Below, one piece after another: positions 1 through 64,000 of a stretch of 64,000 nucleotides of DNA. Within the stretch, counting starts at the first letter, position 1. Each line of letters starts with the position of its first letter. Under the pieces are notes generated by a model that worked only from the letters and a program-made list of their open reading frames with translations, ran no database searches and was not told the DNA's origin. Both the position numbers and the translations under genes were made by a program. The stretch is from Arthrobacter sp. CAN_C5 (GTDB lineage: Bacteria > Actinomycetota > Actinomycetes > Actinomycetales > Micrococcaceae). The stretch lies in NCBI RefSeq assembly GCF_017875735.1, contig NZ_JAGGMZ010000001.1, positions 744,001-808,000 of the forward strand. The letters are read 5' to 3'.

Positions 1-684
1 AAACTGCCGATAGTCATCCGCATCCCCTACGCTGGCGGCATCGGCGGGGTCGAGCACCACTGTGACTCCTCTGAGTCCTACTACGCCCACACCCCTGGTC
101 TGACAGTCCTTGCGCCGGCAACGGTCCGGGACGCCTACACCATGTTGCGCGAGGCGATCAGCTACCCGGATCCGGTGGTCTTCCTGGAACCGAAAAAGCT
201 GTACTGGTCCAAGGAAGTGCTGGACCTGGCGGAACTGAGGGAAACCTTCGAAGCCAGCACCGCGGCGCCGAGCATCGGCCGGGCCGTAGTGGCCCGCGCC
301 GGCACTGATGCGACCCTGGTCGCGTATGGGCCGTCGGTACCCACCGCGATGGCCGCCGCTGCCGCAGCGGCTGAGGAAGGCCGGTCGCTCGAGGTGATCG
401 ATGTGCGGTCGATCGTCCCGTTCGATGACGAAACAGTCTGCGCGAGCGTGCGCAAGACGGGACGGGCTGTGGTGATCGCTGAAGCGCCCGGGTTCGCGTC
501 CGTCGCGTCCGAGATCGTGGCCCGCATCCAGGAGCGCTGCTTCCATTCGCTGGCGGCGCCTGTGCGCCGGGTGACCGGATTCGACGTGCCGTATCCGTCA
601 CCGAAGCTGGAACACTTCTTCCTGCCCAGCGTTGACCGTATCCTTGACACCGTCGACGAACTGCAGTGGGAGGATCAGGCGTGA
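1..684 (+). CDS. bkdB: Branched-chain 2-oxoacid dehydrogenase E1 beta subunit (C-terminal part)
   Basis: The reading frame is open from base 1, so the gene starts left of the window; 227 C-terminal residues are visible. They cover the end of the pyrimidine-binding transketolase domain (GGIGGVEHHCDSSE, then YAHTPGL and PATVRDAY) and the whole C-terminal transketolase domain. This is the beta chain of a thiamine-diphosphate E1 component, which decarboxylates branched-chain 2-oxoacids and passes the acyl group to E2. The stop overlaps the E2 start by four bases (GTGA), so the two are translationally coupled. A pyruvate-type substrate cannot be excluded from this fragment. The family call is firm; the substrate is inferred. 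Confidence 0.85.
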   Translation, partial: KLPIVIRIPYAGGIGGVEHHCDSSESYYAHTPGLTVLAPATVRDAYTMLREAISYPDPVVFLEPKKLYWSKEVLDLAELRETFEASTAAPSIGRAVVARAGTDATLVAYGPSVPTAMAAAAAAAEEGRSLEVIDVRSIVPFDDETVCASVRKTGRAVVIAEAPGFASVASEIVARIQERCFHSLAAPVRRVTGFDVPYPSPKLEHFFLPSVDRILDTVDELQWEDQA

Positions 685-2195
685 GCGCTACAACTGCCAG
701 CGCACCGGCGCCGGCCACTGGGATGCAGGTCTTTAATCTCCCCGACCTGGGCGAAGGCCTGACCGAGGCGGAACTGGTGAACTGGCTGGTCGCCGAGGGC
801 GACGTCGTCGTGGTGGACCAGGCCATCGCAGAGGTGGAGACCGCGAAGTCCGTCGTGGAGGTGCCGTCGCCGTTCGCGGGGGTGGTCGAGAAACTCCACG
901 GCAGCGCGGGAGAGACAATCGACGTCGGGAAGCCGCTCATCTCAGTCCGCCCCGCGGACCAGGCTGGAGTCACGTCGCCTTCGGCGGCCGAAGAGACCTA
1001 CCGGCAAGAAGAGCGTGCCGGGATCACCCCGCCCCAGGACCGCGAACCCGTGGCCGCACCTGCGCCCGACGAGGGGTCCGGAAATGTCCTGATCGGCTAC
1101 GGCACCCCCGGCGGGCTCGCCTCCGGGAGGCGGCGACGTCCCAAGCATCAGGGTGCGGCCGCAAACCCGCAGCAGGTCGCCGTCACCCCCCACGCCGCCG
1201 CCAGTGAGGTGTCCACTCGCCAGGCACCCCTGTTTATCTCCCCGCTGGTCCGCAAACTCGCGCGGGATGCGGGCCTGCGGGCAGTCGACCTCACCGGTTC
1301 GGGCCCCGACGGCATGGTCCTGCGCCGGGACGTGGAGTTGCACCTCGGCCGGTCCGCCGCCCAGCCGCCGTCCGACGGCGAAGCCACCGCGGCTGTTTCC
1401 GCGCCCGCCGTTCCGGCAACCGACGTTCCGGCAACCGCAGCTCCGGGCGTTCCCTCCGCGGAATCCTCGACCGATCGCAAATCCGGCCTGGGCATCTCCA
1501 CCCGCACGCCCGTGAAGGGAGTGCGGAAGACGGTCGCCGACAACATGTCGCGCAGCCGGCGCGAAATACCCGAGGCAACGGTCTGGGTGGACGTCGACGC
1601 CACGGCACTGATGGACCTGCGCGCTTCGCTCAAAAGCACCGATCCGGACGGCACTCCCGGTCTGTTGGCCTTCGTAGCGCGGTTCGTGACGGCCGGGCTG
1701 GCGAAGTACCCGGAGTTGAACACCAGGATCATCACCGACGAGGGAGGGAGCCAGGAAATCCTCGGGTTTGATGGGGTGAACCTCGGGATTGCAGCCCAGA
1801 CCCCTCGCGGGCTGATGGTGCCCTGTGTGCAGCGGGCCGATGCCCTGAGCGCGCGCGGGCTGGACACCGAGATCCGGCGGCTTACCGCCGTCGTCAGGGA
1901 AGGAAAGGCGACCCCCGCCGAACTGACCTCGGGCACCTTCACCCTGAACAACTACGGCGTGTTTGGTGTGGACGGCAGCGCCGCGATCATCAATCACCCG
2001 GAGGCCGCGATCCTGGGCATCGGGCGGATCATCGACCGCCCGTGGGTGGTCGGCGGCGAGCTGGCCGTCCGGAAGATCACCGAACTCACCCTGACCTTCG
2101 ACCACCGGGTGTGCGACGGCGGGGTGGCCGGTGGCTTCCTTCGGTATGTTGCGGATGCGATTGAGAATCCAGGCACAGTGCTTGCGGACCTCTGA
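681..2195 (+). CDS. bkdC: Dihydrolipoamide acyltransferase (E2) of branched-chain 2-oxoacid dehydrogenase
   Basis: 504 residues from GTG 681, chosen because it overlaps the E1-beta stop and lies behind GGGAGG at 668-673; an ATG at 666 is in frame but lies in front of that RBS. Domains in order: one lipoyl domain (about 15-92) with lipoylated Lys56 in VETAKS; a proline/alanine-rich linker; an E3-binding domain near 184-222 (SPLVRKLARDAGL); a second flexible Ala/Pro linker; and the acyltransferase core to the C-terminus with catalytic HRVCDGG (His475, Asp479). It moves the acyl group from E1 to CoA. A single lipoyl domain fits the BkdC type. The second linker is made of short repeats of PATDVPATA type. 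Confidence 0.88.
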   Translation: MSATTASAPAPATGMQVFNLPDLGEGLTEAELVNWLVAEGDVVVVDQAIAEVETAKSVVEVPSPFAGVVEKLHGSAGETIDVGKPLISVRPADQAGVTSPSAAEETYRQEERAGITPPQDREPVAAPAPDEGSGNVLIGYGTPGGLASGRRRRPKHQGAAANPQQVAVTPHAAASEVSTRQAPLFISPLVRKLARDAGLRAVDLTGSGPDGMVLRRDVELHLGRSAAQPPSDGEATAAVSAPAVPATDVPATAAPGVPSAESSTDRKSGLGISTRTPVKGVRKTVADNMSRSRREIPEATVWVDVDATALMDLRASLKSTDPDGTPGLLAFVARFVTAGLAKYPELNTRIITDEGGSQEILGFDGVNLGIAAQTPRGLMVPCVQRADALSARGLDTEIRRLTAVVREGKATPAELTSGTFTLNNYGVFGVDGSAAIINHPEAAILGIGRIIDRPWVVGGELAVRKITELTLTFDHRVCDGGVAGGFLRYVADAIENPGTVLADL

Positions 2196-2235
2196 AGCTC
2201 ACCGTCGGGCGGCGACCACACCGCTGATCGGTCCG

Positions 2236-3045
2236 GTGGCGGCCCCTGAATACCATGTGATGACCTTCAATATCCGACGGTCAATGCCGCATTTGCTGCC
2301 CGGGCATCGTGACTCCTGGGCTGTCCGCTCGCCACTGGTGACACGCCTGCTCCGGGATGAGCAGCCAACCCTGCTCGGTGTGCAGGAGGCTCTCCCCACC
2401 CAGCTGGATGCAGTCCAGTCAGGGCTGGGGTCCGCCTACACGGGGATCGGTCACGGGCGGAACGCCGACGGAATGGGTGAACAGTGCCCGCTGTTCTACG
2501 ACCGGACCAGGCTTTCCCTGCTGGAGTGGGAGCAGTTGGCGCTCTCAAACACGCCGAACGTTCCCGGGTCCACCTCGTGGGGCAACCGGATCCCCCGGAT
2601 CGCGGTCCGCGCCGTGTTCAGCGACGTCGGTTCCGGGCAGGAGTTCACGGTCATCAACACACACCTTGACCATCTTTCGAAGCGTTCCCGCCTCTATTCA
2701 GCCGATACCCTGCGTCACCTGGTGCAGGACACAAAACGGCCGGGGATCGTGACGGGCGATTTCAACGTCGATGCACCCTCCGGTGCCTACGACGTTCTCA
2801 CCCAGGGTGGCCGGTTGGTGGACACCTGGAGAGCGGCGAACCGTCAGCTCACCGAGCAGTGGGGCACGTTTCCCCACTATGGGAAACCGCAGCGGGGCAC
2901 TAAACGCATCGACTGGATCCTTGCCACCCCCGACTTCAGCGTGCAGCGAGCAGGAATCAATGTCACCCGGTACGGTGGTGCGTGGCCGTCCGATCACGCG
3001 CCGGTGCAGGCAGTCCTGATACCCGGTGGCCGCACCGGCTCGTAA
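2236..3045 (+). CDS. Endonuclease/exonuclease/phosphatase (EEP) family hydrolase
   Basis: About 269 residues of a DNase I-like fold. It opens with the first beta strand (VMTFNIRR), then the metal-binding Glu of LGVQEA (Glu51), GDFNVD (Asp175, Asn177) and the C-terminal SDHAPV with catalytic His254. No signal peptide is visible, so it is probably cytoplasmic. Members hydrolyse phosphodiesters or sugar/inositol phosphates; the substrate here cannot be told. The start is uncertain: GTG 2236 leaves 40 bases after the E2 stop, TTG 2182 would overlap E2, and ATG 2260 would cut into the first strand. The close spacing suggests co-transcription with the E2 gene without implying a shared pathway. Confidence 0.8.
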   Translation: MAAPEYHVMTFNIRRSMPHLLPGHRDSWAVRSPLVTRLLRDEQPTLLGVQEALPTQLDAVQSGLGSAYTGIGHGRNADGMGEQCPLFYDRTRLSLLEWEQLALSNTPNVPGSTSWGNRIPRIAVRAVFSDVGSGQEFTVINTHLDHLSKRSRLYSADTLRHLVQDTKRPGIVTGDFNVDAPSGAYDVLTQGGRLVDTWRAANRQLTEQWGTFPHYGKPQRGTKRIDWILATPDFSVQRAGINVTRYGGAWPSDHAPVQAVLIPGGRTGS

Positions 3046-3091
3046 ATGCCCGCACGAGGTACTGCGCAGCGACAGCAGTTGAGAGGAATCC

Positions 3092-3955
3092 ATGTCCGAC
3101 ACGCATGAAGTTGATCCAGACTCCCGATGGCGGAGCGTGGGTCCCCAGACGTGGATCCTGCGGGATGCTGGCTACGGAATCAACCCCGGGCTGGTGATTG
3201 GTACGGAGCGTGCCCTGGTCATCGATACTGGCGCTGGTCCCGGCCAGGCGGTTCGCATCCTCGACGCTGTCCGCGAGCTGACGGACCTCCCGGTGACCGC
3301 CGTCAACACCCACTCGCACTTCGACCATGTGTTCGGCAACGCCTATTTTGCGGCCCACGGTGTCGAAGACATCTGGGCAACGGTGCGGTGTGCCGAGGAC
3401 CTCGCCCAGACGGGTGATCAACAGCGGGGGCTTGTGGCCGACCTTGAGCCGGACATGGCCAACGACGCCGGCCCGCACACGGCCATTCATCCGGCCAACC
3501 GGTTGGTGGAGGGCAGCCCCGTGGACCTGGATCTGGGCGGAATCTCCGTGACCCTGTTCCATCTGGGGCGTGGCCACACTGACAACGATCTACTCGTGGG
3601 TGCTGGCAATGTGCTGTTCACGGGCGATCTGGTCGAAGAGGGAGCGGACCCTGGATTCGAGGACTCCTATCCGGCGGACTGGATTCGCACGCTAGGAAAG
3701 ATCGCGGCGCTGGAAGACCTCTATGAGGTGTTTGTCCCGGGCCACGGCAATCCGGTGGGGGTGGAGTTTGTCACCGCCCAGCTGTACAAGATGAGAACCG
3801 CTGTCCGGGTCACCAAGGTGGCCATGGACGAGGCATCGGTGGACATGACGAAGGCAATCCCCATCCTGCCCTACGGTCCCGAACAGTCCCGGGCCCTGCT
3901 GATCCGGCTGCGGACCCTCGCGCACTGGAAGTGGCACAAGACCGCCACCCCCTGA
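3092..3955 (+). CDS. Metallo-beta-lactamase-fold hydrolase
   Basis: 287 residues with GAGAGGAA about eight bases before ATG 3092. The zinc motif HSHFDH gives His74, His76, Asp78 and His79. Later ligands are in LGRGHTDND, FTGDLVEEG and VPGHGNPV, the usual order for the fold. There is no signal peptide. The family includes thioesterases, glyoxalase II and SoxH-like enzymes; the lack of a rhodanese or flavodiiron domain leaves substrate open. The last 50 residues form a helical tail. It sits 46 bases after the EEP gene on the same strand and may share its transcript. Confidence 0.82.
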   Translation: MSDTHEVDPDSRWRSVGPQTWILRDAGYGINPGLVIGTERALVIDTGAGPGQAVRILDAVRELTDLPVTAVNTHSHFDHVFGNAYFAAHGVEDIWATVRCAEDLAQTGDQQRGLVADLEPDMANDAGPHTAIHPANRLVEGSPVDLDLGGISVTLFHLGRGHTDNDLLVGAGNVLFTGDLVEEGADPGFEDSYPADWIRTLGKIAALEDLYEVFVPGHGNPVGVEFVTAQLYKMRTAVRVTKVAMDEASVDMTKAIPILPYGPEQSRALLIRLRTLAHWKWHKTATP

Positions 3956-4024
3956 TCCTGGCTGGTCCCTGTCCGCCCACTGGGTTCACCCTCAGGCAGC
4001 CGGAGGACAATCCGCAGGCCCGGC

Positions 4025-4052
4025 TGTGACGAAGACCATATGACACTATGAT
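4025..4052 (+). promoter_or_regulatory. Possible promoter of the copper lipoprotein operon
   Basis: A TATGAT -10 at 4047-4052 lies 16 bases after TGTGAC (4025-4030). This would give a leader of roughly 55 bases before ATG 4115. The -10 is good; the -35 is weak. Confidence 0.4.
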
Positions 4053-4114
4053 CCACAAACCAGCCGGGACCCGGGTTCATCCGCGTTCCGACTGCAATTC
4101 TTCGGAGGACAGCC

Positions 4115-4573
4115 ATGAAAATCCGTCAGAGCATCACAGGAATAATGTTGACCGCAGCATTGGTCGGGCTTGTCGGCTGTGGGACCGCTGAGGACTCGGG
4201 GAGCACCGAGACGGAGGGGCCGAGCGCACCTCCGGTAGCCACCAGCACCCCGGCCGCCTCCAGTCCAGCTGCCGCGCCGGCCGAGACCACCGAGTCAGCT
4301 GAGGCCCCGGCCGAGGCGGCCGAAGAAGTGGTCATCACCATCACAGACTTTGAGTTCGAAGTTTCCGGACCGGTCGCTCCGGGCGCCGAAGTGACTGTCA
4401 TCAACAATGATGCAGTCGGCCACACTGTCACCTCGGATGAGGAAGGCGTGTTCGACACGCCCGTCGGGCCGACCGAAACTGTCACCTTCACGGCTCCCGA
4501 GGACGCCGGCGAGTACTCCTTCTTCTGCATGCCGCACCCGGCCATGATTAGCACACTGGTCGTCGAAGGGTGA
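4115..4573 (+). CDS. Amicyanin-like cupredoxin lipoprotein
   Basis: 152 residues behind a clear GGAGGA ribosome site. A signal sequence ends in a lipobox (LVGC), so Cys22 would be lipidated and the protein anchored on the outer face of the membrane. A Ser/Thr/Pro/Ala/Glu-rich linker follows to about residue 68, then a blue-copper domain. Ligands are visible: His103 (VGHTV) and Cys138-X2-His141-X2-Met144 in FFCMPHPAM. The Cys-X2-His-X2-Met spacing matches amicyanin, not plastocyanin. Expected role: extracytoplasmic single-electron transfer. The next gene overlaps its stop by four bases and encodes a membrane protein, which suggests a functional pair. The partner enzyme is unknown. Confidence 0.85.
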   Translation: MKIRQSITGIMLTAALVGLVGCGTAEDSGSTETEGPSAPPVATSTPAASSPAAAPAETTESAEAPAEAAEEVVITITDFEFEVSGPVAPGAEVTVINNDAVGHTVTSDEEGVFDTPVGPTETVTFTAPEDAGEYSFFCMPHPAMISTLVVEG

Positions 4574-5001
4574 GCAACCGGGTACTCCCACGCAACCGCC
4601 CGGTGCTGGTCGGTCTTCGCGTAGCCATCGCCATCGGACTGGCGATCGATGCCTTCGTCCATGTGCAGCTCGCCGCCAACTATCAGATCGCGTATCCAGG
4701 TGGGATGGGCGGTGGCACGCTGTTCTGGCTACAGGCGGCCGCAGCGGTGCTGGCGGCTTTCTACGTCCTCCTCCGAGGCAGCAGGTTGTCCTACCTCATT
4801 GCCGCGGTAGTGGCTTTATCAGCATTCGTGGCCGTGGTGGTGTCGGCGTACGTACAGCTTCCCGCCATCGGTCCCATTCCCGCGATGTATGAGCCGATCT
4901 GGTTCTTCGAAAAAACCCTGAGCGCGGTCGCTGAGGGCTTAGCTGGAATCCTCGCCCTCGTGGCGTTCTTCCTCCTGGGGCGGAGTACCCGGGAGGGCTA
5001 G
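4570..5001 (+). CDS. Small four-helix membrane protein coupled to the cupredoxin
   Basis: 143 residues from GTG 4570, overlapping the cupredoxin stop by four bases. There are about four hydrophobic segments (near 12-30, 42-62, 68-90 and 108-135) and short charged ends. No family motif is recognised. Translational coupling suggests it works beside the copper lipoprotein in the membrane, which is inference. Its TAG stop (4999-5001) lies inside the CTAG target of the following IS element. The insertion therefore left the protein intact, but separated it from anything once transcribed downstream. Confidence 0.7.
   Translation: MSNRVLPRNRPVLVGLRVAIAIGLAIDAFVHVQLAANYQIAYPGGMGGGTLFWLQAAAAVLAAFYVLLRGSRLSYLIAAVVALSAFVAVVVSAYVQLPAIGPIPAMYEPIWFFEKTLSAVAEGLAGILALVAFFLLGRSTREG
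4998..5001. repeat. Target-site duplication CTAG, left copy
   Basis: CTAG immediately left of the IS end, matched by CTAG at 5942-5945. It contains the stop codon of the upstream membrane-protein gene. Confidence 0.7.
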
Positions 5002-5047
5002 GGCGTGTCTCCCAAATGGTTTCTGATCTTTTTGGAATGCTGGAGGG

Positions 5048-5443
5048 ATGTCGCGCACAGCCACGTTGACCGATGCCCAATGGGCTCGGATTGAACCCTT
5101 GATGCCGAGTTCGGATGGATGCCGCGGGCGACCGTTCGGTGACCACCGGCTGATCGTTGAGGGCATCATCTACCGGTTTCGTGTCGGGGTGCCCTGGCGG
5201 GATCTGCCCGGGTGTTTCGGACCGTGGAAAACAGTATGGAAGCGGCACCGCCGCTTCAGCGGCGATGGCACTTGGGACAAGATCCACACCCGGCTTCTGG
5301 CCGAGGCCGACGCGGCCGGGATGATCGATTGGGAGGTCTCCGTGGACTCCACGGTGAACCGCGCCCACCAGCACGGAACCAACCTTCCCCGCACCACAGG
5401 GGGAGCTATCGAATTACACGAATCTGCTCGACGAACCCCCTGA
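5048..5443 (+). CDS. IS5-family transposase, first frame (orfA)
   Basis: 131 residues: an N-terminal DUF4096-type helix-turn-helix region (LTDAQWARIEPLMP, then YRFRVGVPWRDLP) and the first catalytic Asp100 in VSVDST. It ends at TGA 5441-5443 right after CCC. A +1 slip there continues directly into the second frame (DHAVGRSRGG). The fused protein would be about 298 residues, a normal length for this family. The product alone lacks the other two catalytic acids. Confidence 0.8.
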   Translation: MSRTATLTDAQWARIEPLMPSSDGCRGRPFGDHRLIVEGIIYRFRVGVPWRDLPGCFGPWKTVWKRHRRFSGDGTWDKIHTRLLAEADAAGMIDWEVSVDSTVNRAHQHGTNLPRTTGGAIELHESARRTP

Positions 5444-5444
5444 C
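5435..5444 (+). other. Candidate +1 frameshift site in the transposase
   Basis: The sequence ACC-CCC-TGA-C lets a proline tRNA on CCC (5438-5440) re-pair with CCT (5439-5441) while the stop waits in the A site. This is the layout of known +1 sites of the CCC-UGA type. The joined reading is RRTP-DHAVGRSRGG, seamless with the family core. Confidence 0.55.
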
Positions 5445-5945
5445 CATGCGGTCGGGCGCTCCAGAGGCGGACTGACCACGAAGATCCACCACCTGTGCGA
5501 TGGGAAAATGCGGCCACTGGTCATGCTGATCGGGCCGGGGCAGGGCGGTGATTCCCCGATGTTCTTGCACCTGATCGATTCACTCCATGTTCCCCGGATC
5601 GGCCCGGGCAGAGCCCGCTCGCGGCCGGACCGCGCGCTGGGCGATAAAGCATACTCCTCCAAGGCGAACCGGGAACTGCTGCGCAGCCGTGGTATCCAGG
5701 CAGTTATCCCGGAACGCTCGGACCAGGAAGCAAACCGGAAACGCCGTGGCCGCAACGGCGGCAGACCCATCGGCCTCGACAAAGAGGCGTACAAGCGCCG
5801 AAACGTCGTTGAACGTTCATTCAACACATTCAAGCAATGGCGCGGTCTCGCGACCCGCTACGACAAACTCGCACTCACCTACCGCGGAGGAGTCCTGCTC
5901 CGCGCGATAACCATCTGGCTCAACGAATTAGGAGACACGCCCTAG
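5442..5945 (+). CDS. IS5-family transposase, second frame (orfB, catalytic part)
   Basis: This frame carries DHAVGRSRGGLTTKIHHL, then the second Asp of GDKAYSS and the Glu of VVERSFNTFKQWRGLATRYDK, which are residues 199 and 255 of the fused protein. The first in-frame ATG is at 5508, inside the conserved core, so independent initiation would give a crippled enzyme; a shift from orfA is more likely. Its TAG stop at 5943-5945 is not in the element but in the duplicated CTAG target. Confidence 0.78.
   Translation, partial: DHAVGRSRGGLTTKIHHLCDGKMRPLVMLIGPGQGGDSPMFLHLIDSLHVPRIGPGRARSRPDRALGDKAYSSKANRELLRSRGIQAVIPERSDQEANRKRRGRNGGRPIGLDKEAYKRRNVVERSFNTFKQWRGLATRYDKLALTYRGGVLLRAITIWLNELGDTP
5942..5945. 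repeat. Target-site duplication CTAG, right copy
   Basis: Pairs with 4998-5001. It provides the transposase stop codon. Confidence 0.7.
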
Positions 5946-6045
5946 GCCTGCGCTGGCACTCCAGCGCTGGCCCTGCCATGCTGGCACCCTTCCGATGGTT
6001 GCTGTCCTGGCAGTCACCGGTGCCGGGGACCAGCGAGCCGGTGAC

Positions 6046-6051
6046 TACAGT
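6046..6051 (+). promoter_or_regulatory. -10 hexamer TACAGT for a leaderless MFS gene
   Basis: TACAGT ends six bases before GTG 6058, so transcription would start at or next to the start codon. No Shine-Dalgarno sequence is present. Confidence 0.55.
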
Positions 6052-6057
6052 AGAACC

Positions 6058-7293
6058 GTGCCGGCCGAATCGTTCAACCTGAAATCGATCGCCGTCGGCG
6101 CGTATGGTCCATCCCTCCTCTACGGAGTGGCGACGGGTGCCATCCTGCCGGTCATCGCGCTGTCGGCGCGCAGTCTGGGAGCCGACATTGCCACCGCTGC
6201 CCTAGTAATCACGCTGACCGGTATCGGTTCGCTGGTCACCAACGTCCCCGCCACGTTGATAGCTACCCGGTTCGGCGAACGGTGGTCGCTGGTGGGTGCA
6301 TCACTCTGGTGTTCGGCCGCGATGGTGCTGGGGCTGCTGGCCCCAAACCTCGCCGTGTTCGCGGCAGCCATTTTCATGGTCGGAATGGCCGGCGCAGTGT
6401 TTGGCCTGGCGCGCCAGAGCTACCTCACGGAAGTGGTTCACCTCCATTTCCGGGCCCGTGCCCTCTCCACCCTGGGCGGCGTGACACGGATCGGGGTGTT
6501 CCTTGGTCCGTTTGGGGCAGCCCTGGCGATGAGTTCTGCCGGTCTCGCTGGCGCCTACTGGGTGGGCGCCGGGGCGGCCCTCCTGGCCGCGATGCTGAGC
6601 AGCAGAGTCCCGGAACTGGCTGCACCCGGTCGGCTGGCAATGGCCGGGTCGACAGGGATCGAAGGGACGGCGGGCCAACCACAGCCCGCGCCGACCGTCC
6701 GGTCAATCCTGCGTTCTCATCGCCGGGTCTTCGCCACCGTGGGCATTGGTGTCCTGCTGATCGCTGCGATCCGGGCCACCCGGCAGGCAGTGCTCCCACT
6801 CTGGGCCCAGGACATTGGGCTCGACGTCACCACGACGGCCCTGATCTACGGACTGTCGGGGGGCATCGACATGCTGATCTTCTACCCCGCTGGGAAACTG
6901 ATGGACGTCAAGGGACGCCGCTGGGTCGCCGTGCCCTGCATGTTGATCATGGGGGTCGCCCTGATCCTGCTCCCCTTCACGGCTGACGCCGTCGGGCTGC
7001 TGCTGGTAGCGCTGCTCATCGGGTTCGGCAACGGAATAGGGTCGGTCATTGTCATGACCCTCGGTGCCGATTTCTCCCCGAACCCCGGCCGCCCGCAGTT
7101 CCTGGGGATCTGGCGGCTGCTCAGCGACATCGGCACCATGACCGGTCCCGGGATCCTCGCGGGGGTGACCGTCGTCGCGACCCTGTCGGCGGGTATCTGG
7201 GCCACAGGCGGTCTCGGTGTGCTCGCTGCTGTGGTCCTCTGGTTCTGGATACCGCCGCACCGGCCGACAGCACTCGCGAGGAACGAACGGTGA
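6058..7293 (+). CDS. MFS transporter
   Basis: 411 residues with about twelve hydrophobic helices in two halves split by a polar loop near residues 190-220. It carries an MFS-type loop after helix 2 (ATRFGERW) and the second-half loop GKLMDVKGRRWVAV. The fold is that of drug/metabolite exporters; the substrate cannot be named. GTG 6058 was preferred to the upstream in-frame ATG 5995, because the latter lies upstream of a good -10 box and would add a polar N-terminus not typical of the family. The gene is convergent with the PAP2 phosphatase. Confidence 0.82.
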   Translation: MPAESFNLKSIAVGAYGPSLLYGVATGAILPVIALSARSLGADIATAALVITLTGIGSLVTNVPATLIATRFGERWSLVGASLWCSAAMVLGLLAPNLAVFAAAIFMVGMAGAVFGLARQSYLTEVVHLHFRARALSTLGGVTRIGVFLGPFGAALAMSSAGLAGAYWVGAGAALLAAMLSSRVPELAAPGRLAMAGSTGIEGTAGQPQPAPTVRSILRSHRRVFATVGIGVLLIAAIRATRQAVLPLWAQDIGLDVTTTALIYGLSGGIDMLIFYPAGKLMDVKGRRWVAVPCMLIMGVALILLPFTADAVGLLLVALLIGFGNGIGSVIVMTLGADFSPNPGRPQFLGIWRLLSDIGTMTGPGILAGVTVVATLSAGIWATGGLGVLAAVVLWFWIPPHRPTALARNER

Positions 7294-7359
7294 TGACCCC
7301 GCACAGCTGAACGGGGGACTCGGTGGCAGAACCTCTGAGGAGGCGGGCCGTGGTCCGGC

Positions 7360-8271
7360 TCAGGCTTGGCGTCGTCGTGCCTGGTGGCCGAACAGGCATC
7401 CGGCAGCGGCGCTGAGCGTGAATCCGACCCCCACAATCATCGACAGCCCCGACCAGAAGAAGAGGGGAATGCTCGCTGTCCCCGGGACCGGGGCAGGGCC
7501 AATCATCTGCACGTACAGGTAGAGAATCACGCCGAGGGCGAGGCCCGCCACCCCTGCCGCCCAGCAGAAGGTCAGCCACAGTTTCGACGCCGCCCAGTGC
7601 CCTCCGAACCCGTCCCAGACGTTCCAGTCGTTGCCGAACCGCATGGTCAGCAGTCCTCCCAGGAGGGTCCACGCGCCGACTACCAGGAAGGCGGCGACCA
7701 CGTCCGCCGGGCGATGCCAGAGGTTGAGGAAGGTCGCTGCGCCCGCAGCCACCGCGTAGGTGCCTCCGGCCGCAGCAGCCAACGGCCGCCACCGCGGGGT
7801 GACCACGAGGAAGATGGCGGCGGCAGCTGACGCGGCGAGGGTGGTGTGCCCGGAGGGAAGCGAGTTGAAATCGAGGGTTGGCACGCCACGGTCCGGGCGG
7901 TCCAGCAGGAAATTCTTCAGGAGCTGGGTGGTCAGATTGGCTCCGGCGATTGTCCCCAGCGCGATCACCGCAGCCGGCCACCGGCCCCGGCGCAGGGTGA
8001 CGAAGAGGATCACCCCGGCCGCAATCAGGACCGACAGTGCGGGCAAGCTGTCCAGGAACCGCAGGAAGGGTTGCTGCGAGTCGGGTGCGGCGAAACCCGC
8101 CTCCCGCCAGGCGGATTCATCGGCGAACTGCCCGGTACTGGTGCGGACAAATGCCCAGTAGGTCCAGCCCAGAGCCACGGCGCACAGGAGCGAACCCAGC
8201 AGGAATAAGGCTGGGTTGCGCGCGGCGGGGGGTCGCCGCGTGTACGGGTTCGTGGATTGCCTGGAGCTCAC
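7360..8271 (-). CDS. PAP2-family membrane phosphatase
   Basis: About 303 residues with six or more hydrophobic helices. The PAP2 signature is visible in order: KNFLLDRPDRG, LPSGHTTLAAS and NLWHRPADVV with its catalytic histidine. Members dephosphorylate lipid phosphates such as undecaprenyl diphosphate or phosphatidic acid at the outer membrane face. Two more helices follow the catalytic domain. The start is uncertain: GTG 8271 (VSSRQSTNPYTRR) or in-frame ATGs at 8289 and 8313. No strong ribosome site separates them. Confidence 0.8.
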   Translation of the reverse strand: MSSRQSTNPYTRRPPAARNPALFLLGSLLCAVALGWTYWAFVRTSTGQFADESAWREAGFAAPDSQQPFLRFLDSLPALSVLIAAGVILFVTLRRGRWPAAVIALGTIAGANLTTQLLKNFLLDRPDRGVPTLDFNSLPSGHTTLAASAAAAIFLVVTPRWRPLAAAAGGTYAVAAGAATFLNLWHRPADVVAAFLVVGAWTLLGGLLTMRFGNDWNVWDGFGGHWAASKLWLTFCWAAGVAGLALGVILYLYVQMIGPAPVPGTASIPLFFWSGLSMIVGVGFTLSAAAGCLFGHQARRRQA

Positions 8272-8364
8272 CCTGCAAGACTTCCACATGCGCGCCGCAC
8301 TTCTGTAATCCAATTGTGATCTTGCGTGGATCCTGCCGCGAGGGGGAGCCGGGACAATGAGTCA

Positions 8365-9099
8365 ATGACACGGCACCGCGCGCTCCGGCCGACGTCGTCA
8401 GCGACGACGACATTGTTGTTTGCCGCGACGGCTCTGGTCGCCGTGGTTCTGGCCGGATGCGGGGCAGTGGGAGTTCCGGGGTCGACCAGTCCAGGGTCGA
8501 CCAGTCCGGATTCTCCCGTTGCGAACTCCCCGGGTACCTCCCTAGCGCCGACCTCTCCGTGGTCGGCCGTGCCTTCGGCGGGCGACGCGCGGGGTATCCC
8601 AGCCCCGGGTGAGGTGTTAGCGCAGGGCGCCGTCCTTCAGCAGGGTGAGGCTCCGCCACAACTGTGCCTCGGCGGCGTGGCCGAGTCCTACCCGCCGCAG
8701 TGTTCCGGACCGGAGCTCCTCGGCTGGGATTGGCTGGCGGTGGAGCAGTCCGAAACCGCTGCCGGGGTGACCTGGGGAACCTACGCGGTGCAGGGGACGT
8801 GGGACGGCGCCGCTTTTACCCGCACCGGCGACCCGATCCCGCTGTCCCTCTACGACCCCATTGCCGACATTGATCCCCGGCTGGATCCGGCCAACCCCGG
8901 GGGCGGTGAGGAGGCGGAGCTGGAGCAACTCCAGGCGGAGCTGTTTGAGGCCGAACCGCTGATGCTGACCTCCTCGGTGGTCAACGGCTACCTGTTCGTC
9001 ACCGTGGCGTACGACGACGGAACTCTCCAGGAACGTTACAACCTCCAATACGGCCCGGACCTGATAGTGGTGCAGTCGGCCCTGCGGCCCGTCTCCTAA
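8365..9099 (+). CDS. Putative lipoprotein of unknown function
   Basis: 244 residues. A signal sequence with lipobox (VVLAGC) suggests a lipid-anchored extracellular protein. A Ser/Thr/Pro linker with the repeat GSTSPGSTSPDS precedes a globular domain holding two cysteines in CLGG...PPQCSGPELLGWDW. I recognise no enzyme motif. The ATG at 8365 was chosen because it gives a compact signal peptide; an in-frame ATG at 8326 would add 13 polar residues. The gene is divergent from the PAP2 phosphatase and precedes menC by 50 bases. Confidence 0.7.
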   Translation: MTRHRALRPTSSATTTLLFAATALVAVVLAGCGAVGVPGSTSPGSTSPDSPVANSPGTSLAPTSPWSAVPSAGDARGIPAPGEVLAQGAVLQQGEAPPQLCLGGVAESYPPQCSGPELLGWDWLAVEQSETAAGVTWGTYAVQGTWDGAAFTRTGDPIPLSLYDPIADIDPRLDPANPGGGEEAELEQLQAELFEAEPLMLTSSVVNGYLFVTVAYDDGTLQERYNLQYGPDLIVVQSALRPVS

Positions 9100-9137
9100 C
9101 CCTGTCGCTCCCATCCGGCGGCCGCCGATCCGTCGCG

Positions 9138-9143
9138 TAATCT
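9138..9143 (+). promoter_or_regulatory. -10 hexamer TAATCT for leaderless menC
   Basis: TAATCT, then GAACGC, then GTG 9150. This separates menC transcription from the upstream lipoprotein gene. Confidence 0.55.
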
Positions 9144-9149
9144 GAACGC

Positions 9150-10148
9150 GTGAGCACACTCGTCCCAGCCTCCGATCTCCGCTCTTCCGCCCGGGTGGTG
9201 TCGATTCCCATGCGGGTGAAGTTCCGCGGGGTCAGCCACCGCGAGGCCGTGCTGGTGCGGGGTCCTGTCGGCTGGGGAGAGTTCTGCCCCTTCCCCGAGT
9301 ACGACGACGCGGAAGCGGCCCCCTGGCTCCGGGCCGCCATTGAAGCTGGTTGGGAGGGCTTCCCCGAACCGGTGCGGGACCGGGTGGCGGTCAACGCCAC
9401 CGTCCCCGCTGTATCCGCTGGGGAGGTGGAATCGGTGCTGGCCCGTTTTGGGCCGGTCACCGCCGTCAAGGTCAAGGTCGCGGAGAAGGGCCAGAGTCTC
9501 GCCGACGATCTGTCCCGGGTGGCTGAGGTGCGCAGACTGCTCCCCGCCGCGGGGCTGCGGGTCGACGCGAACGGCGGCTGGACTGTCCCGGCTGCGATCA
9601 CCGCGCTCACAGCCCTCGCCGAGCACACCCTTGAATATGCTGAGCAACCGGTGATGGATATCGCTGGTTTGCGGGAGGTCAGGCTTGAACTGCGCCGTCG
9701 CGGTGCCCCGGTGTTGATTGCCGCGGATGAATCAGTCCGCAAGGAAACCGACCCGCTTCGCGTCGCACGGGAGGACGCAGCCGATCTGCTGGTGATCAAG
9801 GTGGCACCCCTGGGCGGGGTGCGGCGGGCGCTCGATATCGTTGCGCAGGCGGGGCTTCCCGCCGTCGTCAGTTCGGCGCTGGATACGTCGGTGGGCATCA
9901 GCGCCGGCGTAGCCCTAGCGGCGGCGCTCCCGGAGCTTCCCTATGCCTGCGGACTGGGCACCGTGACCCTCATGAACGGGGACATCACGGCGGAGTCGCT
10001 GGTGCCCGACCGCGGATGGCTGCCCGTGGGGCTGGTGGACGTGTCCGAGGAGTTGCTGGACCGGTACGCCGCCGATCCGCAGCGGACGGCCTGGTGGCTG
10101 GACCGGCTGGACCGGGTGACCTCGATCCTCAGCCAAAACCCCTGTTGA
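9150..10148 (+). CDS. menC: o-Succinylbenzoate synthase
   Basis: 332 residues of the enolase superfamily. The acid/base lysine motif KVKVAEKG is followed by metal ligands in RVDANGGW, EYAEQP and AADESV, and the second catalytic lysine in VIKVAPLGG. It dehydrates SHCHC to o-succinylbenzoate in menaquinone synthesis. The short N-terminal capping region is usual for actinobacterial MenC. Its neighbours within 14 kb supply other menaquinone steps (menD, menF, menG), supporting the assignment over a generic racemase of the same superfamily. Confidence 0.9.
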   Translation: MSTLVPASDLRSSARVVSIPMRVKFRGVSHREAVLVRGPVGWGEFCPFPEYDDAEAAPWLRAAIEAGWEGFPEPVRDRVAVNATVPAVSAGEVESVLARFGPVTAVKVKVAEKGQSLADDLSRVAEVRRLLPAAGLRVDANGGWTVPAAITALTALAEHTLEYAEQPVMDIAGLREVRLELRRRGAPVLIAADESVRKETDPLRVAREDAADLLVIKVAPLGGVRRALDIVAQAGLPAVVSSALDTSVGISAGVALAAALPELPYACGLGTVTLMNGDITAESLVPDRGWLPVGLVDVSEELLDRYAADPQRTAWWLDRLDRVTSILSQNPC

Positions 10149-10164
10149 ACCGATCCTGGAAGAA

Positions 10165-10175
10165 GTTCACCCGCC
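10165..10175 (+). promoter_or_regulatory. Possible PHO-box repeat unit upstream of phoX
   Basis: GTTCACCCGCC fits the 11-base direct-repeat unit bound by actinobacterial PhoP. Only one good unit is seen here; GTTGAACCGAT at 10144-10154 is a degenerate candidate. It lies about 85 bases before the PhoX start. Confidence 0.3.
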
Positions 10176-10258
10176 GGCCATCTTGATGGCCCGCGGAGTT
10201 TGCCTGGGCGGGACAGGGTAGGAGCGGCTCTCTCCCCTCCGCTGCTGGAAGGCACCCC

Positions 10259-12424
10259 ATGACTGACACGAAAAAGCGTTTCCTGCCCATGCTGGGCCAC
10301 ACCAACGGGAAGCGCAGCCCGGTGACCTGTGCGCTGAAGTGTGACAACGCCTGCGCCTCGGCTGTCTGCAACACCACCGACAACAGCTACTTCCGGGACA
10401 TTGCCTCGTCCGAATTTTCACGCCGGAACATGCTCGGGGTGGGCGCAGTCGGGGCGTTGGCGCTGATCGTCGGCGGCCAGGCGGGCACCGCACTGCAGGC
10501 GCCCGGTCAACCGTTGGCACCTGCCGTCGCGGTCCAGCGGCGCGGCCCACGCAGTAACCTCAAATATTCGCCGATCCGCCCGGTAGACGATTTGGTAGAT
10601 GACTTCACTGTGCCCCAGGGATTCACCTGGCGGCCGATCATTCGCTGGGGCGACCCACTGTTCCGCAGCTCCCCGGCGTTTGATGTCTTCAACCAGTCCG
10701 AAGCCGCGCAGGAGCTCCAGTTCGGTTACAACTGCGACTACACGGAGATCCTTGACCTGCCCGGCAGCAAGGGGAAGCGGGCCGTCATGTTCGTGAACCA
10801 CGAGTACACCAACGAACCCATCATGGTTCCGCCCAGCATGCCCGCCGCTGAGGTGCGTGGCATCGGCCGCGCAGCGCACGGGCTGACGGTTGTCGAACTG
10901 GAACGGCAGAACGCGTCCAAGCCCTGGAAATACGTCCAGGGAGCACCGTTGAACCGTCGCTTCCTGCTGGCTACCCCCTACGAGCTCACCGGTCCCGCCG
11001 CCGGATCCGACCTGGTCAAAACCGTCGACGATCCCGCAGGCCGCACCATCCGCGGAACCCTGGGCAACTGTGCGGGCGGTACCACCCCCTGGGGGACCAT
11101 CCTGTCGGGGGAGGAGAACTTCAATGGCTATTTCGTCAGCCCTGGAACCAGCGCATCAGACCGGCGCTACGGTCTCACCGCGGCGCCGACCGCCCGCGGC
11201 TGGGAAATTGACGAACCGCGGCTGGACACCCGCAACGCCGGCTACGGGAACGAAGCCAACCGCTTCGGCTACATCGTTGAGGTGGACCCGTTCGACAAAA
11301 CCTCGACGCCGAAGAAACACTCAATGCTGGGCCGGTTCAAGCACGAGGGCGCGAACGTTTCAGTGGCCGACGACGGCCGGGTGGTCGCGTACTCCGGCGA
11401 CGACGAGCGTTTCGACTACCTGTACAAGTTCGTGTCCAAGAACCGGATGGACACGGCAGGCACGCCGGCCGCCCGACGAAGGAACATGACGCTGCTGTCC
11501 GAAGGGTCGCTCTATGTGGCCCGGTTTCAGGGCAATTCGACACCCGAGATTGATGGTTCGGGCACCGTGCCCACCGATGGGGCGTTCGACGGCGTCGGCG
11601 AATGGCTGCCGCTGATCGTGAACAACAAGTCGGCGGTGCCCGGGATGAGCGCCGCGGAGGTAGCCGTCTATACCCGGCTGGCGGCAGACAAGGTGGGTCC
11701 CACCAAGATGGACCGTGCCGAGGATGTGGAACCGAACCCGCTGACCGGCAAGGTGTACGTTGCGTGCACCAACAACACCAACCGCGGGGTCGGAGCCAAT
11801 GCCGTTGCCGACGAAGCCAATCCCCGGACCGGCAACCGGACCGGGCACGTCATCGAGATCATCGAGCGCGGGGGAGACCAGACTGCAACCCGTTTCACCT
11901 GGAACCTGCTCCTGGTCTGCGGCGACCCAGCGAACGACCCCACCGTGTACTTCAGCGGTTTTCCGGCGAACAAGGTGTCGCCCATCTCGTGCCCCGATAA
12001 CCTGGCGTTCGACTCGGTTGGCAATCTGTGGATCTCCACCGACGGGCAACCCGGCACCATCGGGTATTGCGACGGACTGTTTCAGGTCACGCTTGACGGT
12101 GAGGACCGCGGCAAGGTTGAGCAGTTCCTGGCTGTCCCAAGGGACAGCGAAACCTGTGGGCCGATTATCAGGGACAAGGACAAGCATGTGTTCGTTGCCG
12201 TCCAGCATCCCGGGGAAAACGGGGTCTGGGGAAACCAGACCTCCCTTTTCCCGGACTATGTCGCAGCGGGCAGCGCACCCCGTCGAGGGGACGCGGCAGT
12301 GCCCCGGCCCTCAGTGGTGCAGGTGTTCCCCGGCAATGACAAACCGCGGGGCCGGGGTCGGGGAGACGGGAGGCCGCGCCGGGACCACCACCGGGGCGGT
12401 CGGGACGCGAAGGGCCTCTCATAG
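10259..12424 (+). CDS. phoX: PhoX-family (DUF839) phosphatase with Tat signal
   Basis: 721 residues behind GGAAGG. The N-terminus is long before the export signal, with four clustered cysteines (CALKCDNACASAVC), then a twin-arginine motif SRRNMLG (Arg55-Arg56) and a hydrophobic stretch. The body is the DUF839/PhoX beta-propeller, with FVNHEYTNEP, GEENFNGYF, KHEGANVSVADDG and KMDRAEDVEPNP among its conserved blocks. Members are calcium/iron-dependent extracytoplasmic phosphatases that free phosphate from organic esters. The last 25 residues are an Arg/Gly/Asp-rich tail outside the fold. It lies between menC and menD on the same strand without an obvious shared role. Confidence 0.85.
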   Translation: MTDTKKRFLPMLGHTNGKRSPVTCALKCDNACASAVCNTTDNSYFRDIASSEFSRRNMLGVGAVGALALIVGGQAGTALQAPGQPLAPAVAVQRRGPRSNLKYSPIRPVDDLVDDFTVPQGFTWRPIIRWGDPLFRSSPAFDVFNQSEAAQELQFGYNCDYTEILDLPGSKGKRAVMFVNHEYTNEPIMVPPSMPAAEVRGIGRAAHGLTVVELERQNASKPWKYVQGAPLNRRFLLATPYELTGPAAGSDLVKTVDDPAGRTIRGTLGNCAGGTTPWGTILSGEENFNGYFVSPGTSASDRRYGLTAAPTARGWEIDEPRLDTRNAGYGNEANRFGYIVEVDPFDKTSTPKKHSMLGRFKHEGANVSVADDGRVVAYSGDDERFDYLYKFVSKNRMDTAGTPAARRRNMTLLSEGSLYVARFQGNSTPEIDGSGTVPTDGAFDGVGEWLPLIVNNKSAVPGMSAAEVAVYTRLAADKVGPTKMDRAEDVEPNPLTGKVYVACTNNTNRGVGANAVADEANPRTGNRTGHVIEIIERGGDQTATRFTWNLLLVCGDPANDPTVYFSGFPANKVSPISCPDNLAFDSVGNLWISTDGQPGTIGYCDGLFQVTLDGEDRGKVEQFLAVPRDSETCGPIIRDKDKHVFVAVQHPGENGVWGNQTSLFPDYVAAGSAPRRGDAAVPRPSVVQVFPGNDKPRGRGRGDGRPRRDHHRGGRDAKGLS

Positions 12425-12488
12425 CAACGCCTCACCGTAGCTTCATGCCATCCCGGTCCGGAAGGCCAGGGCGCCCGCTGGGTTGTGT

Positions 12489-12494
12489 GAGGAT
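12489..12494 (+). promoter_or_regulatory. -10-like hexamer GAGGAT before menD
   Basis: GAGGAT ends six bases before GTG 12501. It keeps the A2 and T6 of the -10 consensus but not T1. A GGAGG at 12495-12499 abuts the start and is too close for normal ribosome binding, so a leaderless start is favoured. Confidence 0.35.
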
Positions 12495-12500
12495 GGAGGC

Positions 12501-14249
12501 GTGAACCAGCAGCTGAACTCCATCGACGCCGCCCGGCTGGCGGTAGCCTCGCTGACGGCCGCGGGTGTGCGTCACGTCGTTGTCGCGCCCGGGTCGCGCA
12601 GCGCACCGATGGCGTACGCGCTCGCCGAGGCGGAAGCGGCCGGTGCCGTCCGGTTGCACGTCAGGATTGATGAACGGGTGGGCGGGTTCACCGCACTTGG
12701 CCTCGCCCTGGGATCGCAGGCGCCGGTGGCGGTCCTGACGACGTCGGGCACCGCAGTGGGGGAGCTGCTACCCGCCGTGATGGAGGCCAATCACGCCGCC
12801 GTGCCGCTGGTGGTGTTGTCCGCGGACCGCCCCGCGGAGCTCAGGGGGAGCGGGGCCAATCAGACCACCAACCAGATCGACCTCTACGGTGTTCACGTCC
12901 GGTGCGCACTCGATGTTCCGGCCGGTACTGATCCCTCCCCGTTCGTGGCCCGGGCCCTCGCCGAGGCTCGGGGCGCGTCCGGGCCGCGGGGGCCGGTCCA
13001 GCTGAATCTCGCCTTCCGCGACCCACTGATCCCCGGCCCCGCTGCGGCACTGGATCCTGCTGCGGCTCTCGTTTCTGCTGCACCGGATCCTGCTGCGGCT
13101 CTCCTTTCTGCTGCACCGGACCCTGCCGCGGCTTCCCTTTCCGGTGGCGCCGTGCACGACGGCGGTCCGGTGGTGCCAGCCGAACGAGTCCTCCCGCGCC
13201 GGACCCAGCCAACCCCGACATCGCAGGCCCGCACCGTGGTGGTTGCCGGACACGGTGCAGGCGAGCTGGCCGCCGTCGTCGCGCAGCACCTGCGCCTCCC
13301 GCTCCTCGCCGAGCCCTCCTCGAACGCCCGTTTCGGACCGAACGCCGTCGCCCAGTACCGGCTACTCCTCGAGCATCTGGGGGCTGACATCGAACGGGTG
13401 GTCGTCTTCGGGCGCCCCACGCTCTCCCGGCCGGTGGCGGCACTGCTGTCACGGACCGACGTGGCACAGGCCCTCTACCTTCCCGGACCGGTGGCCTGGT
13501 TCGAGGAAGGACGACGCCGGGAGGAGATCATCACCACCCTTGATGACCTGCTGCAGTTCGCCGGGACGGGCGAACCCGGCTGGTTGGAACGCTGGCAGGT
13601 CGCCGGAACACACGCCGACGCCGCTGTCCGTTCACTGCTCGCGGAGCGCAGGGCCCTGAACGGTCTGCATGTTGCGGATGCTGTCTGGGAACACACCGAC
13701 GGCAACCTGGTCCTGGGATCCTCCAACCCCATCCGGGACGCCGACCTGATCGCCTCCCCAGGCTGGCACCCGCTCGAGGTGTACGCCAACCGTGGTCTCG
13801 CGGGCATCGACGGGACACTGTCGACCGCCGCCGGAGTGGCGCTCGCCACCGGGATCCCGACGCGGCTGCTCGTGGGAGACCTGACGTTCCTGCACGACGC
13901 CGGGGGGCTGCTTCTCGGGCCGGGCGAGGAGGAAGCGGACCTGCAGATTGTGGTCCTCAACGACTCAGGGGGAGGAATATTTGGGCTACTCGAACACGGC
14001 GCGGAGGAAAACCTGGAACGCCATCGTGGGGTGGTCGAACGGCTCTTCGGAACCCCTCACGCAGCCGATCTCGGCGCGCTGGCCCGCGGCTACTGCGTTC
14101 GGCATACCCTCGTCGACTCGGCCCCCGCACTGGAGGCGGCTCTGGAACCTGCCATCGAGGGCCGCTCCATCATCGAAGTCCGGGCGGATCGCGCCGGTCT
14201 CCGTGCACTTCACACATCGATCAAGGCGAGCGTTTCCCGGGTCGTCTAG
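12501..14249 (+). CDS. menD: SEPHCHC synthase (menaquinone MenD)
   Basis: 582 residues of the thiamine-diphosphate 2-oxoacid decarboxylase fold. The catalytic Glu58 lies in RIDERVGGF. The isochorismate-side motifs GSRSAPMA and SADRPAELRGSGANQTTNQ are present, and the cofactor-binding part has GDLTFLHDAGGLL and VVLNDSGGGIFG. It joins 2-oxoglutarate-derived succinic semialdehyde-ThDP to isochorismate. Between the first and middle domains (185-217) lies an 11-residue tandem repeat not expected in the family. GTG 12501 is preferred over ATG 12483, which lies before the -10-like box. Confidence 0.92.
   Translation: MNQQLNSIDAARLAVASLTAAGVRHVVVAPGSRSAPMAYALAEAEAAGAVRLHVRIDERVGGFTALGLALGSQAPVAVLTTSGTAVGELLPAVMEANHAAVPLVVLSADRPAELRGSGANQTTNQIDLYGVHVRCALDVPAGTDPSPFVARALAEARGASGPRGPVQLNLAFRDPLIPGPAAALDPAAALVSAAPDPAAALLSAAPDPAAASLSGGAVHDGGPVVPAERVLPRRTQPTPTSQARTVVVAGHGAGELAAVVAQHLRLPLLAEPSSNARFGPNAVAQYRLLLEHLGADIERVVVFGRPTLSRPVAALLSRTDVAQALYLPGPVAWFEEGRRREEIITTLDDLLQFAGTGEPGWLERWQVAGTHADAAVRSLLAERRALNGLHVADAVWEHTDGNLVLGSSNPIRDADLIASPGWHPLEVYANRGLAGIDGTLSTAAGVALATGIPTRLLVGDLTFLHDAGGLLLGPGEEEADLQIVVLNDSGGGIFGLLEHGAEENLERHRGVVERLFGTPHAADLGALARGYCVRHTLVDSAPALEAALEPAIEGRSIIEVRADRAGLRALHTSIKASVSRVV
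13052..13143 (+). repeat. 33-bp tandem repeat inside menD
   Basis: Copies begin at 13052, 13085 and 13118. The first two differ at one base; the third is diverged and shortened. They encode DPAAALVSAAP, DPAAALLSAAP and DPAAASLSGGA in the linker between MenD domains, so the period keeps the frame. Confidence 0.8.
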
Positions 14250-14398
14250 CGGTATCGACCACAGAGGTTGGTGACGGCCTGCTGGCCCTACCCGGCCTAC
14301 CCAAGGCGCCCGGCCAGCCCTGGCGGCCTGCCGAATAGCCCGGCCGGCCGCCCGAAGACGCCCGGCCGGAGCCTGGATCCTTTTCTGTCGGACCGGAA

Positions 14399-15811
14399 CT
14401 ACCGGAACAACCGGTAGTCCTGCCAACCGGTGCCAATGGTGAACGAGCTGCCCCACCCGCTGGAGGTGATCGGATAGTGCTTGAGGAGGCCCGAGCTGGT
14501 GCGGGCGGTCAGCCCGTAGGAGCCCGGACCCTGGAATCCCGAGACAGCCCGTGTGCTCTCGATGTGCTGCCAGCCGGAACCGATGGTTCTGCGGCTTTCC
14601 GGAATGAAGCGGGCCAGACCGTTCGACCGGTAGAGCACGAGCTCGCCGCTGGCACGGGTTCCCAGGACGTCCTGGTTGCCGTCCCGGTCGTAGTCGGCGA
14701 GGGTGATCCGCAGGTTCTGCCAACCCGACCCGATCTGCCCACGCGCCTGAGAGGACAGGGCGCCGCCGGTGTTGTTGGCATAGTGCCAGAGCCGTCCCGC
14801 ACCGTCCTTGGTGACAACCGAGGGATATTTGCTTCCACGCCACCAGGTACCCACGGTGATTTCGTGGTTGGCCCATCCGCTCCCGATCCGGATTGGTGTC
14901 TGGAAGCCGCCCCCGCGGAGTCCGCGGTAGAGGGTCAGCCTGCCGTCCTGCCACTGGGCAAGGATGTCCTGGACGCCGTCAGCGTTCCAGTCGGTGGCGA
15001 ATCCGGCCTTCAGACCACCCCAGCCACTCCCCACCCGGGAGCGTTTGGACAGCCCCCCGGACCAGGTCGGCGGGTAGTTCCACAGCACTCCCGCCGAGTC
15101 CACCGCGGTGAGGTCCGTGGAGCTCTTGATCGTTGGGTTGGAACCGTTGAAATAGTGTTCAAGGGTAGGGAAGCCACGGGTCTTCATTTCGGTGGCCAGG
15201 GGGCGTCCGACATACCGCAGGTGCCAGGGCTCGTAGGTGTAGCCGGTGGTGGACTGGTAGCCGTCCGGGTAGCGAATGATGAAGCCGTACTTGTACGCAT
15301 TGGCCGCCACCCACCGACCGCCCGGAGTGTCACCGAAGCAGGATCCCAGTCCACACGAACCGTTGGCGTTCCCGACGTCGACAGCGAGTCCCGTCTGGTG
15401 CTCGCTGTGCCCGGGCCGCGCCGAGAGGGAGTCCGCGACCGCCTGGCCGTAGGTCGATACGTAGTAGTTGTAGAGGGCCGCCTGCTCGTCGTAGGAACGA
15501 TAGGCACTCACCACGCTCAGCGGCGCCCCGGCGTTGCGGGCACCGGCGAAGAGGTTCGTGAGGTTCGCGGAGACGGCGCTGCGCATCACATAGTTGGTGC
15601 CCGGGAAGTAGACCAGATCCGGAGCGATGTAGTTCAGCGGGTTCAAGGGCCGGGACTTGGTCACCAGCACGTGATAACTGTTGGCGTCGCCCACCGGAAG
15701 GGCCGCGGTCGCAGGCTGGGCTGTGAGCATCCCGCCCAGAAGGGCACAGCAGAGGGCGACGACGCTGATCAGTCGGGCGCGAAGCCTTGCGGGCTGGGTG
15801 GGTGAGGGCAT
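14399..15811 (-). CDS. Secreted VanY-type D,D-carboxypeptidase with C-terminal repeat domain
   Basis: 470 residues. A signal peptide ends near AQPATAALP. The peptidase domain (about 45-210) has the M15B zinc motifs: VVSAYRSYDEQ, GHSEHQTGLAVDVG (His and Asp ligands) and EPWHLRYVG. It should trim D-alanine from peptidoglycan stems outside the cell. The remaining half is a propeller-like domain of about four repeats, each with an (I/V)GSGW motif (VGSGWGGLKAG, IGSGWANHEIT, IGSGWQNLRIT, IGSGWQHIEST) and FG-GAP-like turns such as DWNADGVQDIL and DYDRDGNQDVL, probably for wall or sugar binding. It is convergent with menD. Confidence 0.85.
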   Translation of the reverse strand: MPSPTQPARLRARLISVVALCCALLGGMLTAQPATAALPVGDANSYHVLVTKSRPLNPLNYIAPDLVYFPGTNYVMRSAVSANLTNLFAGARNAGAPLSVVSAYRSYDEQAALYNYYVSTYGQAVADSLSARPGHSEHQTGLAVDVGNANGSCGLGSCFGDTPGGRWVAANAYKYGFIIRYPDGYQSTTGYTYEPWHLRYVGRPLATEMKTRGFPTLEHYFNGSNPTIKSSTDLTAVDSAGVLWNYPPTWSGGLSKRSRVGSGWGGLKAGFATDWNADGVQDILAQWQDGRLTLYRGLRGGGFQTPIRIGSGWANHEITVGTWWRGSKYPSVVTKDGAGRLWHYANNTGGALSSQARGQIGSGWQNLRITLADYDRDGNQDVLGTRASGELVLYRSNGLARFIPESRRTIGSGWQHIESTRAVSGFQGPGSYGLTARTSSGLLKHYPITSSGWGSSFTIGTGWQDYRLFR

Positions 15812-15891
15812 GAGGATTCCCGCGGTTGGTTGGTCAGGTGGACTGATCGTCCCACGCGTTCGGGCCTGCCGCTAGGGCCCGGCGCGGGGTT

Positions 15892-15955
15892 GAGCTACAG
15901 CACTGTTGAGCCACAGGACCGTCGAGCTACAGGACCGTCGAGCTACAGGACCTTG
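15892..15955. repeat. Four 16-bp tandem repeats at the 3' end of the ABC ATPase gene
   Basis: Copies start at 15892, 15908, 15924 and 15940, with the core GAGCTACAGGACCGTC. The copy at 15940 contains the last codons and stop of the ATPase gene (minus strand GGTCCTGTAG); the other three lie just beyond the stop and repeat that same gene end. Confidence 0.8.
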
Positions 15956-16707
15956 GAGAGGAACTCGCGGGTACGTTCGTGCTGCGGGTTGCCGAGGACG
16001 TCCTCGGGTTTGCCCTGCTCGACCACCACTCCGCCGTCCATGAACACCACCCGATCCCCCACCTCACGGGCGAACCCCATTTCGTGGGTCACCACCATCA
16101 TGGTCATGCCGTCCTTGGCAAGCTGCTTCATCACGTCCAGCACGTCACCGACCAACTCGGGATCCAGGGCGCTCGTGGGTTCGTCGAACAGCATCATGTC
16201 CGGATCCATCGACAGCGCGCGGGCAATGGCCACCCGCTGCTGCTGACCGCCGGAGAGCTGGGCCGGGAACGCCGTCGCCTTGTCCTCGAGCCCCACCTTG
16301 GCGAGGTTGCGGGCCGCGACCTCGCCTGCCTCGGACTTGCTGCGCTTCTTTGCCCGGATCTGCGCCAGGGTAAGGTTGCGGGTCACGTTGAGGTGCGGGA
16401 AAAGGTTGAACTGCTGGAACACCATGCCGATGCGGGTGCGTACCTTGTCCAGGTCCGTCTCGTCGTCCGTGATGTCGACGCCCTCCACCATGATGGTGCC
16501 GCTGGTGGGTTCCTCCAGCCGGTTCACGCAGCGCAGGAGGGTGGATTTCCCGGAGCCCGACGGCCCGATCACGCAAACCACCTCGCCTCGGTCAACATGG
16601 AAATCGATGCCCTTCAGGACCTCGTTGTCGCCGAAATTCTTGTGCAGGTTCCGGACCTCAATGGCAGGCACGCCTGTGCGGAGCGTTGGTTCAGTCACTT
16701 CGCTCAC
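15943..16707 (-). CDS. Polar amino-acid ABC transporter ATP-binding protein
   Basis: 254 residues. Walker A is GPSGSGKST (48-56), the Q-loop FQQFNLFPH, the signature LSGGQQQR, Walker [13 protein letters not shown] and the switch histidine VVTHEM. The [10 protein letters not shown]-loop region is typical of the GlnQ/GluA subfamily of polar amino-acid importers. Its ATG overlaps the permease stop by four bases. An insertion [10 protein letters not shown] follows the Q-loop, where family members vary. Its stop codon lies within the first of four tandem 16-bp repeats. Confidence 0.9.
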
Positions 16708-17498
16708 CGCCCTCTCTTGTTGTGTCGTTCGAGCTTGGCCACCAGCTGGGTGAGCGGCAGAGTGATGATCAGGTACAGCAGGGCGGCGAGGACCAGCGGG
16801 GTCGCGTTGGCGGAAGAGGAGACCATGTCGCGGGCGAACGTGGTCAGTTCGCGGTCGCCCAGGGCCATTCCCGCGATGAACAACAGCGAGGTGTCCTTGA
16901 TCAGGATCACCAGCTCGTTGGTCAGCGGCGGGGTGATGATCCTGAATGCCTGAGGGAGCACGACGGAGATCATGGTCCAGGAAGGGTGCATTCCCAGCGA
17001 CCGGGCAGCCTCTACCTGACCCGGCGGGACTGCTTCAATTCCAGCCCTGATGGTTTCGGCAATGTAGGCCGAAGAGACAATGATCAGAGCAATCAGGCCC
17101 GCTCCGGCGCTGCCACCGGGCGGCCGCCAACCGAACGCAATCGGTACAGCGAAGGCGAAGCCAAAGATCACCAGCAGTGCTGGTAGCCCGCGGAAGAGCT
17201 CAATGTAGGCGGTCGCTGCCCAGCGGTATGGCAACACGGGGGAGAGCTTCATCAGGGCGAGGATCAACCCTAGGAGAAGTCCGCCGACAAAGGCGATGGC
17301 CGTATACAGGACGGTGTTCTTCGCCGCCACTGTCAGGATCTCCGGGAAGGCCTGGATGGCTACGTCCACATCGAAGAAATTGCTTCGGATTGCCCCCCAG
17401 TCAGCCAGCGAGACGATGACGACGACGGCGAGGATAAAGACTGCGTACAGGGCGCCGCGGGTCAGGCGTCTGCGGGTTGAGCGTTTCACGGGGGCCAA
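16704..17498 (-). CDS. Polar amino-acid ABC transporter permease
   Basis: 264 residues of the HisM/GlnP type with about five or six helices. The coupling-helix motif is [33 protein letters not shown], of which EAARSLG and LPQA are the EAA core. The N-terminus is basic ([11 protein letters not shown]) before the first helix. It would form a homodimeric channel, since only one permease gene is present. It is coupled to the ATPase gene by a four-base overlap, and separated from the binding-protein gene by a hairpin that may lower its expression. Confidence 0.9.
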
Positions 17499-17520
17499 TC
17501 TCTCTCAGAAGACATACGGC

Positions 17521-17571
17521 CCGGAACCCGCCATGGCTGCGCAGGATAAGTCCTGCCGTGGCGGGTTCCGG
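17521..17571 (-). terminator. Hairpin between binding protein and permease genes
   Basis: Sixteen-base arms at 17521-17536 and 17556-17571 pair with one G-T wobble around a 19-base loop. No strong T run follows on the minus strand, so a partial terminator or mRNA-stabilising structure is more likely than full termination. Confidence 0.65.
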
Positions 17572-17582
17572 ACGAGGGGTTT

Positions 17583-18377
17583 CTACTCCGAGAAGTAGGT
17601 GTTGTAGATCTCGTCGTACTCGCCATTGTCCCGCAACTCGGCGAGCTGCTCGTTGACGGCTGCGAGGAGATCCTCGCTGCCATCCTTCGTGGTGGCGAAA
17701 CCGTACTGCTCATCGGTCTCGAACTCTGCGGCGATCGTGTAGGTGCCGTCCTCGGTGTGGACGAGGTTCACCGGGAGGTCCTGCAGGATCGCGGCAACGT
17801 TGCCGGCCTGAAGCGCCGAGTACAGTTCAGCGTCGCTGGGGAAGGCCACCACCTCGGTGTCCTCGGGGACGTTCTCGCGGGTGTAGGTCTCGCCGGTGGT
17901 GCCAGCCTGCACCCCGACGGACTCGCCGGCCAGATCGTCGATTGAGGCAACGTCGGAATCGACAGGGACCAGCAGCGACTGCAGGGAGTCGTAGTACGGC
18001 TCCGTGAATGCTAGATTCTCCGAGCGCTCCTCGGTGATGGTGATGGCGCTCGCGCCGATGTCGCACTGGCCGGCTGCAAGTACCGCACCGCTGGCGAGGC
18101 CGTCGAAGCCAACGTCGACCACCTCGAGCTCAAGGTCCATGCCGGTGGCGATGGCCCGCATCAGGTCCATGTCGAAGCCGACGTACTCGCCGTCTTCCTC
18201 ATATTCGAAGGGTGCGAAAGGGATGTCCGAGCACACGGTGAGGGCACCCTCGGCGACCAGGCCGAGACCCGATTCCTCGGCGGCTGGCTCGTCGGAGCCA
18301 CCGCAGGCGCTGAGCGCGAGCGCGCCGATGGCCGCGATGGCGAGGGTCTTGGGAACGGTTGAGCGCTTGGCAAACAT
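17583..18377 (-). CDS. Polar amino-acid ABC transporter substrate-binding lipoprotein
   Basis: 264 residues. The signal sequence ends in a lipobox (LSAC, Cys25). The body is a periplasmic-binding-protein-like fold of cluster SBP_bac_3: DIPFAPFEYEEDGEYVGFD, GQCDIGASAITITEERSE and FTEPYYDSLQSLLV are the usual motifs. The Arg of TEERSE would bind the substrate alpha-carboxylate. With the two following genes it makes an importer for polar amino acids, possibly glutamine, glutamate or cystine; the sequence does not decide. The promoter probably lies upstream at 18418-18423. Confidence 0.88.
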   Translation of the reverse strand: MFAKRSTVPKTLAIAAIGALALSACGGSDEPAAEESGLGLVAEGALTVCSDIPFAPFEYEEDGEYVGFDMDLMRAIATGMDLELEVVDVGFDGLASGAVLAAGQCDIGASAITITEERSENLAFTEPYYDSLQSLLVPVDSDVASIDDLAGESVGVQAGTTGETYTRENVPEDTEVVAFPSDAELYSALQAGNVAAILQDLPVNLVHTEDGTYTIAAEFETDEQYGFATTKDGSEDLLAAVNEQLAELRDNGEYDEIYNTYFSE

Positions 18378-18417
18378 ACAGCTACCTCTTTTGTGGACGG
18401 GGAAAACTTCGTTTCAC

Positions 18418-18423
18418 AGTGTA
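18418..18423 (-). promoter_or_regulatory. Possible -10 (TACACT) of the amino-acid ABC operon
   Basis: On the minus strand TACACT lies about 40 bases before the binding-protein ATG, which has AGAGGTAG as ribosome site. The -35 is weak. Confidence 0.4.
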
Positions 18424-18520
18424 GTCGTATCGAGATGTGCATCACAGGCTACAGCTATTGCGTATAGGTAACCATCAGGTTTCGCGCCCGCGCGGAGTGT
18501 GATGTAGGAGGAAGCTCTCG

Positions 18521-19861
18521 TTAGCGGCGAATCCCCAAAGCCTCGATCATGGGCCGGAACTTGCTCCAGGATTCCGCCAGCTCGGCGGCGGCATTCGAGG
18601 CCGCAACGATCCCGCACCCCGCGTACATCCGCACCCGGGTGGGGCTTTCGATCACAGCTCCCCGTAACGCGATTCCCCATTCCCCGTTGCCGCGGGCGTC
18701 CATCCAGCCGACGGGTCCGGCATAGGGTCCGCGCTCCAGGTGTTCCAGTTCGCGGATCAGGGCGCCTGCCACCGTGGTGGGAGTGCCGCAGACGGCGGCA
18801 GTGGGGTGCAGCGCGCCGACCAGGGCCAACGACGTCGGCACGCTTCCATCAGCCCCGGGTTCCAACTGAGCTGTGACATCGGAGGCCAGGTGCCAGACAT
18901 TCGGCAGTTCCAACACGAAGGGCTCACTATGCGAGGTCATCGAGCTGGTGAACGGTTCAAGCTGCTGGGTCAGCGAGTCGATAGCGATCTGGTGCTCATG
19001 GAGTTGTTTCTCCGAGCCGGCCAGGACCCGCTGTGCGTAGTCCGGGTCGTCCGCGGGAGCGTTGTTGCGGTCCAGCGTGCCTGCCAGGACCCGGGCGCGC
19101 GCCGTCGACTTCTCCACCTTGATCAGCATTTCCGGCGTCGAGCCAATCAGCCCGTCCACCGAATAGGTCCAGCAATCGGAATACCTGACAGCCAACTCGC
19201 GCAGCACCTGGGCCGTGGCCACCGGGGATCCCAGTTCGGCCACCACGTCGCGGGCGAGCACCAGCTTGCTCAGCTCTCCGGACCTGATGTGCTCGATCCC
19301 CCGCTCCACCGCGGTCATCCACTGCTCTTCGGAGAGGATCCCCGAGGTGAGCCTGTCTCCAGCGTTGGGTACCCGTTCGACAGCTGTCTCGTCGAGATAC
19401 CCGGCCAGTGCAGCCTCGGCTGCGGCCCCGCTCAGCTCCGCGTCGGCGTCGTCGGTGATGTAGGTGAGCCAGCTATGGCCGTCTCGGCAACCGACCACGA
19501 TCCGCGGAACGATCAGCCGGGACGGGTGCCCGGAGGTCTTCGAGAACGCGAATGAGCCGAAGGCCACCAGCCCGGAGCCGGGAACACTGAGCGGATTGAC
19601 GACGTCGGCGGCCGCCAACTCGGTCCGCCACCATTCCTGGGCGTCGGCGAACCGGTCTGGTCCCGTCGCGGTAAATCGGGTGGTCTCGCCAAAGGCAACC
19701 AGTCCGTCGCCGCGGCGGACCCAGGTATGAACGTCGTTGCGCGCCACGTAGTCGAGGAGTCCGGTGCTGTCGTCGAGCTGTCCCCGCTCGATCGTAATAC
19801 TGCGGAGGCCGTGCGCTGATGTCAGCGGCGGCGCGACCGCGATGGGGGACGGGGTGCTCAT
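18521..19861 (-). CDS. menF: Isochorismate synthase
   Basis: 446 residues of the chorismate-binding fold. Motifs in order: SKLVLARDVVA, GSTPEMLIKVE, ARVLAGT, HPTAAVCGTP, RGPYAGPVGWMD, and MYAGCGIVAASN near the C-terminus. It isomerises chorismate to isochorismate, the entry step for MenD. The Lys of SKLVLAR matches the base seen in isochorismate synthases. The ATG at 19861 was chosen over TTG 19870; a TAGGCT at 19870-19875 sits eight bases upstream. It is divergent from menG, and could alternatively serve a siderophore, but its setting supports menaquinone. Confidence 0.88.
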   Translation of the reverse strand: MSTPSPIAVAPPLTSAHGLRSITIERGQLDDSTGLLDYVARNDVHTWVRRGDGLVAFGETTRFTATGPDRFADAQEWWRTELAAADVVNPLSVPGSGLVAFGSFAFSKTSGHPSRLIVPRIVVGCRDGHSWLTYITDDADAELSGAAAEAALAGYLDETAVERVPNAGDRLTSGILSEEQWMTAVERGIEHIRSGELSKLVLARDVVAELGSPVATAQVLRELAVRYSDCWTYSVDGLIGSTPEMLIKVEKSTARARVLAGTLDRNNAPADDPDYAQRVLAGSEKQLHEHQIAIDSLTQQLEPFTSSMTSHSEPFVLELPNVWHLASDVTAQLEPGADGSVPTSLALVGALHPTAAVCGTPTTVAGALIRELEHLERGPYAGPVGWMDARGNGEWGIALRGAVIESPTRVRMYAGCGIVAASNAAAELAESWSKFRPMIEALGIRR

Positions 19862-19968
19862 GATTTCCAAGCCTACTCTTGCCTTCGGAGCGGGTGTGTC
19901 AGGGGCACTGCAGGCGCCGATGGCAGCCGGTCGGTGAACGATCGATTAGGGACCTGTCAATTGTTTGA

Positions 19969-19974
19969 GACAAT
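19969..19974 (+). promoter_or_regulatory. -10-like GACAAT before menG
   Basis: GACAAT matches the -10 consensus at four of six bases and ends six bases before GTG 19981. The GGAGGG between them directly abuts the start. Confidence 0.4.
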
Positions 19975-19980
19975 GGAGGG

Positions 19981-20739
19981 GTGAACCGTGCATCACTGGA
20001 AAAGCGTCCCGAAGAAGTAGCAGCCATGTTTGACGACGTGGCGCCCAAATACGACGTGGTCAACGACGTCCTGTCCCTTGGGCAGACCCACCGCTGGCGG
20101 CGCATTGTGGTGGAGGCAGTGGGTGCCGTGAAGGGCCAGCGGGTCCTCGACCTCGCGGCAGGCACCGGCACATCCAGCGAGCCGTTCGCCGACAACGGCG
20201 TGTACGTGGTGGCGTGTGATTTCTCGCTCGGCATGCTGCGGGTGGGGAAGCGCCGCCGCCCGGACATCGACTTCATTGCCGGCGACGCCACCGACCTTCC
20301 ATTCGCCGATGACTCCTTCGACGCGACAACCATCTCCTTCGGCTTGCGCAATGTGCACCGCCCGCAGTTGGCGCTCGCCGAGATGCTCCGGGTCACCAAA
20401 CCAGGCGGCAAACTGGTCATTGCCGAGTTCTCCCAGCCGACCGTCCCGCTGTGGCGCACCATGTACACGGAGTACCTGATGCGGGCCCTCCCCGCCATCG
20501 CCACCAAGGTCAGCTCGAACCCCACCGCCTACGTGTACCTTGCCGAGTCCATCAGGGCCTGGCCCGACCAGGATGCTCTAGCCGGGTGGCTCGCCGACGC
20601 CGGCTGGGAAAGCGTGGCCTACCGCAACCTGAACGGCGGTATCGTGGCCATCCACCGGGCCACCAAGCCACTGGGCTCTCCAGCGACAACACCGGTCAAG
20701 GCGCGTGCTGGCCGCCGCAGCGCACGGCCCGCCAACTAG
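19981..20739 (+). CDS. menG: Demethylmenaquinone methyltransferase
   Basis: 252 residues, class I SAM methyltransferase of the UbiE/MenG family. Visible are [14 protein letters not shown] (family signature 1), [11 protein letters not shown] (SAM-binding motif I), [14 protein letters not shown] and [10 protein letters not shown]. It places the ring methyl group in the last step of menaquinone formation at the membrane. The C-terminal 25 residues are Ala/Arg-rich and not conserved in the family. The next gene starts immediately after its stop (TAG-ATG), so the two are translationally linked. Confidence 0.92.
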
Positions 20740-22056
20740 ATGTCGGTACTGATAGTCGGGGCTGGCCCCGCGGGATCGACAGCTGCCTATTACCTGGCCC
20801 GTGCCGGGGTGGACGTGACCGTCGTCGAAAAATCGGTCTTCCCCCGGGAAAAAGTCTGCGGCGACGGGTTCACCCCCCGCGCGGTGCGGGAGATTCAGTT
20901 GCTCGGGCTACCCCACGAGGAAACGGCAGGATGGCGCCGCAACGTCGGCCTGCGGCTCCGGGCTGGCGGGCGAACGGTCGAGGTGCCCTGGCCAGAGCTC
21001 ACCGACTTTCCCGACTACGGCCTGGTCCGCACCCGGCTCGGATTCGATGAGGAACTTGCCGAGCACGCCCGCGCCGCCGGAGCGGTCATCCTTGAAGGCC
21101 ACTCAGTCACCTCCGCAATCCGGGACGACGCCGGACGGGTGAAGGGCGTCGTCGTCAATATCCTTGACGCAGCCGGTCGGAAAACGGGTGAGACCCGGCA
21201 GTTCCACGCCGACACCGTCCTGGCAGCCGACGGCAATTCGACCCGGACCGCCGTCAGCCTGGGCCTGGCGAAGCGCGATGACCGCCCGCTCGGCGTCGCG
21301 GTGCGCACCTACTTCACGTCCCCGCGTCACGAGGACCCGTGGATGGAAGGGTGGCTTGAGTTGCCCGATGCCTCCGGCCGTCCGCTCCCCGGTTATGGCT
21401 GGGTGTTCGGCGTGGGGGATGGGACCTCCAACGTGGGCCTGGGGATTCTCAACTCGTCGGCCGAGTTCGGGAAGATCGACTACAAGCAGGTCCTGAAGGA
21501 TTGGACTGCCGGGATGCCCCCGGAGTGGGGTTTTGTGCCCGAGCAGCAGGTGGGCGAGATCCGTGGCGCCGCCCTGCCGATGGGGTTTAACAGGACACCC
21601 CACTACAGTCCCGGAATGCTGCTGCTCGGCGACGCCGGCGGAATGGTCTCCCCGTTCAACGGGGAAGGTATCTCCTACGCAATGGAGTCGGCACGCTACG
21701 CTGCCGAGTTCATCATCAACGCCGAACAGGTCCGGTCGCCGCTGGGCCGCGACCAGGTGCTGGCCGGTTATGCACCGCACCTTCGGGGACTGTGGGGCAG
21801 CCACTTCACGCTAGGTACCATTTTCGCGCAGCTTATCGGTAAGCCAGCGATCCTGCGCCTGGCGCTGCGGACCGGCATGCCCATTCCGGTGCTGATGCGC
21901 TTCGTGGTGCGCATGCTCGCCAACCTGACCGACACCGGTGGCAAGGGTTTCGAGGACCGCGTCATTCACTTGCTGGAGCAGCTGGTACCCGCCGTCAGCA
22001 ACCAATCCCATCCACGCACCCGGACCCATGCCAGCTCCGCGCGCTCTACTGGTTAG
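20740..22056 (+). CDS. Geranylgeranyl reductase family flavoprotein (MenJ-like)
   Basis: 438 residues. An FAD-binding Rossmann motif VGAGPAGSTAAYYL is at the N-terminus, then FPREKVCGDGFTPRAV, the family block with Cys, and the second FAD motif LLLGDAGGMVSPFNGEGI. Such proteins saturate isoprene units; the mycobacterial MenJ reduces one unit of the menaquinone tail. Its position between menG and the prenyl synthase argues for that role here instead of archaeal-type lipid reduction. The ATG abuts the menG stop with no gap. The last 25 residues are unrelated polar sequence. Confidence 0.85.
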   Translation: MSVLIVGAGPAGSTAAYYLARAGVDVTVVEKSVFPREKVCGDGFTPRAVREIQLLGLPHEETAGWRRNVGLRLRAGGRTVEVPWPELTDFPDYGLVRTRLGFDEELAEHARAAGAVILEGHSVTSAIRDDAGRVKGVVVNILDAAGRKTGETRQFHADTVLAADGNSTRTAVSLGLAKRDDRPLGVAVRTYFTSPRHEDPWMEGWLELPDASGRPLPGYGWVFGVGDGTSNVGLGILNSSAEFGKIDYKQVLKDWTAGMPPEWGFVPEQQVGEIRGAALPMGFNRTPHYSPGMLLLGDAGGMVSPFNGEGISYAMESARYAAEFIINAEQVRSPLGRDQVLAGYAPHLRGLWGSHFTLGTIFAQLIGKPAILRLALRTGMPIPVLMRFVVRMLANLTDTGGKGFEDRVIHLLEQLVPAVSNQSHPRTRTHASSARSTG

Positions 22057-22059
22057 TCT
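22054..22059 (+). promoter_or_regulatory. -10 hexamer TAGTCT for the leaderless prenyl synthase gene
   Basis: TAGTCT overlaps the stop of the preceding gene (TAG 22054-22056) and ends six bases before GTG 22066. Confidence 0.5.
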
Positions 22060-22065
22060 TAGACA

Positions 22066-23169
22066 GTGACAGAATCTGCGAACCCCGGCTGGACCAGCGC
22101 TGGGCACCCGCGCTCCGACGGCGCCGAGCTCGATACTGCCATCGGAGCCATTGCCACCGGTCTGAAGCTTCCCCCTGGGTTCGCCCTGATTGCCGATGAT
22201 CCCGATCTGGGTCCTGCCGTCTCCTCCTGCCTCGCCGAGGTGGAGAAGCAACTGCGAGAAGCCATCTCCAGTTCCGACCCACTGGCAGACGCCACCAGCC
22301 GCCACCTTGTCGAAGCGGGCGGCAAACGGATCCGGCCGCTGCTCACGATCCTCGCCGCGCACCTGGGCGACTCGAGCCGCCCCGAGGTGGTGCAGGCCGC
22401 CGTCGTCGTCGAGCTCACCCACCTGGCCACGCTCTATCATGACGACGTCATGGACTCTGCGCCCTACCGCCGCGGCGCCCCGACAGCGCACGAGGTGTGG
22501 GGGAACTCGGTGGCCATCCTGACCGGTGACCTGATTTTCGCCCGTGCCTCAATCCTGGTGTCGGAGCTGGGTGGTCAGGCGCTCGGTATCCAGGCGCGGA
22601 CCTTCGAGCGGCTCTGCCTGGGACAGCTGCACGAGACGGTGGGCCCCCGCGACGACGAGGACCCCGTGGAGCACTACCTCTCGGTCATCGCGGACAAGAC
22701 CGGATCGCTAGTGGCTGCATCCGGGCAGTTGGGTGCGTTGTTCGGTGACGCACCCCAGGCGGCGATCGACGTGATGCTTGCCTACGGTGAGCGGGTCGGA
22801 GTGGCCTTCCAATTGGCCGACGACGTCATCGACGTCACCGGCGTCAAGGTCACCTCGGGCAAATCGCCCGGCACCGATTTGCGCGAAGGCGTGGCAACCT
22901 TGCCTGTCCTCCTGATCCGTCAGGCTGCCGCGCGGGGGGACGCCTCGGCCGTAGCGGTGCTGGATCTGGTGGATGGGGACCTCACCTCGGACGAGGCGCT
23001 CGCCACGGCCGTCGCCGCGGTCAGCGGCCACCCGGCCACCCAGGAGGCCTGGGCGGTAGCGCACCAGTGGGCTGACGACGCCGTCGCCGCCCTTGAGCCC
23101 CTGCCCGAGAGCACCGTCAAGCAGGCGCTGACCGCGTTTGCCCAGGCAGTAGTCACCCGGGACGTCTAG
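22066..23169 (+). CDS. Long-chain polyprenyl diphosphate synthase
   Basis: 367 residues of the trans-prenyltransferase fold. The first aspartate-rich motif is HDDVMD (Asp126, Asp127, Asp130), and the second is ADDVID (Asp252-Asp256). GGKRIRP and the basic residues after it bind diphosphate. It elongates FPP or GGPP with IPP to make the menaquinone side chain, probably C40-C45 in this group; the small residues before the first motif (ATLYH) are consistent with long products but do not fix the length. It carries about 55 extra N-terminal residues before the conserved domain. Confidence 0.88.
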   Translation: MTESANPGWTSAGHPRSDGAELDTAIGAIATGLKLPPGFALIADDPDLGPAVSSCLAEVEKQLREAISSSDPLADATSRHLVEAGGKRIRPLLTILAAHLGDSSRPEVVQAAVVVELTHLATLYHDDVMDSAPYRRGAPTAHEVWGNSVAILTGDLIFARASILVSELGGQALGIQARTFERLCLGQLHETVGPRDDEDPVEHYLSVIADKTGSLVAASGQLGALFGDAPQAAIDVMLAYGERVGVAFQLADDVIDVTGVKVTSGKSPGTDLREGVATLPVLLIRQAAARGDASAVAVLDLVDGDLTSDEALATAVAAVSGHPATQEAWAVAHQWADDAVAALEPLPESTVKQALTAFAQAVVTRDV

Positions 23170-23210
23170 TCCCAACAGGTTCCCGTCTCAGCCTTTCGCT
23201 GGTGTGCACG

Positions 23211-23328
23211 TCTCCCCAGGTTCTCCGCCGCAAGGTTCCCTTAGACGGCGTGTTGCCCGTCGCCACGGGGTTGAATGCCCAGCACCCGGGGAAACCTGCA
23301 CGGCTTCCGCCCGGCTTTACCTCCACAG
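23211..23328. repeat. 118-bp flanking element, left copy
   Basis: It begins TCTCCCCAGGTTC and ends with a 41-base block (23288-23328) identical to 24330-24370. The distance between the two conserved ends is 77 bases in both copies, though the middle has diverged. It lies 88 bases before the DUF559 gene. Confidence 0.75.
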
Positions 23329-23416
23329 GCCTATCCCGCGGCCGTTTGTCGCTGCGCCTGCCCACATAGGGCCGCACCGAAGACCGGAACGGGCCAGGAT
23401 CGGCTGCACTGGCCAG

Positions 23417-24241
23417 ATGGATGCCATCACCACCCTCAGGGGTCTGGGGTCGGTCGCCCGCTGCTGCGAGGTGTTGAAACGAGGTCCGACCCGCCGCCAG
23501 ATTGATCGCCACGTGGCACGCGGTGAGATACTCCGACTCCGTACGGGGGTGATTTCACTGCCCGACGCGCGTCCCGACTATGTGGCCGCCGTCCTCAACA
23601 ACGGTCGCCTGACTTGTGTTTCAGCAGCCGCGACGTACGACCTGTGGACGGTAACGCCAGCAAACTCCCTGCATCTGAGTTGCCTGCATGGGCATGGCGC
23701 CGGCTACACCAACCATCGGGAACGCACCGTCCCTCCCCATCCGCGGTTGCCGCTGGTGGGACTGGTGGATGTGCTGGTCCACGCGCTGAGATGTCTTCCG
23801 CCACTTGAAGCCGCCGTCATGGTCGAGTGTGCGCTCCGTCGGGGTGACACGATTCGTAGCTTTCTGCTGGATCGGTTACCCGGGGAACGGAATGCCCCCG
23901 CCCGCGCGGCGGTGGGTCTGGTGACGTGCGCCGCCGAGTCTCCCTTGGAGGTGGTGGCACGGGTCCTGTTCATCAACGCAGGATTCCACGTTGAGACTCA
24001 GGTGCCACTGGCCGGCGTCGGGAGGGTTGACTTCCTGCTTGAGGGCTTTCTGGTGGTCGAGGTGGATGGTGCCGCCTTTCACTCCGACCGGCGTGCCCTC
24101 CGTCGGGATCTCCGGCGAAACAATGGGGCCATTGTCGGCGGGTACCTGGTGCTGCGCTACAGCTATGAGGACATCATGTTCCATCCAGAGGAAGTGCTCC
24201 GGGAGATCCGACAGGTCCTTTCCGGCCGCGTCATCCGCTGA
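23417..24241 (+). CDS. DUF559/Vsr-like nuclease-domain protein with AbiEi-like N-terminus
   Basis: 274 residues from ATG 23417. The N-terminal part resembles the winged-helix and transcriptional-regulator region of AbiEi-like proteins (TRRQIDRHVARGEILRLRTG, then LTCVSAAATYDLW). The C-terminal 100 residues look like a very-short-patch-repair-type endonuclease domain: SPLEVVARVLF, GVGRVDFLL, LVVEVDGAAFH and RRDLRRNN. The acidic residues of SPLE, RVDF and VEVDG would form a PD-(D/E)XK site. Such genes are common and lineage-specific in actinobacteria; their role is unknown. It is enclosed by two matching 118-bp elements, suggesting transfer or amplification as a unit. Confidence 0.7.
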   Translation: MDAITTLRGLGSVARCCEVLKRGPTRRQIDRHVARGEILRLRTGVISLPDARPDYVAAVLNNGRLTCVSAAATYDLWTVTPANSLHLSCLHGHGAGYTNHRERTVPPHPRLPLVGLVDVLVHALRCLPPLEAAVMVECALRRGDTIRSFLLDRLPGERNAPARAAVGLVTCAAESPLEVVARVLFINAGFHVETQVPLAGVGRVDFLLEGFLVVEVDGAAFHSDRRALRRDLRRNNGAIVGGYLVLRYSYEDIMFHPEEVLREIRQVLSGRVIR

Positions 24242-24252
24242 CCGGGTGCAAC

Positions 24253-24370
24253 TCTCCCCAGGTTCCACGCCCCAACTCCCACGTCATCGGGGTGGCGCGC
24301 GCCGACACGCGGTGTGACGCCCACAACCTGGGGAAACCTGCACGGCTTCCGCCCGGCTTTACCTCCACAG
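24253..24370. repeat. 118-bp flanking element, right copy
   Basis: Same ends and same 77-base internal spacing as the left copy. Here CCCCAGGTT (24256-24264) and AACCTGGGG (24325-24333) are perfect complements, so the element can fold on itself. It ends 39 bases from the HIT gene. Confidence 0.75.
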
Positions 24371-24409
24371 CCACGGGTCAGCCCGCGAGGCCAGACCCCG
24401 CAGGCCGGG

Positions 24410-24880
24410 TTACAGGACGGCGCGGAGTTCGTCGGCCTTCCGCGCCCGGACCGCGGGGTCCACGACGGGGCGCTTCGGGGTGAAGTAGAAGCCGTCGTTG
24501 TGCCAGCGGGGGAGGACATGCTGGTGGTAGTGCCAGACGTGCTGGCTGCCTGCAGGTTCGTTGTGTTGGCGGGTGGAGATACCGTCCGGGGACCAGGCCC
24601 GTTTGATGGCGACGGCCATGTCACGGGTGACGGTCATGATGCGGGCGGCGACGTCGTCGGGCAGTTCGTACAACAACTCGAAGTGCGCGCGCGGGGTCAC
24701 CAGCACATGGCCGGGGTGCGGTTCGAATCCGTGGGAGGCAATGAAGGCCAGCACCAGATCGTCCGAGTAGATCAGATCGCCTGGCCGGCACAGGTTCTTG
24801 GGGGCACCGAAATCCCCGGCAGCAAAGTCGCAGAACGGGCACTGGTAACCGTCAGGCGCGTGCCGCACCCACTCGGTCAC
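24410..24880 (-). CDS. HIT-family hydrolase
   Basis: 156 residues from GTG 24880, which overlaps the stop of the preceding gene by four bases. A zinc-type CPFC pair is near the N-terminus, and GHVLVTPRAHFELLYELP is the typical HIT strand-helix. The histidine motif reads HVWHYHQHVLPRW, slightly different from the usual H-X-H-X-H-X-X. HIT proteins cleave nucleoside phosphoramidates or dinucleoside polyphosphates. The upstream ORF could be read longer, but the overlap with its neighbour fixes the likely start. Confidence 0.8.
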   Translation of the reverse strand: MTEWVRHAPDGYQCPFCDFAAGDFGAPKNLCRPGDLIYSDDLVLAFIASHGFEPHPGHVLVTPRAHFELLYELPDDVAARIMTVTRDMAVAIKRAWSPDGISTRQHNEPAGSQHVWHYHQHVLPRWHNDGFYFTPKRPVVDPAVRARKADELRAVL

Positions 24881-25305
24881 TGCTCGTCCGTGTCTTCCTC
24901 GAACACCCACTCGAACATGTCGAGGACGTACTCGCTGAACGTGCCCTCTTCGCTCTTCCATGTTCCGCGGGCATTGTTGCGACGCCAGATAATGGGGTCC
25001 GGGACATCCAGCTGGTCCACGCGGATTCCCCAGGTGTACTTTTCCTCTTCATCCTCGAGGAAAAGGAGGTGGCCGTCTTCGATGGTCAGCTCGTCGGGAT
25101 CCCAGAAGAAGTGGTAGGCCTCCATGATGTCCTCGACGGCGCCAACAGCGAGGTAGAAGTCGCGCAGGGCAAGTGGGAGGTCGAAGTCCTGGTCCTCCAT
25201 GAGGTCCTGGAGCTCTTCCTTCGACAGTCCATCCTCCGCCGACCACTGGTCGTCGAAGTACGCCGGGACAAGCGCACGGAATTTGTCCAGGAATAGCTCA
25301 GTCAC
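24877..25305 (-). CDS. Small acidic SUKH/SMI1-KNR4-like protein
   Basis: 142 residues, very acidic, ending FEWVFEEDTDEQ. The pattern LPLALRDFYLAVGAVEDIMEAYHFFWDPDEL, quoted as LPLALRDFYLAVG and FFWDPDEL, followed by LLFLEDEEEKYTWGI, resembles the SUKH fold, where family members act as immunity or scaffold proteins. I am not certain of the family. GTG 25305 follows a GGAG seven bases upstream. It is translationally coupled to the HIT hydrolase, so the two probably act together; no toxin gene is visible nearby. Confidence 0.55.
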   Translation of the reverse strand: MTELFLDKFRALVPAYFDDQWSAEDGLSKEELQDLMEDQDFDLPLALRDFYLAVGAVEDIMEAYHFFWDPDELTIEDGHLLFLEDEEEKYTWGIRVDQLDVPDPIIWRRNNARGTWKSEEGTFSEYVLDMFEWVFEEDTDEQ

Positions 25306-25365
25306 TTGGAACTCCAGGGGTGGGGGTGGGGGATACTTCCATCCTAGCCCCCGCCGCCGGGTCGG

Positions 25366-26007
25366 CTACGCAGTGCCTGAACGCTTCCAGCCGAGCACCG
25401 CGAGGGGTGCACGCCAGCTGAAGCGCCAGGCGAGGACCCGTAGCGCGAACACCAGCGTCGCGACGACGGCTCCGGTCACCACGTTGAACCCTCCAGTGCC
25501 TACCAGCAGGGTGGTCAGCCCGGCGCCCAGCATCGCGGGTAGGGCGTAGATGTCCCGTGGGTCAAACAGTTGGGGTATCTCATTCGCGACGACGTCGCGG
25601 AGTAATCCGCCGCCGACGGCGGTGGTCACCCCGAGCAGGATCCCCGCCACCGGGTGCAACCCGAACTCCAGCGCCTTGACCGTGCCGGTGATGCAGAACA
25701 GCCCCAGGCCGGCGGCGTCAAAGACCACCAGTAGGTTGCTGACCCGTTCCACCCCGGAGAACAGGAAATACACCAGGAGGGTGGCGAGCACGGGGGGAAT
25801 CAGGTAGGCGGGATTCGAGAATGCCGCGGGGACCGTGTCGATGATGAGGTCCCGTGCCACACCACCGCCCAGTCCGGCGAGCGAGGCCAACAGCAGGGAC
25901 CCCACCAGGTCGAACCCCTTCCGAGCTGCCAGCAGGGAGCCGGAAACGGCGAAGAAAAAGACCCCCAACAGGTCGATCATCAGGGCAACGTCTACCGCGT
26001 TGGTCAT
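25366..26007 (-). CDS. TRIC/UPF0126 (YadS-type) cation channel
   Basis: 213 residues and about seven hydrophobic helices. It has two internal repeats, each with a glycine motif: SGSLLAARKGFDLVGSLLLA with GLGGGVARD, and ITGTVKALEFG with AVGGGLLRDV. This duplicated GGG-(L/V)-x-RD pattern defines the prokaryotic trimeric intracellular cation channel family. It sits in the cell membrane; the ion conducted in vivo is unknown. The ATG lies behind GAGGAATCC. Nothing around it indicates a pathway. Confidence 0.85.
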   Translation of the reverse strand: MTNAVDVALMIDLLGVFFFAVSGSLLAARKGFDLVGSLLLASLAGLGGGVARDLIIDTVPAAFSNPAYLIPPVLATLLVYFLFSGVERVSNLLVVFDAAGLGLFCITGTVKALEFGLHPVAGILLGVTTAVGGGLLRDVVANEIPQLFDPRDIYALPAMLGAGLTTLLVGTGGFNVVTGAVVATLVFALRVLAWRFSWRAPLAVLGWKRSGTA

Positions 26008-26107
26008 GGATTCCTCGCCGTCCGGGTTGCACGTGGTTGGTCTGCGCCAGATGCATTACCGGCCTGCACGAGTTTACCCAGTGCGGGCTACCGCAGGCGG
26101 CCGGGCG

Positions 26108-26740
26108 CTAGCCGATCCGTCGGGCGAGTCCGGGATAGTCGAGCACGACGCCGTCGTCGTCAACAGTGAGTTCAGCCGTAAAGCCGCCGTTGCCCGAACT
26201 GAACAACACCATGGCAGGACTATCCTCACGTGCCGATCGCACCTGGCTGTACACCTGACGGCTGGGGATCACGCGCAGGCTGGGGACCTCAACCCAGGCC
26301 ATGGTCAGCTCGGTTTCATCGACCGGGGCAGCGTCCCCCGTCAGGAGGTCCAGACGCAGGATCGGCATCGTATTGGTGACCGGGCACAGGCCCAGATCGC
26401 AATCCAATGCGCCAGCCAAGGCGTCAGGATCAGCGATCCCGGGCTCGGGAAGGGAGGAATCCCCGGAACTCTGGGCAACGCAGGACCATTCACCCGCTTC
26501 GGTCCGGTCCAGCTCAAGGTGGCGGCTCCACCCCTGCCCATGGACCGTCACGGTGAGCCGCTGGGTGACCCAGCCCGACGTCGTCCCGAGTGCCCAGCTG
26601 ATCGCGTAGTCGGCAGTCCTGGAGGTGCCGTGCGCGGTGAGGCGGTCGGTTTCAAGGTTGATCGTTGCCGTGTCGATCCGGGAGGGATCGTCCTCGCCCT
26701 GCCAGCTGTGCTGGAGGCTGGTGTGTGCTGGGTTTGCCAT
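26108..26740 (-). CDS. Putative glycolipid-binding protein (DUF1089)
   Basis: 210 residues without signal peptide or membrane segment. The sequence fits the DUF1089/PF06475 family: an N-terminal HSWQGEDDPSRID block, YAISWALGTTSGWVTQRL, then DCDLGLCPVTNTMPILRLDLL and WVEVPSLRVIPSRQVY. The Cys-Asp-Leu-Gly-X-Cys-Pro-X-Thr-Asn motif is characteristic. Relatives are annotated as glycolipid-binding from a structure; the function in the cell is not known. It is divergent from the esterase at 26795, with a 54-base gap. Confidence 0.8.
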   Translation of the reverse strand: MANPAHTSLQHSWQGEDDPSRIDTATINLETDRLTAHGTSRTADYAISWALGTTSGWVTQRLTVTVHGQGWSRHLELDRTEAGEWSCVAQSSGDSSLPEPGIADPDALAGALDCDLGLCPVTNTMPILRLDLLTGDAAPVDETELTMAWVEVPSLRVIPSRQVYSQVRSAREDSPAMVLFSSGNGGFTAELTVDDDGVVLDYPGLARRIG

Positions 26741-26781
26741 CCTCTCACCTTAGGCAGCGGCGCCCGCCTCCGCTAGGCCCC

Positions 26782-26787
26782 TAGAGT
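26782..26787 (+). promoter_or_regulatory. -10 hexamer TAGAGT before the HSL-type esterase
   Basis: TAGAGT, seven bases, then ATG 26795; no ribosome site fits in the gap. Confidence 0.5.
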
Positions 26788-26794
26788 TAAGCCC

Positions 26795-27763
26795 ATGACC
26801 CCGACCAACCGGACCACCCCCGATCGTCCGAGCATGCCCCTGCGATTCGCCAGCGCCGCTTTGCGCCTGACGCCCACCAAGGGGCACTACAACTCGGTCG
26901 ACTGGATGCGGGGACAGTATTTGCAGCGCACCTATCCCAGCCCCGCGTCGCTGACCCGGGCACTGCGCCGGCTGTGCAGCGTCGAGGACTACCTTCTCGA
27001 CGGCGTGCGCACAGTGACGCTGCGGCCGCGGTCCGGCGGCTCGGGACGGCACATCATCTACACCCACGGCGGCACATACATTAACGAACTGACCACTCCC
27101 CACTGGTGGATCATCGCAGCGCTGATCAGGTCCACCGGTGCCACGGTGACGGTGCCGCTGTACCGGCTGGCACCTGAGCACACGTTCGCTGAGGCCTACT
27201 GCTATCTCACCGCCGTCTACGAACGGGTGCTCGAAACCACCGCCTCCGACGACGTCTGCCTGGCGGGCGATTCGGCGGGCGCTGGATTGGCGGTGGGCCA
27301 GGCCCTGCACTTCGCCGCTGTGGATCTGCCGCGACCCGGCCAGCTGGTACTGTTCTCCCCGTGGCTGGACGTCACAGGTACCAACCCGGATATTCCGCAG
27401 TACGATCGGGTGGACCCGATGCTGGGGGTGCCGGGTGCTGTCGAGGCTGGCAGGTGGTGGGCAGGAGAAGCGGATCCGCGGCACCCATCAGTCAGCCCGG
27501 TCTTCGCCCCTCCCACCGCGCTGGCCGAGCTACCGCCGACTTCCATCTATCAGGGCACCCGGGATATCTGCATGGCGGATGCACTCGCTTTTCAAAGAAA
27601 AATGATCGATGCCGGAGGCGACGTGGTGCTGCACCGTTTTGCCGGGGCATTCCACGTGTTTGTCGGCTTGCCGTGGCTCCGCGAATCGCGCGCGGTGTTC
27701 GCTGATATTGCCGAGACAATGCAGGCGAAAAGATCGCTGGGAGAAGAAAAGCCCCAACCGTAG
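26795..27763 (+). CDS. HSL-type alpha/beta-hydrolase esterase
   Basis: 322 residues. The oxyanion-hole motif YTHGGTYI and nucleophile motif GDSAGAGL identify the hormone-sensitive-lipase group (family IV esterases). The acid is probably in YQGTRDICMADA and the histidine in FAGAFHVFVG, in the expected order. There is no secretion signal, so a cytoplasmic esterase or amidase acting on short acyl esters is likely. An N-terminal cap of about 80 residues precedes the core. The codon after the oxyanion motif reads Thr where many relatives have another small residue. Confidence 0.83.
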   Translation: MTPTNRTTPDRPSMPLRFASAALRLTPTKGHYNSVDWMRGQYLQRTYPSPASLTRALRRLCSVEDYLLDGVRTVTLRPRSGGSGRHIIYTHGGTYINELTTPHWWIIAALIRSTGATVTVPLYRLAPEHTFAEAYCYLTAVYERVLETTASDDVCLAGDSAGAGLAVGQALHFAAVDLPRPGQLVLFSPWLDVTGTNPDIPQYDRVDPMLGVPGAVEAGRWWAGEADPRHPSVSPVFAPPTALAELPPTSIYQGTRDICMADALAFQRKMIDAGGDVVLHRFAGAFHVFVGLPWLRESRAVFADIAETMQAKRSLGEEKPQP

Positions 27764-28029
27764 ACGCAACAGCCCTGGAGGATTACGATTGGTGTACTGC
27801 CCCAGACCCCGGCACCGTGTTGATTATGTGCATTCCGCGGAAGCAAATTGGTTGGGGTATTTCTCTGTCCCCGGACCTGATGTTTCTTTGCCAGGCGGAG
27901 GGTTCCTGCTGAGCCGATTACGGCGCTCCATTTGCTGGCAGCAGGGCGGATCCTCAGCATCGTCGGATCTGGGTAAGTAGATGAAATATGAAGTCTGAGA
28001 CGGTCGAACGACTCTTAGAGGGAGAACAT

Positions 28030-28077
28030 ATGGCAGCTAAACCGCGGTCGGTAGTCGATGAGGTACATCGGCGCTGA
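28030..28077 (+). CDS. Possible 15-residue leader peptide or gene remnant
   Basis: ATG 28030 follows GAGGGAGA with ideal spacing and reads MAAKPRSVVDEVHRR before TGA. The stop is followed 17 bases later by a large hairpin. No homolog is recognised. The good initiation region argues for past or present translation; the short length leaves open that a longer gene has been truncated. Confidence 0.3.
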   Translation: MAAKPRSVVDEVHRR

Positions 28078-28094
28078 TGGCAACCTGACAACTT

Positions 28095-28148
28095 GCGCTG
28101 TCAGCCGGTTCGGTCATTTCCCCCAGCCACCGAACCGGCTGGCAGCGC
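28095..28148 (+). terminator. 20-bp stem hairpin
   Basis: Arms 28095-28114 and 28129-28148 pair at 19 positions plus one G-T wobble around a 14-base loop. There is no T run, so it may be an RNA structural element, not a terminator. Confidence 0.6.
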
Positions 28149-28280
28149 ACCTATCTGTAAACGGCTTCAGCCATATCCCGGGCGGGCTTCTCACAACCCA
28201 TCCCGCGCCGGTCAGAAGGTCGAGGGTCGGTCCACGAATCTGACGGTGGTGTCGTCCAGGGTGGGGTAGGGGAAGAGCCG

Positions 28281-28286
28281 TAGCAT
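28281..28286 (+). promoter_or_regulatory. -10 hexamer TAGCAT for the leaderless dksA-like gene
   Basis: TAGCAT, then GGCTGG, then ATG 28293: the same six-base spacing as at menC. Confidence 0.5.
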
Positions 28287-28292
28287 GGCTGG

Positions 28293-28658
28293 ATGGCAAC
28301 AGAGGATGGGCTGCAGCGGTATCGTCCGCTGCTCCTCGAGGAATTGCAGCGTGCACGTGCCAGCTCGGCGGCGCTTGCCGCGGAGAGCCGCTCGGTGAGC
28401 GCCGCCCGGGACAATTCGAACGTCGACGACGAACACGATCCTGAGGGAACCACTATCGTATCCGAACTGTCCCAGATGTCGGTGCTCTCGCGGGCCGCCA
28501 CCGCCCGCGCCGCCGAAATCCAGGCGGCATTGGAAAGGCTCGACATCGGCACCTACGGTCGGTGCGCGGTCTGCGGGGATCCCATTGCCGTGGGGAGGCT
28601 CGACGCCCGGCCATGGACCGCGTTCTGTATTGGGCACGCGTCGTCGAGCGCTCGTTGA
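28293..28658 (+). CDS. DksA/TraR-family zinc-finger protein
   Basis: 121 residues. A helical N-terminal part (coiled-coil like, LLLEELQRARASSAALAAES) is followed by the family block LERLDIGTYGRCAVCGDPI and a C-terminal FCIGHA. The zinc site therefore has CAVC plus Cys-X2-His, one cysteine fewer than the classic four-cysteine DksA. DksA/TraR proteins bind the RNA polymerase secondary channel and tune stress and stringent transcription. The acidic tip residues expected between the helices are partly present (DNSNVDDEHDPEG). A role in polymerase control is inference. Confidence 0.82.
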   Translation: MATEDGLQRYRPLLLEELQRARASSAALAAESRSVSAARDNSNVDDEHDPEGTTIVSELSQMSVLSRAATARAAEIQAALERLDIGTYGRCAVCGDPIAVGRLDARPWTAFCIGHASSSAR

Positions 28659-28720
28659 TGAAGCGGCCCTGACTCTCGCGGTCGCCGGCGGGGCAAGGTG
28701 CGTTTCACCCCGTGCTCCTG

Positions 28721-29395
28721 CTACTCCTCGGGGGTAGCAGTGATCACCACGTTCTTACCCCAGATGTCCTCGGTGTAGCAGCTGATCACCACCAGGCGGT
28801 TGGGCACGATGTCCCAGATCTCGCTGTCCTTGAGCGTGTCCTTGTCGAGGGTGGTGATCGAATCGATGACGTAGTCAAGGACACCGGTCTCGGTGGTCAG
28901 CTGAATGGAGTCACCCACCTCCGCGTCGGTGCTGAGCCGGTTGAAGGGAGCGTCCTTGCCTTCCCAACTGTGTCCGGTGAGGTAGGTGGTGTCCTCGGAG
29001 CCGCTGCCCGGAGACCCGAACGAAGTCAACCAGTAGGCGTCCTCGGTCAGGGGCGGAACTATTGACTGGGAGGCGAAATCCTCAGACGACGGCGTGAGCG
29101 GAAGGATCGACTGGTCGATTCCGGCCGCTTCAACCGTCAACCACCCCGGCGGGGATGCCGCGGGGGTGGCATCTGAGGCGGGTGGAGTGACAATCGGTTC
29201 GGGGGCAGCAGGCTGAGCCGGAGCGTAGGCGACTGCCACCGCCTGCCGCTCGAACGTGGCTGGCGCCGAAGATGCTGCACCAGCCACCGAGGAAACGGTA
29301 ACGATCAGTGCGGCCGACAGCGCCAGTCCCGTCCAGCGGGCAGCGCGACGCCGTCGGCCGGTCACCGTTATGCCCGTGTGGATCGGCGCAGCCAT
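28721..29395 (-). CDS. Sortase of class F type
   Basis: 224 residues with an N-terminal membrane/signal anchor (ALSAALIVTVSSVAGA) and a Pro/Ala linker, then a sortase barrel. The catalytic histidine is in YLTGHSWEG and the cysteine in VVISCYTED. The arginine normally found just before the last strand is not seen: the stretch reads DIWGKNVVITA, with lysine there. ATG 29395 overlaps the upstream gene by 28 bases; GTG 29365, two bases after that gene's stop, is an equally good start. Sortases join surface proteins to the cell wall; the adjacent membrane-anchored protein is the likely substrate. Confidence 0.8.
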   Translation of the reverse strand: MAAPIHTGITVTGRRRRAARWTGLALSAALIVTVSSVAGAASSAPATFERQAVAVAYAPAQPAAPEPIVTPPASDATPAASPPGWLTVEAAGIDQSILPLTPSSEDFASQSIVPPLTEDAYWLTSFGSPGSGSEDTTYLTGHSWEGKDAPFNRLSTDAEVGDSIQLTTETGVLDYVIDSITTLDKDTLKDSEIWDIVPNRLVVISCYTEDIWGKNVVITATPEE

Positions 29396-30348
29396 ACTGC
29401 GGCACCCGACAGGAGCAGCAACGCTCCTGTCGCCAGTCCGCCGATCGCCAGTGCCCCACCGTCGGTCGCCGATGTTTCAGCTGCTGCGGTCTGGACGTTC
29501 AGACCCCGCCCGGCCGCTGGGGCGGCGGTACCGGGTGCGGCGGGGGTGCTGGGCACGATATTGACGACGGGCACTTCAATTTCCTGTCCCGTCCCGGCAC
29601 CGGTCGCGGCGCAGGCGGCAATCGCGGCGTTGACCAGTACCTGGACCTCCTCGACGCTGGTGCCCGGGCCGCCCAGGGCTGAGAGCACGCCCTCGATCAC
29701 TTCGATGGCAGCAAAGTAATTGTTCTCCGCGGTAAGCACAGCCTCGGTGTACAGAGCGTTGTCGAGGGCCGTCTGAGCGTCCATCAGGGCGGCGTCGGCT
29801 GCATCAAAAGCGGCGGGAGCGGCGTCGCGCTCTGCCTGCCGTGCGGAGAGAGCTGCGGTAGCGTCGGCCTGGGCGATCAGGGCCGCCGCGAGTTCCGCTT
29901 CGGCTGCCAGACGAGCATCGTCGTCCCCGTCCGCCACCGCGGCGAGCGCCAGCTCGGCAGCGATCACCCGATCGTCTGCGAGGATCTTGATGGTCTGAGC
30001 GGCATCCAGTGCCACCTGGGTGGCTTCGATCGCGACGATGGCGGATTCGTAGGCCTCGATTGCCACCTCGTAGGCCGCGTATTCCTCGGCGGCGGCAGCG
30101 TCGGCGGCCATCCATGCCTCGTCGAGAGCAAGCGAAGCCGCTTCCACCGCGGTGAGCGCGGCCTTCAGCTCGTATGCCAGGGCGATATCCACCGACGCGG
30201 AGTCCAGGACGCCCGCGAGGGCTACCTGCGCGGTGACGCACGACTCAGAGTTCGGCGCCGCCGCAGCGGGAGTTGCGGTGATGAACGCTGAGCCGGCGAT
30301 AAGCGCGGCACAGGAGCTAAAAGTCAGCAAGCGATTACGGTGTGTCAT
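29368..30348 (-). CDS. Ala-rich coiled-coil surface protein, probable sortase substrate
   Basis: 326 residues: a signal peptide (FITATPAAAA), then about 210 residues of alanine-rich heptad-like helix (AYELKAALTAVEAASLALDE and similar), a Pro/Gly-rich linker, and a C-terminal hydrophobic helix (about 299-321) ended by LRRSTRA. This is the layout of a cell-wall sorting signal, but no LPXTG is present; NVQTA (284-288) stands in its place and resembles the NPQTN-type motif of class B sortases. The long helix may form a stalk. It precedes the sortase in the same operon. Confidence 0.72.
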   Translation of the reverse strand: MTHRNRLLTFSSCAALIAGSAFITATPAAAAPNSESCVTAQVALAGVLDSASVDIALAYELKAALTAVEAASLALDEAWMAADAAAAEEYAAYEVAIEAYESAIVAIEATQVALDAAQTIKILADDRVIAAELALAAVADGDDDARLAAEAELAAALIAQADATAALSARQAERDAAPAAFDAADAALMDAQTALDNALYTEAVLTAENNYFAAIEVIEGVLSALGGPGTSVEEVQVLVNAAIAACAATGAGTGQEIEVPVVNIVPSTPAAPGTAAPAAGRGLNVQTAAAETSATDGGALAIGGLATGALLLLSGAAVWLRRSTRA

Positions 30349-30533
30349 GAGAGCATGTCTTTTCCCCGAAATGGGCCCTCAAGTCCCCCTTGAGCGGCAT
30401 CCGCCGGATGCGCGTCGCTGGGTGCGGTTTGCTGTGCGGCTGAAGTAATTTGACCACGCGGACTGACGAAATGCCAGCAATTCTTTGAGTAATCTCGAAA
30501 TATCTTCGAACTGTCATCAACCTCGTCGAACGG

Positions 30534-31949
30534 TTACCTTAATCCCCTCACATTCAGGGCGAGGTACAGGTGAACCCGGTCAGCGGTGACGCCCGGGTCG
30601 TACCCGCTGAGGTCCTGGATTTGCTGCAGCCGGTACCGCACCGTGTTCCGGTGTAATTGGAGGGCTTCAGCCACGGCGGCGACCGATCCGTTGAGGGCGA
30701 GGTACCGGTCCAGGGTCACCATCAGCTCGGAATGGTGGCGCTGGTCGAACGCCGCCACCGGATCCAGCGCCTCCGCGGCCAGGTCGGCGAGCGGCACGTC
30801 CTCGCTGGCCATCAGGAGCGAGGTCAGGGATAGCCGGTCGGGGGCATTGACCGGTTGGCCCCTGGTCAGTGACTCGCGGGCCTCAAAGTAGCTCCAGCGG
30901 AAACCGCTGGCCTGAGCGTAGGCTCCACCGAAGCCGACCTTCGCGGTCAGCCCCGCCCCATGCAGGTAAGCGCCCATCGACTGGCTCAGGGCGGGGCCGT
31001 CGGCGTCGGGCACGGCGATCACCAGGCGTTCATCGACCAGCGCCGCCACCCCCGCTTCGAATCCCGCAGGGGTCGGCAGCGTGCGCAGGGCGCGGCGCTG
31101 GCCGGAGGCAACCTCCACGATCACCACCACCTGGCGCAGCCCGGGGTCGATCCCGGCGCCGCCGAGGCGTGCGACGGCGTCGGGACCCGCCAGGGTTCCC
31201 CTCACCACATCCTGGAAGAGTTGCCCCATGACCGCTCGCTCGCTCGCGCGTCGTCTGGCCTGGTTGCTCAGCTCAACGCTGATCAGGCTCTGCGCGTAGG
31301 CCACGATGGCGTTGGGTGTGTAGGGCTCGGCGATGGCGAGGGTGCACCGGTCCTTCAGTCCTGTCGCCACCGGCAGGCGGTGCCAGTGGCCCGACGGCGG
31401 ACCGGTGGGTCCGGTGCCGAACAGGCGGGTCCCGTACTGGGACAGCGCGACGTCGGCCCCCAGCATCGCCCTCAGTTCTCGCAGCAACTGATGAAGGCCG
31501 CCCTCGCCGAGAAGCGCTGATGCCAGGATCTGGTGGCCCTTGAGCAGATTCTCGAGCCGCGAGTAGTGGTCGGCGGAGAGCGAATCGGCAACGATCTTCC
31601 CGATGGCGATGAATGGGGTCTCGTAGGGGACCCGGAAGACGGGGAGCCCCAGGGTGTTGGCTTCGGCGATCAGGGCGGCCGGGACCTGCTTGTGCCCCAG
31701 CCCGGTGCCGAAACCGATGCCGAGTGCTCCCGACTCGTGGACCCGGCGCACAAACGCCCGCTGCTGCGTCGTCGTCTTTTGCCGCGCCCCGGTGGTCAGT
31801 ACGATCTCGCCGCCGCTAAGGAAGGGGAGCGGGTCCTCGAGTTCGGTCACCGCAACCCACTGGATCGGGAGGTCGACTGCGGGGGTCATCCCGACCGGAT
31901 GGAGATCGAGGCCAGCGGCGGCGAGGAGGGCGGGGAGCGTGATGGCCAT
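30534..31949 (-). CDS. PucR-family transcriptional regulator
   Basis: 471 residues. The N-terminal PucR domain (about 1-125) has LTTGARQ and GIGFGTG blocks, a GGDEF-like middle region follows, and the C-terminal HTH_30 helix-turn-helix reads LDRYLALNGSVAAVAEALQLHRNTVRYRL. PucR-type proteins activate catabolic genes for purines, amino acids or GABA (as in B. subtilis GabR-independent systems and Streptomyces relatives). It is divergent from the dehydrogenase/aminotransferase pair, so it is likely the local activator responding to a GABA- or putrescine-derived ligand; that link is inference. Confidence 0.85.
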   Translation of the reverse strand: MAITLPALLAAAGLDLHPVGMTPAVDLPIQWVAVTELEDPLPFLSGGEIVLTTGARQKTTTQQRAFVRRVHESGALGIGFGTGLGHKQVPAALIAEANTLGLPVFRVPYETPFIAIGKIVADSLSADHYSRLENLLKGHQILASALLGEGGLHQLLRELRAMLGADVALSQYGTRLFGTGPTGPPSGHWHRLPVATGLKDRCTLAIAEPYTPNAIVAYAQSLISVELSNQARRRASERAVMGQLFQDVVRGTLAGPDAVARLGGAGIDPGLRQVVVIVEVASGQRRALRTLPTPAGFEAGVAALVDERLVIAVPDADGPALSQSMGAYLHGAGLTAKVGFGGAYAQASGFRWSYFEARESLTRGQPVNAPDRLSLTSLLMASEDVPLADLAAEALDPVAAFDQRHHSELMVTLDRYLALNGSVAAVAEALQLHRNTVRYRLQQIQDLSGYDPGVTADRVHLYLALNVRGLR

Positions 31950-31955
31950 GGCTCA

Positions 31956-31961
31956 ACTATA
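31956..31961 (-). promoter_or_regulatory. -10 hexamer TATAGT for the leaderless pucR-like gene
   Basis: On the minus strand TATAGT is followed by TGAGCC and then ATG 31949. This is the best -10 match among the leaderless genes in the window. Confidence 0.6.
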
Positions 31962-31971
31962 GAGCGGGGAC

Positions 31972-31992
31972 ACTGTGCGGTTGCATCACAGT
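31972..31992. promoter_or_regulatory. Palindrome in the pucR/aldehyde dehydrogenase divergent region
   Basis: ACTGTG (31972-31977) and CACAGT (31987-31992) are perfect inverted repeats with nine bases between. They overlap the expected -35 of the regulator gene, a position suited to autoregulation. Confidence 0.45.
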
Positions 31993-32119
31993 CAGCCTAA
32001 GTTGTTGTGCGCATCACCCTAGGCCACGGATCGCGTGAAGGCGTAGGGTCGGCAGTGGATTTACGCTGCGACGGGTCCGATTTGACCCGTCAGCCCATCA
32101 TAGAAAAGGGATGAATACC

Positions 32120-33550
32120 GTGGTAACCACCCTCCAGAACTTTATCAACGGCGAGTTCGTGACGCCGGCCGGCACCGAGTTGCTGGACATAGTTAATCCG
32201 ACCAACGGCGAGGTCGTGGCGAAGGCGCCTGTTTCGCTGCAGTCGGACGTCGACTCCGCCATGACAGCGGCGGCGCAAGCTTTCACCACCTTCAAGCACG
32301 TTACCCCTGGTCAGCGGCAGCTCATGCTGTTGAAGCTGGCTGACGCGTTGGAGGCCGCGAGCGACGAACTCGTCGAAGCGCAGCACCGCAATACCGGACA
32401 GGTACGCGACCTGATCGCCGCTGAGGAAGTGGCGGTCGGTGCCGACCAGCTGCGCTTCTTCGCCGGCGCAGCACGCCTGATGGAGGGCAAGTCCGCCGGT
32501 GAATACGTCGAAGGGCACACCTCCTACATCCGCCGCGAACCGATCGGCGTAGTCGCCCAGGTGGCACCCTGGAACTACCCGCTCCTGATGGCGATCTGGA
32601 AGATCGGCCCCGCGCTCGCCGCAGGCAACACTGTGGTCCTCAAGCCCAGCGACACAACGCCCGAGTCAACGCTGGTGCTGGCGAAGCTGACCCAGGGCAT
32701 CCTGCCCGCCGGTGTGCTGAACGTGATCCTGGGGACCGGCCAGACGGGTGCCGCGATGGTGGACCACCCGGTTCCCGGACTGGTCTCGATCACAGGATCG
32801 GTCCGCGCCGGTATCGCCGTCGCCACCGGTGCCGCCAAGACCCTCAAGCGTGCCCACCTTGAACTGGGAGGAAAAGCACCCGCCGTCGTCTTCGCTGATG
32901 CCGATATCAAGAAGACCGCAGCGGCCATCGCCGAGTTCTCCTTCTTCAACGCCGGCCAGGACTGCACGGCGATTACCCGGGTCCTGGTCCAGGATTCGGT
33001 ACACGATGACCTGGTAGCCGCCATGGTGGCGCACACCGAGACGCTCAAGACCGGCAACGCTGACGACTCGGAGAACTACTTCGGTCCGCTGAACAACATC
33101 AACCACTTCAACGCGGTCAACGCCGTGATGGATGCCCTGCCGGAACACTGCAGGGTCGAGATCGGCGGGAAGCGCTCCGGCGACAAGGGGTACTTTTACG
33201 AGGCCACCATCATCACCGGTGCCCGCCAGGACGACGACATTGTGCAGAAGGAAACCTTCGGCCCGGTCATCACCGTGCAGAAGTTCACCACCGAGGACGA
33301 GGCAGTGGAACTGGCGAACGACGTCGAGTACGCCCTCGCCTCCAGTATCTGGACCACCGATCACGGCACGGCCATGCGCGTCTCCCGCGACCTCGATTTC
33401 GGGGCCGTCTGGATCAACACCCACATTCTTCTCACCGCTGAGATGCCGCACGGGGGCTTCAAAAGCTCCGGTTACGGCAAGGACCTCTCGATGTATGGCG
33501 TTGAGGACTACACCCGGATCAAGCACGTGATGAGCGCGCTGGATGTCTAG
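32120..33550 (+). CDS. Aldehyde dehydrogenase, probable 4-aminobutyraldehyde dehydrogenase
   Basis: 476 residues. Catalytic Cys282 lies in NAGQDCTAIT and Glu248 in LELGGKAP; the cofactor region has PWNYPLLMAIWKIGPALAAGN and KPSDTTPEST. QDCTA and the active-site surroundings are typical of the PatD/aminobutyraldehyde group. It would oxidise 4-aminobutanal, the product of putrescine oxidase, to GABA. GTG 32120 lies nine bases after AAAAGGG; ATG 32111 directly abuts that ribosome site and is less likely. The aminotransferase gene follows after 15 bases. Confidence 0.85.
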   Translation: MVTTLQNFINGEFVTPAGTELLDIVNPTNGEVVAKAPVSLQSDVDSAMTAAAQAFTTFKHVTPGQRQLMLLKLADALEAASDELVEAQHRNTGQVRDLIAAEEVAVGADQLRFFAGAARLMEGKSAGEYVEGHTSYIRREPIGVVAQVAPWNYPLLMAIWKIGPALAAGNTVVLKPSDTTPESTLVLAKLTQGILPAGVLNVILGTGQTGAAMVDHPVPGLVSITGSVRAGIAVATGAAKTLKRAHLELGGKAPAVVFADADIKKTAAAIAEFSFFNAGQDCTAITRVLVQDSVHDDLVAAMVAHTETLKTGNADDSENYFGPLNNINHFNAVNAVMDALPEHCRVEIGGKRSGDKGYFYEATIITGARQDDDIVQKETFGPVITVQKFTTEDEAVELANDVEYALASSIWTTDHGTAMRVSRDLDFGAVWINTHILLTAEMPHGGFKSSGYGKDLSMYGVEDYTRIKHVMSALDV

Positions 33551-33565
33551 AAAGGCAGTTTCCCT

Positions 33566-34942
33566 ATGACCACCCAAGTAACCCAGCCGCAGTTCCGGCT
33601 CGAGCAAAAACGCAAGATCATCGCCGACTTCCCCGGACCCAAGTCCACTGAGCTGGCCGCCCGGCGCGCTGCGGTCGTCGCCAAGGGTGTCGCCTCCGGC
33701 GTCCCGGTGTACGTTGCCGACGCCGACGGTGGCATCGTGCACGACGTCGACGGCAACTCCTTCATCGACCTCGGCTCGGGCATCGCGGTGACCAGCGTCG
33801 GGGCATCGGATCCCGCCGTCGTCGGGGCCGTCAAGGAACAGGTGGAGCACTTCACCCACACCTGCTTCATGGTCACCCCCTACGAGGGCTACATTGCGGT
33901 CGCCGAGAAGCTGGCCGAACTGACGCCGGGCGATTTCGAGAAGCGCACCGTGCTGTTCAACTCGGGTGCCGAGGCTGTCGAGAATGCGATCAAGGTGGCG
34001 CGTCTGGCAACCGGCCGCACCGCCGTCGCGGCTTTCGATCATGCGTATCACGGCCGCACCAACCTAACGATGGCACTGACCGCCAAGTCCCTGCCCTACA
34101 AGGGCGGACCTGCTGGCGACTTCGGGCCCTTCGCGTCAGAGGTGTACCGGCTGCCGATGAGCTACCCGTTCCGCGAGGAAAACCCCTCGATCTCCGGTGT
34201 TGAGGCTGCCCAGCGCGCCATCACGATGATGGAGAAGCAGATTGGGGCCAGCTCACTGGCCGCCATTATCATCGAACCGATCCAGGGCGAGGGCGGCTTC
34301 ATCGTTCCCGCCGAAGGCTTCCTGCCGACCCTGGCCGCGTGGGCCAAGGAGAACGGTGTGGTCTTCATCGCTGACGAGGTGCAGTCGGGCTTCTGCCGCA
34401 CCGGCGCCTGGTTTGCCGTCGACCATGAGGGTGTGGTGCCCGACATCATCACGATGGCCAAGGGCATCGCCGGCGGGATGCCCCTGTCGGCCATCACCGG
34501 CCGGGCGGACCTGCTCGACGCCGTCCATCCCGGTGGGCTCGGCGGCACCTTCGGTGGTAACCCGGTGGCGTGCGCAGCCGCACTGGCCGCCATCGAGACG
34601 ATGCAGGAGCAGGACCTGATCTCGCGCGCTCAGGCGATCGAAGAGCTGGCTACATCGCGTCTGAGTGCGTTGCAGGACGACCTGGGTGCCGAGTCGATTA
34701 TCGGCGAGATCCGTGGTCGTGGCGCGATGCTGGCACTCGAGTTCGTGAAGCCCGGCACCAAGACACCCAACCCGGAGGCCACCAAAGCCATCGCCGCGGC
34801 CTGCCTGCAGGAGGGTGTCATCATCCTGACCTGTGGCACCTACGGCAACGTGGTTCGGCTGCTGCCCCCACTTGTGATCGGCGACGAGCTGCTAAACGAC
34901 GGCCTGGACGTTCTTGAGGCGGCAATCCGCGCCGCGAAGTAG
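33566..34942 (+). CDS. gabT: 4-Aminobutyrate aminotransferase
   Basis: 458 residues, class III PLP aminotransferase. PLP-binding Lys299 is in MAKGIAGG, with FIADEVQSGFCRTG, the Asp contact to the pyridine nitrogen, and FNSGAEAVENAIKVAR upstream. HVxYHGRT-type AYHGRTNLTMALT and GGTFGGNPVACAAA are GabT-like. It transfers the GABA amino group to 2-oxoglutarate, yielding succinate semialdehyde. Directly behind the dehydrogenase gene with a consensus ribosome site (AAAGGCAG). A strong terminator follows at 35025-35066. No succinate-semialdehyde dehydrogenase is seen in this cluster. Confidence 0.9.
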   Translation: MTTQVTQPQFRLEQKRKIIADFPGPKSTELAARRAAVVAKGVASGVPVYVADADGGIVHDVDGNSFIDLGSGIAVTSVGASDPAVVGAVKEQVEHFTHTCFMVTPYEGYIAVAEKLAELTPGDFEKRTVLFNSGAEAVENAIKVARLATGRTAVAAFDHAYHGRTNLTMALTAKSLPYKGGPAGDFGPFASEVYRLPMSYPFREENPSISGVEAAQRAITMMEKQIGASSLAAIIIEPIQGEGGFIVPAEGFLPTLAAWAKENGVVFIADEVQSGFCRTGAWFAVDHEGVVPDIITMAKGIAGGMPLSAITGRADLLDAVHPGGLGGTFGGNPVACAAALAAIETMQEQDLISRAQAIEELATSRLSALQDDLGAESIIGEIRGRGAMLALEFVKPGTKTPNPEATKAIAAACLQEGVIILTCGTYGNVVRLLPPLVIGDELLNDGLDVLEAAIRAAK

Positions 34943-35024
34943 TCCTACGCTCGACGCGGGCACTCGTTGCCGACACGTTGTCGGCTTCGCATTCGCCGTC
35001 TATTCCGTTCAGCGCTAAGGGAAC

Positions 35025-35066
35025 CGGCCACCGCACCAGAAGTATCTGGTGCGGTGGCCGCTTTTT
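35025..35066 (+). terminator. Rho-independent terminator after gabT
   Basis: A perfect 16-bp stem (35025-35040 with 35045-35060) and a four-base loop are followed by CTTTTT. It separates gabT from the convergent TetR gene. Confidence 0.9.
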
Positions 35067-35091
35067 GTCTGTTCGGCCGGGTGAAACGGCG

Positions 35092-35754
35092 TTAGCTTGC
35101 GAGCTGCGCCTGCAGGCCCACGATGAGCGCCTCGAGGCCCAGGGCGAAGGCCGCATCGGCCGAGTCGGCCTGCAAGCCGCCTCGCACCCGCACGGCCGCA
35201 GTGAACCGGGGGTAGTCGGGTCCCAGGCTGCCGGACTCGAAGATGTCCTCCGGTGCGGCGACGTCGAAAGCGGACCCGAAGATGAAGGACTCCAGGGCCA
35301 CAATGGCGGGAATGATGCGGTCCTCTGGCCATCCGGCGTCGAGGAAGCCGGCGGAGACAGCCTCGTACATTGCCAGAGTTTCAGGTGCACCAGTTACTGG
35401 CAGGACAGCGATCACCGAGATTAGCGGGGTGTGCGCAGCGAAAACCTCGCGGTAGGACCAGGCCCACGCGCGGACTGCCTCATCCCACGGCGCCACGGCA
35501 AAGGCGCTGAAGTCCACCTGCGCCATCACCTGGTCCTCCACCCAGCGCAGCACTTCCTGCTTGGACTCGGCGTGGTTATACAGGGCCGATGGCGCCACTC
35601 GTAGCTGTTGTGCCAGGGCAGACATGGTGAGGCCGTCGTAGCCGTGGGAGGCTATCAAGCTCAGCGCCGCATCGGTGATGAGGTCGCGGGAGAGTAGCCC
35701 GCGGGGCGGGCGACCCGCCCGCCGACGGCCGACCGGCGTTCCTACACTTCCCAT
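35092..35754 (-). CDS. TetR-family regulator, probable repressor of putrescine oxidase
   Basis: 220 residues. After a short basic arm (RRRAGRPPRGLLSRDLI) comes the TetR helix-turn-helix, GYDGLTMSALAQQLRVAPSALYNHAESKQE, read here as LTMSALAQQLRVAPSALYNH. The C-terminal part matches the tetracyclin-repressor-C type (YEAVSAGFLDAGWPEDRI). A TATAAT at 35787-35792 gives it a leader of about 25 bases. It is divergent from the putrescine oxidase operon, whose promoter holds a clear palindrome, so it is likely the local repressor (comparable with PuoR of corynebacteria). Confidence 0.82.
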   Translation of the reverse strand: MGSVGTPVGRRRAGRPPRGLLSRDLITDAALSLIASHGYDGLTMSALAQQLRVAPSALYNHAESKQEVLRWVEDQVMAQVDFSAFAVAPWDEAVRAWAWSYREVFAAHTPLISVIAVLPVTGAPETLAMYEAVSAGFLDAGWPEDRIIPAIVALESFIFGSAFDVAAPEDIFESGSLGPDYPRFTAAVRVRGGLQADSADAAFALGLEALIVGLQAQLAS

Positions 35755-35786
35755 GACCGCCCCTTTACCGTCCCTGTTGCGCGTTC

Positions 35787-35792
35787 ATTATA
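35787..35792 (-). promoter_or_regulatory. -10 (TATAAT) of the TetR gene
   Basis: Perfect consensus on the minus strand; the half-site AATGAA overlaps its 3' side (35784-35789), hinting at autoregulation. Confidence 0.6.
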
Positions 35793-35936
35793 CTGTGCGC
35801 TCTGACGATCATCCCCGCCGCTGGGCATCATTGCTGCCCGGGATCGCCATCGGCAAACACGCGGGTCCGGCGCCCAACCCGTTGTCGACTCGGTAGGAGT
35901 GCAGGCTGGCCCCTTTCCAAACCGGACGATTATCGC

Positions 35937-35970
35937 TACAGTATCCCCAATAAATGAATGACGTTCATTT
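35937..35970 (+). promoter_or_regulatory. Promoter and operator of the putrescine oxidase operon
   Basis: TACAGT (35937-35942) is the -10. Just after the predicted start lies a palindrome with perfect 7-base arms, AAATGAA (35952-35958) and TTCATTT (35964-35970), spaced by five bases. This is where a repressor would block initiation. Confidence 0.65.
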
Positions 35971-36005
35971 TGTGGTCTGGACCATACCGTTCGTGAGGGG
36001 TAGTT

Positions 36006-37403
36006 GTGAAGCAGTTGGAACGCGACGTAGTCATCGTGGGTGCGGGGCCATCGGGTCTCACCGCCGCCTGGGAGCTGAGCAGGGCGGGACTGAGCGTCGC
36101 CGTCCTGGAAGCGCGGGACCGGGTGGGTGGACGCACCTGGACCGACACGGTCGACGGCGCGGTGCTGGAGATCGGCGGCCAGTGGGTCTCCCCGGACCAG
36201 ACCGCCCTCAAGGACCTGCTGACTGAGCTCGGACTGGAGACCTACGAGCGGTATCGCGACGGCGACTCCGTCTACATCGCCGCTGATGGCACCCGCACCC
36301 GCTACACCGGCGACATGTTCCCGGTCTCCGCGGACACCGAGGCGGAGATGAACCGCCTGATTGAGTTGCTGGACCGGCTGGCCGCCGAGGCTGGCCCCGA
36401 GACACCATGGACCCACCCGGAGGCCAGGGCGCTGGACACGATTTCCTTCCACCATTGGCTCCGCGAACAGTCCAGCGATGAGGAAGCCTGCAACAACATT
36501 GGCCTCTTCATCGCCGGCGGTATGCTCACCAAACCCGCTCACGCGTTCTCTGCCCTGCAGGCCGTGCTCATGGCCGCGTCGGCCGGGTCCTTCTCCAATC
36601 TGGTGGACGAAAACTTCATCCTCGACAAACGGGTTGTCGGCGGCATGCAGCAGGTCTCGGAGCGCCTCGCTGGGCGCCTGGGTGACGACGTCGTCCTGTC
36701 CAGCCCGGTCCGTACCCTGCGGTGGTACGGCGGCTCGAACGACGACGGCACCACCGACGGAGGCCACGTCACGGCCGTCTCGGACACCGTCACCGTCAAG
36801 GCCCGCCACGCGATCATGGCCGTCCCACCGAACCTTTATTCACGGGTGTCGTACGAGCCGCCCCTGCCGCGCCGCCAGCACCAGATGCACCAGCACCAGT
36901 CCCTGGGCCTGGTCATCAAGGTGCACGCCGTGTACGCGACGCCGTTCTGGCGCGCGGACGGCCTCTCCGGCACCGGGTTCAGCGCCTCCTCGATCGTGCA
37001 GGAGGTGTACGACAACACCAGCCACGAGGATTCCCGCGGCACCCTGGTGGGGTTCATCTCGGATGAAAAGGCCGACGCCATGTTCCGGCTGGACCCGGCG
37101 GAGCGCCAGCGGACCATCCTCGAATCAATCGCAGGCTTTCTCGGACCGCAGGCGCTGACCCCTGAGGTCTACTACGAGTCGGACTGGGGCTCTGAGGAAT
37201 GGACCAGGGGAGCGTATGCCACCAGCTACGACCTCGGCGGCCTCCACCGCTACGGACCCGACCAGCTCACCCCGGTGGGCCCCATCCACTGGTCGTGTTC
37301 GGATCTCGCGGCCGAGGGCTACCAACACGTAGAGGGAGCAATCAGAATGGGTCAAGCGACTGCCCGCAACATCCTGAGCCTCACACCAGCCGAAGGAGCA
37401 TAA
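36006..37403 (+). CDS. puo: Putrescine oxidase (flavin amine oxidase)
   Basis: 465 residues. FAD-binding motif VGAGPSG (11-17) and LEARDRVGGRTW are at the N-terminus. The middle shows FHHWLREQSSDEEACNNIGL and AGGMLTKPAHAFSALQAVL, and the C-terminus SDWGSEEWTRGAYATSYD with the FAD-contacting SDLAAEGYQHVEGA. These stretches are, as far as I remember, close to the Kocuria (Micrococcus) rubens enzyme. It oxidises putrescine with O2 to 4-aminobutanal, ammonia and peroxide. GTG 36006 follows GAGGGG. It leads an operon with a universal-stress protein and a permease. Confidence 0.9.
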   Translation: MKQLERDVVIVGAGPSGLTAAWELSRAGLSVAVLEARDRVGGRTWTDTVDGAVLEIGGQWVSPDQTALKDLLTELGLETYERYRDGDSVYIAADGTRTRYTGDMFPVSADTEAEMNRLIELLDRLAAEAGPETPWTHPEARALDTISFHHWLREQSSDEEACNNIGLFIAGGMLTKPAHAFSALQAVLMAASAGSFSNLVDENFILDKRVVGGMQQVSERLAGRLGDDVVLSSPVRTLRWYGGSNDDGTTDGGHVTAVSDTVTVKARHAIMAVPPNLYSRVSYEPPLPRRQHQMHQHQSLGLVIKVHAVYATPFWRADGLSGTGFSASSIVQEVYDNTSHEDSRGTLVGFISDEKADAMFRLDPAERQRTILESIAGFLGPQALTPEVYYESDWGSEEWTRGAYATSYDLGGLHRYGPDQLTPVGPIHWSCSDLAAEGYQHVEGAIRMGQATARNILSLTPAEGA

Positions 37404-37408
37404 GGCGC

Positions 37409-38368
37409 ATGGACTACATCGTCGGGTACACGGCTGACGAGCGCGGCCGCGACGCCGTGAGCCTCGCCGTCGCCCTCGCCCGCCGCCAGGACGCGAAGCT
37501 GCAGCTCGTCATGGTGATGCCCGAACACTCACCCTTCAACGCCGTCTACCCTCCCGAGCGCGGCTTCGAGAGCATCCTGTCCGCACAGCTGCAGGAATGG
37601 CTGGCGGAGGGTCTGGCCATGATTCCCGACGACGTCACCGCCCGTGCGCACGTCATCAGCGCTGATTCGCAGGCAGGCGGCCTGATCGACGCAGCAGTGG
37701 ACTCGGGTGCCTCGCTGATCATCATCGGTGCAAGTTCCCGTGGGCTGCGCAAGCGGTTCAACGTGGGCAGCGTCGCGGGGACGCTGCTGCACGCATCCCC
37801 GGTTCCGGTGGCCCTGGCGCCACAGGGCTACCGGCGGCTTGACCCAATCACCCGGCTCACCTGTGCCGTGGGGACGAGGGTCGGCGCCGACGAGGTCATC
37901 GCCGTCGCCGTCGACTCCGCAGCCCGGCGGAAACTGCCCTTGCGGCTGGTTTCGCTGGTAGCCCTGGACCCGTCGTCAGGCGCTGACGGAGCCGATACTG
38001 CGGCGGTGGAGGCCGCCCACGAGCACGCCAACACCCGGTTGGCCCAGGCGGCCGCCTCGCTCGCAGCGGGAGGCCAGGTCAGCGTCGAGGTGGTGAGCGG
38101 GTCAACCGTCGAGGAAGCCATCGGCGCGCTCGCGTGGGATGAGGGCGAGATCCTCCTGGTCGGGTCGAGCCGGCTGGCCCAGCACAGCAGACTATTCCTC
38201 GGCGTGACCGCCAACAAGATCCTGCGGGCCCTGACCGTGCCAATGGTTGTGGTGCCACGCGACTACAGATCCGACGATAACCAGTCGCTCCAACCGGAGC
38301 GATCTGTCACGAAGCGCTCCGATGCCGGTGAGGGCAGGGACGTCCAACCTACCGAGGTGTCACAGTGA
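37409..38368 (+). CDS. Universal stress protein with two Usp domains
   Basis: 319 residues: two UspA-like alpha/beta domains in tandem (about 1-140 and 150-285) and a disordered tail. The first opens MDYIVGYTADERGRDAV and ends in the nucleotide-binding pattern IIIGASSRGLRKRFNVGSVAGTLLHASPVPV; the second ends LLVGSSRLAQHSRLFLGVTANKILRALTVPMVVV. The G-X2-G-X9-G-S pattern predicts ATP binding. The ATG is five bases after the putrescine oxidase stop, and its own stop overlaps the permease start. The role in polyamine use is unknown; it may gauge energy state for the transporter. Confidence 0.83.
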   Translation: MDYIVGYTADERGRDAVSLAVALARRQDAKLQLVMVMPEHSPFNAVYPPERGFESILSAQLQEWLAEGLAMIPDDVTARAHVISADSQAGGLIDAAVDSGASLIIIGASSRGLRKRFNVGSVAGTLLHASPVPVALAPQGYRRLDPITRLTCAVGTRVGADEVIAVAVDSAARRKLPLRLVSLVALDPSSGADGADTAAVEAAHEHANTRLAQAAASLAAGGQVSVEVVSGSTVEEAIGALAWDEGEILLVGSSRLAQHSRLFLGVTANKILRALTVPMVVVPRDYRSDDNQSLQPERSVTKRSDAGEGRDVQPTEVSQ

Positions 38369-39882
38369 GCACTACACAGGATTCGTCCACCGGGCTGAGC
38401 AAAAAGGGCCTGAGCTCCGGGTCGGTCGGGCTGCTGGGCGCCGTCGTCATCGGAGTCTCCTGCATCGCCCCCGCCTACACGCTGACCGCGGCGCTCGGCC
38501 CCACCGTCGCCGAGGTGGGGGTGCAGCTTCCAGCGATCTTCCTCGTCGGATTCATCCCGATGCTGCTGGTGGCCCTCGGCTACCGGGAGCTGAACAATGC
38601 GATGCCCGACGCCGGTACCTCCTTCACCTGGGCGACGCGGGCGTTCGGCCCGTGGATCGGCTGGATGGGTGGGTGGGGGTTGATCGCCGCCACGGTGATC
38701 GTGCTGTCCAATCTGGCGGCCGTCGCCGTCGACTTCTTCTATCTCATGCTCGCCCAGCTGACCGGGAACGAGTCGCTGGCCGACCTCACCCTGAACCTGC
38801 CGCTGAACATCGCCACCACACTGGCCTTTGTCGCGCTCGCCTGCTGGGTGTCCTACCGCGGGATGGAAACAACCAAGGCGGTGCAGTACGTACTGGTCGG
38901 TTTCCAGCTGCTGGTCTTGGGCTGGTTCGCTATCGCCGCCTTTGCGCACGTCGCAGGCGGCACTGCTTTCGATGCGACCGCCATCAGCCCTGAATGGTTC
39001 AATCCGTTTGCCGTCGAATCCTTCTCGGCCTTCGCCGCCGGGGTGTCCCTGTCGATCTTTGTCTACTGGGGCTGGGACGTCACCCTCACCATGAACGAGG
39101 AAACGAAGGACCCGGAGCGGACACCCGGCCGGGCCGCCACTCTGACCGTGCTGGTCATCGTGGTGATCTACCTGACGGTAGCCCTCGCGACCCTGTCCTA
39201 TGCAGGGATTGGCGACGGCGAATTCGGTGCCGGCAACGTCGACAACCAGGGGAGTATCTTCGCCGTGCTGGCTGGACCGGTGATGGGCCCGTTCGCCATT
39301 CTGATGTCCCTGACTGTGTTGAGCAGTTCAGCAGCGTCCCTGCAGTCGACCTTCGTTTCACCGGCCCGCACCCTGCTCGCGATGGGCCACTACCGGGCCC
39401 TGCCGGCAAGCTACGGGAAGATCAGCCCCACCTACAAGTCCCCGAGCTACGCGACCATCGCTGCGGCGGTCGCCGCATCCGGGTTCTACGTGGTCACCCG
39501 CATTGTCTCGGAGAACGCTCTGTATGACACCATCACCGCGCTCGGCATGATGATCTGCTTCTACTACGGGATCACCGCCATGGCCTGCGTCTGGTACTTC
39601 AGGACTATCGCATTCAATAACGCCCGCAGCTTCCTGCTGAAGTTCCTCGCACCGCTGCTCGGCGGCGTGATCCTGCTGGTGATGTTCGTGAAGACGGCCA
39701 CCGACTCGATGGACCCCGACTACGGGTCCGGTTCGTCGATTGCTGGAATTGGACTGGTGTTCATCCTGGGTACCGGAGTGATCCTCCTCGGGGCGGTGCT
39801 CATGGTGGTGATGTACCGGGTCAACCCAGCGTTCTTCAAGGGCGACACCCTGCGGAAGGGAAGCGCCCCGGCCGACGTCTAG
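38365..39882 (+). CDS. APC-family amino acid/polyamine permease, probable putrescine importer
   Basis: 505 residues with about twelve membrane helices. The N-terminal GVSCIAPAYTLTAALGP carries the unwound first helix of APC transporters, and the NEETKDPERTPGRAA loop after helix 6 is typical. GTG 38365 overlaps the Usp stop by four bases. Placement in the putrescine oxidase operon makes putrescine the probable substrate; the sequence alone supports only an amino acid or polyamine. The family normally uses proton or cation coupling. Confidence 0.85.
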   Translation: MSTTQDSSTGLSKKGLSSGSVGLLGAVVIGVSCIAPAYTLTAALGPTVAEVGVQLPAIFLVGFIPMLLVALGYRELNNAMPDAGTSFTWATRAFGPWIGWMGGWGLIAATVIVLSNLAAVAVDFFYLMLAQLTGNESLADLTLNLPLNIATTLAFVALACWVSYRGMETTKAVQYVLVGFQLLVLGWFAIAAFAHVAGGTAFDATAISPEWFNPFAVESFSAFAAGVSLSIFVYWGWDVTLTMNEETKDPERTPGRAATLTVLVIVVIYLTVALATLSYAGIGDGEFGAGNVDNQGSIFAVLAGPVMGPFAILMSLTVLSSSAASLQSTFVSPARTLLAMGHYRALPASYGKISPTYKSPSYATIAAAVAASGFYVVTRIVSENALYDTITALGMMICFYYGITAMACVWYFRTIAFNNARSFLLKFLAPLLGGVILLVMFVKTATDSMDPDYGSGSSIAGIGLVFILGTGVILLGAVLMVVMYRVNPAFFKGDTLRKGSAPADV

Positions 39883-39936
39883 CGGTAGAACACCCCACGG
39901 TCCGCCACCTGATCAAATCACTCTCTACAGCCGCGA

Positions 39937-40001
39937 TAGGGTAGAGCAGATCTGCGGCGGTGATCAAAGGCGCCGGTCAGAATCCGAACCGGAAGGCGCC
40001 G
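39937..40001 (+). promoter_or_regulatory. Possible promoter and structured leader of the second usp gene
   Basis: TAGGGT at 39937-39942 is a -10 candidate. The leader has GGCGCC palindromes and CCGGT/ACCGG arms just before ATG 40003, so the GGAAGG ribosome site could be hidden in a stem. Confidence 0.35.
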
Positions 40002-40002
40002 T

Positions 40003-40845
40003 ATGCGTTATGTAGTGGGTTTCACCAACAATGATCGTGGCCGTGATGCCCTGGCTCTGGCGACGTCGCTTGCGCGCACGCAGGGTGCGAGTATCGACCT
40101 GGTGACGGTGCTGGACCGTCCGCAGGACGGCAGCGTCGGGGCAGGTACGGGCCGTGCGATGGCCGCCCTCGAGGAAGCCATCCAGGGGATCCCCGGCGGC
40201 GTCGAAGTGGTTCCCCACGTGAAGCTCGCCGACTCGTTTGCCGAAGGCCTGCTGGAGGTTGCCGCGGAACTGGAAGCTGGGCTGATTGTGATTGGCGCGG
40301 CCAGCAATGGTTTGCTGCGCCGGTTCACCGTGGGCAGCGTGGCCAATGCAGTTCTGCATTCGTCCCCTGTCCCGGTGGGGCTGGCTCCCCGCGGCTACCG
40401 TCACCGCGACCGGATGACCCGGCTGTCCTGCGCCGTCGGTACCCGCGCGGGTGCGGAAGCTGTTCTGGACGTGGCGGTCGACTCGGCAGCTCGCCGGGGC
40501 ATGCCGTTGCGCCTGATCTCCCTGGTGGCACTGGACATCAACGAGCAGGCTGATACCGGGGAAGCAATCAATCTGGCGCACCAGCACGCCAATACGGTGC
40601 TGGCCCGTGCGGGGGCACAGCTGCCGGAAGGCCACGAAACGACTATCACCGTGGCTCACGGCCGGACTATCGAGCAGGCCATCGATGACATCGAGTGGGA
40701 TCCGGGAGAGATTGTCTTTGTCGGCTCGAGCCGGCTGGCCAAGCGGAGCCAACTTTTCCTGGGCTCCACTGCCAACAAAATGCTGCGTGCGCTGCCTATC
40801 CCGATGATCGTCGTTCCACGGGACTGGAACCTGCCGGCCGCCTAG
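40003..40845 (+). CDS. Second universal stress protein with two Usp domains
   Basis: 280 residues, clearly a paralog of the protein at 37409. It shares MRYVVGFTNNDRGRDAL, LIVIGAASNGLLRRFTVGSVANAVLHSSPVPV (seen as IGAASNGLLRRFTVGSVANA) and FVGSSRLAKRSQLFLGSTANKMLRALPIPMIVV. It lacks the 35-residue tail. It follows the permease after 120 bases with its own probable promoter, so it may be induced separately. Tandem Usp paralogs around a polyamine permease suggest a duplicated regulatory partner; this is inference. Confidence 0.85.
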   Translation: MRYVVGFTNNDRGRDALALATSLARTQGASIDLVTVLDRPQDGSVGAGTGRAMAALEEAIQGIPGGVEVVPHVKLADSFAEGLLEVAAELEAGLIVIGAASNGLLRRFTVGSVANAVLHSSPVPVGLAPRGYRHRDRMTRLSCAVGTRAGAEAVLDVAVDSAARRGMPLRLISLVALDINEQADTGEAINLAHQHANTVLARAGAQLPEGHETTITVAHGRTIEQAIDDIEWDPGEIVFVGSSRLAKRSQLFLGSTANKMLRALPIPMIVVPRDWNLPAA

Positions 40846-40882
40846 CGGCACCGCGCCCAGCAATACCAGCAGAGCTTCCCGG

Positions 40883-41875
40883 TCAGACCTTCGCGGTCTC
40901 CTCAACCACTGCGGCGGCGCGGGTGCGGCGGGGGCGGGAGTTCTTTCGGACAGTGCGCAACATGTCGATGGTGAGCATCGCGAGGGCAACCCAGACCAGA
41001 CCAAATCCGATCCAGCGTTCCAGCGGCATCTCTTCCTTGAACACGAACAGGGCCAACAGGAACTGCAGGACCGGTGCCAGGTATTGCAGGAGGCCGATCG
41101 TGGTCAGGGGCAGCCGACGTGCGGCGGCGCCGAAGAAGAGCAGTGGAACGGCGGTGATGACTCCAGCGGCCGCCATGATCCAGAAATGTCCCGGCCCCTC
41201 GGTCAGGACTGTCGCAGCCCCGGAAAAGGTCAGCCAGATCATGACCACGGCGGCAATCGGGGTCAGGACGGCGGTTTCGATGCTGAGGCTCGACAGTGCA
41301 TCCACCCTGGACCCGACCCGCTTCTTCACGAAACCGTAGAAGCCGAACGAGAAGGCTAGCGTCAGGGCAATCCAGGGCACGTTGCCGTAGCCGATGGCCA
41401 GGACCACCACCGCGATGATGCCCATGCCGACCGCTGCCCACTGCAGCCTCCGCAGTTTCTCCCGCAGGACCAGTACCCCCAGAAGTACCGAAACAATCGG
41501 GTTGATGAAGTAGCCGAGGGCGGCTTCGATCGCGTGGCCAGTGGTCACGCCGTACGTGTAGACGAACCAGTTCACGGCGATCAGCAGTGCGGCGATGGCC
41601 AGGGTGCCGAGGATCCGTGGATTGGACGCCGCGGCCCAGACAGTCCGCCAGGAACGCATCACGGTCAGGAGCAGGGCGCAGAACACCAGTGACCAGAGGA
41701 CCCGGTTGGCGACAATTTCGATGGCCGTCGCCGGCAGCAGGATCATGAAGTACAGCGGCAGCAGCCCCCAGAGGCCGTAGGCGCCGATTCCGTAGAGGAT
41801 GCCCGTCGAATTTTCGCTTCGGGGCTGACGCTGGCGAGCGGTTTCGGTAGGAGTCACGTCGGCTCCAGCGCTCAC
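40883..41875 (-). CDS. rarD: RarD-type EamA permease
   Basis: 330 residues with ten hydrophobic helices in two EamA halves. It has the RarD features GIGAYGLWGLLPLYF near the N-terminus, ANWFVYTYGVTTGHAIEAALGYFINPIV (read as VNWFVYTYGVTTGHAIEA), and FWIMAAAGVITAVPLLFFGAAARRLP. The E. coli protein is called chloramphenicol-sensitive protein; its substrate is not established. The GTG start is at 41875. It ends 37 bases from the second usp gene (convergent) and is divergent from fprA. Confidence 0.85.
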   Translation of the reverse strand: MSAGADVTPTETARQRQPRSENSTGILYGIGAYGLWGLLPLYFMILLPATAIEIVANRVLWSLVFCALLLTVMRSWRTVWAAASNPRILGTLAIAALLIAVNWFVYTYGVTTGHAIEAALGYFINPIVSVLLGVLVLREKLRRLQWAAVGMGIIAVVVLAIGYGNVPWIALTLAFSFGFYGFVKKRVGSRVDALSSLSIETAVLTPIAAVVMIWLTFSGAATVLTEGPGHFWIMAAAGVITAVPLLFFGAAARRLPLTTIGLLQYLAPVLQFLLALFVFKEEMPLERWIGFGLVWVALAMLTIDMLRTVRKNSRPRRTRAAAVVEETAKV

Positions 41876-41958
41876 GGGTCGTGATTTATTCCCGGCGAAC
41901 CAATGATCCTGCTATGAGACGGGTATCACCGGTTTAGACGACACCCCGGCAGGGCATT

Positions 41959-41964
41959 TAGAAT
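41959..41964 (+). promoter_or_regulatory. -10 (TAGAAT) of fprA
   Basis: TAGAAT at 41959-41964, with TTAGAC 19 bases upstream as a weak -35, gives a leader of about 50 bases ending in AGGAAGAAGG before GTG 42022. Confidence 0.5.
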
Positions 41965-42021
41965 AGGAAACTGTGCGCTAAATGTGCGTCTCGGTTTGTC
42001 CACTAGGAAGAAGGCCAATCA

Positions 42022-43446
42022 GTGTCCACCTCAGCTGCGGGGCGACCGCTGCGGGTAGCGATCATCGGTGCCGGTCCGGCAGGCGTGTACGCCGCCGACA
42101 TCCTGACGAAGTCCCAGGAAGTCCAGGGTGGTGACTTCCAGGTCAGCATCGATCTCTTCGATCAGCACCCTGCCCCCTACGGATTGATCCGCTACGGCGT
42201 GGCCCCCGATCACCCGCGTATCAAGGGAATAGTCAACGCCCTGCATAAGGTGCTGGACCGTGGCGACATCCGCTTTCTGGGGAATATTAACTATGGCCGG
42301 GACCTCACGCTGTCTGACTTCCGCAAGTTCTACGACGCCGTCATCTTCTCGACCGGTGCGATCAAGGACGCTGAACTGGCCATCCCTGGAGTCGACCTGG
42401 AGGGTTCCTTCGGCGGAGCCGAGTTCGTTTCCTGGTATGACGGCCACCCCGATGTGCCGCGTGACTGGCCCCTGGACGCCCAGGAGATTGCCGTCATCGG
42501 GAACGGAAACGTTGCCCTTGACGTCGCCCGGGTGCTGTCCAAGCACGCCGATGATCTGCTCGCGACCGAGATCCCTGACAACGTCTACGCCGGATTGAAG
42601 GCGTCCCCGGTCACTGACGTGCACGTCTTCGGCCGCCGCGGCCCGGCGCAAGTGAAGTTCACTCCGCTGGAACTGCGTGAACTCTCGCACTCCCGCGACG
42701 TGGATATTGTGCTGTACCCGGAGGACTTCGACTTCGATGAAGCCTCCGAACAGCAAATCGCCAGCAACAACCAGACCAAGACGATGGTCAAGACCCTCAC
42801 CAACTGGCTGGTCGACGACGAACCAACCGGCGCTTCCCGCCGGTTGCACCTTCACTTCCTCCACTCACCCGTCGAGATCACTGACTCCCCGGAAACACCA
42901 GGCAAGGTCGCCAACATCCGGTTCGAGCGCACCGCGCTGACCGGCGAGGGGACCGTCCGGGGGACAGGCGAGTTCATCGACTACCCGGTGCAGGCGGTCT
43001 ACCGTGCCATCGGCTACTTCGGGTCGGAGCTGCCCGAGGTCGGATTCGACAGCCAGCGCGGCGTCATCCCCAACGAGGGAGGCAGGGTCATCGACCAGGA
43101 GGGCACCCCGGTCCCCGGCATTTACGCCACGGGCTGGATCAAGCGCGGCCCGGTGGGGCTCATCGGCCATACCAAGGGCGACGCGCTGGAGACCATCGGG
43201 TTCCTTCTTGAGGACCGGTTGAACCTTCCCCCGGCCCAGGACCCGTCCGAAGACGCCATCATCGACCTCCTCACCGAACGCGGCATCCGGTACACCACCT
43301 GGGAAGGCTGGCTCAAGCTCGACGCCCATGAGCTGAAGCTCGGTGCCAACTTCGTGCCCGACGGCGGCACCAATGCCGAGCTGGTCAGGGAACGTGTGAA
43401 GGTGGTTCCCCGCGACGAGATGATCGCCATTTCCCGCGACGAGTAG
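42022..43446 (+). CDS. fprA: Ferredoxin/adrenodoxin-type NADP+ reductase (FprA)
   Basis: 474 residues. FAD motif IIGAGPAGVYAADIL is at the N-terminus, followed by DQHPAPYGLIRYGVAPDHPRIK, the FprA family signature. The NADP-binding site is VIGNGNVALDVARVL with VFGRRGPAQVKFTPLELREL, and the C-terminal GYFGSELP and YATGWIKRGPVGLIGHTK close the FAD site. It passes electrons from NADPH to ferredoxin, for example for cytochrome P450 or desaturases. Length and motifs match mycobacterial FprA. No ferredoxin gene lies beside it. Confidence 0.92.
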   Translation: MSTSAAGRPLRVAIIGAGPAGVYAADILTKSQEVQGGDFQVSIDLFDQHPAPYGLIRYGVAPDHPRIKGIVNALHKVLDRGDIRFLGNINYGRDLTLSDFRKFYDAVIFSTGAIKDAELAIPGVDLEGSFGGAEFVSWYDGHPDVPRDWPLDAQEIAVIGNGNVALDVARVLSKHADDLLATEIPDNVYAGLKASPVTDVHVFGRRGPAQVKFTPLELRELSHSRDVDIVLYPEDFDFDEASEQQIASNNQTKTMVKTLTNWLVDDEPTGASRRLHLHFLHSPVEITDSPETPGKVANIRFERTALTGEGTVRGTGEFIDYPVQAVYRAIGYFGSELPEVGFDSQRGVIPNEGGRVIDQEGTPVPGIYATGWIKRGPVGLIGHTKGDALETIGFLLEDRLNLPPAQDPSEDAIIDLLTERGIRYTTWEGWLKLDAHELKLGANFVPDGGTNAELVRERVKVVPRDEMIAISRDE

Positions 43447-43516
43447 CCTGCCAACCCAAGCCGGTACCGCCCGGTGCATCGGCGCAGGAGCGTCGTCGGT
43501 GCGCTGTCGGCAGACC

Positions 43517-43522
43517 TAGACT
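43517..43522 (+). promoter_or_regulatory. -10 hexamer TAGACT for the small lipoprotein gene
   Basis: TAGACT, GGGTCC, ATG 43529: six-base spacing, no Shine-Dalgarno. Confidence 0.5.
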
Positions 43523-43528
43523 GGGTCC

Positions 43529-43948
43529 ATGACACGCAGGCACATGCAGCTAGCTTTCGTCCTCGCCGGGGCGGCGCTTACCGTCGGGTGCAGCGGTGCC
43601 GAGGCCGAACCCGACCTCGGCACCCAACCGCTCGCCACCTACAGCGACCCCGACGACGCCGGTGATGCAGCGGGGATCTCCGGCCGGCTGGTGCTGGAGG
43701 AGGGGTGCGTCTACCTGACCAGCCCCGAGTTCTCCGAGCGGTGGGTGCCGGTTTTCCGCGCCGAAGCAGAACCCGAGTGGCGTGACGGGACCCTCATCTT
43801 CGACGGTGAGGAGTATTCAGGTGATGAGACAGTAGGCCTGGGTGGTAGCGAATGGGGCGGCGACGACGCCGACCTGTCGATCCCCGATGCCTGCGACGAT
43901 TCCCCACGCTGGGCGGCCTGGCAGGTCCTTCCAGGGGACGCGCTCTAG
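43529..43948 (+). CDS. Small acidic lipoprotein of unknown function
   Basis: 139 residues. The signal sequence ends in a lipobox (LTVGC), predicting a lipid-anchored extracellular protein. The mature part is acidic and has cysteines in EEGCVYL and PDACDDSP that could form a disulphide. The pattern RLVLEEGCVYL followed by FDGEEYSGDETVGLGG suggests a small beta domain, but I recognise no family. It is a single gene between fprA and the GAF regulator. Confidence 0.65.
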   Translation: MTRRHMQLAFVLAGAALTVGCSGAEAEPDLGTQPLATYSDPDDAGDAAGISGRLVLEEGCVYLTSPEFSERWVPVFRAEAEPEWRDGTLIFDGEEYSGDETVGLGGSEWGGDDADLSIPDACDDSPRWAAWQVLPGDAL

Positions 43949-44092
43949 CCTTTCCGGGATCACCCAGCCCCAGGGTCAGCCAGCCCCAGCGGCCGGTGCA
44001 AGAAAAAGCGTGAGACACCCGCGACAGCGGGACTCCGCCGGCACTAGACTGATGCAACCCCACCGGCGGGGAGACCATGAAGCGGAGTGTCG

Positions 44093-45400
44093 ATGACGCA
44101 GCAGCAACTGCCGATTCCGGGGGGACTCACGTCGAGAACCCTGCAGCAGTACGCCCACCGTGCACACGAACGGCTCGGTAGCGCTCCTCCTTCCGGTGTG
44201 CGCTCGCTCGTCAGGGACTCCTGGCTCCGGTCGCTGCAGCATCTACCCAGCCCCGACGCCGCCCGGGCGCCCCTGTTCTACACGGACGAGGAGCTCGAAG
44301 CTTACCGCCGGGGGCACCCCCTCGCGGTGGTCCTGCCCATCATCCGCAAGCTTCTGGTCCAACCCAGTCTCGACAGTGGCCTGCTGGTCGCGGTGGGTGA
44401 CGCGGACGGGCGGCTGCTCTGGGTGGAGGGAGACCGCCAGCTCCGCCGTCGCGCGGAGGAGATGATGTTCGTCGCCGGCTCGGACTGGTCGGAGTCGGTT
44501 GTCGGAACCTGCGCTCCGGGTACCGCACTGGCGCTCGGACGCAGCGTACAGATTGCCGGGGCCGAGCATTTCAGCCCCCAGGTGCATCCGTGGAGCTGCA
44601 CCGCCGTCCCCGTCCATGATCCTGACACGGGGATCGTGCTGGGCGTGGTGGACATTACCGGTACCGATGACGCGGTGGCAGTCCACACCCTCTCCCTCAT
44701 CGAAGCAACCGTCGCGGCAGCGGAAGCACATCTCAGCCTGCATCGACTGCGGGCCAGCCAGCCGGCACGGAAGCGGGCCGCGGCGAAAACGCACTCCGTC
44801 TACCGGGACGGGCTGCAGATTCTGGGACGTGATCACGGGGTCATCCAGCTGGGCCGACGGTCGGTGGAGCTCAGCGCCCGGCATGCCGAGCTTGTCGCTC
44901 TGCTTGCCCTCCACCCCGGCGGTCTGAGCGCCGATCAGCTCGCGGCGATGGCCTATCCCGAGCATGTCTCGGTTACCACCGTGCGGGCCGAGATGCTGCG
45001 CCTGCGACGGGTGCTTGCTCACCAGCTACCGTCCCTGGTGCCATGGTCGCGGCCGTACCGCCTGCCGCGCGAGCTGACGGTCGACGCGTCACAGGTGCTT
45101 GATTACCTGCAGCGGGGAGCACACCGGATGGCGCTCAACCTGTACCGCGGCCCCGTGCTGCCCCGGTCCGAGGCGCCGTCGATCGTGCGGCTGCGCACCG
45201 AGGTCAGCTTCCTGCTCCGCGAGGCGGTACTCAACGACGGGGCTGCCGACGCCGTCCTGCAGTACCTGCAGCTCGCTGAAGCGCAGGACGACGTCCAGGC
45301 GTGGACGGCCGCACTGAAGGTGCTGCCTCCACGTTCGCCGCGCCGGGCCGCCGTCGTCGCGCATGTCGAACGGCTGGAAGCCGAGCTGAGCCTGCGCTGA
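44093..45400 (+). CDS. GAF-domain transcriptional regulator of the aldehyde dehydrogenase
   Basis: About 435 residues. The N-terminal part ([12 protein letters not shown], then [17 protein letters not shown]) is the sensory region seen in AcoR-like activators, and a GAF domain covers about 70-215 ([36 protein letters not shown]). There is no AAA+ module, as expected in bacteria without sigma-54; instead the C-terminal half has a winged-helix-like block ([18 protein letters not shown]). ATG 44093 follows GGAG by five bases; GTG 44087 is an alternative. It lies directly upstream of exaC and probably controls it in response to an alcohol or aldehyde. Confidence 0.75.
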
Positions 45401-45430
45401 CGCCTCGCTGACACTTCACCGGTCGCTCCC

Positions 45431-45445
45431 GCGGTGCGGCACCGC
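45431..45445 (+). promoter_or_regulatory. Palindrome upstream of exaC
   Basis: GCGGTG-CGG-CACCGC is a perfect 6-base inverted repeat 116 bases before the exaC ATG. It may be a regulator site or a terminator stem after the regulator gene. Confidence 0.35.
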
Positions 45446-45560
45446 CATGCGTCCCGGTGCCGGGTCCGCGACTGCCGGTGCAACCCCCGTGCAACCGGTG
45501 CCCGCCTACAGTTCGGAGGAAGGACGACGACGTCCCTTTCGGAACCCAAGGAGTCAAACA

Positions 45561-47084
45561 ATGACTGTGTACGCCCAGCCCGGCCATGACGGATCCAAGA
45601 TCACTTTCAAGCCGCGGTACGAGAACTGGATCGGCGGCGAATGGGTTGCCCCGATCAAGGGCCAGTACTTCGAGAACATTTCACCCGTCAATGGCAAGGC
45701 TTTCTGCGAGGTAGCCCGGGGTACCGCCGAGGACATCGAACTGGCCCTCGACGCCGCCCACAAAGCCGCCCCCGCGTGGGGCAAGACGTCGGTGGCAGAA
45801 CGAGCGGCGATTCTCAACCGGGTCGCGGACCGGATCGAAGAAAATCTGGAAATGCTGGCGGTCGCCGAGACCTGGGACAACGGAAAACCCATCAGAGAGG
45901 TCCTTGCGGCGGATCTGCCCCTCGCCGCCGACCATTTCCGCTACTTTGCCAGCGCCGTCCGCGCCCAGGAGGGACGCCTGTCCCAGCTGGATGAGGACAT
46001 GACCGCCTATCACTACCACGAGCCCCTCGGCGTGGTGGGCCAGATCATCCCCTGGAACTTCCCGATCCTGATGGCCACCTGGAAGCTGGCGCCTGCGCTC
46101 GCAGCAGGCAACGCCGTCGTCCTCAAGCCGGCGGAGCAGACTCCCACCTCGATCCTGGTCCTGATGGAGCTCCTCAGCGACATCCTCCCGCCGGGCGTGC
46201 TGAATGTGGTGAACGGGTTTGGTGTGGAGGCAGGTAAGCCGCTGGCATCCTCGAAGCGGATCCGGAAGATCGCCTTCACTGGTGAAACCACCACCGGACG
46301 GTTGATCAGCCAGTACGCGAGCCAGAACCTCATCCCCGTCACCCTTGAGCTTGGCGGGAAGAGCCCCAACATCTTCTTCGGCGATGTCGCGGACAAGAAT
46401 GATGCGTTCTACGACAAGGCGCTGGAGGGCTTCGCGCTGTTCGCGTTCAACCAGGGCGAGGTGTGCACCTGCCCGTCGCGAGCGCTGGTGCAGGACTCCA
46501 TGTACGACTCCTTCATGGCGGACGCGGTCGCCCGGACCGAGAAGATGATCCAGGGCAACCCATTGGACACCGACACCCAGGTGGGTGCGCAGGCGTCCAA
46601 CGACCAGTTGGAGAAGATTCTCTCCTACTTCGACATCGGCAGGCAGGAAGGGGCGAAGATCCTCATTGGCGGCGAGCGGATCACGCTCGACGGCGACCTC
46701 TCCGAGGGCTTCTACGTCAAGCCCACGATCTTTGAGGGAACCAACTCCATGCGGGTGTTCCAGGAGGAGATCTTCGGCCCCGTGGTGTCCGTGACCCGGT
46801 TCAGTGACTACGACGAAGCGCTACAGATCGCTAACGACACCCTCTATGGGCTGGGCGCCGGCGTCTGGTCCCGCAACGGCAATGTGGCCTACCGAGCAGG
46901 CCGGGAAATCCAGGCCGGCCGGGTCTGGGTGAACAACTATCACGCCTACCCGGCGGGTGCGGCGTTCGGCGGCTACAAATCATCGGGCATCGGTCGCGAG
47001 AACCACACGATGATGCTGGACCACTACCAGCAGACCAAGAACCTGTTGGTCAGCTACAGCGAAGACAGGCTGGGTTTCTTTTAA
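45561..47084 (+). CDS. exaC: Aldehyde dehydrogenase, ExaC/AldA type
   Basis: 507 residues. Catalytic Cys302 lies in GEVCTCPSR and Glu263 in LELGGKSPN; the cofactor site has [16 protein letters not shown] and FTGETTTGR. The start [23 protein letters not shown] is typical of the acetaldehyde dehydrogenases partnered with DUF779. It oxidises acetaldehyde and related aldehydes to acids. ATG 45561 follows AAGGAG; the reading frame is open upstream to 45447, but that part is non-conserved. DUF779 follows after 10 bases. Confidence 0.9.
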
Positions 47085-47093
47085 GGAGCGGGT

Positions 47094-47489
47094 GTGAGCA
47101 TCGAGGCCAGCATTGTCCTACCCGGTGAGGATTTCTCACGGGTAGCACTGACCGAGCCAGCCGTGGAGTTGCTGCGGAAACTATGGGAAATCCATGGCCC
47201 GTTGATGTTCCACCAGTCGGGCGGCTGCTGCGATGGCTCCTCGCCGATGTGCTACCCGGCGGGGGAGTTCATCACCGCGGAGGCCGACGTCCTGCTGGGT
47301 GTGCTGGACATCAGTGGCGGAACCCCTGGGGAGACGCAACTCATCGAGTTCTGGATGTCCCGTGAGCAGTTCGAGTACTGGAAACACACCCATCTGACGG
47401 TGGACGTGGTGGTGGGACGGGGGAGCGGCTTCTCGGTCGAGGCTCCGGAGGGGAAGCGGTTCCTCATCCGCTCCCGCCTGATGTTCTAG
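47094..47489 (+). CDS. DUF779 protein
   Basis: 131 residues from GTG 47094 behind AAGGAG. The family signature QSGGCCDGSSPMCYPAGEF holds three cysteines that could bind metal, followed by DVLLGVLD and FWMSREQFEYWKHTHLTVDVV. DUF779 genes usually sit beside ExaC-type aldehyde dehydrogenases, as here, so a helper or metallochaperone role is plausible but unproven. The tail PEGKRFLIRSRLM is also conserved. A hairpin with iterated 3' arms follows. Confidence 0.88.
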   Translation: MSIEASIVLPGEDFSRVALTEPAVELLRKLWEIHGPLMFHQSGGCCDGSSPMCYPAGEFITAEADVLLGVLDISGGTPGETQLIEFWMSREQFEYWKHTHLTVDVVVGRGSGFSVEAPEGKRFLIRSRLMF

Positions 47490-47512
47490 CTGCTGGTCCG
47501 ATCTCGCTGCCG

Positions 47513-47617
47513 AAACCGGCGGACGCGCCCGATACTCAGGGAGCGTCCGCCGGTTTGGTCAGCGTCCGCCGGTTTCTGGAGCGTCTGCCGGTTCTGCAAC
47601 GTTCGCTGGTTTCGACG
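47513..47617 (+). terminator. Terminator-like stem whose 3' arm is repeated four times
   Basis: The arm AAACCGGCGGACGC (47513-47526) pairs perfectly with GCGTCCGCCGGTTT (47543-47556). That arm recurs with a 19-base period at 47561, 47580 and 47599, increasingly diverged, giving several alternative stems. Confidence 0.65.
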
Positions 47618-47701
47618 GCAACTGCGACCGCGTCGGCGACGGCGACGGCGACTGTGTTGGGCGGATGTGACGAAACGTGAGCAGAGGCACACGTCATATG
47701 G

Positions 47702-47731
47702 TTGCACAGCATGCAAACTTGCACTTAGTGT
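47702..47731 (+). promoter_or_regulatory. Promoter and putative operator of the first MMPL-linked TetR gene
   Basis: TTGCAC (47702-47707) and TAGTGT (47726-47731) form -35 and -10 with 18-base spacing; six bases then lead to ATG 47738. Half-sites TTGCA/TGCAA/TTGCA alternate at 47702, 47712 and 47719, covering the promoter. Confidence 0.55.
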
Positions 47732-47737
47732 AACTAT

Positions 47738-48535
47738 ATGAATAGTCCAGTGACGGCGACGGGCCCTGCCCTCATGCCTGCTACGAGCGACCCGTCCGGT
47801 GCAACCACGTCCGACGCCGGCTCCTCCGCTGCGGCCACCTCCGGCACTGGCACCTCCGACACCGTCACTTCCGGCGGGGCCACCTCTTCCGGCGGGGCCA
47901 CCTCCGGTGCAACCACCTCCGGCGCGGCCACTGCGCCAGGACGCCGGGAGCAGAACAAGCTCGACACGCGTCGGGCCATCGCGGGCTCAGCCCTCGATCT
48001 CGCCCGCACCCACGGGCTGGGCAAATTTACTGTGGACCAGGTCGCAGCGGAGGCCGGAGTCTCCCGCCGCACCTTCTTCAACTATTTCCACAGTGCTGAG
48101 GAAGCCCTCACCACCTCCACCGACGCGTTTCTGGAGCTGGCCGCGGCAGAATTCATGGCCCGGCCCACTGCTGAGCCCCTGCTGGACGCCATGATCGCCG
48201 CGCTGGCAGCTATCTCGAAGACCGACAACCTGGGTGTCTGTGGCGAGCTTTTCCGGATGGCCGAGGGCAGCCCCGAGTTGATGCGCAGCCAACTGCACTC
48301 CTGGGAGCGGGCTGAAGCCCGGATCCGCCAGGTAGTCGACGAACGCACAGGCGGCAACCTGGACCCGCTGTACCTGCTCGCCTTTGTCGGTGCCGTCCTC
48401 TCCTGCGTCAAAGCAGCCATGCAGGTCTGGGCCGCCTCCGCGAACGAATCGCTCAACGACTCGGCCGATGATCTGGAGGAACAGATTGTCGACGCGTTGA
48501 CAATGCTGCGCGACGGCTTCAACAACCCCATCTAA
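47738..48535 (+). CDS. TetR-family regulator with a long Ser/Thr/Ala N-terminus
   Basis: 265 residues. The first 67 residues are low-complexity and repeat-like (TSGGATSSGGATSGATTSGA), not part of the fold. Then comes a TetR domain, LDTRRAIAGSALDLARTHGLGKFTVDQVAAEAGVSRRTFFNYFHSAEE, cited here as VDQVAAEAGVSRRTFFNYF, and a C-terminal ligand domain. If translation began at an internal codon a standard 200-residue regulator would result, but the leaderless promoter fits ATG 47738. It precedes the MMPL transporter by 95 bases and is probably its repressor. Confidence 0.82.
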   Translation: MNSPVTATGPALMPATSDPSGATTSDAGSSAAATSGTGTSDTVTSGGATSSGGATSGATTSGAATAPGRREQNKLDTRRAIAGSALDLARTHGLGKFTVDQVAAEAGVSRRTFFNYFHSAEEALTTSTDAFLELAAAEFMARPTAEPLLDAMIAALAAISKTDNLGVCGELFRMAEGSPELMRSQLHSWERAEARIRQVVDERTGGNLDPLYLLAFVGAVLSCVKAAMQVWAASANESLNDSADDLEEQIVDALTMLRDGFNNPI

Positions 48536-48630
48536 GCCCGATGCTCACCATTTAAGCCCGCCGGTCATCGCCGACCAGCCCCACCCAGCTTTTATAGCCT
48601 CCACCCACCGAACGAACCGAGGAACTTTTC

Positions 48631-51198
48631 ATGGCACACCTGCTGTACCGCTTAGGCAAGTTTGCATCACGACAGCGCTGGTGGATCGTGTCAGCCTGGC
48701 TTGCCATCCTGCTGGCCGTCGGCGGATCAGCGGCCGCGTTCTCGGGCACGCTGAGCAACAACTTCACCATCCCGGGCACCGAGTCACAGCGTGTGCTCGA
48801 CGAGCTGCGGGAGACCATGCCCGAAGCCATCGGAGGCATGGGCACCATCGTGTTCGAGAACTCCGATGGGGTCATCACCGAGGAGCAGCAGTCCTCCGTT
48901 GAGGAGGCGCTCGCCGACCTGGAACAGGTTGAGGGAGTCGAAGCGGTCATCAATCCCTTCGACGTCTCCCGACAGCTCGACGAGGGCAGGGCCGGAATCG
49001 ATGAAGGCCGGGCGGAGCTCGAGCAGGGCACCGTCGAGCTGGAGGCCGGCGCAGAGCAGGCGGCAGCGGGCCAGGCCGATCTCGATGCCCAGCGCGCAGA
49101 GTTCGAAGCCAGCCGGGAGTTGCTCCCGCCCGAACAGGCGGCAGCCATCGAAGCCCAGCTTGACGAAGGTCAGGCGCAACTCGATGCCTCCCTCTCCGAG
49201 ATTGAGGATGGCCGGAGCCAGCTGGAGGAAGGCAGCGCCGAGATTGACCTTGCCGAGCGCACTCTCGATGCGTCGTCGGGAATCCAGTTCGTGTCCGACG
49301 ACGGCTCCGCAGCGGTTGCCAGCGTCCAGTTCGATTCTGCGGTAGACGCCGTCACGCTGGAAACCCGCGAAGCGGTTCAGGCCGCGGCGGACACCGTCAC
49401 CGACGCCGGCGTCAACGTGTTCTACAGCAAGGAGATCGTCCAGGACATCTCGGAGATCTTCGGGATCGCCGAGATAGTGGGGCTGCTGGTCGCCGTCATC
49501 GTGCTGATCGTCATGCTGGGAACGCTGGTTGCTGCCGGACTGCCGCTGCTGATGGCCATCGTTGGCGTTGGGGTCGGTGTGGGCGTGACCTTCGCTCTGA
49601 CCGGCGTCATCTCGATGAGTTCCATCACCCCGGTCCTGGCGTTGATGCTGGGCCTCGCTGTTGGCATCGACTACTCCCTGTTCATCGTGAACAGGCATCG
49701 AACCCAGCTGCTTCGGGGAATGGGCATGCAGGAATCGATTGGCAGGGCCACCGGAACCGCTGGTAACGCCGTCCTGTTTGCGGGCATTACCGTGATCATT
49801 GCCCTCGCCGCGCTGGCCGTCCCCGGGCTGCCGTTCCTCACCCTGCTGGGTCTGTCCGCCGCGGGCACCGTTGCCGTCGCCGTCCTCGTGGCGCTGACCC
49901 TGACCCCGGCGTTGCTGGGATTCATGGGCCGTAAGGTCATTTCCCGCCGGCGGTGGGCCAAAGCCGAGGCCGAATCCGATCTCGACGCCTCCCACGAACA
50001 GGTCCAGGCGGAAGAGGACCGGAAGGCAGCCAGCGGACGTGGTTGGGGTGGGTTTGCCACCCGGAAACCGATCCTCACCCTGATTGCGGGCGTTGCAGCC
50101 CTGGCTGTGATCGCGCTGCCGGCCCTCGATCTGAGGGTGGGCCTGCCCGACGGCGGCTCGGAACCAGCCGACTCGACCGCCTTCCAGGCCTACGAACTGG
50201 CCGGAGAGTACTTCGGCGAGGGAACCAGCGGTCCACTGCTGGTGGTAGCGAATCTTCCGGCTACCGATACCGACGCGGAACTGAGCGAACTGCAGCTTGA
50301 GGTCGCCGACCGGCTGGCCACCGTCGACAACGCTGCTGCCGCCGTGCCGGCCGGCGTGAGCGACGACGGACGTACGGGCATTTTTCAGGTGATCCCCACC
50401 GAGGGACCCGCCAGCGAGAGTACCGAAGAGCTGGTCCGCGAACTGCGGAGTTCGGCATCGGCCATCGAGTCGGACACCGGTGTGCTGATCTCGGTGACCG
50501 GCCAGACAGCTGCCAACATCGACGTCTCCGAGAAGCTCATGGAGGCGATGCCCCTGTACCTGGGGATCGTCGTCGGCCTTTCCTTGGTGCTGTTGCTCCT
50601 GGTGTTCCGTTCGATCCTGGTACCGCTGATCGCCACCGCCGGCTTCCTGCTGTCACTGCTGGCCAGCTTCGGTGCAACGGTCGCCATCTACCAGTGGGGC
50701 TGGTTCGGTGACATCTTTGGTGTGACCAACCCGGGGCCCATCCTGAGCTTTCTGCCGATCATCCTGATCGGTGTCCTGTTTGGGCTGGCGATGGACTACC
50801 AGATGTTCCTGGTGTCGGGGATGCGCGAAGCATGGGTTCACGGTGGCAGCGCGAAGAGCGCCGTCCGCGTGGGGTTCAGCCACGGCGCACGGGTGGTGAC
50901 CGCTGCGGCGATCATCATGGTGGCGGTCTTCGCCGGGTTCGTGTTCTCCCACCTGACCATGGTCCGGCCCATCGGCTTCGGCCTGGCCTTCGGGGTGCTG
51001 GTCGACGCGTTTGTGGTCAGGATGACCCTGGTGCCCGCCGCGATGTATTTGCTGGGCCGACACGCCTGGTGGCTGCCGAAATGGCTGGACCGCATCCTGC
51101 CCGACGTCGACGTCGAAGGCGCTCGTTTGTCGCGCACCGAACCCGTCGCCGACGGCGCAGACGAGGGCCGCTCCGACCGGGTGAGCATCAAGAATTAG
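48631..51198 (+). CDS. MMPL-family RND transporter
   Basis: 855 residues. After helix 1 comes an extracellular domain (about 38-265) holding a long coiled coil of about 100 residues rich in Glu/Gln/Ala (DEGRAELEQGTVELEAGAEQ and similar). Two bundles of six helices follow, with a second, smaller extracellular domain between. The MMPL motif LMLGLAVGIDYSLFIVNRHR and the second-half GVLFGLAMDYQMFLVSGMREA carry the Asp-Tyr pairs of proton relay. Such pumps export lipids, siderophores or drugs. It is flanked by two TetR genes. Confidence 0.9.
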   Translation: MAHLLYRLGKFASRQRWWIVSAWLAILLAVGGSAAAFSGTLSNNFTIPGTESQRVLDELRETMPEAIGGMGTIVFENSDGVITEEQQSSVEEALADLEQVEGVEAVINPFDVSRQLDEGRAGIDEGRAELEQGTVELEAGAEQAAAGQADLDAQRAEFEASRELLPPEQAAAIEAQLDEGQAQLDASLSEIEDGRSQLEEGSAEIDLAERTLDASSGIQFVSDDGSAAVASVQFDSAVDAVTLETREAVQAAADTVTDAGVNVFYSKEIVQDISEIFGIAEIVGLLVAVIVLIVMLGTLVAAGLPLLMAIVGVGVGVGVTFALTGVISMSSITPVLALMLGLAVGIDYSLFIVNRHRTQLLRGMGMQESIGRATGTAGNAVLFAGITVIIALAALAVPGLPFLTLLGLSAAGTVAVAVLVALTLTPALLGFMGRKVISRRRWAKAEAESDLDASHEQVQAEEDRKAASGRGWGGFATRKPILTLIAGVAALAVIALPALDLRVGLPDGGSEPADSTAFQAYELAGEYFGEGTSGPLLVVANLPATDTDAELSELQLEVADRLATVDNAAAAVPAGVSDDGRTGIFQVIPTEGPASESTEELVRELRSSASAIESDTGVLISVTGQTAANIDVSEKLMEAMPLYLGIVVGLSLVLLLLVFRSILVPLIATAGFLLSLLASFGATVAIYQWGWFGDIFGVTNPGPILSFLPIILIGVLFGLAMDYQMFLVSGMREAWVHGGSAKSAVRVGFSHGARVVTAAAIIMVAVFAGFVFSHLTMVRPIGFGLAFGVLVDAFVVRMTLVPAAMYLLGRHAWWLPKWLDRILPDVDVEGARLSRTEPVADGADEGRSDRVSIKN

Positions 51199-51219
51199 GC
51201 AGAACGTTACTCAAACGTT

Positions 51220-51255
51220 GTACGTGTTGGCCCGATCGATAAGCCAACGTACTAT
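51220..51255 (+). promoter_or_regulatory. Promoter/operator of the second TetR gene
   Basis: An imperfect palindrome, GTACGTGTTGGC (51220-51231) and GCCAACGTAC (51243-51252), runs into the -10 TACTAT (51250-51255), which lies seven bases before ATG 51263. Autorepression is likely. Confidence 0.55.
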
Positions 51256-51262
51256 GCAAAGT

Positions 51263-51868
51263 ATGGCGCGACCACCGAACCCGGAACGCAAGACAGAACT
51301 GCTTGACCAGATCCTCGACCACCTGCTGGACAAGACTCTTGCAGGCCTGAGTTTCCGGACACTGGCGGATGGTCTTGGCATCAGCAGTTACGTGCTGGTT
51401 TACCATTTCGGCAATCGTGAGGAACTGGTCAACCAGATCGTCACCCATATCGAGCGTCGCCACGATTCGGTGAAGGTGCCCCGCCCGGAAGATCTCAGCC
51501 GCGAGGACTTCCGGGAGTGGTCCCTGGCAACCTGGCGGTGGACGCAGATCGAACGCAACCGGCAACTGCAAAGGCTGGAGTTCGAAGCGTCCCTTCACGA
51601 TGCGGTCAGCGATTCACCACGCGAGAGCGCGGCGGCGAAGTACGAGTACTGGCATGGCTTTATCAGGGACTGGCTGTTGTCTCAGGGCATGCCCTCCGAT
51701 TTGGCAGACACGGCGGCGCGGATGCACCTGTCGGGGACCTACGGCCTGCAGTATGACTTCGTGGTCAACCGCGACCGGTCGGCGACGGAAGCCGCGCTGC
51801 TGCTGATGCTTGACTATTTCTTGGACTACCTTGACCGGGTAACCGAGCCGGAACAGCGGCGGGCCTGA
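51263..51868 (+). CDS. TetR-family regulator
   Basis: 201 residues from ATG 51263, the first codon after the -10 box; the frame is open upstream but that part holds the promoter. The helix-turn-helix reads LSFRTLADGLGISSYVLVYHFGNREELV, given here as LADGLGISSYVLVYHF. The C-terminal half is helical and aromatic-rich (ATWRWTQIERNRQLQRLEFE). It follows the MMPL gene and may regulate it or act on its own promoter palindrome. Its inducer is unknown. Confidence 0.83.
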   Translation: MARPPNPERKTELLDQILDHLLDKTLAGLSFRTLADGLGISSYVLVYHFGNREELVNQIVTHIERRHDSVKVPRPEDLSREDFREWSLATWRWTQIERNRQLQRLEFEASLHDAVSDSPRESAAAKYEYWHGFIRDWLLSQGMPSDLADTAARMHLSGTYGLQYDFVVNRDRSATEAALLLMLDYFLDYLDRVTEPEQRRA

Positions 51869-51920
51869 CTGATCCACTCCGTACCTGTGCCGGACACCAA
51901 AGATTCGAGGCAACAAGAAA

Positions 51921-51949
51921 GGCGGGCCCCACCGGGACCCGCCTTTTTT
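51921..51949. terminator. Bidirectional terminator between TetR and catalase genes
   Basis: Stem 51921-51929 with 51935-51943 (one mismatch), followed by TTTTTT on the plus strand and preceded by AAGAAA, so it can serve both converging genes. Confidence 0.85.
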
Positions 51950-51988
51950 GTTGCCCGCTAGGGGCTAGTATCCGTTGAGACCAAGCGG

Positions 51989-53482
51989 TTAGACCTTGTT
52001 GGCGGCTTCGGCCTGGCTGTTTCCGCCGGAGGCGTCAGCGCCGAGGGCCGCACGCAGCTTGGCGCCGAGTTCGACGTCGACGTTGGTCCAGTACTGGATG
52101 GCCCTTTCCCGGATGGCGTCGATGGTCACGCCGCCCACGGCACCGGTGATGGTGTCGAGGAAGCGGGCCCGCTCGCCGTCGGAGAAGACCTCGCGGTACA
52201 GGGTGCCTGCCTGACCGAAGTCGTCGTCCTCAGTGTGGAGGGAGTGTGCGGCGCGCACCAGATCGCCGTCGTTCTCCCAGCCGCCATGAGGGCCGTACTG
52301 TGCCGGGTCAGCGGCCGGACCGCCCACCGAGTTCGGAGCGTAGACCGGAGTGGACGGCGAGTTAAAGTCGTACCGTGCCGCTCCGTCCTTGGAGTAGTTA
52401 CGGACCTCGTTCTTCGGCGCGTTCACGGGCAGCTGTGCGTGGTTGGTGCCCACGCGGTAGCGGTGTGCGTCGGCGTAGGAGAAGATCCGTGCCTGCAGCA
52501 TCCGGTCAGGGCTGGCCGCGATGCCGGGGACGAAGTTCGACGGCGCGAATGCAGCCTGCTCGATCTGCGCGAAGTAGTTCTCCGGGTTCCGGTTCAGGGT
52601 GAGCTTGCCGACGGGGATCAGAGGGTAGTCGCCCTGAGGCCAGACCTTGGTGAGGTCGAACGGGTTGAAGCGGTAGTCCTTGGCGTCGTCGTACGGCATG
52701 ATCTGGACCTTGAGGTCCCAGCTCGGGAAGTTGCCGGCAGCGATGTTCTCGGAGAGGTCGCGCAGGTGGTGATCGGCGTCCGACCCGGCAAGCGCCTCGG
52801 CCTGGTCTCCGGTCAGTACCTCGTGGCCCTGGTTGGACTTGAAGTGGTATTTGACCCAGGATTTCACGCCGGCCTCGTTGATCCACATGAAGGTGTGCGA
52901 TCCGTAGCCGTTCATGGTGCGCCATGAGTTGGGGAGTCCGCGGTCACCCATCAGCCAGGTCACCTGGTGTGCTGACTCGGGGCTGAGGGTCCAGAAGTCC
53001 CACTGCATGTCGGCATCGCGCAGGTTGGTTCCCGGCAGGCGCTTCTGGGAGTGGATGAAGTCGGGGAACTTGATGCCGTCGCGGATGAAGAAGACGGGGG
53101 TGTTGTTGCCGACCAGGTCGTAGTTGCCCTCGTCGGTGTAGAACTTCAGGGCGAAGCCGCGGGGGTCGCGCCAGGTGTCGGGTGAACCCTGCTCGCCGGC
53201 AACCGACGAGAACCGCAGGAGCGTCTCGGTGACCGCGCCTGGCTGGAACATGGATGCCTTGGTGTATTCGCTGACGTCCGAGGTGACCTCGAAGGTACCG
53301 AATGCGCCACCACCCTTGGCGTGGACCACACGCTCGGGGACACGCTCGCGGTTGAACTGCGCGAGCTTCTCGATCAGGTAGTGATCGGTCAGGGGGATAG
53401 CGCCGTCGCGGCCGAGGCTGGACGAGTTGGCGTCATCAATGACTGGTGCTCCGGATTGGGTAGTGCTGAAGTTCGAAGACAT
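51989..53482 (-). CDS. katA: Monofunctional haem catalase (clade 3 type)
   Basis: 497 residues. Catalytic His54 lies in [12 protein letters not shown], Asn in [25 protein letters not shown], and the haem-ligand tyrosine in [12 protein letters not shown]. It decomposes peroxide in the cytoplasm. ATG 53482 follows AAAGGAG; a 31-residue extension in frame is not conserved. The Fur-family gene directly upstream is 49 bases away on the same strand, so the two form a peroxide-response operon. The putrescine oxidase elsewhere in the window also makes peroxide. Confidence 0.93.
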
Positions 53483-53531
53483 CTGGCTCCTTTTGTTGCT
53501 GTGGTTAGGAATGGGGGTGGTTGAGGGGGGC

Positions 53532-53981
53532 TTAGCGGCAGTCAGCGCAAAGGCCCTGATAGACGACATCCGCAATCTGGATGGTCATCGGGCTGCTGCC
53601 TGCTGGCCACTGCGGGGTCAGGCAGGGCGCGTGACCGACGGCGCAATCGACGTCCTCGATACGACCGCAGCCGGTGCACACCGCGTGATGGTGGTTGTCA
53701 TCGACGCGGGTCTCATACCGGGCGGGGGAGTGGGGTGTTTCGATCCGGCGCAGCAATCCCAGGGCCGTAAGATCGGCAACCACCACATACACGGACTGCA
53801 CGGTGATCTCCGGCAGGTCGACGCGGACGCTCGCGGCGATATCCTCGGTGGTGGAATGGGGAGAGAGTTCGACCGCTGCCAGAACCGCCAGGCGTTGACG
53901 CGTCACCCGGCGGCCGTGAGCGCGCAGGGCTGTTGCCCATTGCGCAACAGCTGCGCTCGGTGGTGTCGCGATGTCGGTCAT
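53532..53981 (-). CDS. furA: Fur-family peroxide/iron regulator (FurA/CatR type)
   Basis: 149 residues. The winged helix includes [16 protein letters not shown] and [18 protein letters not shown]. The metal-site motif [20 protein letters not shown] has the HHH and CXXC, and the C-terminal CADC completes the structural zinc site. Its place in front of catalase and the overlapping palindrome in its own promoter point to a FurA/CatR peroxide sensor. ATG 53981 (MTDIATPP) is preferred; ATG 53993 is four codons upstream. Confidence 0.88.
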
Positions 53982-53997
53982 GACCTCAGTCAACCAT

Positions 53998-54020
53998 CTA
54001 TTCTGACAAACTCATAATAG
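53998..54020 (-). promoter_or_regulatory. 23-bp palindromic operator of furA-katA
   Basis: On the minus strand it reads CTATTATGA-GTTTG-TCAGAATAG. The 9-base arms match at eight positions. It starts 17 bases before ATG 53981 and includes a TATTAT -10 (54014-54019), so binding would block the promoter. Confidence 0.65.
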
Positions 54021-54072
54021 GCGCGCCCGTGGCTGTCGGGTAGGTCGGGGTTGGGTACCGTTGAGGAAATAG

Positions 54073-54846
54073 ATGAAAGAGGTTGCAGTGGGCCGGACCA
54101 TGTGGGAGCACTCCCAAACCGTCGTCGTAGGTGAGGTGTCCTGTGCTGTGCGAACGGTCGGGGCGGGCAGCCGCGAGGTGATCCTGATCCACGGAATAGG
54201 GGTCTCAGCCCGCTACTTCGAGCCTATGGCCGCCCACCTGGCCAGGACCTGCACCGTGCGCGCCATTGAACTCCCAGGATTCGCCGCGCTACCGGCGCCG
54301 CGTCGCCGACTCACCGTGAAGGAATTCGGGGGCATTGCTGCTGAGGTGATGCGGGTCCTGGGGGTGCGGGACGCCGTCGTCGTCGGACACTCAATGGGGT
54401 CCCAGGTTGCTGCCGAGGCGGTGCGCGCGGCCCCCGATCTGGTGTCAAGCCTGGTCCTGCTGGCCCCGACCATCAACGACCGGGAACGGACGGTGGCGAC
54501 GCAGATGATGCGGCTCGCGCAGGACACGCTGCGTGAGTCCCCGGCGGCCAACTACATTGTTGTTTCCGACTATTTCCGTGCCGGGATGAGGTGGTATCTC
54601 AAAACCCTCCCGTCGATGCTCCGCCACCGGTTGGAGGACGCTCTGCCCACGATCACCTGCCCGGTCACGCTGGTTCGCGGCAGCCGTGACCCTATTGTTC
54701 CTGCCGACTGGATGCACCGCCTCGCTGAGGCGGGGAACGACGTGACCACCGGAGAAGTCCCCGGCGAGCCACACGTCATGATGTATCGGTCGCCCGAGGC
54801 CACCGCCCGATTCTTTAGTGGTGAAACCTCACATGCTGCTCGCTAG
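54073..54846 (+). CDS. Alpha/beta hydrolase
   Basis: 257 residues. The oxyanion region LIHGIGVSARYFE and nucleophile elbow VVGHSMGSQVA are clear. Asp in VRGSRDPIVP and His in PGEPHVMMY complete the triad. There is no cap insertion of note and no signal peptide. The fold covers esterases, haloperoxidases and C-C hydrolases; the substrate is unknown. ATG 54073 follows TTGAGGAA; GTG 54088 is an alternative. Its 3' end overlaps the next hydrolase gene by up to 29 bases, suggesting joint translation. Confidence 0.82.
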   Translation: MKEVAVGRTMWEHSQTVVVGEVSCAVRTVGAGSREVILIHGIGVSARYFEPMAAHLARTCTVRAIELPGFAALPAPRRRLTVKEFGGIAAEVMRVLGVRDAVVVGHSMGSQVAAEAVRAAPDLVSSLVLLAPTINDRERTVATQMMRLAQDTLRESPAANYIVVSDYFRAGMRWYLKTLPSMLRHRLEDALPTITCPVTLVRGSRDPIVPADWMHRLAEAGNDVTTGEVPGEPHVMMYRSPEATARFFSGETSHAAR

Positions 54847-55540
54847 GCGCGGATGGTCCTGGGTCCTGGACTATGTCTACGTGGGTTTCTGGCAGGTGCA
54901 TGGCTTCCTTTTCCGTGAGGATCCCTCTCAGTACCTGACCCCGGAGATTGGGCCATCGGAGCAGCCGGGCCCGCCGGTGCTGCTCATCCCGGGAATCTAC
55001 GAGACCTGGCAGTTCATGCGGCCGGTCGCGGCGCATCTGTCAGCCGCTGGCCACCCTGTGCACGTGGTCCAGCAACTCGGCTACAACCGGGGCACCGTCC
55101 AGTCCATGGCTGCGCTCGTGGCCGAGTACCTCGGCAGGCACAATCTCACCGACGTCGTCCTGGTGGCCCATAGCAAGGGTGGTTTGATTGGCAAATACGT
55201 CATGACCCAGCCCGACGGCGGCGACCGGGTACGTCAACTGATCGCCGTGAATACGCCGTTCTCCGGTTCGATCTACGCCAACTTCTTTGTGCTGCCGAGC
55301 ATCAGGGCCTTCTCGCCTCGGAACACGTTCCTGCGGACGCAACTCGCCAACATCGGATCCAACGCACGGATCACCTCCGTCTACAGCCGGTTCGACCCCC
55401 ATATCCCTGAAGGCAGCCAGCTTCCCGGCGCGGAGAACGTTGAGCTGGAAACAATGGGTCACTTTCGGGTCATCGGTGACCGGCGGTTGCTCGAGGCCGT
55501 GGATCGGGCGATCGCCGACTATGGGCCCCACACTGCCTGA
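54818..55540 (+). CDS. Lipase-like alpha/beta hydrolase
   Basis: 240 residues. The first strand is VLLIPGIYETWQFM, and the nucleophile elbow is VVLVAHSKGGLIGKY, a triacylglycerol-lipase-like AHSKG. The acid is near SRFDPHIPEG and the histidine in ETMGHFRVI. GTG 54818 and ATG 54833 are both possible starts; both lie within the preceding gene. The N-terminal WVLDYVYVGFWQVHGF stretch is hydrophobic enough to touch the membrane. The two hydrolases probably act together on a lipid or ester. Confidence 0.8.
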   Translation: MVKPHMLLARRGWSWVLDYVYVGFWQVHGFLFREDPSQYLTPEIGPSEQPGPPVLLIPGIYETWQFMRPVAAHLSAAGHPVHVVQQLGYNRGTVQSMAALVAEYLGRHNLTDVVLVAHSKGGLIGKYVMTQPDGGDRVRQLIAVNTPFSGSIYANFFVLPSIRAFSPRNTFLRTQLANIGSNARITSVYSRFDPHIPEGSQLPGAENVELETMGHFRVIGDRRLLEAVDRAIADYGPHTA

Positions 55541-55606
55541 ACGGTGATTCCCGGAGTGCCGCTCACCCTGGGGATCGGTGGTTGCTGGAGGAAACCACTT
55601 CGCCGC

Positions 55607-55612
55607 TACACT
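55607..55612 (+). promoter_or_regulatory. -10 hexamer TACACT for the second leaderless MFS gene
   Basis: TACACT, TCATGA, GTG 55619: six-base spacing. Confidence 0.5.
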
Positions 55613-55618
55613 TCATGA

Positions 55619-56899
55619 GTGCCCAAACTTCTAGCTGATATCACGCCGCTCAAAGAGAGTCCCGCGTTCAGGAGACTGTTCTTCGGGATGGCGCTGTCGG
55701 CAGTCGGCACCCAGCTGACCTTGGTCGCGGTGAGCCTGCAGGTCTACAGCCTGACCGAGTCCAGCCTCAGTGTCGGGCTGCTCGGGTTGTTCGCGCTGGT
55801 GCCGCTGGTGGTGGCGGGACTCTACGGAGGCGCGATCGCTGACGCGCACGACCGGCGGAAGGTAGCCCTGGTCTCCGGGGTGTTCCTGTGGGGCAGCACC
55901 ATGGCGATCGCTGCACAGGCGTGGGCCGGGATCGAGAATGTCTGGCTGTTGTATGCGCTGGTCGCGGTCCACTCCGGTGCAGCAGGCATCAACCAGCCCA
56001 CCCGGACGGCCATCATCCCCCGGCTGGTCCGCCCCGAGCTTCTTCCCGCCGCCAACGCGCTGAGCATGATCACCTTCGGGCTGGCGATGACCGTGGGCCC
56101 GCTGTTTGCCGGGCTGCTCGTGGCCCAGGTGGGCTATGGCTGGACCTACACCGTTGATGTTGTGACCTTCACGGCTGCCCTGTGGGCGCTGTTCAAGCTG
56201 CCGCCGTTGCCTCCCGAGGGCAAGGTGCGGCGGGCGGGACTGGCGACGGTGCTGGAAGGGTTCAGGTATCTGGGTACCCGGCCCAACATCCGGATGACCT
56301 TCCTGATTGACCTCGCGGCAATGGTGATGGCGCAGCCGAGGGCGCTGCTCCCGGCCATCGGCGCGGTGCTGATCGGTGGCGGTGAGCTGACGGTCGGGAT
56401 ACTGCTGGCGTCGGTCGCTGTCGGAGCGGTGCTTGCCGGATTGTTCTCGGGCCCGCTGGGGCACATCCATCGGCAGGGTCTGGCGGTGATGTGGGCTGTG
56501 ATCGGGTGGGGTGCTTCAGTGAGTGCGTTTGGCCTGGTGGTGGTAATGGCCGGTTCCTCTCAGGCCGCCGCGTCCGATGAACTGTCCCCCTGGATCATCC
56601 CGGCGGCTATCTGCCTGGTGTTCGCCGGCATCTCCGACTCGGTCAGCGGGGTGTTCCGCAGCACGATCCTGCAGTCCGCCACCCCTGACGCAATGCGTGG
56701 CCGTCTGCAGGGCGTGTTCATCGTGGTGGTGGCGGGCGGTCCGCGGCTGGGTGACATGGTGGCTGGCGGCAACGCGGAGTGGCTGGGGGAGGGCTGGACG
56801 GCGGTGTTCGGCGGGCTCCTTTGCATTCTGTTGGTGATTATTCTGATGAAGCGTCAGCCCCGGTTCGCGCAGTACGATTCACGTAACCCTGAACCGTAG
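55619..56899 (+). CDS. MFS exporter of the EntS type
   Basis: 426 residues, about twelve helices. The opening LKESPAFRRLFFGMALSAVGTQLTLVAVSLQVYSLTESS, seen as FRRLFFGMALSAVGTQLT, and the loop GGAIADAHDRRKVAL resemble the MFS_3/EntS family of siderophore and macrolide exporters. SATPDAMRGRLQGVF is the conserved loop in the second half. No siderophore genes are nearby, so the substrate is open. It is transcribed alone from its own promoter. Confidence 0.83.
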   Translation: MPKLLADITPLKESPAFRRLFFGMALSAVGTQLTLVAVSLQVYSLTESSLSVGLLGLFALVPLVVAGLYGGAIADAHDRRKVALVSGVFLWGSTMAIAAQAWAGIENVWLLYALVAVHSGAAGINQPTRTAIIPRLVRPELLPAANALSMITFGLAMTVGPLFAGLLVAQVGYGWTYTVDVVTFTAALWALFKLPPLPPEGKVRRAGLATVLEGFRYLGTRPNIRMTFLIDLAAMVMAQPRALLPAIGAVLIGGGELTVGILLASVAVGAVLAGLFSGPLGHIHRQGLAVMWAVIGWGASVSAFGLVVVMAGSSQAAASDELSPWIIPAAICLVFAGISDSVSGVFRSTILQSATPDAMRGRLQGVFIVVVAGGPRLGDMVAGGNAEWLGEGWTAVFGGLLCILLVIILMKRQPRFAQYDSRNPEP

Positions 56900-56993
56900 T
56901 CAAGGGCAGAACCGGCTGAGTGTGTGGAACAGCGGTGCAACGTGGCGCGTTGTACTCGGTGATTGACCGTTACCCAAGGAGTTGTCAGTTTCA

Positions 56994-57872
56994 GTGCACA
57001 ATCATTTCAACGGACCCAAGACAGTGATGTTGTTCGGTGCCCTCATGGGCATCTTCTTGGTTTTCGGTGCGGTTATTGCCGGGGCCACTGGCAGCTCGTC
57101 ATTCATCTGGATCTTCGCCCTGATCGGCGTCGGATCGGTCGCCTACAGCTACTGGAACAGCGACAAGCTGGCGATCCGCGCGATGAAGGCGGTCCCGGTG
57201 ACCGAGCAGCAGGCGCCGGCCATGTACCGGATTGTGCGGGAGCTCAGTACCAAAGCCAACAAGCCGATGCCGCGCCTGTACGTGTCACCCACGATGGCGC
57301 CGAACGCGTTTGCGACCGGCCGTAACCCGGAGAATTCAGCCGTATGCTGCACCCAGGGCATCCTGTCCCTGCTCAATGAGCGGGAATTGCGCGGGGTGCT
57401 GGGACACGAACTGATGCATGTCTACAATCGGGACATCCTTCTCAGCTCCATGGCGGCTGCAGTAGCGGGTGTGATCACGTCGGTGGCGCAGATGTTCGCC
57501 TTCACCGGGATGATGGGCGGCAACCGCAATTCGGGCGGCAACCCGATCGCGGCAATCCTGCTGGCCGTTCTCGCGCCCTTCGCTGCGGTACTGGTGCGCT
57601 CGGCCATCGGCCGGACCCGCGAGTACGACGCCGACGAGGATGGCGCCAAGCTGACCGGCGACCCCCTGGCGCTGGCCTCCGCGCTGCGCAAGCTTGAACG
57701 GGGAACCCAGCAGGCTCCGTTGCCGCAGAGCCAGCAGCTCGTCAATACGTCGCACCTGATGATCGCCAACCCGTTCAAGGGTGGCGGGGTGCAGAAAATG
57801 TTCGCGAGCCACCCACCCATGGGTGATCGGATCCAGCGGCTGGAGCGGATGGCTGGTCAGCCTCTCCGCTAA
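56994..57872 (+). CDS. htpX: HtpX-type membrane zinc metalloprotease
   Basis: 292 residues. Two N-terminal helices (VMLFGALMGIFLVFGAVIAG and the next) are followed by the M48 zinc motif GHELMHVYNRD (His138, Glu139, His142) and the third ligand in TREYDADEDGA. Two more helices surround the motif. HtpX degrades misfolded membrane proteins. GTG 56994 gives the usual start MHNHFNGPKT; TTG 56982 in the same frame abuts AAGGAG and is less likely. A hairpin after the gene ends the unit. Confidence 0.9.
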   Translation: MHNHFNGPKTVMLFGALMGIFLVFGAVIAGATGSSSFIWIFALIGVGSVAYSYWNSDKLAIRAMKAVPVTEQQAPAMYRIVRELSTKANKPMPRLYVSPTMAPNAFATGRNPENSAVCCTQGILSLLNERELRGVLGHELMHVYNRDILLSSMAAAVAGVITSVAQMFAFTGMMGGNRNSGGNPIAAILLAVLAPFAAVLVRSAIGRTREYDADEDGAKLTGDPLALASALRKLERGTQQAPLPQSQQLVNTSHLMIANPFKGGGVQKMFASHPPMGDRIQRLERMAGQPLR

Positions 57873-57898
57873 GAACCCGGTCCCTCAGCATGCAAACG

Positions 57899-57931
57899 AC
57901 TTGGTAGGCCACTGACTTTGTAGGCCACTGA
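57899..57931. repeat. 16-bp direct repeat after htpX
   Basis: GTAGGCCACTGAC occurs at 57904-57916 and 57920-57932 with matching flanks, a simple tandem duplication. Confidence 0.6.
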
Positions 57932-57972
57932 CGACGGCGGCGCCACCCTGGCTGGGAGGCGCCGCCGTCGTC
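57930..57972. terminator. Perfect 15-bp hairpin between htpX and putP
   Basis: Arms GACGACGGCGGCGCC (57930-57944) and its complement (57958-57972) enclose a 13-base loop. No T run follows, yet the position between convergent genes fits a terminator. Confidence 0.75.
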
Positions 57973-57998
57973 GTGCGTGGTGGTGTTCTGGTGCTGAC

Positions 57999-59525
57999 CT
58001 AGGCGGTGGTGATTCTGTCGTCGGCGGCCTTTTCAGCAGCGATTCGCTTGAAGGAGCGGGTGCCCTTGACGGCAAGATCGAACTCGGCTTCGATCTCGGA
58101 GTTGGACTTCCAGGTGAGTTTGCTGACGACGATGGCGACGATCAGGTTGAGGAAGAAACCGGGGACAATCTCGTACATCGTGTCGGCCAGGGGCGAGTTG
58201 CCCCAGGTGAAGACGACGACAGCGCCCGAAACCATTCCGGCGAGGGCGCCAGGCATGGTGAGCTTCTTCCAGTAAAGAGCCAGAAGGACGGTGGGTCCGA
58301 AGGCGGCGCCGAAGCCAGCCCAGGCGAACGCGACCAGCGAGAGGATCGATTCGCTGCGTCCCGAGGCAAGAATGATGGCGACGATCGCGACCACCAGAAC
58401 GCCCAGGCGGCCAAGGATGACACCCTGCTTGTTGGTCAGGGTGCGCTTGGAGACCATGTTGTAGAGATCCTCAACGAGGGCTGAGGAGCAGACCACCAGC
58501 TGCGAGGAGATGGTGCTCATGACCGCTGCGAGGACCGCCGCAAGGATGATGCCGGCGACGAAGGGGTGGAAGAAGGCTTGCGACAGGTCCAGGAACACGG
58601 CTTCGGGGTCGGTCAGGGACAGGTCCGGGTTTTGCTGGAAGTAGGCAATACCGACCAGTGCTGTCGAGATGGCGCCGATGACAGTGATGACCATCCAGCC
58701 CACACCGATCCGTCGTCCGGCAACGGCATCCTGCGGGGTGCGCATGGCCATGAAGCGGACGATGATGTGCGGCTGGCCGAAGTAGCCGAGGCCCCAGGAG
58801 GCAGCCGAGATGATGGCTACCGTGGAGCCGCCGGCGACGATGTTCAGGAACGACGGATCGACCTCGCGGATGGATGTGGTGAGGCCGTCGAACCCGCCCA
58901 CCTGTATCAGGCCGATGATCGGCACCATGATCAGCGCGACCAGCATGAGCAAGCCCTGGGCCACATCGGTGAAGGTAGCGCCCATGAAGCCGCCGAAGAG
59001 GGTGTAGGCGATGGTGATGGTGGCAACGATGATCATGCCGACGGTGTAGTTGGAGTTAAACGAGCTTTCGAAGAAGAGGCCGCCGGCCACCATGCCGGAG
59101 GAAACGTAGAAGGTGAAGAACACCAGGATGATGATTCCGGAAACGATCCGCAGGATGCGGCTCTTGTCTTTCAGCCGGTTCTCGAGGAAGCTCGGCACAG
59201 TAATCGAATTGTTCGACACCTCGGTGTAGCTGCGCAACCGTGGAGCAACGAATTTCCAGTTGAGCCAGGCTCCGATGGTGAGGCCGATCGCTATCCAGAC
59301 CTCGATCAGACCGGAGACGTAGATGGCTCCGGGCAGTCCGAGGAGAAGCCATCCCGACATGTCGGAGGCTCCGGCGCTAAGGGCTGCCACGCCCGGCTTG
59401 AGTCCACGGCCGGCGAGCATGTAGTCGTCGAGGTCCGAGGTTCTCTTGAAGGCATACCATCCGATTCCGAGCATGGCGCTCATATAGATCACCATTGCGA
59501 TGATTTGGAATGTCTGGTCGGGCAT
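57999..59525 (-). CDS. putP: Sodium/proline symporter
   Basis: 508 residues with about thirteen helices of the SSS family. Motifs: LAGRGLKPGVAALSAGASDMSGWLLLGLPG (the sodium-binding first helix, cited as SAGASDMSGWLLLGLPG), FGGFMGATFTDVAQG, and SWGLGYFGQPHIIVRFMA, the PutP signature. The serines of STISSQLVV contribute the second sodium contact. It imports proline with Na+. The cytoplasmic tail is charged. Whether proline use or osmoprotection is intended cannot be told; putA is not in the window. Confidence 0.9.
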   Translation of the reverse strand: MPDQTFQIIAMVIYMSAMLGIGWYAFKRTSDLDDYMLAGRGLKPGVAALSAGASDMSGWLLLGLPGAIYVSGLIEVWIAIGLTIGAWLNWKFVAPRLRSYTEVSNNSITVPSFLENRLKDKSRILRIVSGIIILVFFTFYVSSGMVAGGLFFESSFNSNYTVGMIIVATITIAYTLFGGFMGATFTDVAQGLLMLVALIMVPIIGLIQVGGFDGLTTSIREVDPSFLNIVAGGSTVAIISAASWGLGYFGQPHIIVRFMAMRTPQDAVAGRRIGVGWMVITVIGAISTALVGIAYFQQNPDLSLTDPEAVFLDLSQAFFHPFVAGIILAAVLAAVMSTISSQLVVCSSALVEDLYNMVSKRTLTNKQGVILGRLGVLVVAIVAIILASGRSESILSLVAFAWAGFGAAFGPTVLLALYWKKLTMPGALAGMVSGAVVVFTWGNSPLADTMYEIVPGFFLNLIVAIVVSKLTWKSNSEIEAEFDLAVKGTRSFKRIAAEKAADDRITTA

Positions 59526-59971
59526 GACGAGGTCCTCTCATATTTTGCTTGGAATTTGCTGGGTGCAGCCGTCGACTATGCCAAAGACGAGCGCCATTCG
59601 CTAATAAAGTGATAGGCATCACACTCTGCGGACGCGCTTTTTCGCGGTTTTAGGAAGTATGCTGTCTAGTTTTAGATCGGCGTGCCGGGAGGTCATCTGA
59701 TGCGTTGAAGTGTCGCGCCGGGGTGCCTGAGACACTCCGCTGCGCGGTGACTTCTGGCTGGTCAGCGAGGGCCCGACCCGCCAGTCTTGGCGCTTTGGCG
59801 GGTGGCATCGATCGCAGGTTTCTTGACCATAAGTGTCTTGGGTATAAGCGTCTTGGGCTTGAGCGCCTTGGGCTTGGGCTTGGGCTTGATGGTTGTTCAG
59901 CGTGGAGGTGGCAGGCCAGCTCGACCATTGATCTTCAAGCAAGCCTCGCTTTTGGCGCGCTCCGTGCGTGG
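59526..59971. other. 446-bp gene-free gap with 15-bp tandem repeats
   Basis: The first 170 bases hold the putP upstream region. At 59831-59890 a 15-base unit of the form AAGCGTCTTGGGCTT is repeated nearly four times. Short ORFs cross it on both strands (LGISVLGLSALG on plus, AQGAQAQDAYTQ on minus), but neither has a ribosome site or a recognised domain. Confidence 0.55.
59831..59890. repeat. 15-bp tandem repeats
   Basis: Units begin at 59831, 59846, 59861 and 59876; the core CTTGGG is kept in all. Period 15 preserves any reading frame through it. Confidence 0.7.
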
Positions 59972-61870
59972 TTAGAAGGGTGGCGGGTCGTCCCGTGGTG
60001 CCGGTGGTGGGTCTGGTTTGGTGAGGTAGGTTTCGCCCATGGGTGAGATGGCGATGATCATTCCGGGTTCGGGTTGTTGGTAGTGCCAGTAGCCTTCGGA
60101 TTTGAGTTTGTGGTGGCGTTTACACAGTGCTGCCAGGTTGCCGTAGCTGGTTTTCCCGCCTTGTGACCAGGGTTTTGTGTGGTCGAGTTCGCAGAACACT
60201 GCCAACCGGTTACACCCCGGATGCCTGCAGGTTCGGTCTCTGACCCGGACCGCATCCTTGAGGTCCTGGGGGACCCGATAGGTGGTGGCGTCGGCGCCGA
60301 GTCTGGCACCGGTGAACGGGTGGGTGAGGATCCTGGTGAACGACTGGGCGTGTCCGGCGAGTTTCCTGGCGGTGTCGGGGTCGATCGGCCCGTACCCTTC
60401 GAGTTCGCCCGGGGTGTCCCCGCCGAGGAGGGTCATCACGGGGACAGTAACGAAGACCTTCGCCTGAACACCCCAGTAGGCAGTTGCATCGCCACGGCCC
60501 ACCAGCTCACCCGTGCCATCCGGCACACCTGTTCCATCCGGTGTATCCGGGCTATCTTGACCATCCGGTTCGCTGGCGCCGTCGCCGGTTGCGGCTCCGC
60601 TCGCGGCCTCGTCGGCGGGTTCTCCGGTGGCGGGGCCATCGGGGCTTACGCTCATGTGCCCGGTGGCGCCGGCGCTGGTGAGGACATCGGCGAGGACGTC
60701 GGCGCGTAACTGGGTGAGGGTCCGGGGTTCGTCGGGGCCTTGTAATGCGCGGGCGGCGGTGTCGACGCGGTGGAAGATCCCGGCAGCCTGATCAACCGGG
60801 AGATAGGCTTCGAGCCACGCCATCCCGTCATAGCTCGGGGTCAAGTACACCCCGCGCTCCTTCACCGCTTTACGGTGCCTGGTAGTGATCGTTTCGGGGT
60901 GGAGTTGTTCCCGGAGCCGGTTCGCTTGCTGGCGAAACTTCACCACGGTCGTCCGGGACGCCACCTCAATAAGCCGAGCCTCGAACTCGGCTGTCGCTGT
61001 GGGGTCGGTGTCGGGGATGCTGGTCGCTTCCTCCACCACGGCCCAGGCGTGCCGCCGGCTGAGTTTCCCGGCCTCCAATGCTTCCAGGGTGGCCGGGTAG
61101 TACCGGGTCAGCAACGTGCTGTGCTCGACCAGGAACCCCGCCGTCCGGTCCGGCAGGTGCAACGCCGCCCCAACCTCACTAGCGGTGAGGGTTGTTTCGT
61201 AACCCCAACCGCGGGGGTCGTGGCGGGTCTGTTCGGTTTGCAGGTCAAGGACCCGGGTAACAATCTTGGCTTCCTGGGCGTCGAGCCAGGACCGTGCTTC
61301 GTCGATGTCTTTCAACGTGTCCAACGCCTGACAGGCATCCAAACCACCCACCGCCGCCAGTTGAAGCTGCCCAGTCAGTGCGGGAGGTGCACTACTGGAG
61401 CGGACCCGTTCATCCGGGTCGCCTCCCAGGTGAAAGGAACCCCACGATTCAGAGAACAACCACCCCGAATCAGGTTCAGTTGAATCCGACCCAGCCGAAT
61501 CTGACTCCGTCGATTCTGGCTCTGTTGAATCGGACCCGGCAGTCTCCCCTTGGTTCGGATCAGCGTCGTACCCGGCGGGGTCCGTGGCGGCGGTGGGCAC
61601 CGGCGCCTCGATGACGGGGGCCGTCCACACCGACTCGACACCCAACGGACCAGCCGGCCCATACCCCGCGGAAGACCCTGCGGAAGCCCCTGCGGACGTA
61701 TCCGAGGAAGACCCTGAGGAAGCCCCTGCGGACGTATCCGCGGACGTCTCCCCAGCCGTCTCTGTGGGAATATCCGTGGAAGTATCCGCAGTCCCGCTAT
61801 CGGAAGCGGAATCCGCGCCAGAATCGGGGGATGATCCCGGTCCGGTAGAAGAAGCTTCACTGCTTTCCAT
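59972..61870 (-). CDS. DUF222/HNH endonuclease-domain protein (13E12 type)
   Basis: 632 residues. The first 150 are a Ser/Asp/Glu/Thr-rich low-complexity region (DTSAGASSGSSSDTSAGASA). DUF222 follows (about 165-400: EARSWLDAQEAKIVTRVLDL, GKLSRRHAWAVVEEA), then an acidic linker with GATGDGASEPDG-type sequence. The C-terminal HNH motif is CRHPGCNRLAVFCELDHTKPW with YGNLAALCKRHHKLK. These proteins are numerous in actinobacteria and linked to mobile elements; the enzyme activity and target are not established. The low-complexity N-terminus may be spurious if a later start is used, but no better start is obvious. Confidence 0.82.
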   Translation of the reverse strand: MESSEASSTGPGSSPDSGADSASDSGTADTSTDIPTETAGETSADTSAGASSGSSSDTSAGASAGSSAGYGPAGPLGVESVWTAPVIEAPVPTAATDPAGYDADPNQGETAGSDSTEPESTESDSAGSDSTEPDSGWLFSESWGSFHLGGDPDERVRSSSAPPALTGQLQLAAVGGLDACQALDTLKDIDEARSWLDAQEAKIVTRVLDLQTEQTRHDPRGWGYETTLTASEVGAALHLPDRTAGFLVEHSTLLTRYYPATLEALEAGKLSRRHAWAVVEEATSIPDTDPTATAEFEARLIEVASRTTVVKFRQQANRLREQLHPETITTRHRKAVKERGVYLTPSYDGMAWLEAYLPVDQAAGIFHRVDTAARALQGPDEPRTLTQLRADVLADVLTSAGATGHMSVSPDGPATGEPADEAASGAATGDGASEPDGQDSPDTPDGTGVPDGTGELVGRGDATAYWGVQAKVFVTVPVMTLLGGDTPGELEGYGPIDPDTARKLAGHAQSFTRILTHPFTGARLGADATTYRVPQDLKDAVRVRDRTCRHPGCNRLAVFCELDHTKPWSQGGKTSYGNLAALCKRHHKLKSEGYWHYQQPEPGMIIAISPMGETYLTKPDPPPAPRDDPPPF

Positions 61871-61953
61871 ACCTCAATTCCATCACCCGGCACTGACAAA
61901 ATAAGGGGGAAATGAGGGGTGCTCAACAAACTTTTTCAACTATTTTTGGAGGC

Positions 61954-62106
61954 TATAAATAGAGCTCATATTGTGGGCGGTAGGCCCCTGTGGCCTAACC
62001 GCGAGTGTCTCATCGACCTAGGGTTTGACCCTGCCGCTAGGCGATCGTATACCCCGCCGCGCGGCGAAATCTGGCGGGTCTGGACGCGCCGGACCCGCCA
62101 GATTTC
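61954..62106 (+). ncRNA. Possible small RNA in the DUF222/cyclase intergenic region
   Basis: TATAAA at 61954-61959 in an AT-rich patch could start a plus-strand transcript. It would contain a stem at 61977-62002 (GCGGTAGGCC/GGCCTAACCGC) and end at the strong hairpin 62066-62106, about 140 bases. No -35 is evident and no family is recognised. The AT-rich patch could instead be the DUF222 gene promoter on the other strand. Confidence 0.25.
62066..62106. terminator. Perfect 15-bp hairpin at the end of the cyclase gene
   Basis: GAAATCTGGCGGGTC (62066-62080) pairs exactly with 62092-62106 around an 11-base loop. The right arm contains the cyclase stop codon region, so the stem begins at the end of translation. 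Confidence 0.8.
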
Positions 62107-62773
62107 ACTCTCCGGCGGGGGCGGTCTGCTGGATAGCGACAGCGCGAACGGGTGACCCGTCCATCCCGAGGAAAGGCAAGGGCAGCACCGAGACCCACGG
62201 ATCGGCCCAATCGACTGAGCCAAGATTGGTCAGGTTCTCGATGATCACGCCATCCGCGCCCAGCAGCTCACGGTGGAACGGCAGATCGACCTCGGCCCCT
62301 GACAGGTCGGTGGGATCCGGATTGAGGGTATCCACCCCAACCACCGAAACTCCTCGATCCAGGAGGCGTCGGGCGATATCGCCGTCGAACGCTGGATGGC
62401 GCAGATAGAGCTCAGTACCGAAATGTTTCGACCAGCCCGTCTGAAACAACACCATCGCGACTGATCCAACATCCGCCAGCTGTGCCTCGACGTCGTGCCA
62501 GCCGTAGACGTGACCCGGCCCGACGGCGGGAAGCCGGACGATCCGGGCGGGTCCAACCAGCCGCTCGAGGTTGATCTGATCCACCGATGCGCCCCCCTCC
62601 ACCGTGTGCAGCGGCGCGTCCAGATGGGTTCCGGTGTGGGTGCCCGCGTGCACCTCGGCCACCTGGAACCCGTCGGCGGCGATCTCGGCTGCAACCGTGA
62701 TCGTCACCTCCGGGTCACCAGGAAAGACTTGCATCCCGGAAACAATGGGATGCGAGAGATCAACGACCCGCAT
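62105..62773 (-). CDS. Cyclase-family (kynurenine formamidase-like) hydrolase
   Basis: 222 residues from ATG 62773, at which the conserved MRVVDLSHPI begins. The metal motif HAGTHTGTHLDAPLH is complete (H-X-G-T-H-X-D-X-P-X-H). GVDTLNPDP and ENLTNLGSVDW are the later conserved blocks. Members hydrolyse N-formylkynurenine, isatin or related cyclic amides, using manganese or zinc. The start overlaps the upstream NCS1 permease gene by 14 bases, so the enzyme probably acts on what that permease imports. Confidence 0.85.
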   Translation of the reverse strand: MRVVDLSHPIVSGMQVFPGDPEVTITVAAEIAADGFQVAEVHAGTHTGTHLDAPLHTVEGGASVDQINLERLVGPARIVRLPAVGPGHVYGWHDVEAQLADVGSVAMVLFQTGWSKHFGTELYLRHPAFDGDIARRLLDRGVSVVGVDTLNPDPTDLSGAEVDLPFHRELLGADGVIIENLTNLGSVDWADPWVSVLPLPFLGMDGSPVRAVAIQQTAPAGE

Positions 62774-64000
62774 GGCTGAGATTGTCGGCTTCGGGAGCGC
62801 TATCGCTGAGGTGCGCGTGGGTGGGGGTACCGGAAACGATCCGCCGAGCCACAATCGCCCACAGCAGGTACAGGCCAGCGGAAATGATGAAGGTGGGGAT
62901 GGTTGCCCCGATAGGGCTCGGCACCGAGTACGTCAGGATCAGTGACGCTGTGGCGCCGATTACCCATACGGCAACAGCTGCCAGGTTGACGCCCTTGAAG
63001 TACCAGTAGTCACCACCGGATCCGCGAAGGATGTCTTTGTTGTAATGGCGTTTCCGGACGATGTAGTAGTCCACCAGCATGACCGCGAACACCGGAATGA
63101 ACAGTGATCCGATAAGAACCAGGAAGGAGGTGAACTGGTCCAGCAGCGCCAACCAGGTGGAGCCAATGATGGAGATCGCGCCGAGGACCAGCGCCGTCGG
63201 CAGGAACTTGACCTTGCTGGACGGAACCATGTTCACCACCGATGAGACCATCCCGTACACCACCATGGTGTTGGTCGCCATGACCGACAGGAAAATGACG
63301 ACCGCGAGCGGTGTTCCGAAGGCAGCAACAATGGCGGTGGGATCAAACGCCACAGCCTCACCGCCGTCGAGCACCAGGTACGCCACGGTGGTGGCGCCGA
63401 GCACCATTGCGAGCACGGTGGACAGGGTGTAGCCGACGCCCGAGCCGATCATCCCCGCTGCCTGGGACTTCGCCAGGCGGTTGAACTCCGCCGACAGGAC
63501 TGTCCAGGAAATCGCGGTGGCGATGACGACGTCGAGCACTACCACTCCTGACCAGCCAAGCTCAGGATCGGCGGGCAGGTCAATGAACTCAGACGGCGCA
63601 AAGGCAGTGAACGCGCTGACGAAGATGTACGCCATGAACGCGAGAATCACCAGAGCGAGCCAGGGCTCAACCCGGGCGATGCCGGCGTGACCGAAGATCG
63701 CCAGGCAGACGACCAGCAGTTGGCATAGCACTGAGAACAGGATGGGGTTGGAGAACCCGGTCGCCTGCTCCACGAGGAAATTCACGGTGACGCCTGCCAG
63801 CATCGCCTGCACCCAGCTCCAGCCCATCAGGATCACCACGTTGGCGGCGACCGGAAGGAATGAGCCGCGGAGCCCGAACGACCCCTTGGTCAGGGACATG
63901 GTGGGAAGGCCGGTGCGGGTGCCCATGTTGCCGACGAGCACCAGAACCGCGCCGCCAATCAGGGTGCCGAGGATGATGAGTCCGACGGCGAGCGGCCAGC
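62760..64000 (-). CDS. NCS1-family permease (C-terminal part, runs off the edge)
   Basis: 412 residues are visible; the frame remains open past base 64000 (WPLAVGLIILGTLIGG precedes GTG 63941), so the N-terminus is outside the window. Motifs GNMGTRTGLPTMSLTKGSFGLRGSFLP (cited as TRTGLPTMSLTKGSFG) and QAMLAGVTVNFL are typical of nucleobase:cation symporter-1 proteins (cytosine, uracil, allantoin, hydantoin, thiamine). About ten helices remain. The coupled cyclase suggests a heterocyclic amide as cargo. Confidence 0.85.
   Translation of the reverse strand, partial: WPLAVGLIILGTLIGGAVLVLVGNMGTRTGLPTMSLTKGSFGLRGSFLPVAANVVILMGWSWVQAMLAGVTVNFLVEQATGFSNPILFSVLCQLLVVCLAIFGHAGIARVEPWLALVILAFMAYIFVSAFTAFAPSEFIDLPADPELGWSGVVVLDVVIATAISWTVLSAEFNRLAKSQAAGMIGSGVGYTLSTVLAMVLGATTVAYLVLDGGEAVAFDPTAIVAAFGTPLAVVIFLSVMATNTMVVYGMVSSVVNMVPSSKVKFLPTALVLGAISIIGSTWLALLDQFTSFLVLIGSLFIPVFAVMLVDYYIVRKRHYNKDILRGSGGDYWYFKGVNLAAVAVWVIGATASLILTYSVPSPIGATIPTFIISAGLYLLWAIVARRIVSGTPTHAHLSDSAPEADNLSHAGR

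Follow-up and report, generated by a model that had tools for sequence, protein, structure and literature searches.

A DUF559 nuclease gene of Arthrobacter enclosed by twin palindromes with dispersed copies, a candidate REPtron-like system with an unrelated enzyme

Introduction

Why does a gene for a putative nuclease lie between two copies of the same repeat in an actinobacterial chromosome, and how are enzyme and repeat related? The question is raised by a locus of Arthrobacter sp. CAN_C5, located in a stretch of 64,000 nucleotides (contig NZ_JAGGMZ010000001.1; hereafter the window), in which a DUF559-type gene is enclosed by two similar elements. An initial annotation, made from the sequence alone, considered two roles for these elements: the borders of a cassette swapped by recombination, or the nuclease's own site.

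A comparable arrangement is known for the REP palindromes and the RAYT enzymes tied to them. According to one report (PMC8266576), a REPtron comprises a single-copy nuclease gene beside palindromes whose cognate copies are dispersed, with co-evolution of enzyme and palindrome and a gene that is rarely mobile, the spreading mode of REPs being still open; the same report describes the palindromic ends of IS200/IS605. REPs have also been counted for Arthrobacter livingstonensis in a table row of another report (PMC12306157), the main text of which mentions neither DUF559 nor RAYT. No paper tying DUF559 to palindromes was found in a literature search outside which lay most subscription journals and bioRxiv.

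In this work, the window genome (G000), whose nearest named matches are Arthrobacter sp. 260 (86%) and Arthrobacter sp. H20 (81%), was compared within a collection of 57 genomes, 35 of which, including G000, were placed in one genus (hereafter the genus). By analogy with the RAYT/REP system, our results indicate that the nuclease probably has its own dispersed DNA repeat, in a REPtron-like relationship that involves an unrelated enzyme.

Twin palindromes flank the gene in the window

The two elements had been reported to share a 13-base start, an identical 41-base block and a distance of 77 bases, a description with which both coordinates and shuffles agree. The 13-mer TCTCCCCAGGTTC is found at 23211 and 24253, the 41-bp blocks at 23288-23328 and 24330-24370 are identical, and the start-to-start distance from 13-mer to block is 77 in both copies. 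A chance repeat was ruled out as the source of the 41-mer, which matched twice in the window and never in 100 dinucleotide shuffles. The full repeat is longer than first noted, spanning 23204-23328 and 24246-24370 with 97 of 125 positions identical. Within it, the palindrome proper measures 98 bp (5' element, 23204..23301; 3' element, 24246..24343, in direct orientation relative to the 5' copy; both + strand), and the outer arms of both copies read GTGCA..TCTCCCC and GGGGAAACCTGCAC. In the 5' element the left arm GTGCACGTCTCCCC occupies 23204-23217 and the right arm 23288-23301; in the 3' element the arms lie at 24246-24264 and 24325-24343, and the perfect complementarity described for this copy was confirmed (CCCCAGGTT/AACCTGGGG). 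At the apex, each element carries a degenerate core (23248..23268 and 24290..24310, + strand) with 2 mismatches to the consensus GCGTGTCG-N5-CGACACGC. A known RNA family was rejected, as Rfam gave one match of 15.8 bits against a cut-off of 60.

The middles of the twins, first described as diverged and free, are indeed diverged, with 38 of 64 positions identical; this is twice the shuffled mean of 18.7, and they are therefore diverged copies rather than free sequence. The notion that selection acts on the ends, as opposed to a recent simple duplication, is likewise supported for the constraint on the ends and probably fails for the last 27 bases of the 41-bp block, which fall outside the palindrome (23302..23328, identical to 24344..24370, + strand). 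This tail was not seen at the solo copies of the host genome or beside the 3' copy of its closest relative, so its identity looks like the product of a recent local copy event rather than of selection.

The gene encodes a predicted AbiEi-Vsr nuclease

Profiles, fold and alignment predict that the 274-aa protein (23417..24241, + strand) combines an N-terminal AbiEi-like DNA-binding region with a C-terminal DUF559/Vsr-like nuclease domain. In Pfam the protein matched DUF559 (31.2 bits, cut-off 20.6) and MTES_1575 and no other families, and an NCBIfam search gave no match; the DUF559 profile was matched by all 31 family members. Its N-terminus (residues 11-82) matched the PADLOC AbiEi profile with an E-value of 3.1e-6, and AbiEi_4 was detected in 21/31 members, the window protein itself being without this match. 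An AlphaFold2 model built from 31 orthologues (mean pLDDT 91, pTM 0.85) was compared by Foldseek, in which the AbiEi antitoxin 6y8q matched with prob 1.00, and the C-terminal part matched the homing endonuclease I-Bth0305I (3r3p), 3hrl and Vsr (1cw0), each with prob 1.00; E-values for these folds ranged from 1.6e-3 to 4.9e-2, none reaching 0.001. A profile search with the nuclease part gave 1.1e-4 for 3hrl and 0.02 for 3r3p. Residues D205, E215, D217 and H222 are invariant in 31/31 aligned orthologues, and the first three lie opposite D, E, D of 3hrl and opposite A, E, N of 3r3p. Furthermore, dN/dS values against the two nearest relatives (0.071/0.595 and 0.125/1.160, i.e., 0.11-0.12) show that the gene is under purifying selection.

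The host genome harbors a second DUF559 gene, 31% identical (L031, G000:C1:1033495-1034286), which is preceded by another, different palindrome (TCAGTGGGA..TCTAGACAGTCCCACTGA) and followed by 18 bases that repeat the end of that palindrome.

An additional motif was recognized upstream of the gene in relatives. The exact pattern TTRTNCACA, which has the form of a DnaA box of actinobacteria, was found upstream of 48/78 named orthologues (L178-L257), on the coding strand only, as compared with 4/3098 other windows and 0/936 gene windows. This DnaA-box-like motif, also given as TTGTCCACA, precedes the start codon by about 60 nt in relatives, and 63 of the 75 occurrences of TTGTCCACAT at up to 2 mismatches begin 59-61 nt before the match start. 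Comparison with relatives identifies CTGCCCACAT (23358..23367, + strand) as its degenerate counterpart in the window.

Elements with a shared core accompany orthologous genes

A search of relatives had been proposed as the way to evaluate the locus. Palindromes are present at all 17 listed orthologue loci, in most cases clearly on either side of the gene; they have a common apical core (GCGTGTCG-N5-CGACACGC) and arms that differ. The core hairpin was detected in 24/35 genus genomes and 27/57 overall, and the reversed-pattern control in 1/57, outside the genus. The strict core, counted by hand, was present in 22 of the 27 genus genomes with an orthologue of at least 49% identity (one partial and one interrupted copy included) vs 1 of the 7 without; the five orthologue genomes devoid of it have a degenerate core beside the gene. 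One genome, G027, has only a broken DUF559 gene of this clade (L151, G027:C25:975700-977400) and still five core elements, as expected if these are relics.

Core-bearing elements were then counted at 34 close gene loci, accepting up to 3 core mismatches in flanking rows and up to 1 in solos, so that the flank count is laxer than the solo count; 6/126 rows (in-gene or chance cores) were dropped from the flank counts and the solo matching described below. By the lenient cut, both sides were occupied at 28 loci, one side at 2 and neither at 4, three of these four having arms and no core; by the strict cut the numbers were 15, 10 and 9. Of the 50 flanks at 25 loci, 47 satisfied the lenient rule; with the reversed core none did, and after shuffling of the flanks in 2-mers 2.1 did on average. 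At 30/34 close DUF559 loci an element was present on at least one side. Of 80 named loci, two were cut by contig ends and dropped; only 39 of the remaining 78 scored above the 95th percentile of mismatched 5'/3' pairs, and strong inverted repeats were present on both sides in 24.

Cognate copies are dispersed in the host genome

The same element occurs away from the gene. G000 contains 11 elements, i.e., the two gene-flanking copies and nine solos near 487.5, 522.0, 544.8, 601, 732, 1486, 1613, 2734 and 3647 kb. Overlap with coding regions was checked at nine sites (eight solos, the one at 487k left out, plus a match at 1910k later judged chance), seven of which had none; the solos at 732k and 1613k overlap frames with starts probably called too long. 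Eight one-mismatch matches (L081, L083, L084, L086-L090), among them positions 2864-2876 of the window, were unlike the elements and were rejected. A repeat occurring without nuclease genes, one of the outcomes foreseen as unfavorable by the initial annotation, is therefore present in the form of the nine solos, but an ordinary intergenic repeat it is not, as 30 of 34 close DUF559 loci carry the element.

Counting those beside the gene, the 13-mer GCAGGTTTCCCCA has 10 copies in G000 and 11 copies in G008; it has one copy in each of 4 genomes and none in the other 51/57, its reversed control giving a total of 2 matches across the 57 genomes; the end motif was near background in 55/57. For another arm, GGGGCACTTTG pairs were found in 9/10 genomes chosen for that arm vs 3/12 chosen for other arms, and in 7/10 after removal of four that flank the query gene by coordinates. 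The raw count of GGCKTCGTGCACG did not discriminate, as unrelated genomes, among them G040, G041, G047 and G038, have 11-16 matches. Arm spacing, for which pairs were chosen by eye from match listings, is nearly fixed at 80-82, 56-58 and 74; among the matches listed, it was 80-82 for the G000/G008 arms (5 pairs), 81-82 for a second Arthrobacter-type arm (7 pairs), and 56-58 for the arm of Pseudarthrobacter and related species (23 pairs). For the 58 elements whose arms matched well, the median length was 99.5 bp.

Solos, fetched by the core and, in some cases in G000 and G008, by the arm, were located relative to genes for 51 copies: 11 lie between convergent genes, 11 in tandem arrangement and 0 between divergent genes, with 29 unclear; hence many solos are at gene ends. 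This placement bears on an alternative in which an AbiEi-like protein regulates its own gene by binding to the palindromes, the solos being its regulon. The N-terminal AbiEi matches are compatible with such a regulator, AbiEi proteins are described as binding to their own promoters at 23-bp inverted repeats (PMC7319586), and in 21/30 measured cases the distance from the 5' core to the start codon is 134-182 nt. However, there is also an element downstream of the gene (its core 56-76 nt past the stop in 18/29 measured cases), and a repressor could do without a nuclease domain whose acidic residues are invariant. The 3' element and the solo placement weaken this explanation, which we consider unlikely; were it right, the find would be a smaller one, namely a nuclease-bearing autoregulator with dispersed sites.

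Tandem element arrays with a period of about 118-135 bp were also observed (L157, G006:C1:93970-94466; L147, G027:C20:89488-89749; L054).

Arms follow the protein clade

Each protein clade has different arms, and the arms of a solo tend to be like those beside the gene of its own genome. Flank similarity correlated with protein identity (Mantel p = 0.001), with a mean flank score of 72.7 at protein identity of at least 75% and of 28-31 in every lower bin, a correlation that is in part not independent because whole flank windows were compared and same-site orthologues share DNA by descent. Paralogues within one genome provide cleaner evidence: five genomes contributed several close copies to the alignment (G017, G021, G022, G033 and G034; the broken second copy of G024 left out), and the flank score between copies of one genome was 18-36. 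Solos are cleaner evidence as well, both being also open to relatedness among genomes. For 53 solos with a gene in their own genome, the own flanking arms ranked first in 19 and third or better in 36, with a median rank of 2 among 27 genomes, and the mean solo vs own-gene score was 32.9 vs 21.7 with genome labels permuted (p = 5e-5; largest of 20,000 permuted means, 28.2), statistics that are inflated by the relatedness of the genomes. Six of the 53 solos, with own ranks of 11-25, were mismatched to their own gene. With flanks following the protein clade and solos tending to match own-gene arms, these sequence comparisons favor the earlier suggestion that the element may be the nuclease's own site.

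They also bear on the idea that the elements are either terminators, i.e., ordinary hairpins between genes, or MITEs that belong to an unrelated transposon. Folding agrees with a hairpin for the 3' copy, whose stability reached z-scores of -3.8 (+ strand) and -3.7 (- strand), and the 5' copy reached only -0.8 and -2.5. Flanks that follow the clade of the adjacent nuclease, solos that tend to match that nuclease and the usual occupation of both sides of the gene all argue against it, as does the lack in the genus of Y1_Tnp, the only transposase family searched; it is the least probable of the readings considered here.

Movement, gain and loss of elements

Comparison among species revealed differences in element content. 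The element at 1486039 is present in G000 and not recognizable in G008 or H20, the one at 544787 is present in G000 and G008 and absent from H20 (neither site with a clean junction), and the one at 2734086 is present in all three. Target-site duplication was assessed in 32 solos including tandem copies, giving 4.47 vs 3.82 with 0/300 permutations reaching the value, a signal that faded without the tandem copies (25 solos, 4.12 vs 3.83, p 0.05, offsets inconsistent). Y1_Tnp (PF01797, HUH Y1 transposase) was found in 2/57 genomes, in 0/35 of the genus and not in G054, a genome of another family of the order; a RAYT or IS200 as the mover in the genus was therefore rejected.

As for the gene itself, the window copy lies between a polyprenyl synthetase and a HIT gene, as determined by tblastn and Pfam, the means by which all gene sites were assigned. 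In the gene tree it groups with genes at a Pyr_redox/BFD site (96/94 support), whereas 11/12 other genes at the polyprenyl synthetase/HIT site form a separate clade (90/88 support). As the window gene groups with a clade from another chromosomal site, there has been at least one change, either of the gene or of what occupies the site. Across species of the genus, at least two distinct DUF559 clades occupy the polyprenyl synthetase/HIT intergenic site.

The cassette proposal would explain the solos much as solo LTRs arise, through recombination between direct copies that removes the gene and one element. Twins are in fact mostly direct (21 direct, 3 inverted and 1 tie among the 25 of the 78 named loci scoring at least 40), but 59 solos stand against 34 gene loci in our table and flanks are unlike in the five multi-copy genomes, so that we regard a cassette as a very improbable source of the solos.

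Homing or conversion is a further alternative, in which the nuclease makes breaks at element sites whose repair converts the copies toward a single arm sequence; the solos would then be old, alike by conversion and rarely spread. In its favor, a homing endonuclease is among the closest nuclease folds, the 27-base tail was copied between the twin elements, and at 2734086 the element aligns in three species but the intergenic DNA to its right does not. Presence and absence between species need gain or loss, however, which conversion alone does not provide, and tandem copies occur; we judge this alternative to be quite unlikely, more so than the regulatory one.

Proposed mechanism and comparison with known systems

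Returning to the reading of a nuclease with its own dispersed repeat, we infer binding, cleavage and spread in trans by the nuclease. The AbiEi-type half would recognize the ~15-20-base arms of a ~100-bp palindrome as two half-sites at a nearly fixed distance, which fits the binding of inverted repeats described in PMC7319586. Nicking or cutting by the Vsr/I-Bth0305I-like half would take place in the element or close to it, and through repair or transposition the element would be copied or converted in trans at intergenic sites elsewhere; the gene, placed between two copies that are mostly direct, would itself be rarely mobile.

By analogy, the AbiEi-Vsr system appears to work like a REPtron, sharing with REP/RAYT (TnpA-REP) systems the single nuclease gene flanked by palindromes, the cognate intergenic copies, the co-evolution and the rare mobility of the gene. 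It is not a REPtron member, since its enzyme is AbiEi plus Vsr-like whereas RAYTs are HUH enzymes, and its palindromes are longer (~100 bp vs 20-50 nt) and fewer (11 copies in G000 vs hundreds); no GTAG-type tag was noticed at the elements upon inspection by eye. The EDxHD (Vsr-like) homing endonuclease I-Bth0305I resembles it in the modeled fold of the catalytic domain but is a mobile intron protein according to its PDB entry, whereas the present protein has an additional AbiEi half and its gene lies between palindromes. AbiEi antitoxins (type IV toxin-antitoxin) are similar in the N-terminal fold and in inverted-repeat DNA as the likely ligand, and differ in that a nuclease domain is added here and the adjacent genes scanned, encoding the polyprenyl synthetase and the HIT protein, include no toxin. 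IS200/IS605 elements, for which the REPtron report cited above describes palindromic ends, share that feature and differ by their Y1 transposase, which was not found in the 35 genus genomes or in G054.

A broader claim is that these nucleases constitute a second, independently evolved REPtron class, in which AbiEi-Vsr nucleases recognize fixed-length palindromes specific to their clade and spread them in trans in the genomes of actinobacteria, and in which the DnaA-box-like motif would tie their activity to chromosome replication; we put this forward tentatively, as a possibility that falls somewhat short of probable. If true, the association of a nuclease with a dispersed palindrome would evolve repeatedly, a second, unrelated enzyme family bearing the same genomic signature; DUF559 proteins of this kind would acquire a function, and a natural series of clade-specific nuclease/site pairs would be available for work on specificity. 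Each protein is predicted to be specific for its own arms and to leave alone those of a coexisting paralogue, in genomes such as G034, G021 and G033.

A similar arrangement outside the genus

Among 20 DUF559 loci inspected outside the genus, one, in G054, has the same core. Its DUF559 gene has elements on both sides, with arms GGATCAGGAA/TTCCTGATCC. Eight elements with the arms of this gene were found in the genome, all of exactly 75 nt although the pattern allowed 60-85, one of them beside the twin-flanked DUF559 gene itself; the case is independent of those in the genus; the pattern matched 1/57 genomes, and its control 0.

Three of the G054 elements (1436242, 2341812 and 2568855) have the two halves of the inner 10-mer inverted repeat swapped and somewhat altered (CGACACGCCG..CGGCGTGTCG), and are still 75 nt in total. 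Long perfect or near-perfect inverted repeats were also observed next to DUF559 genes that are more distant and belong to other families of the order (L301, L305 and L306).
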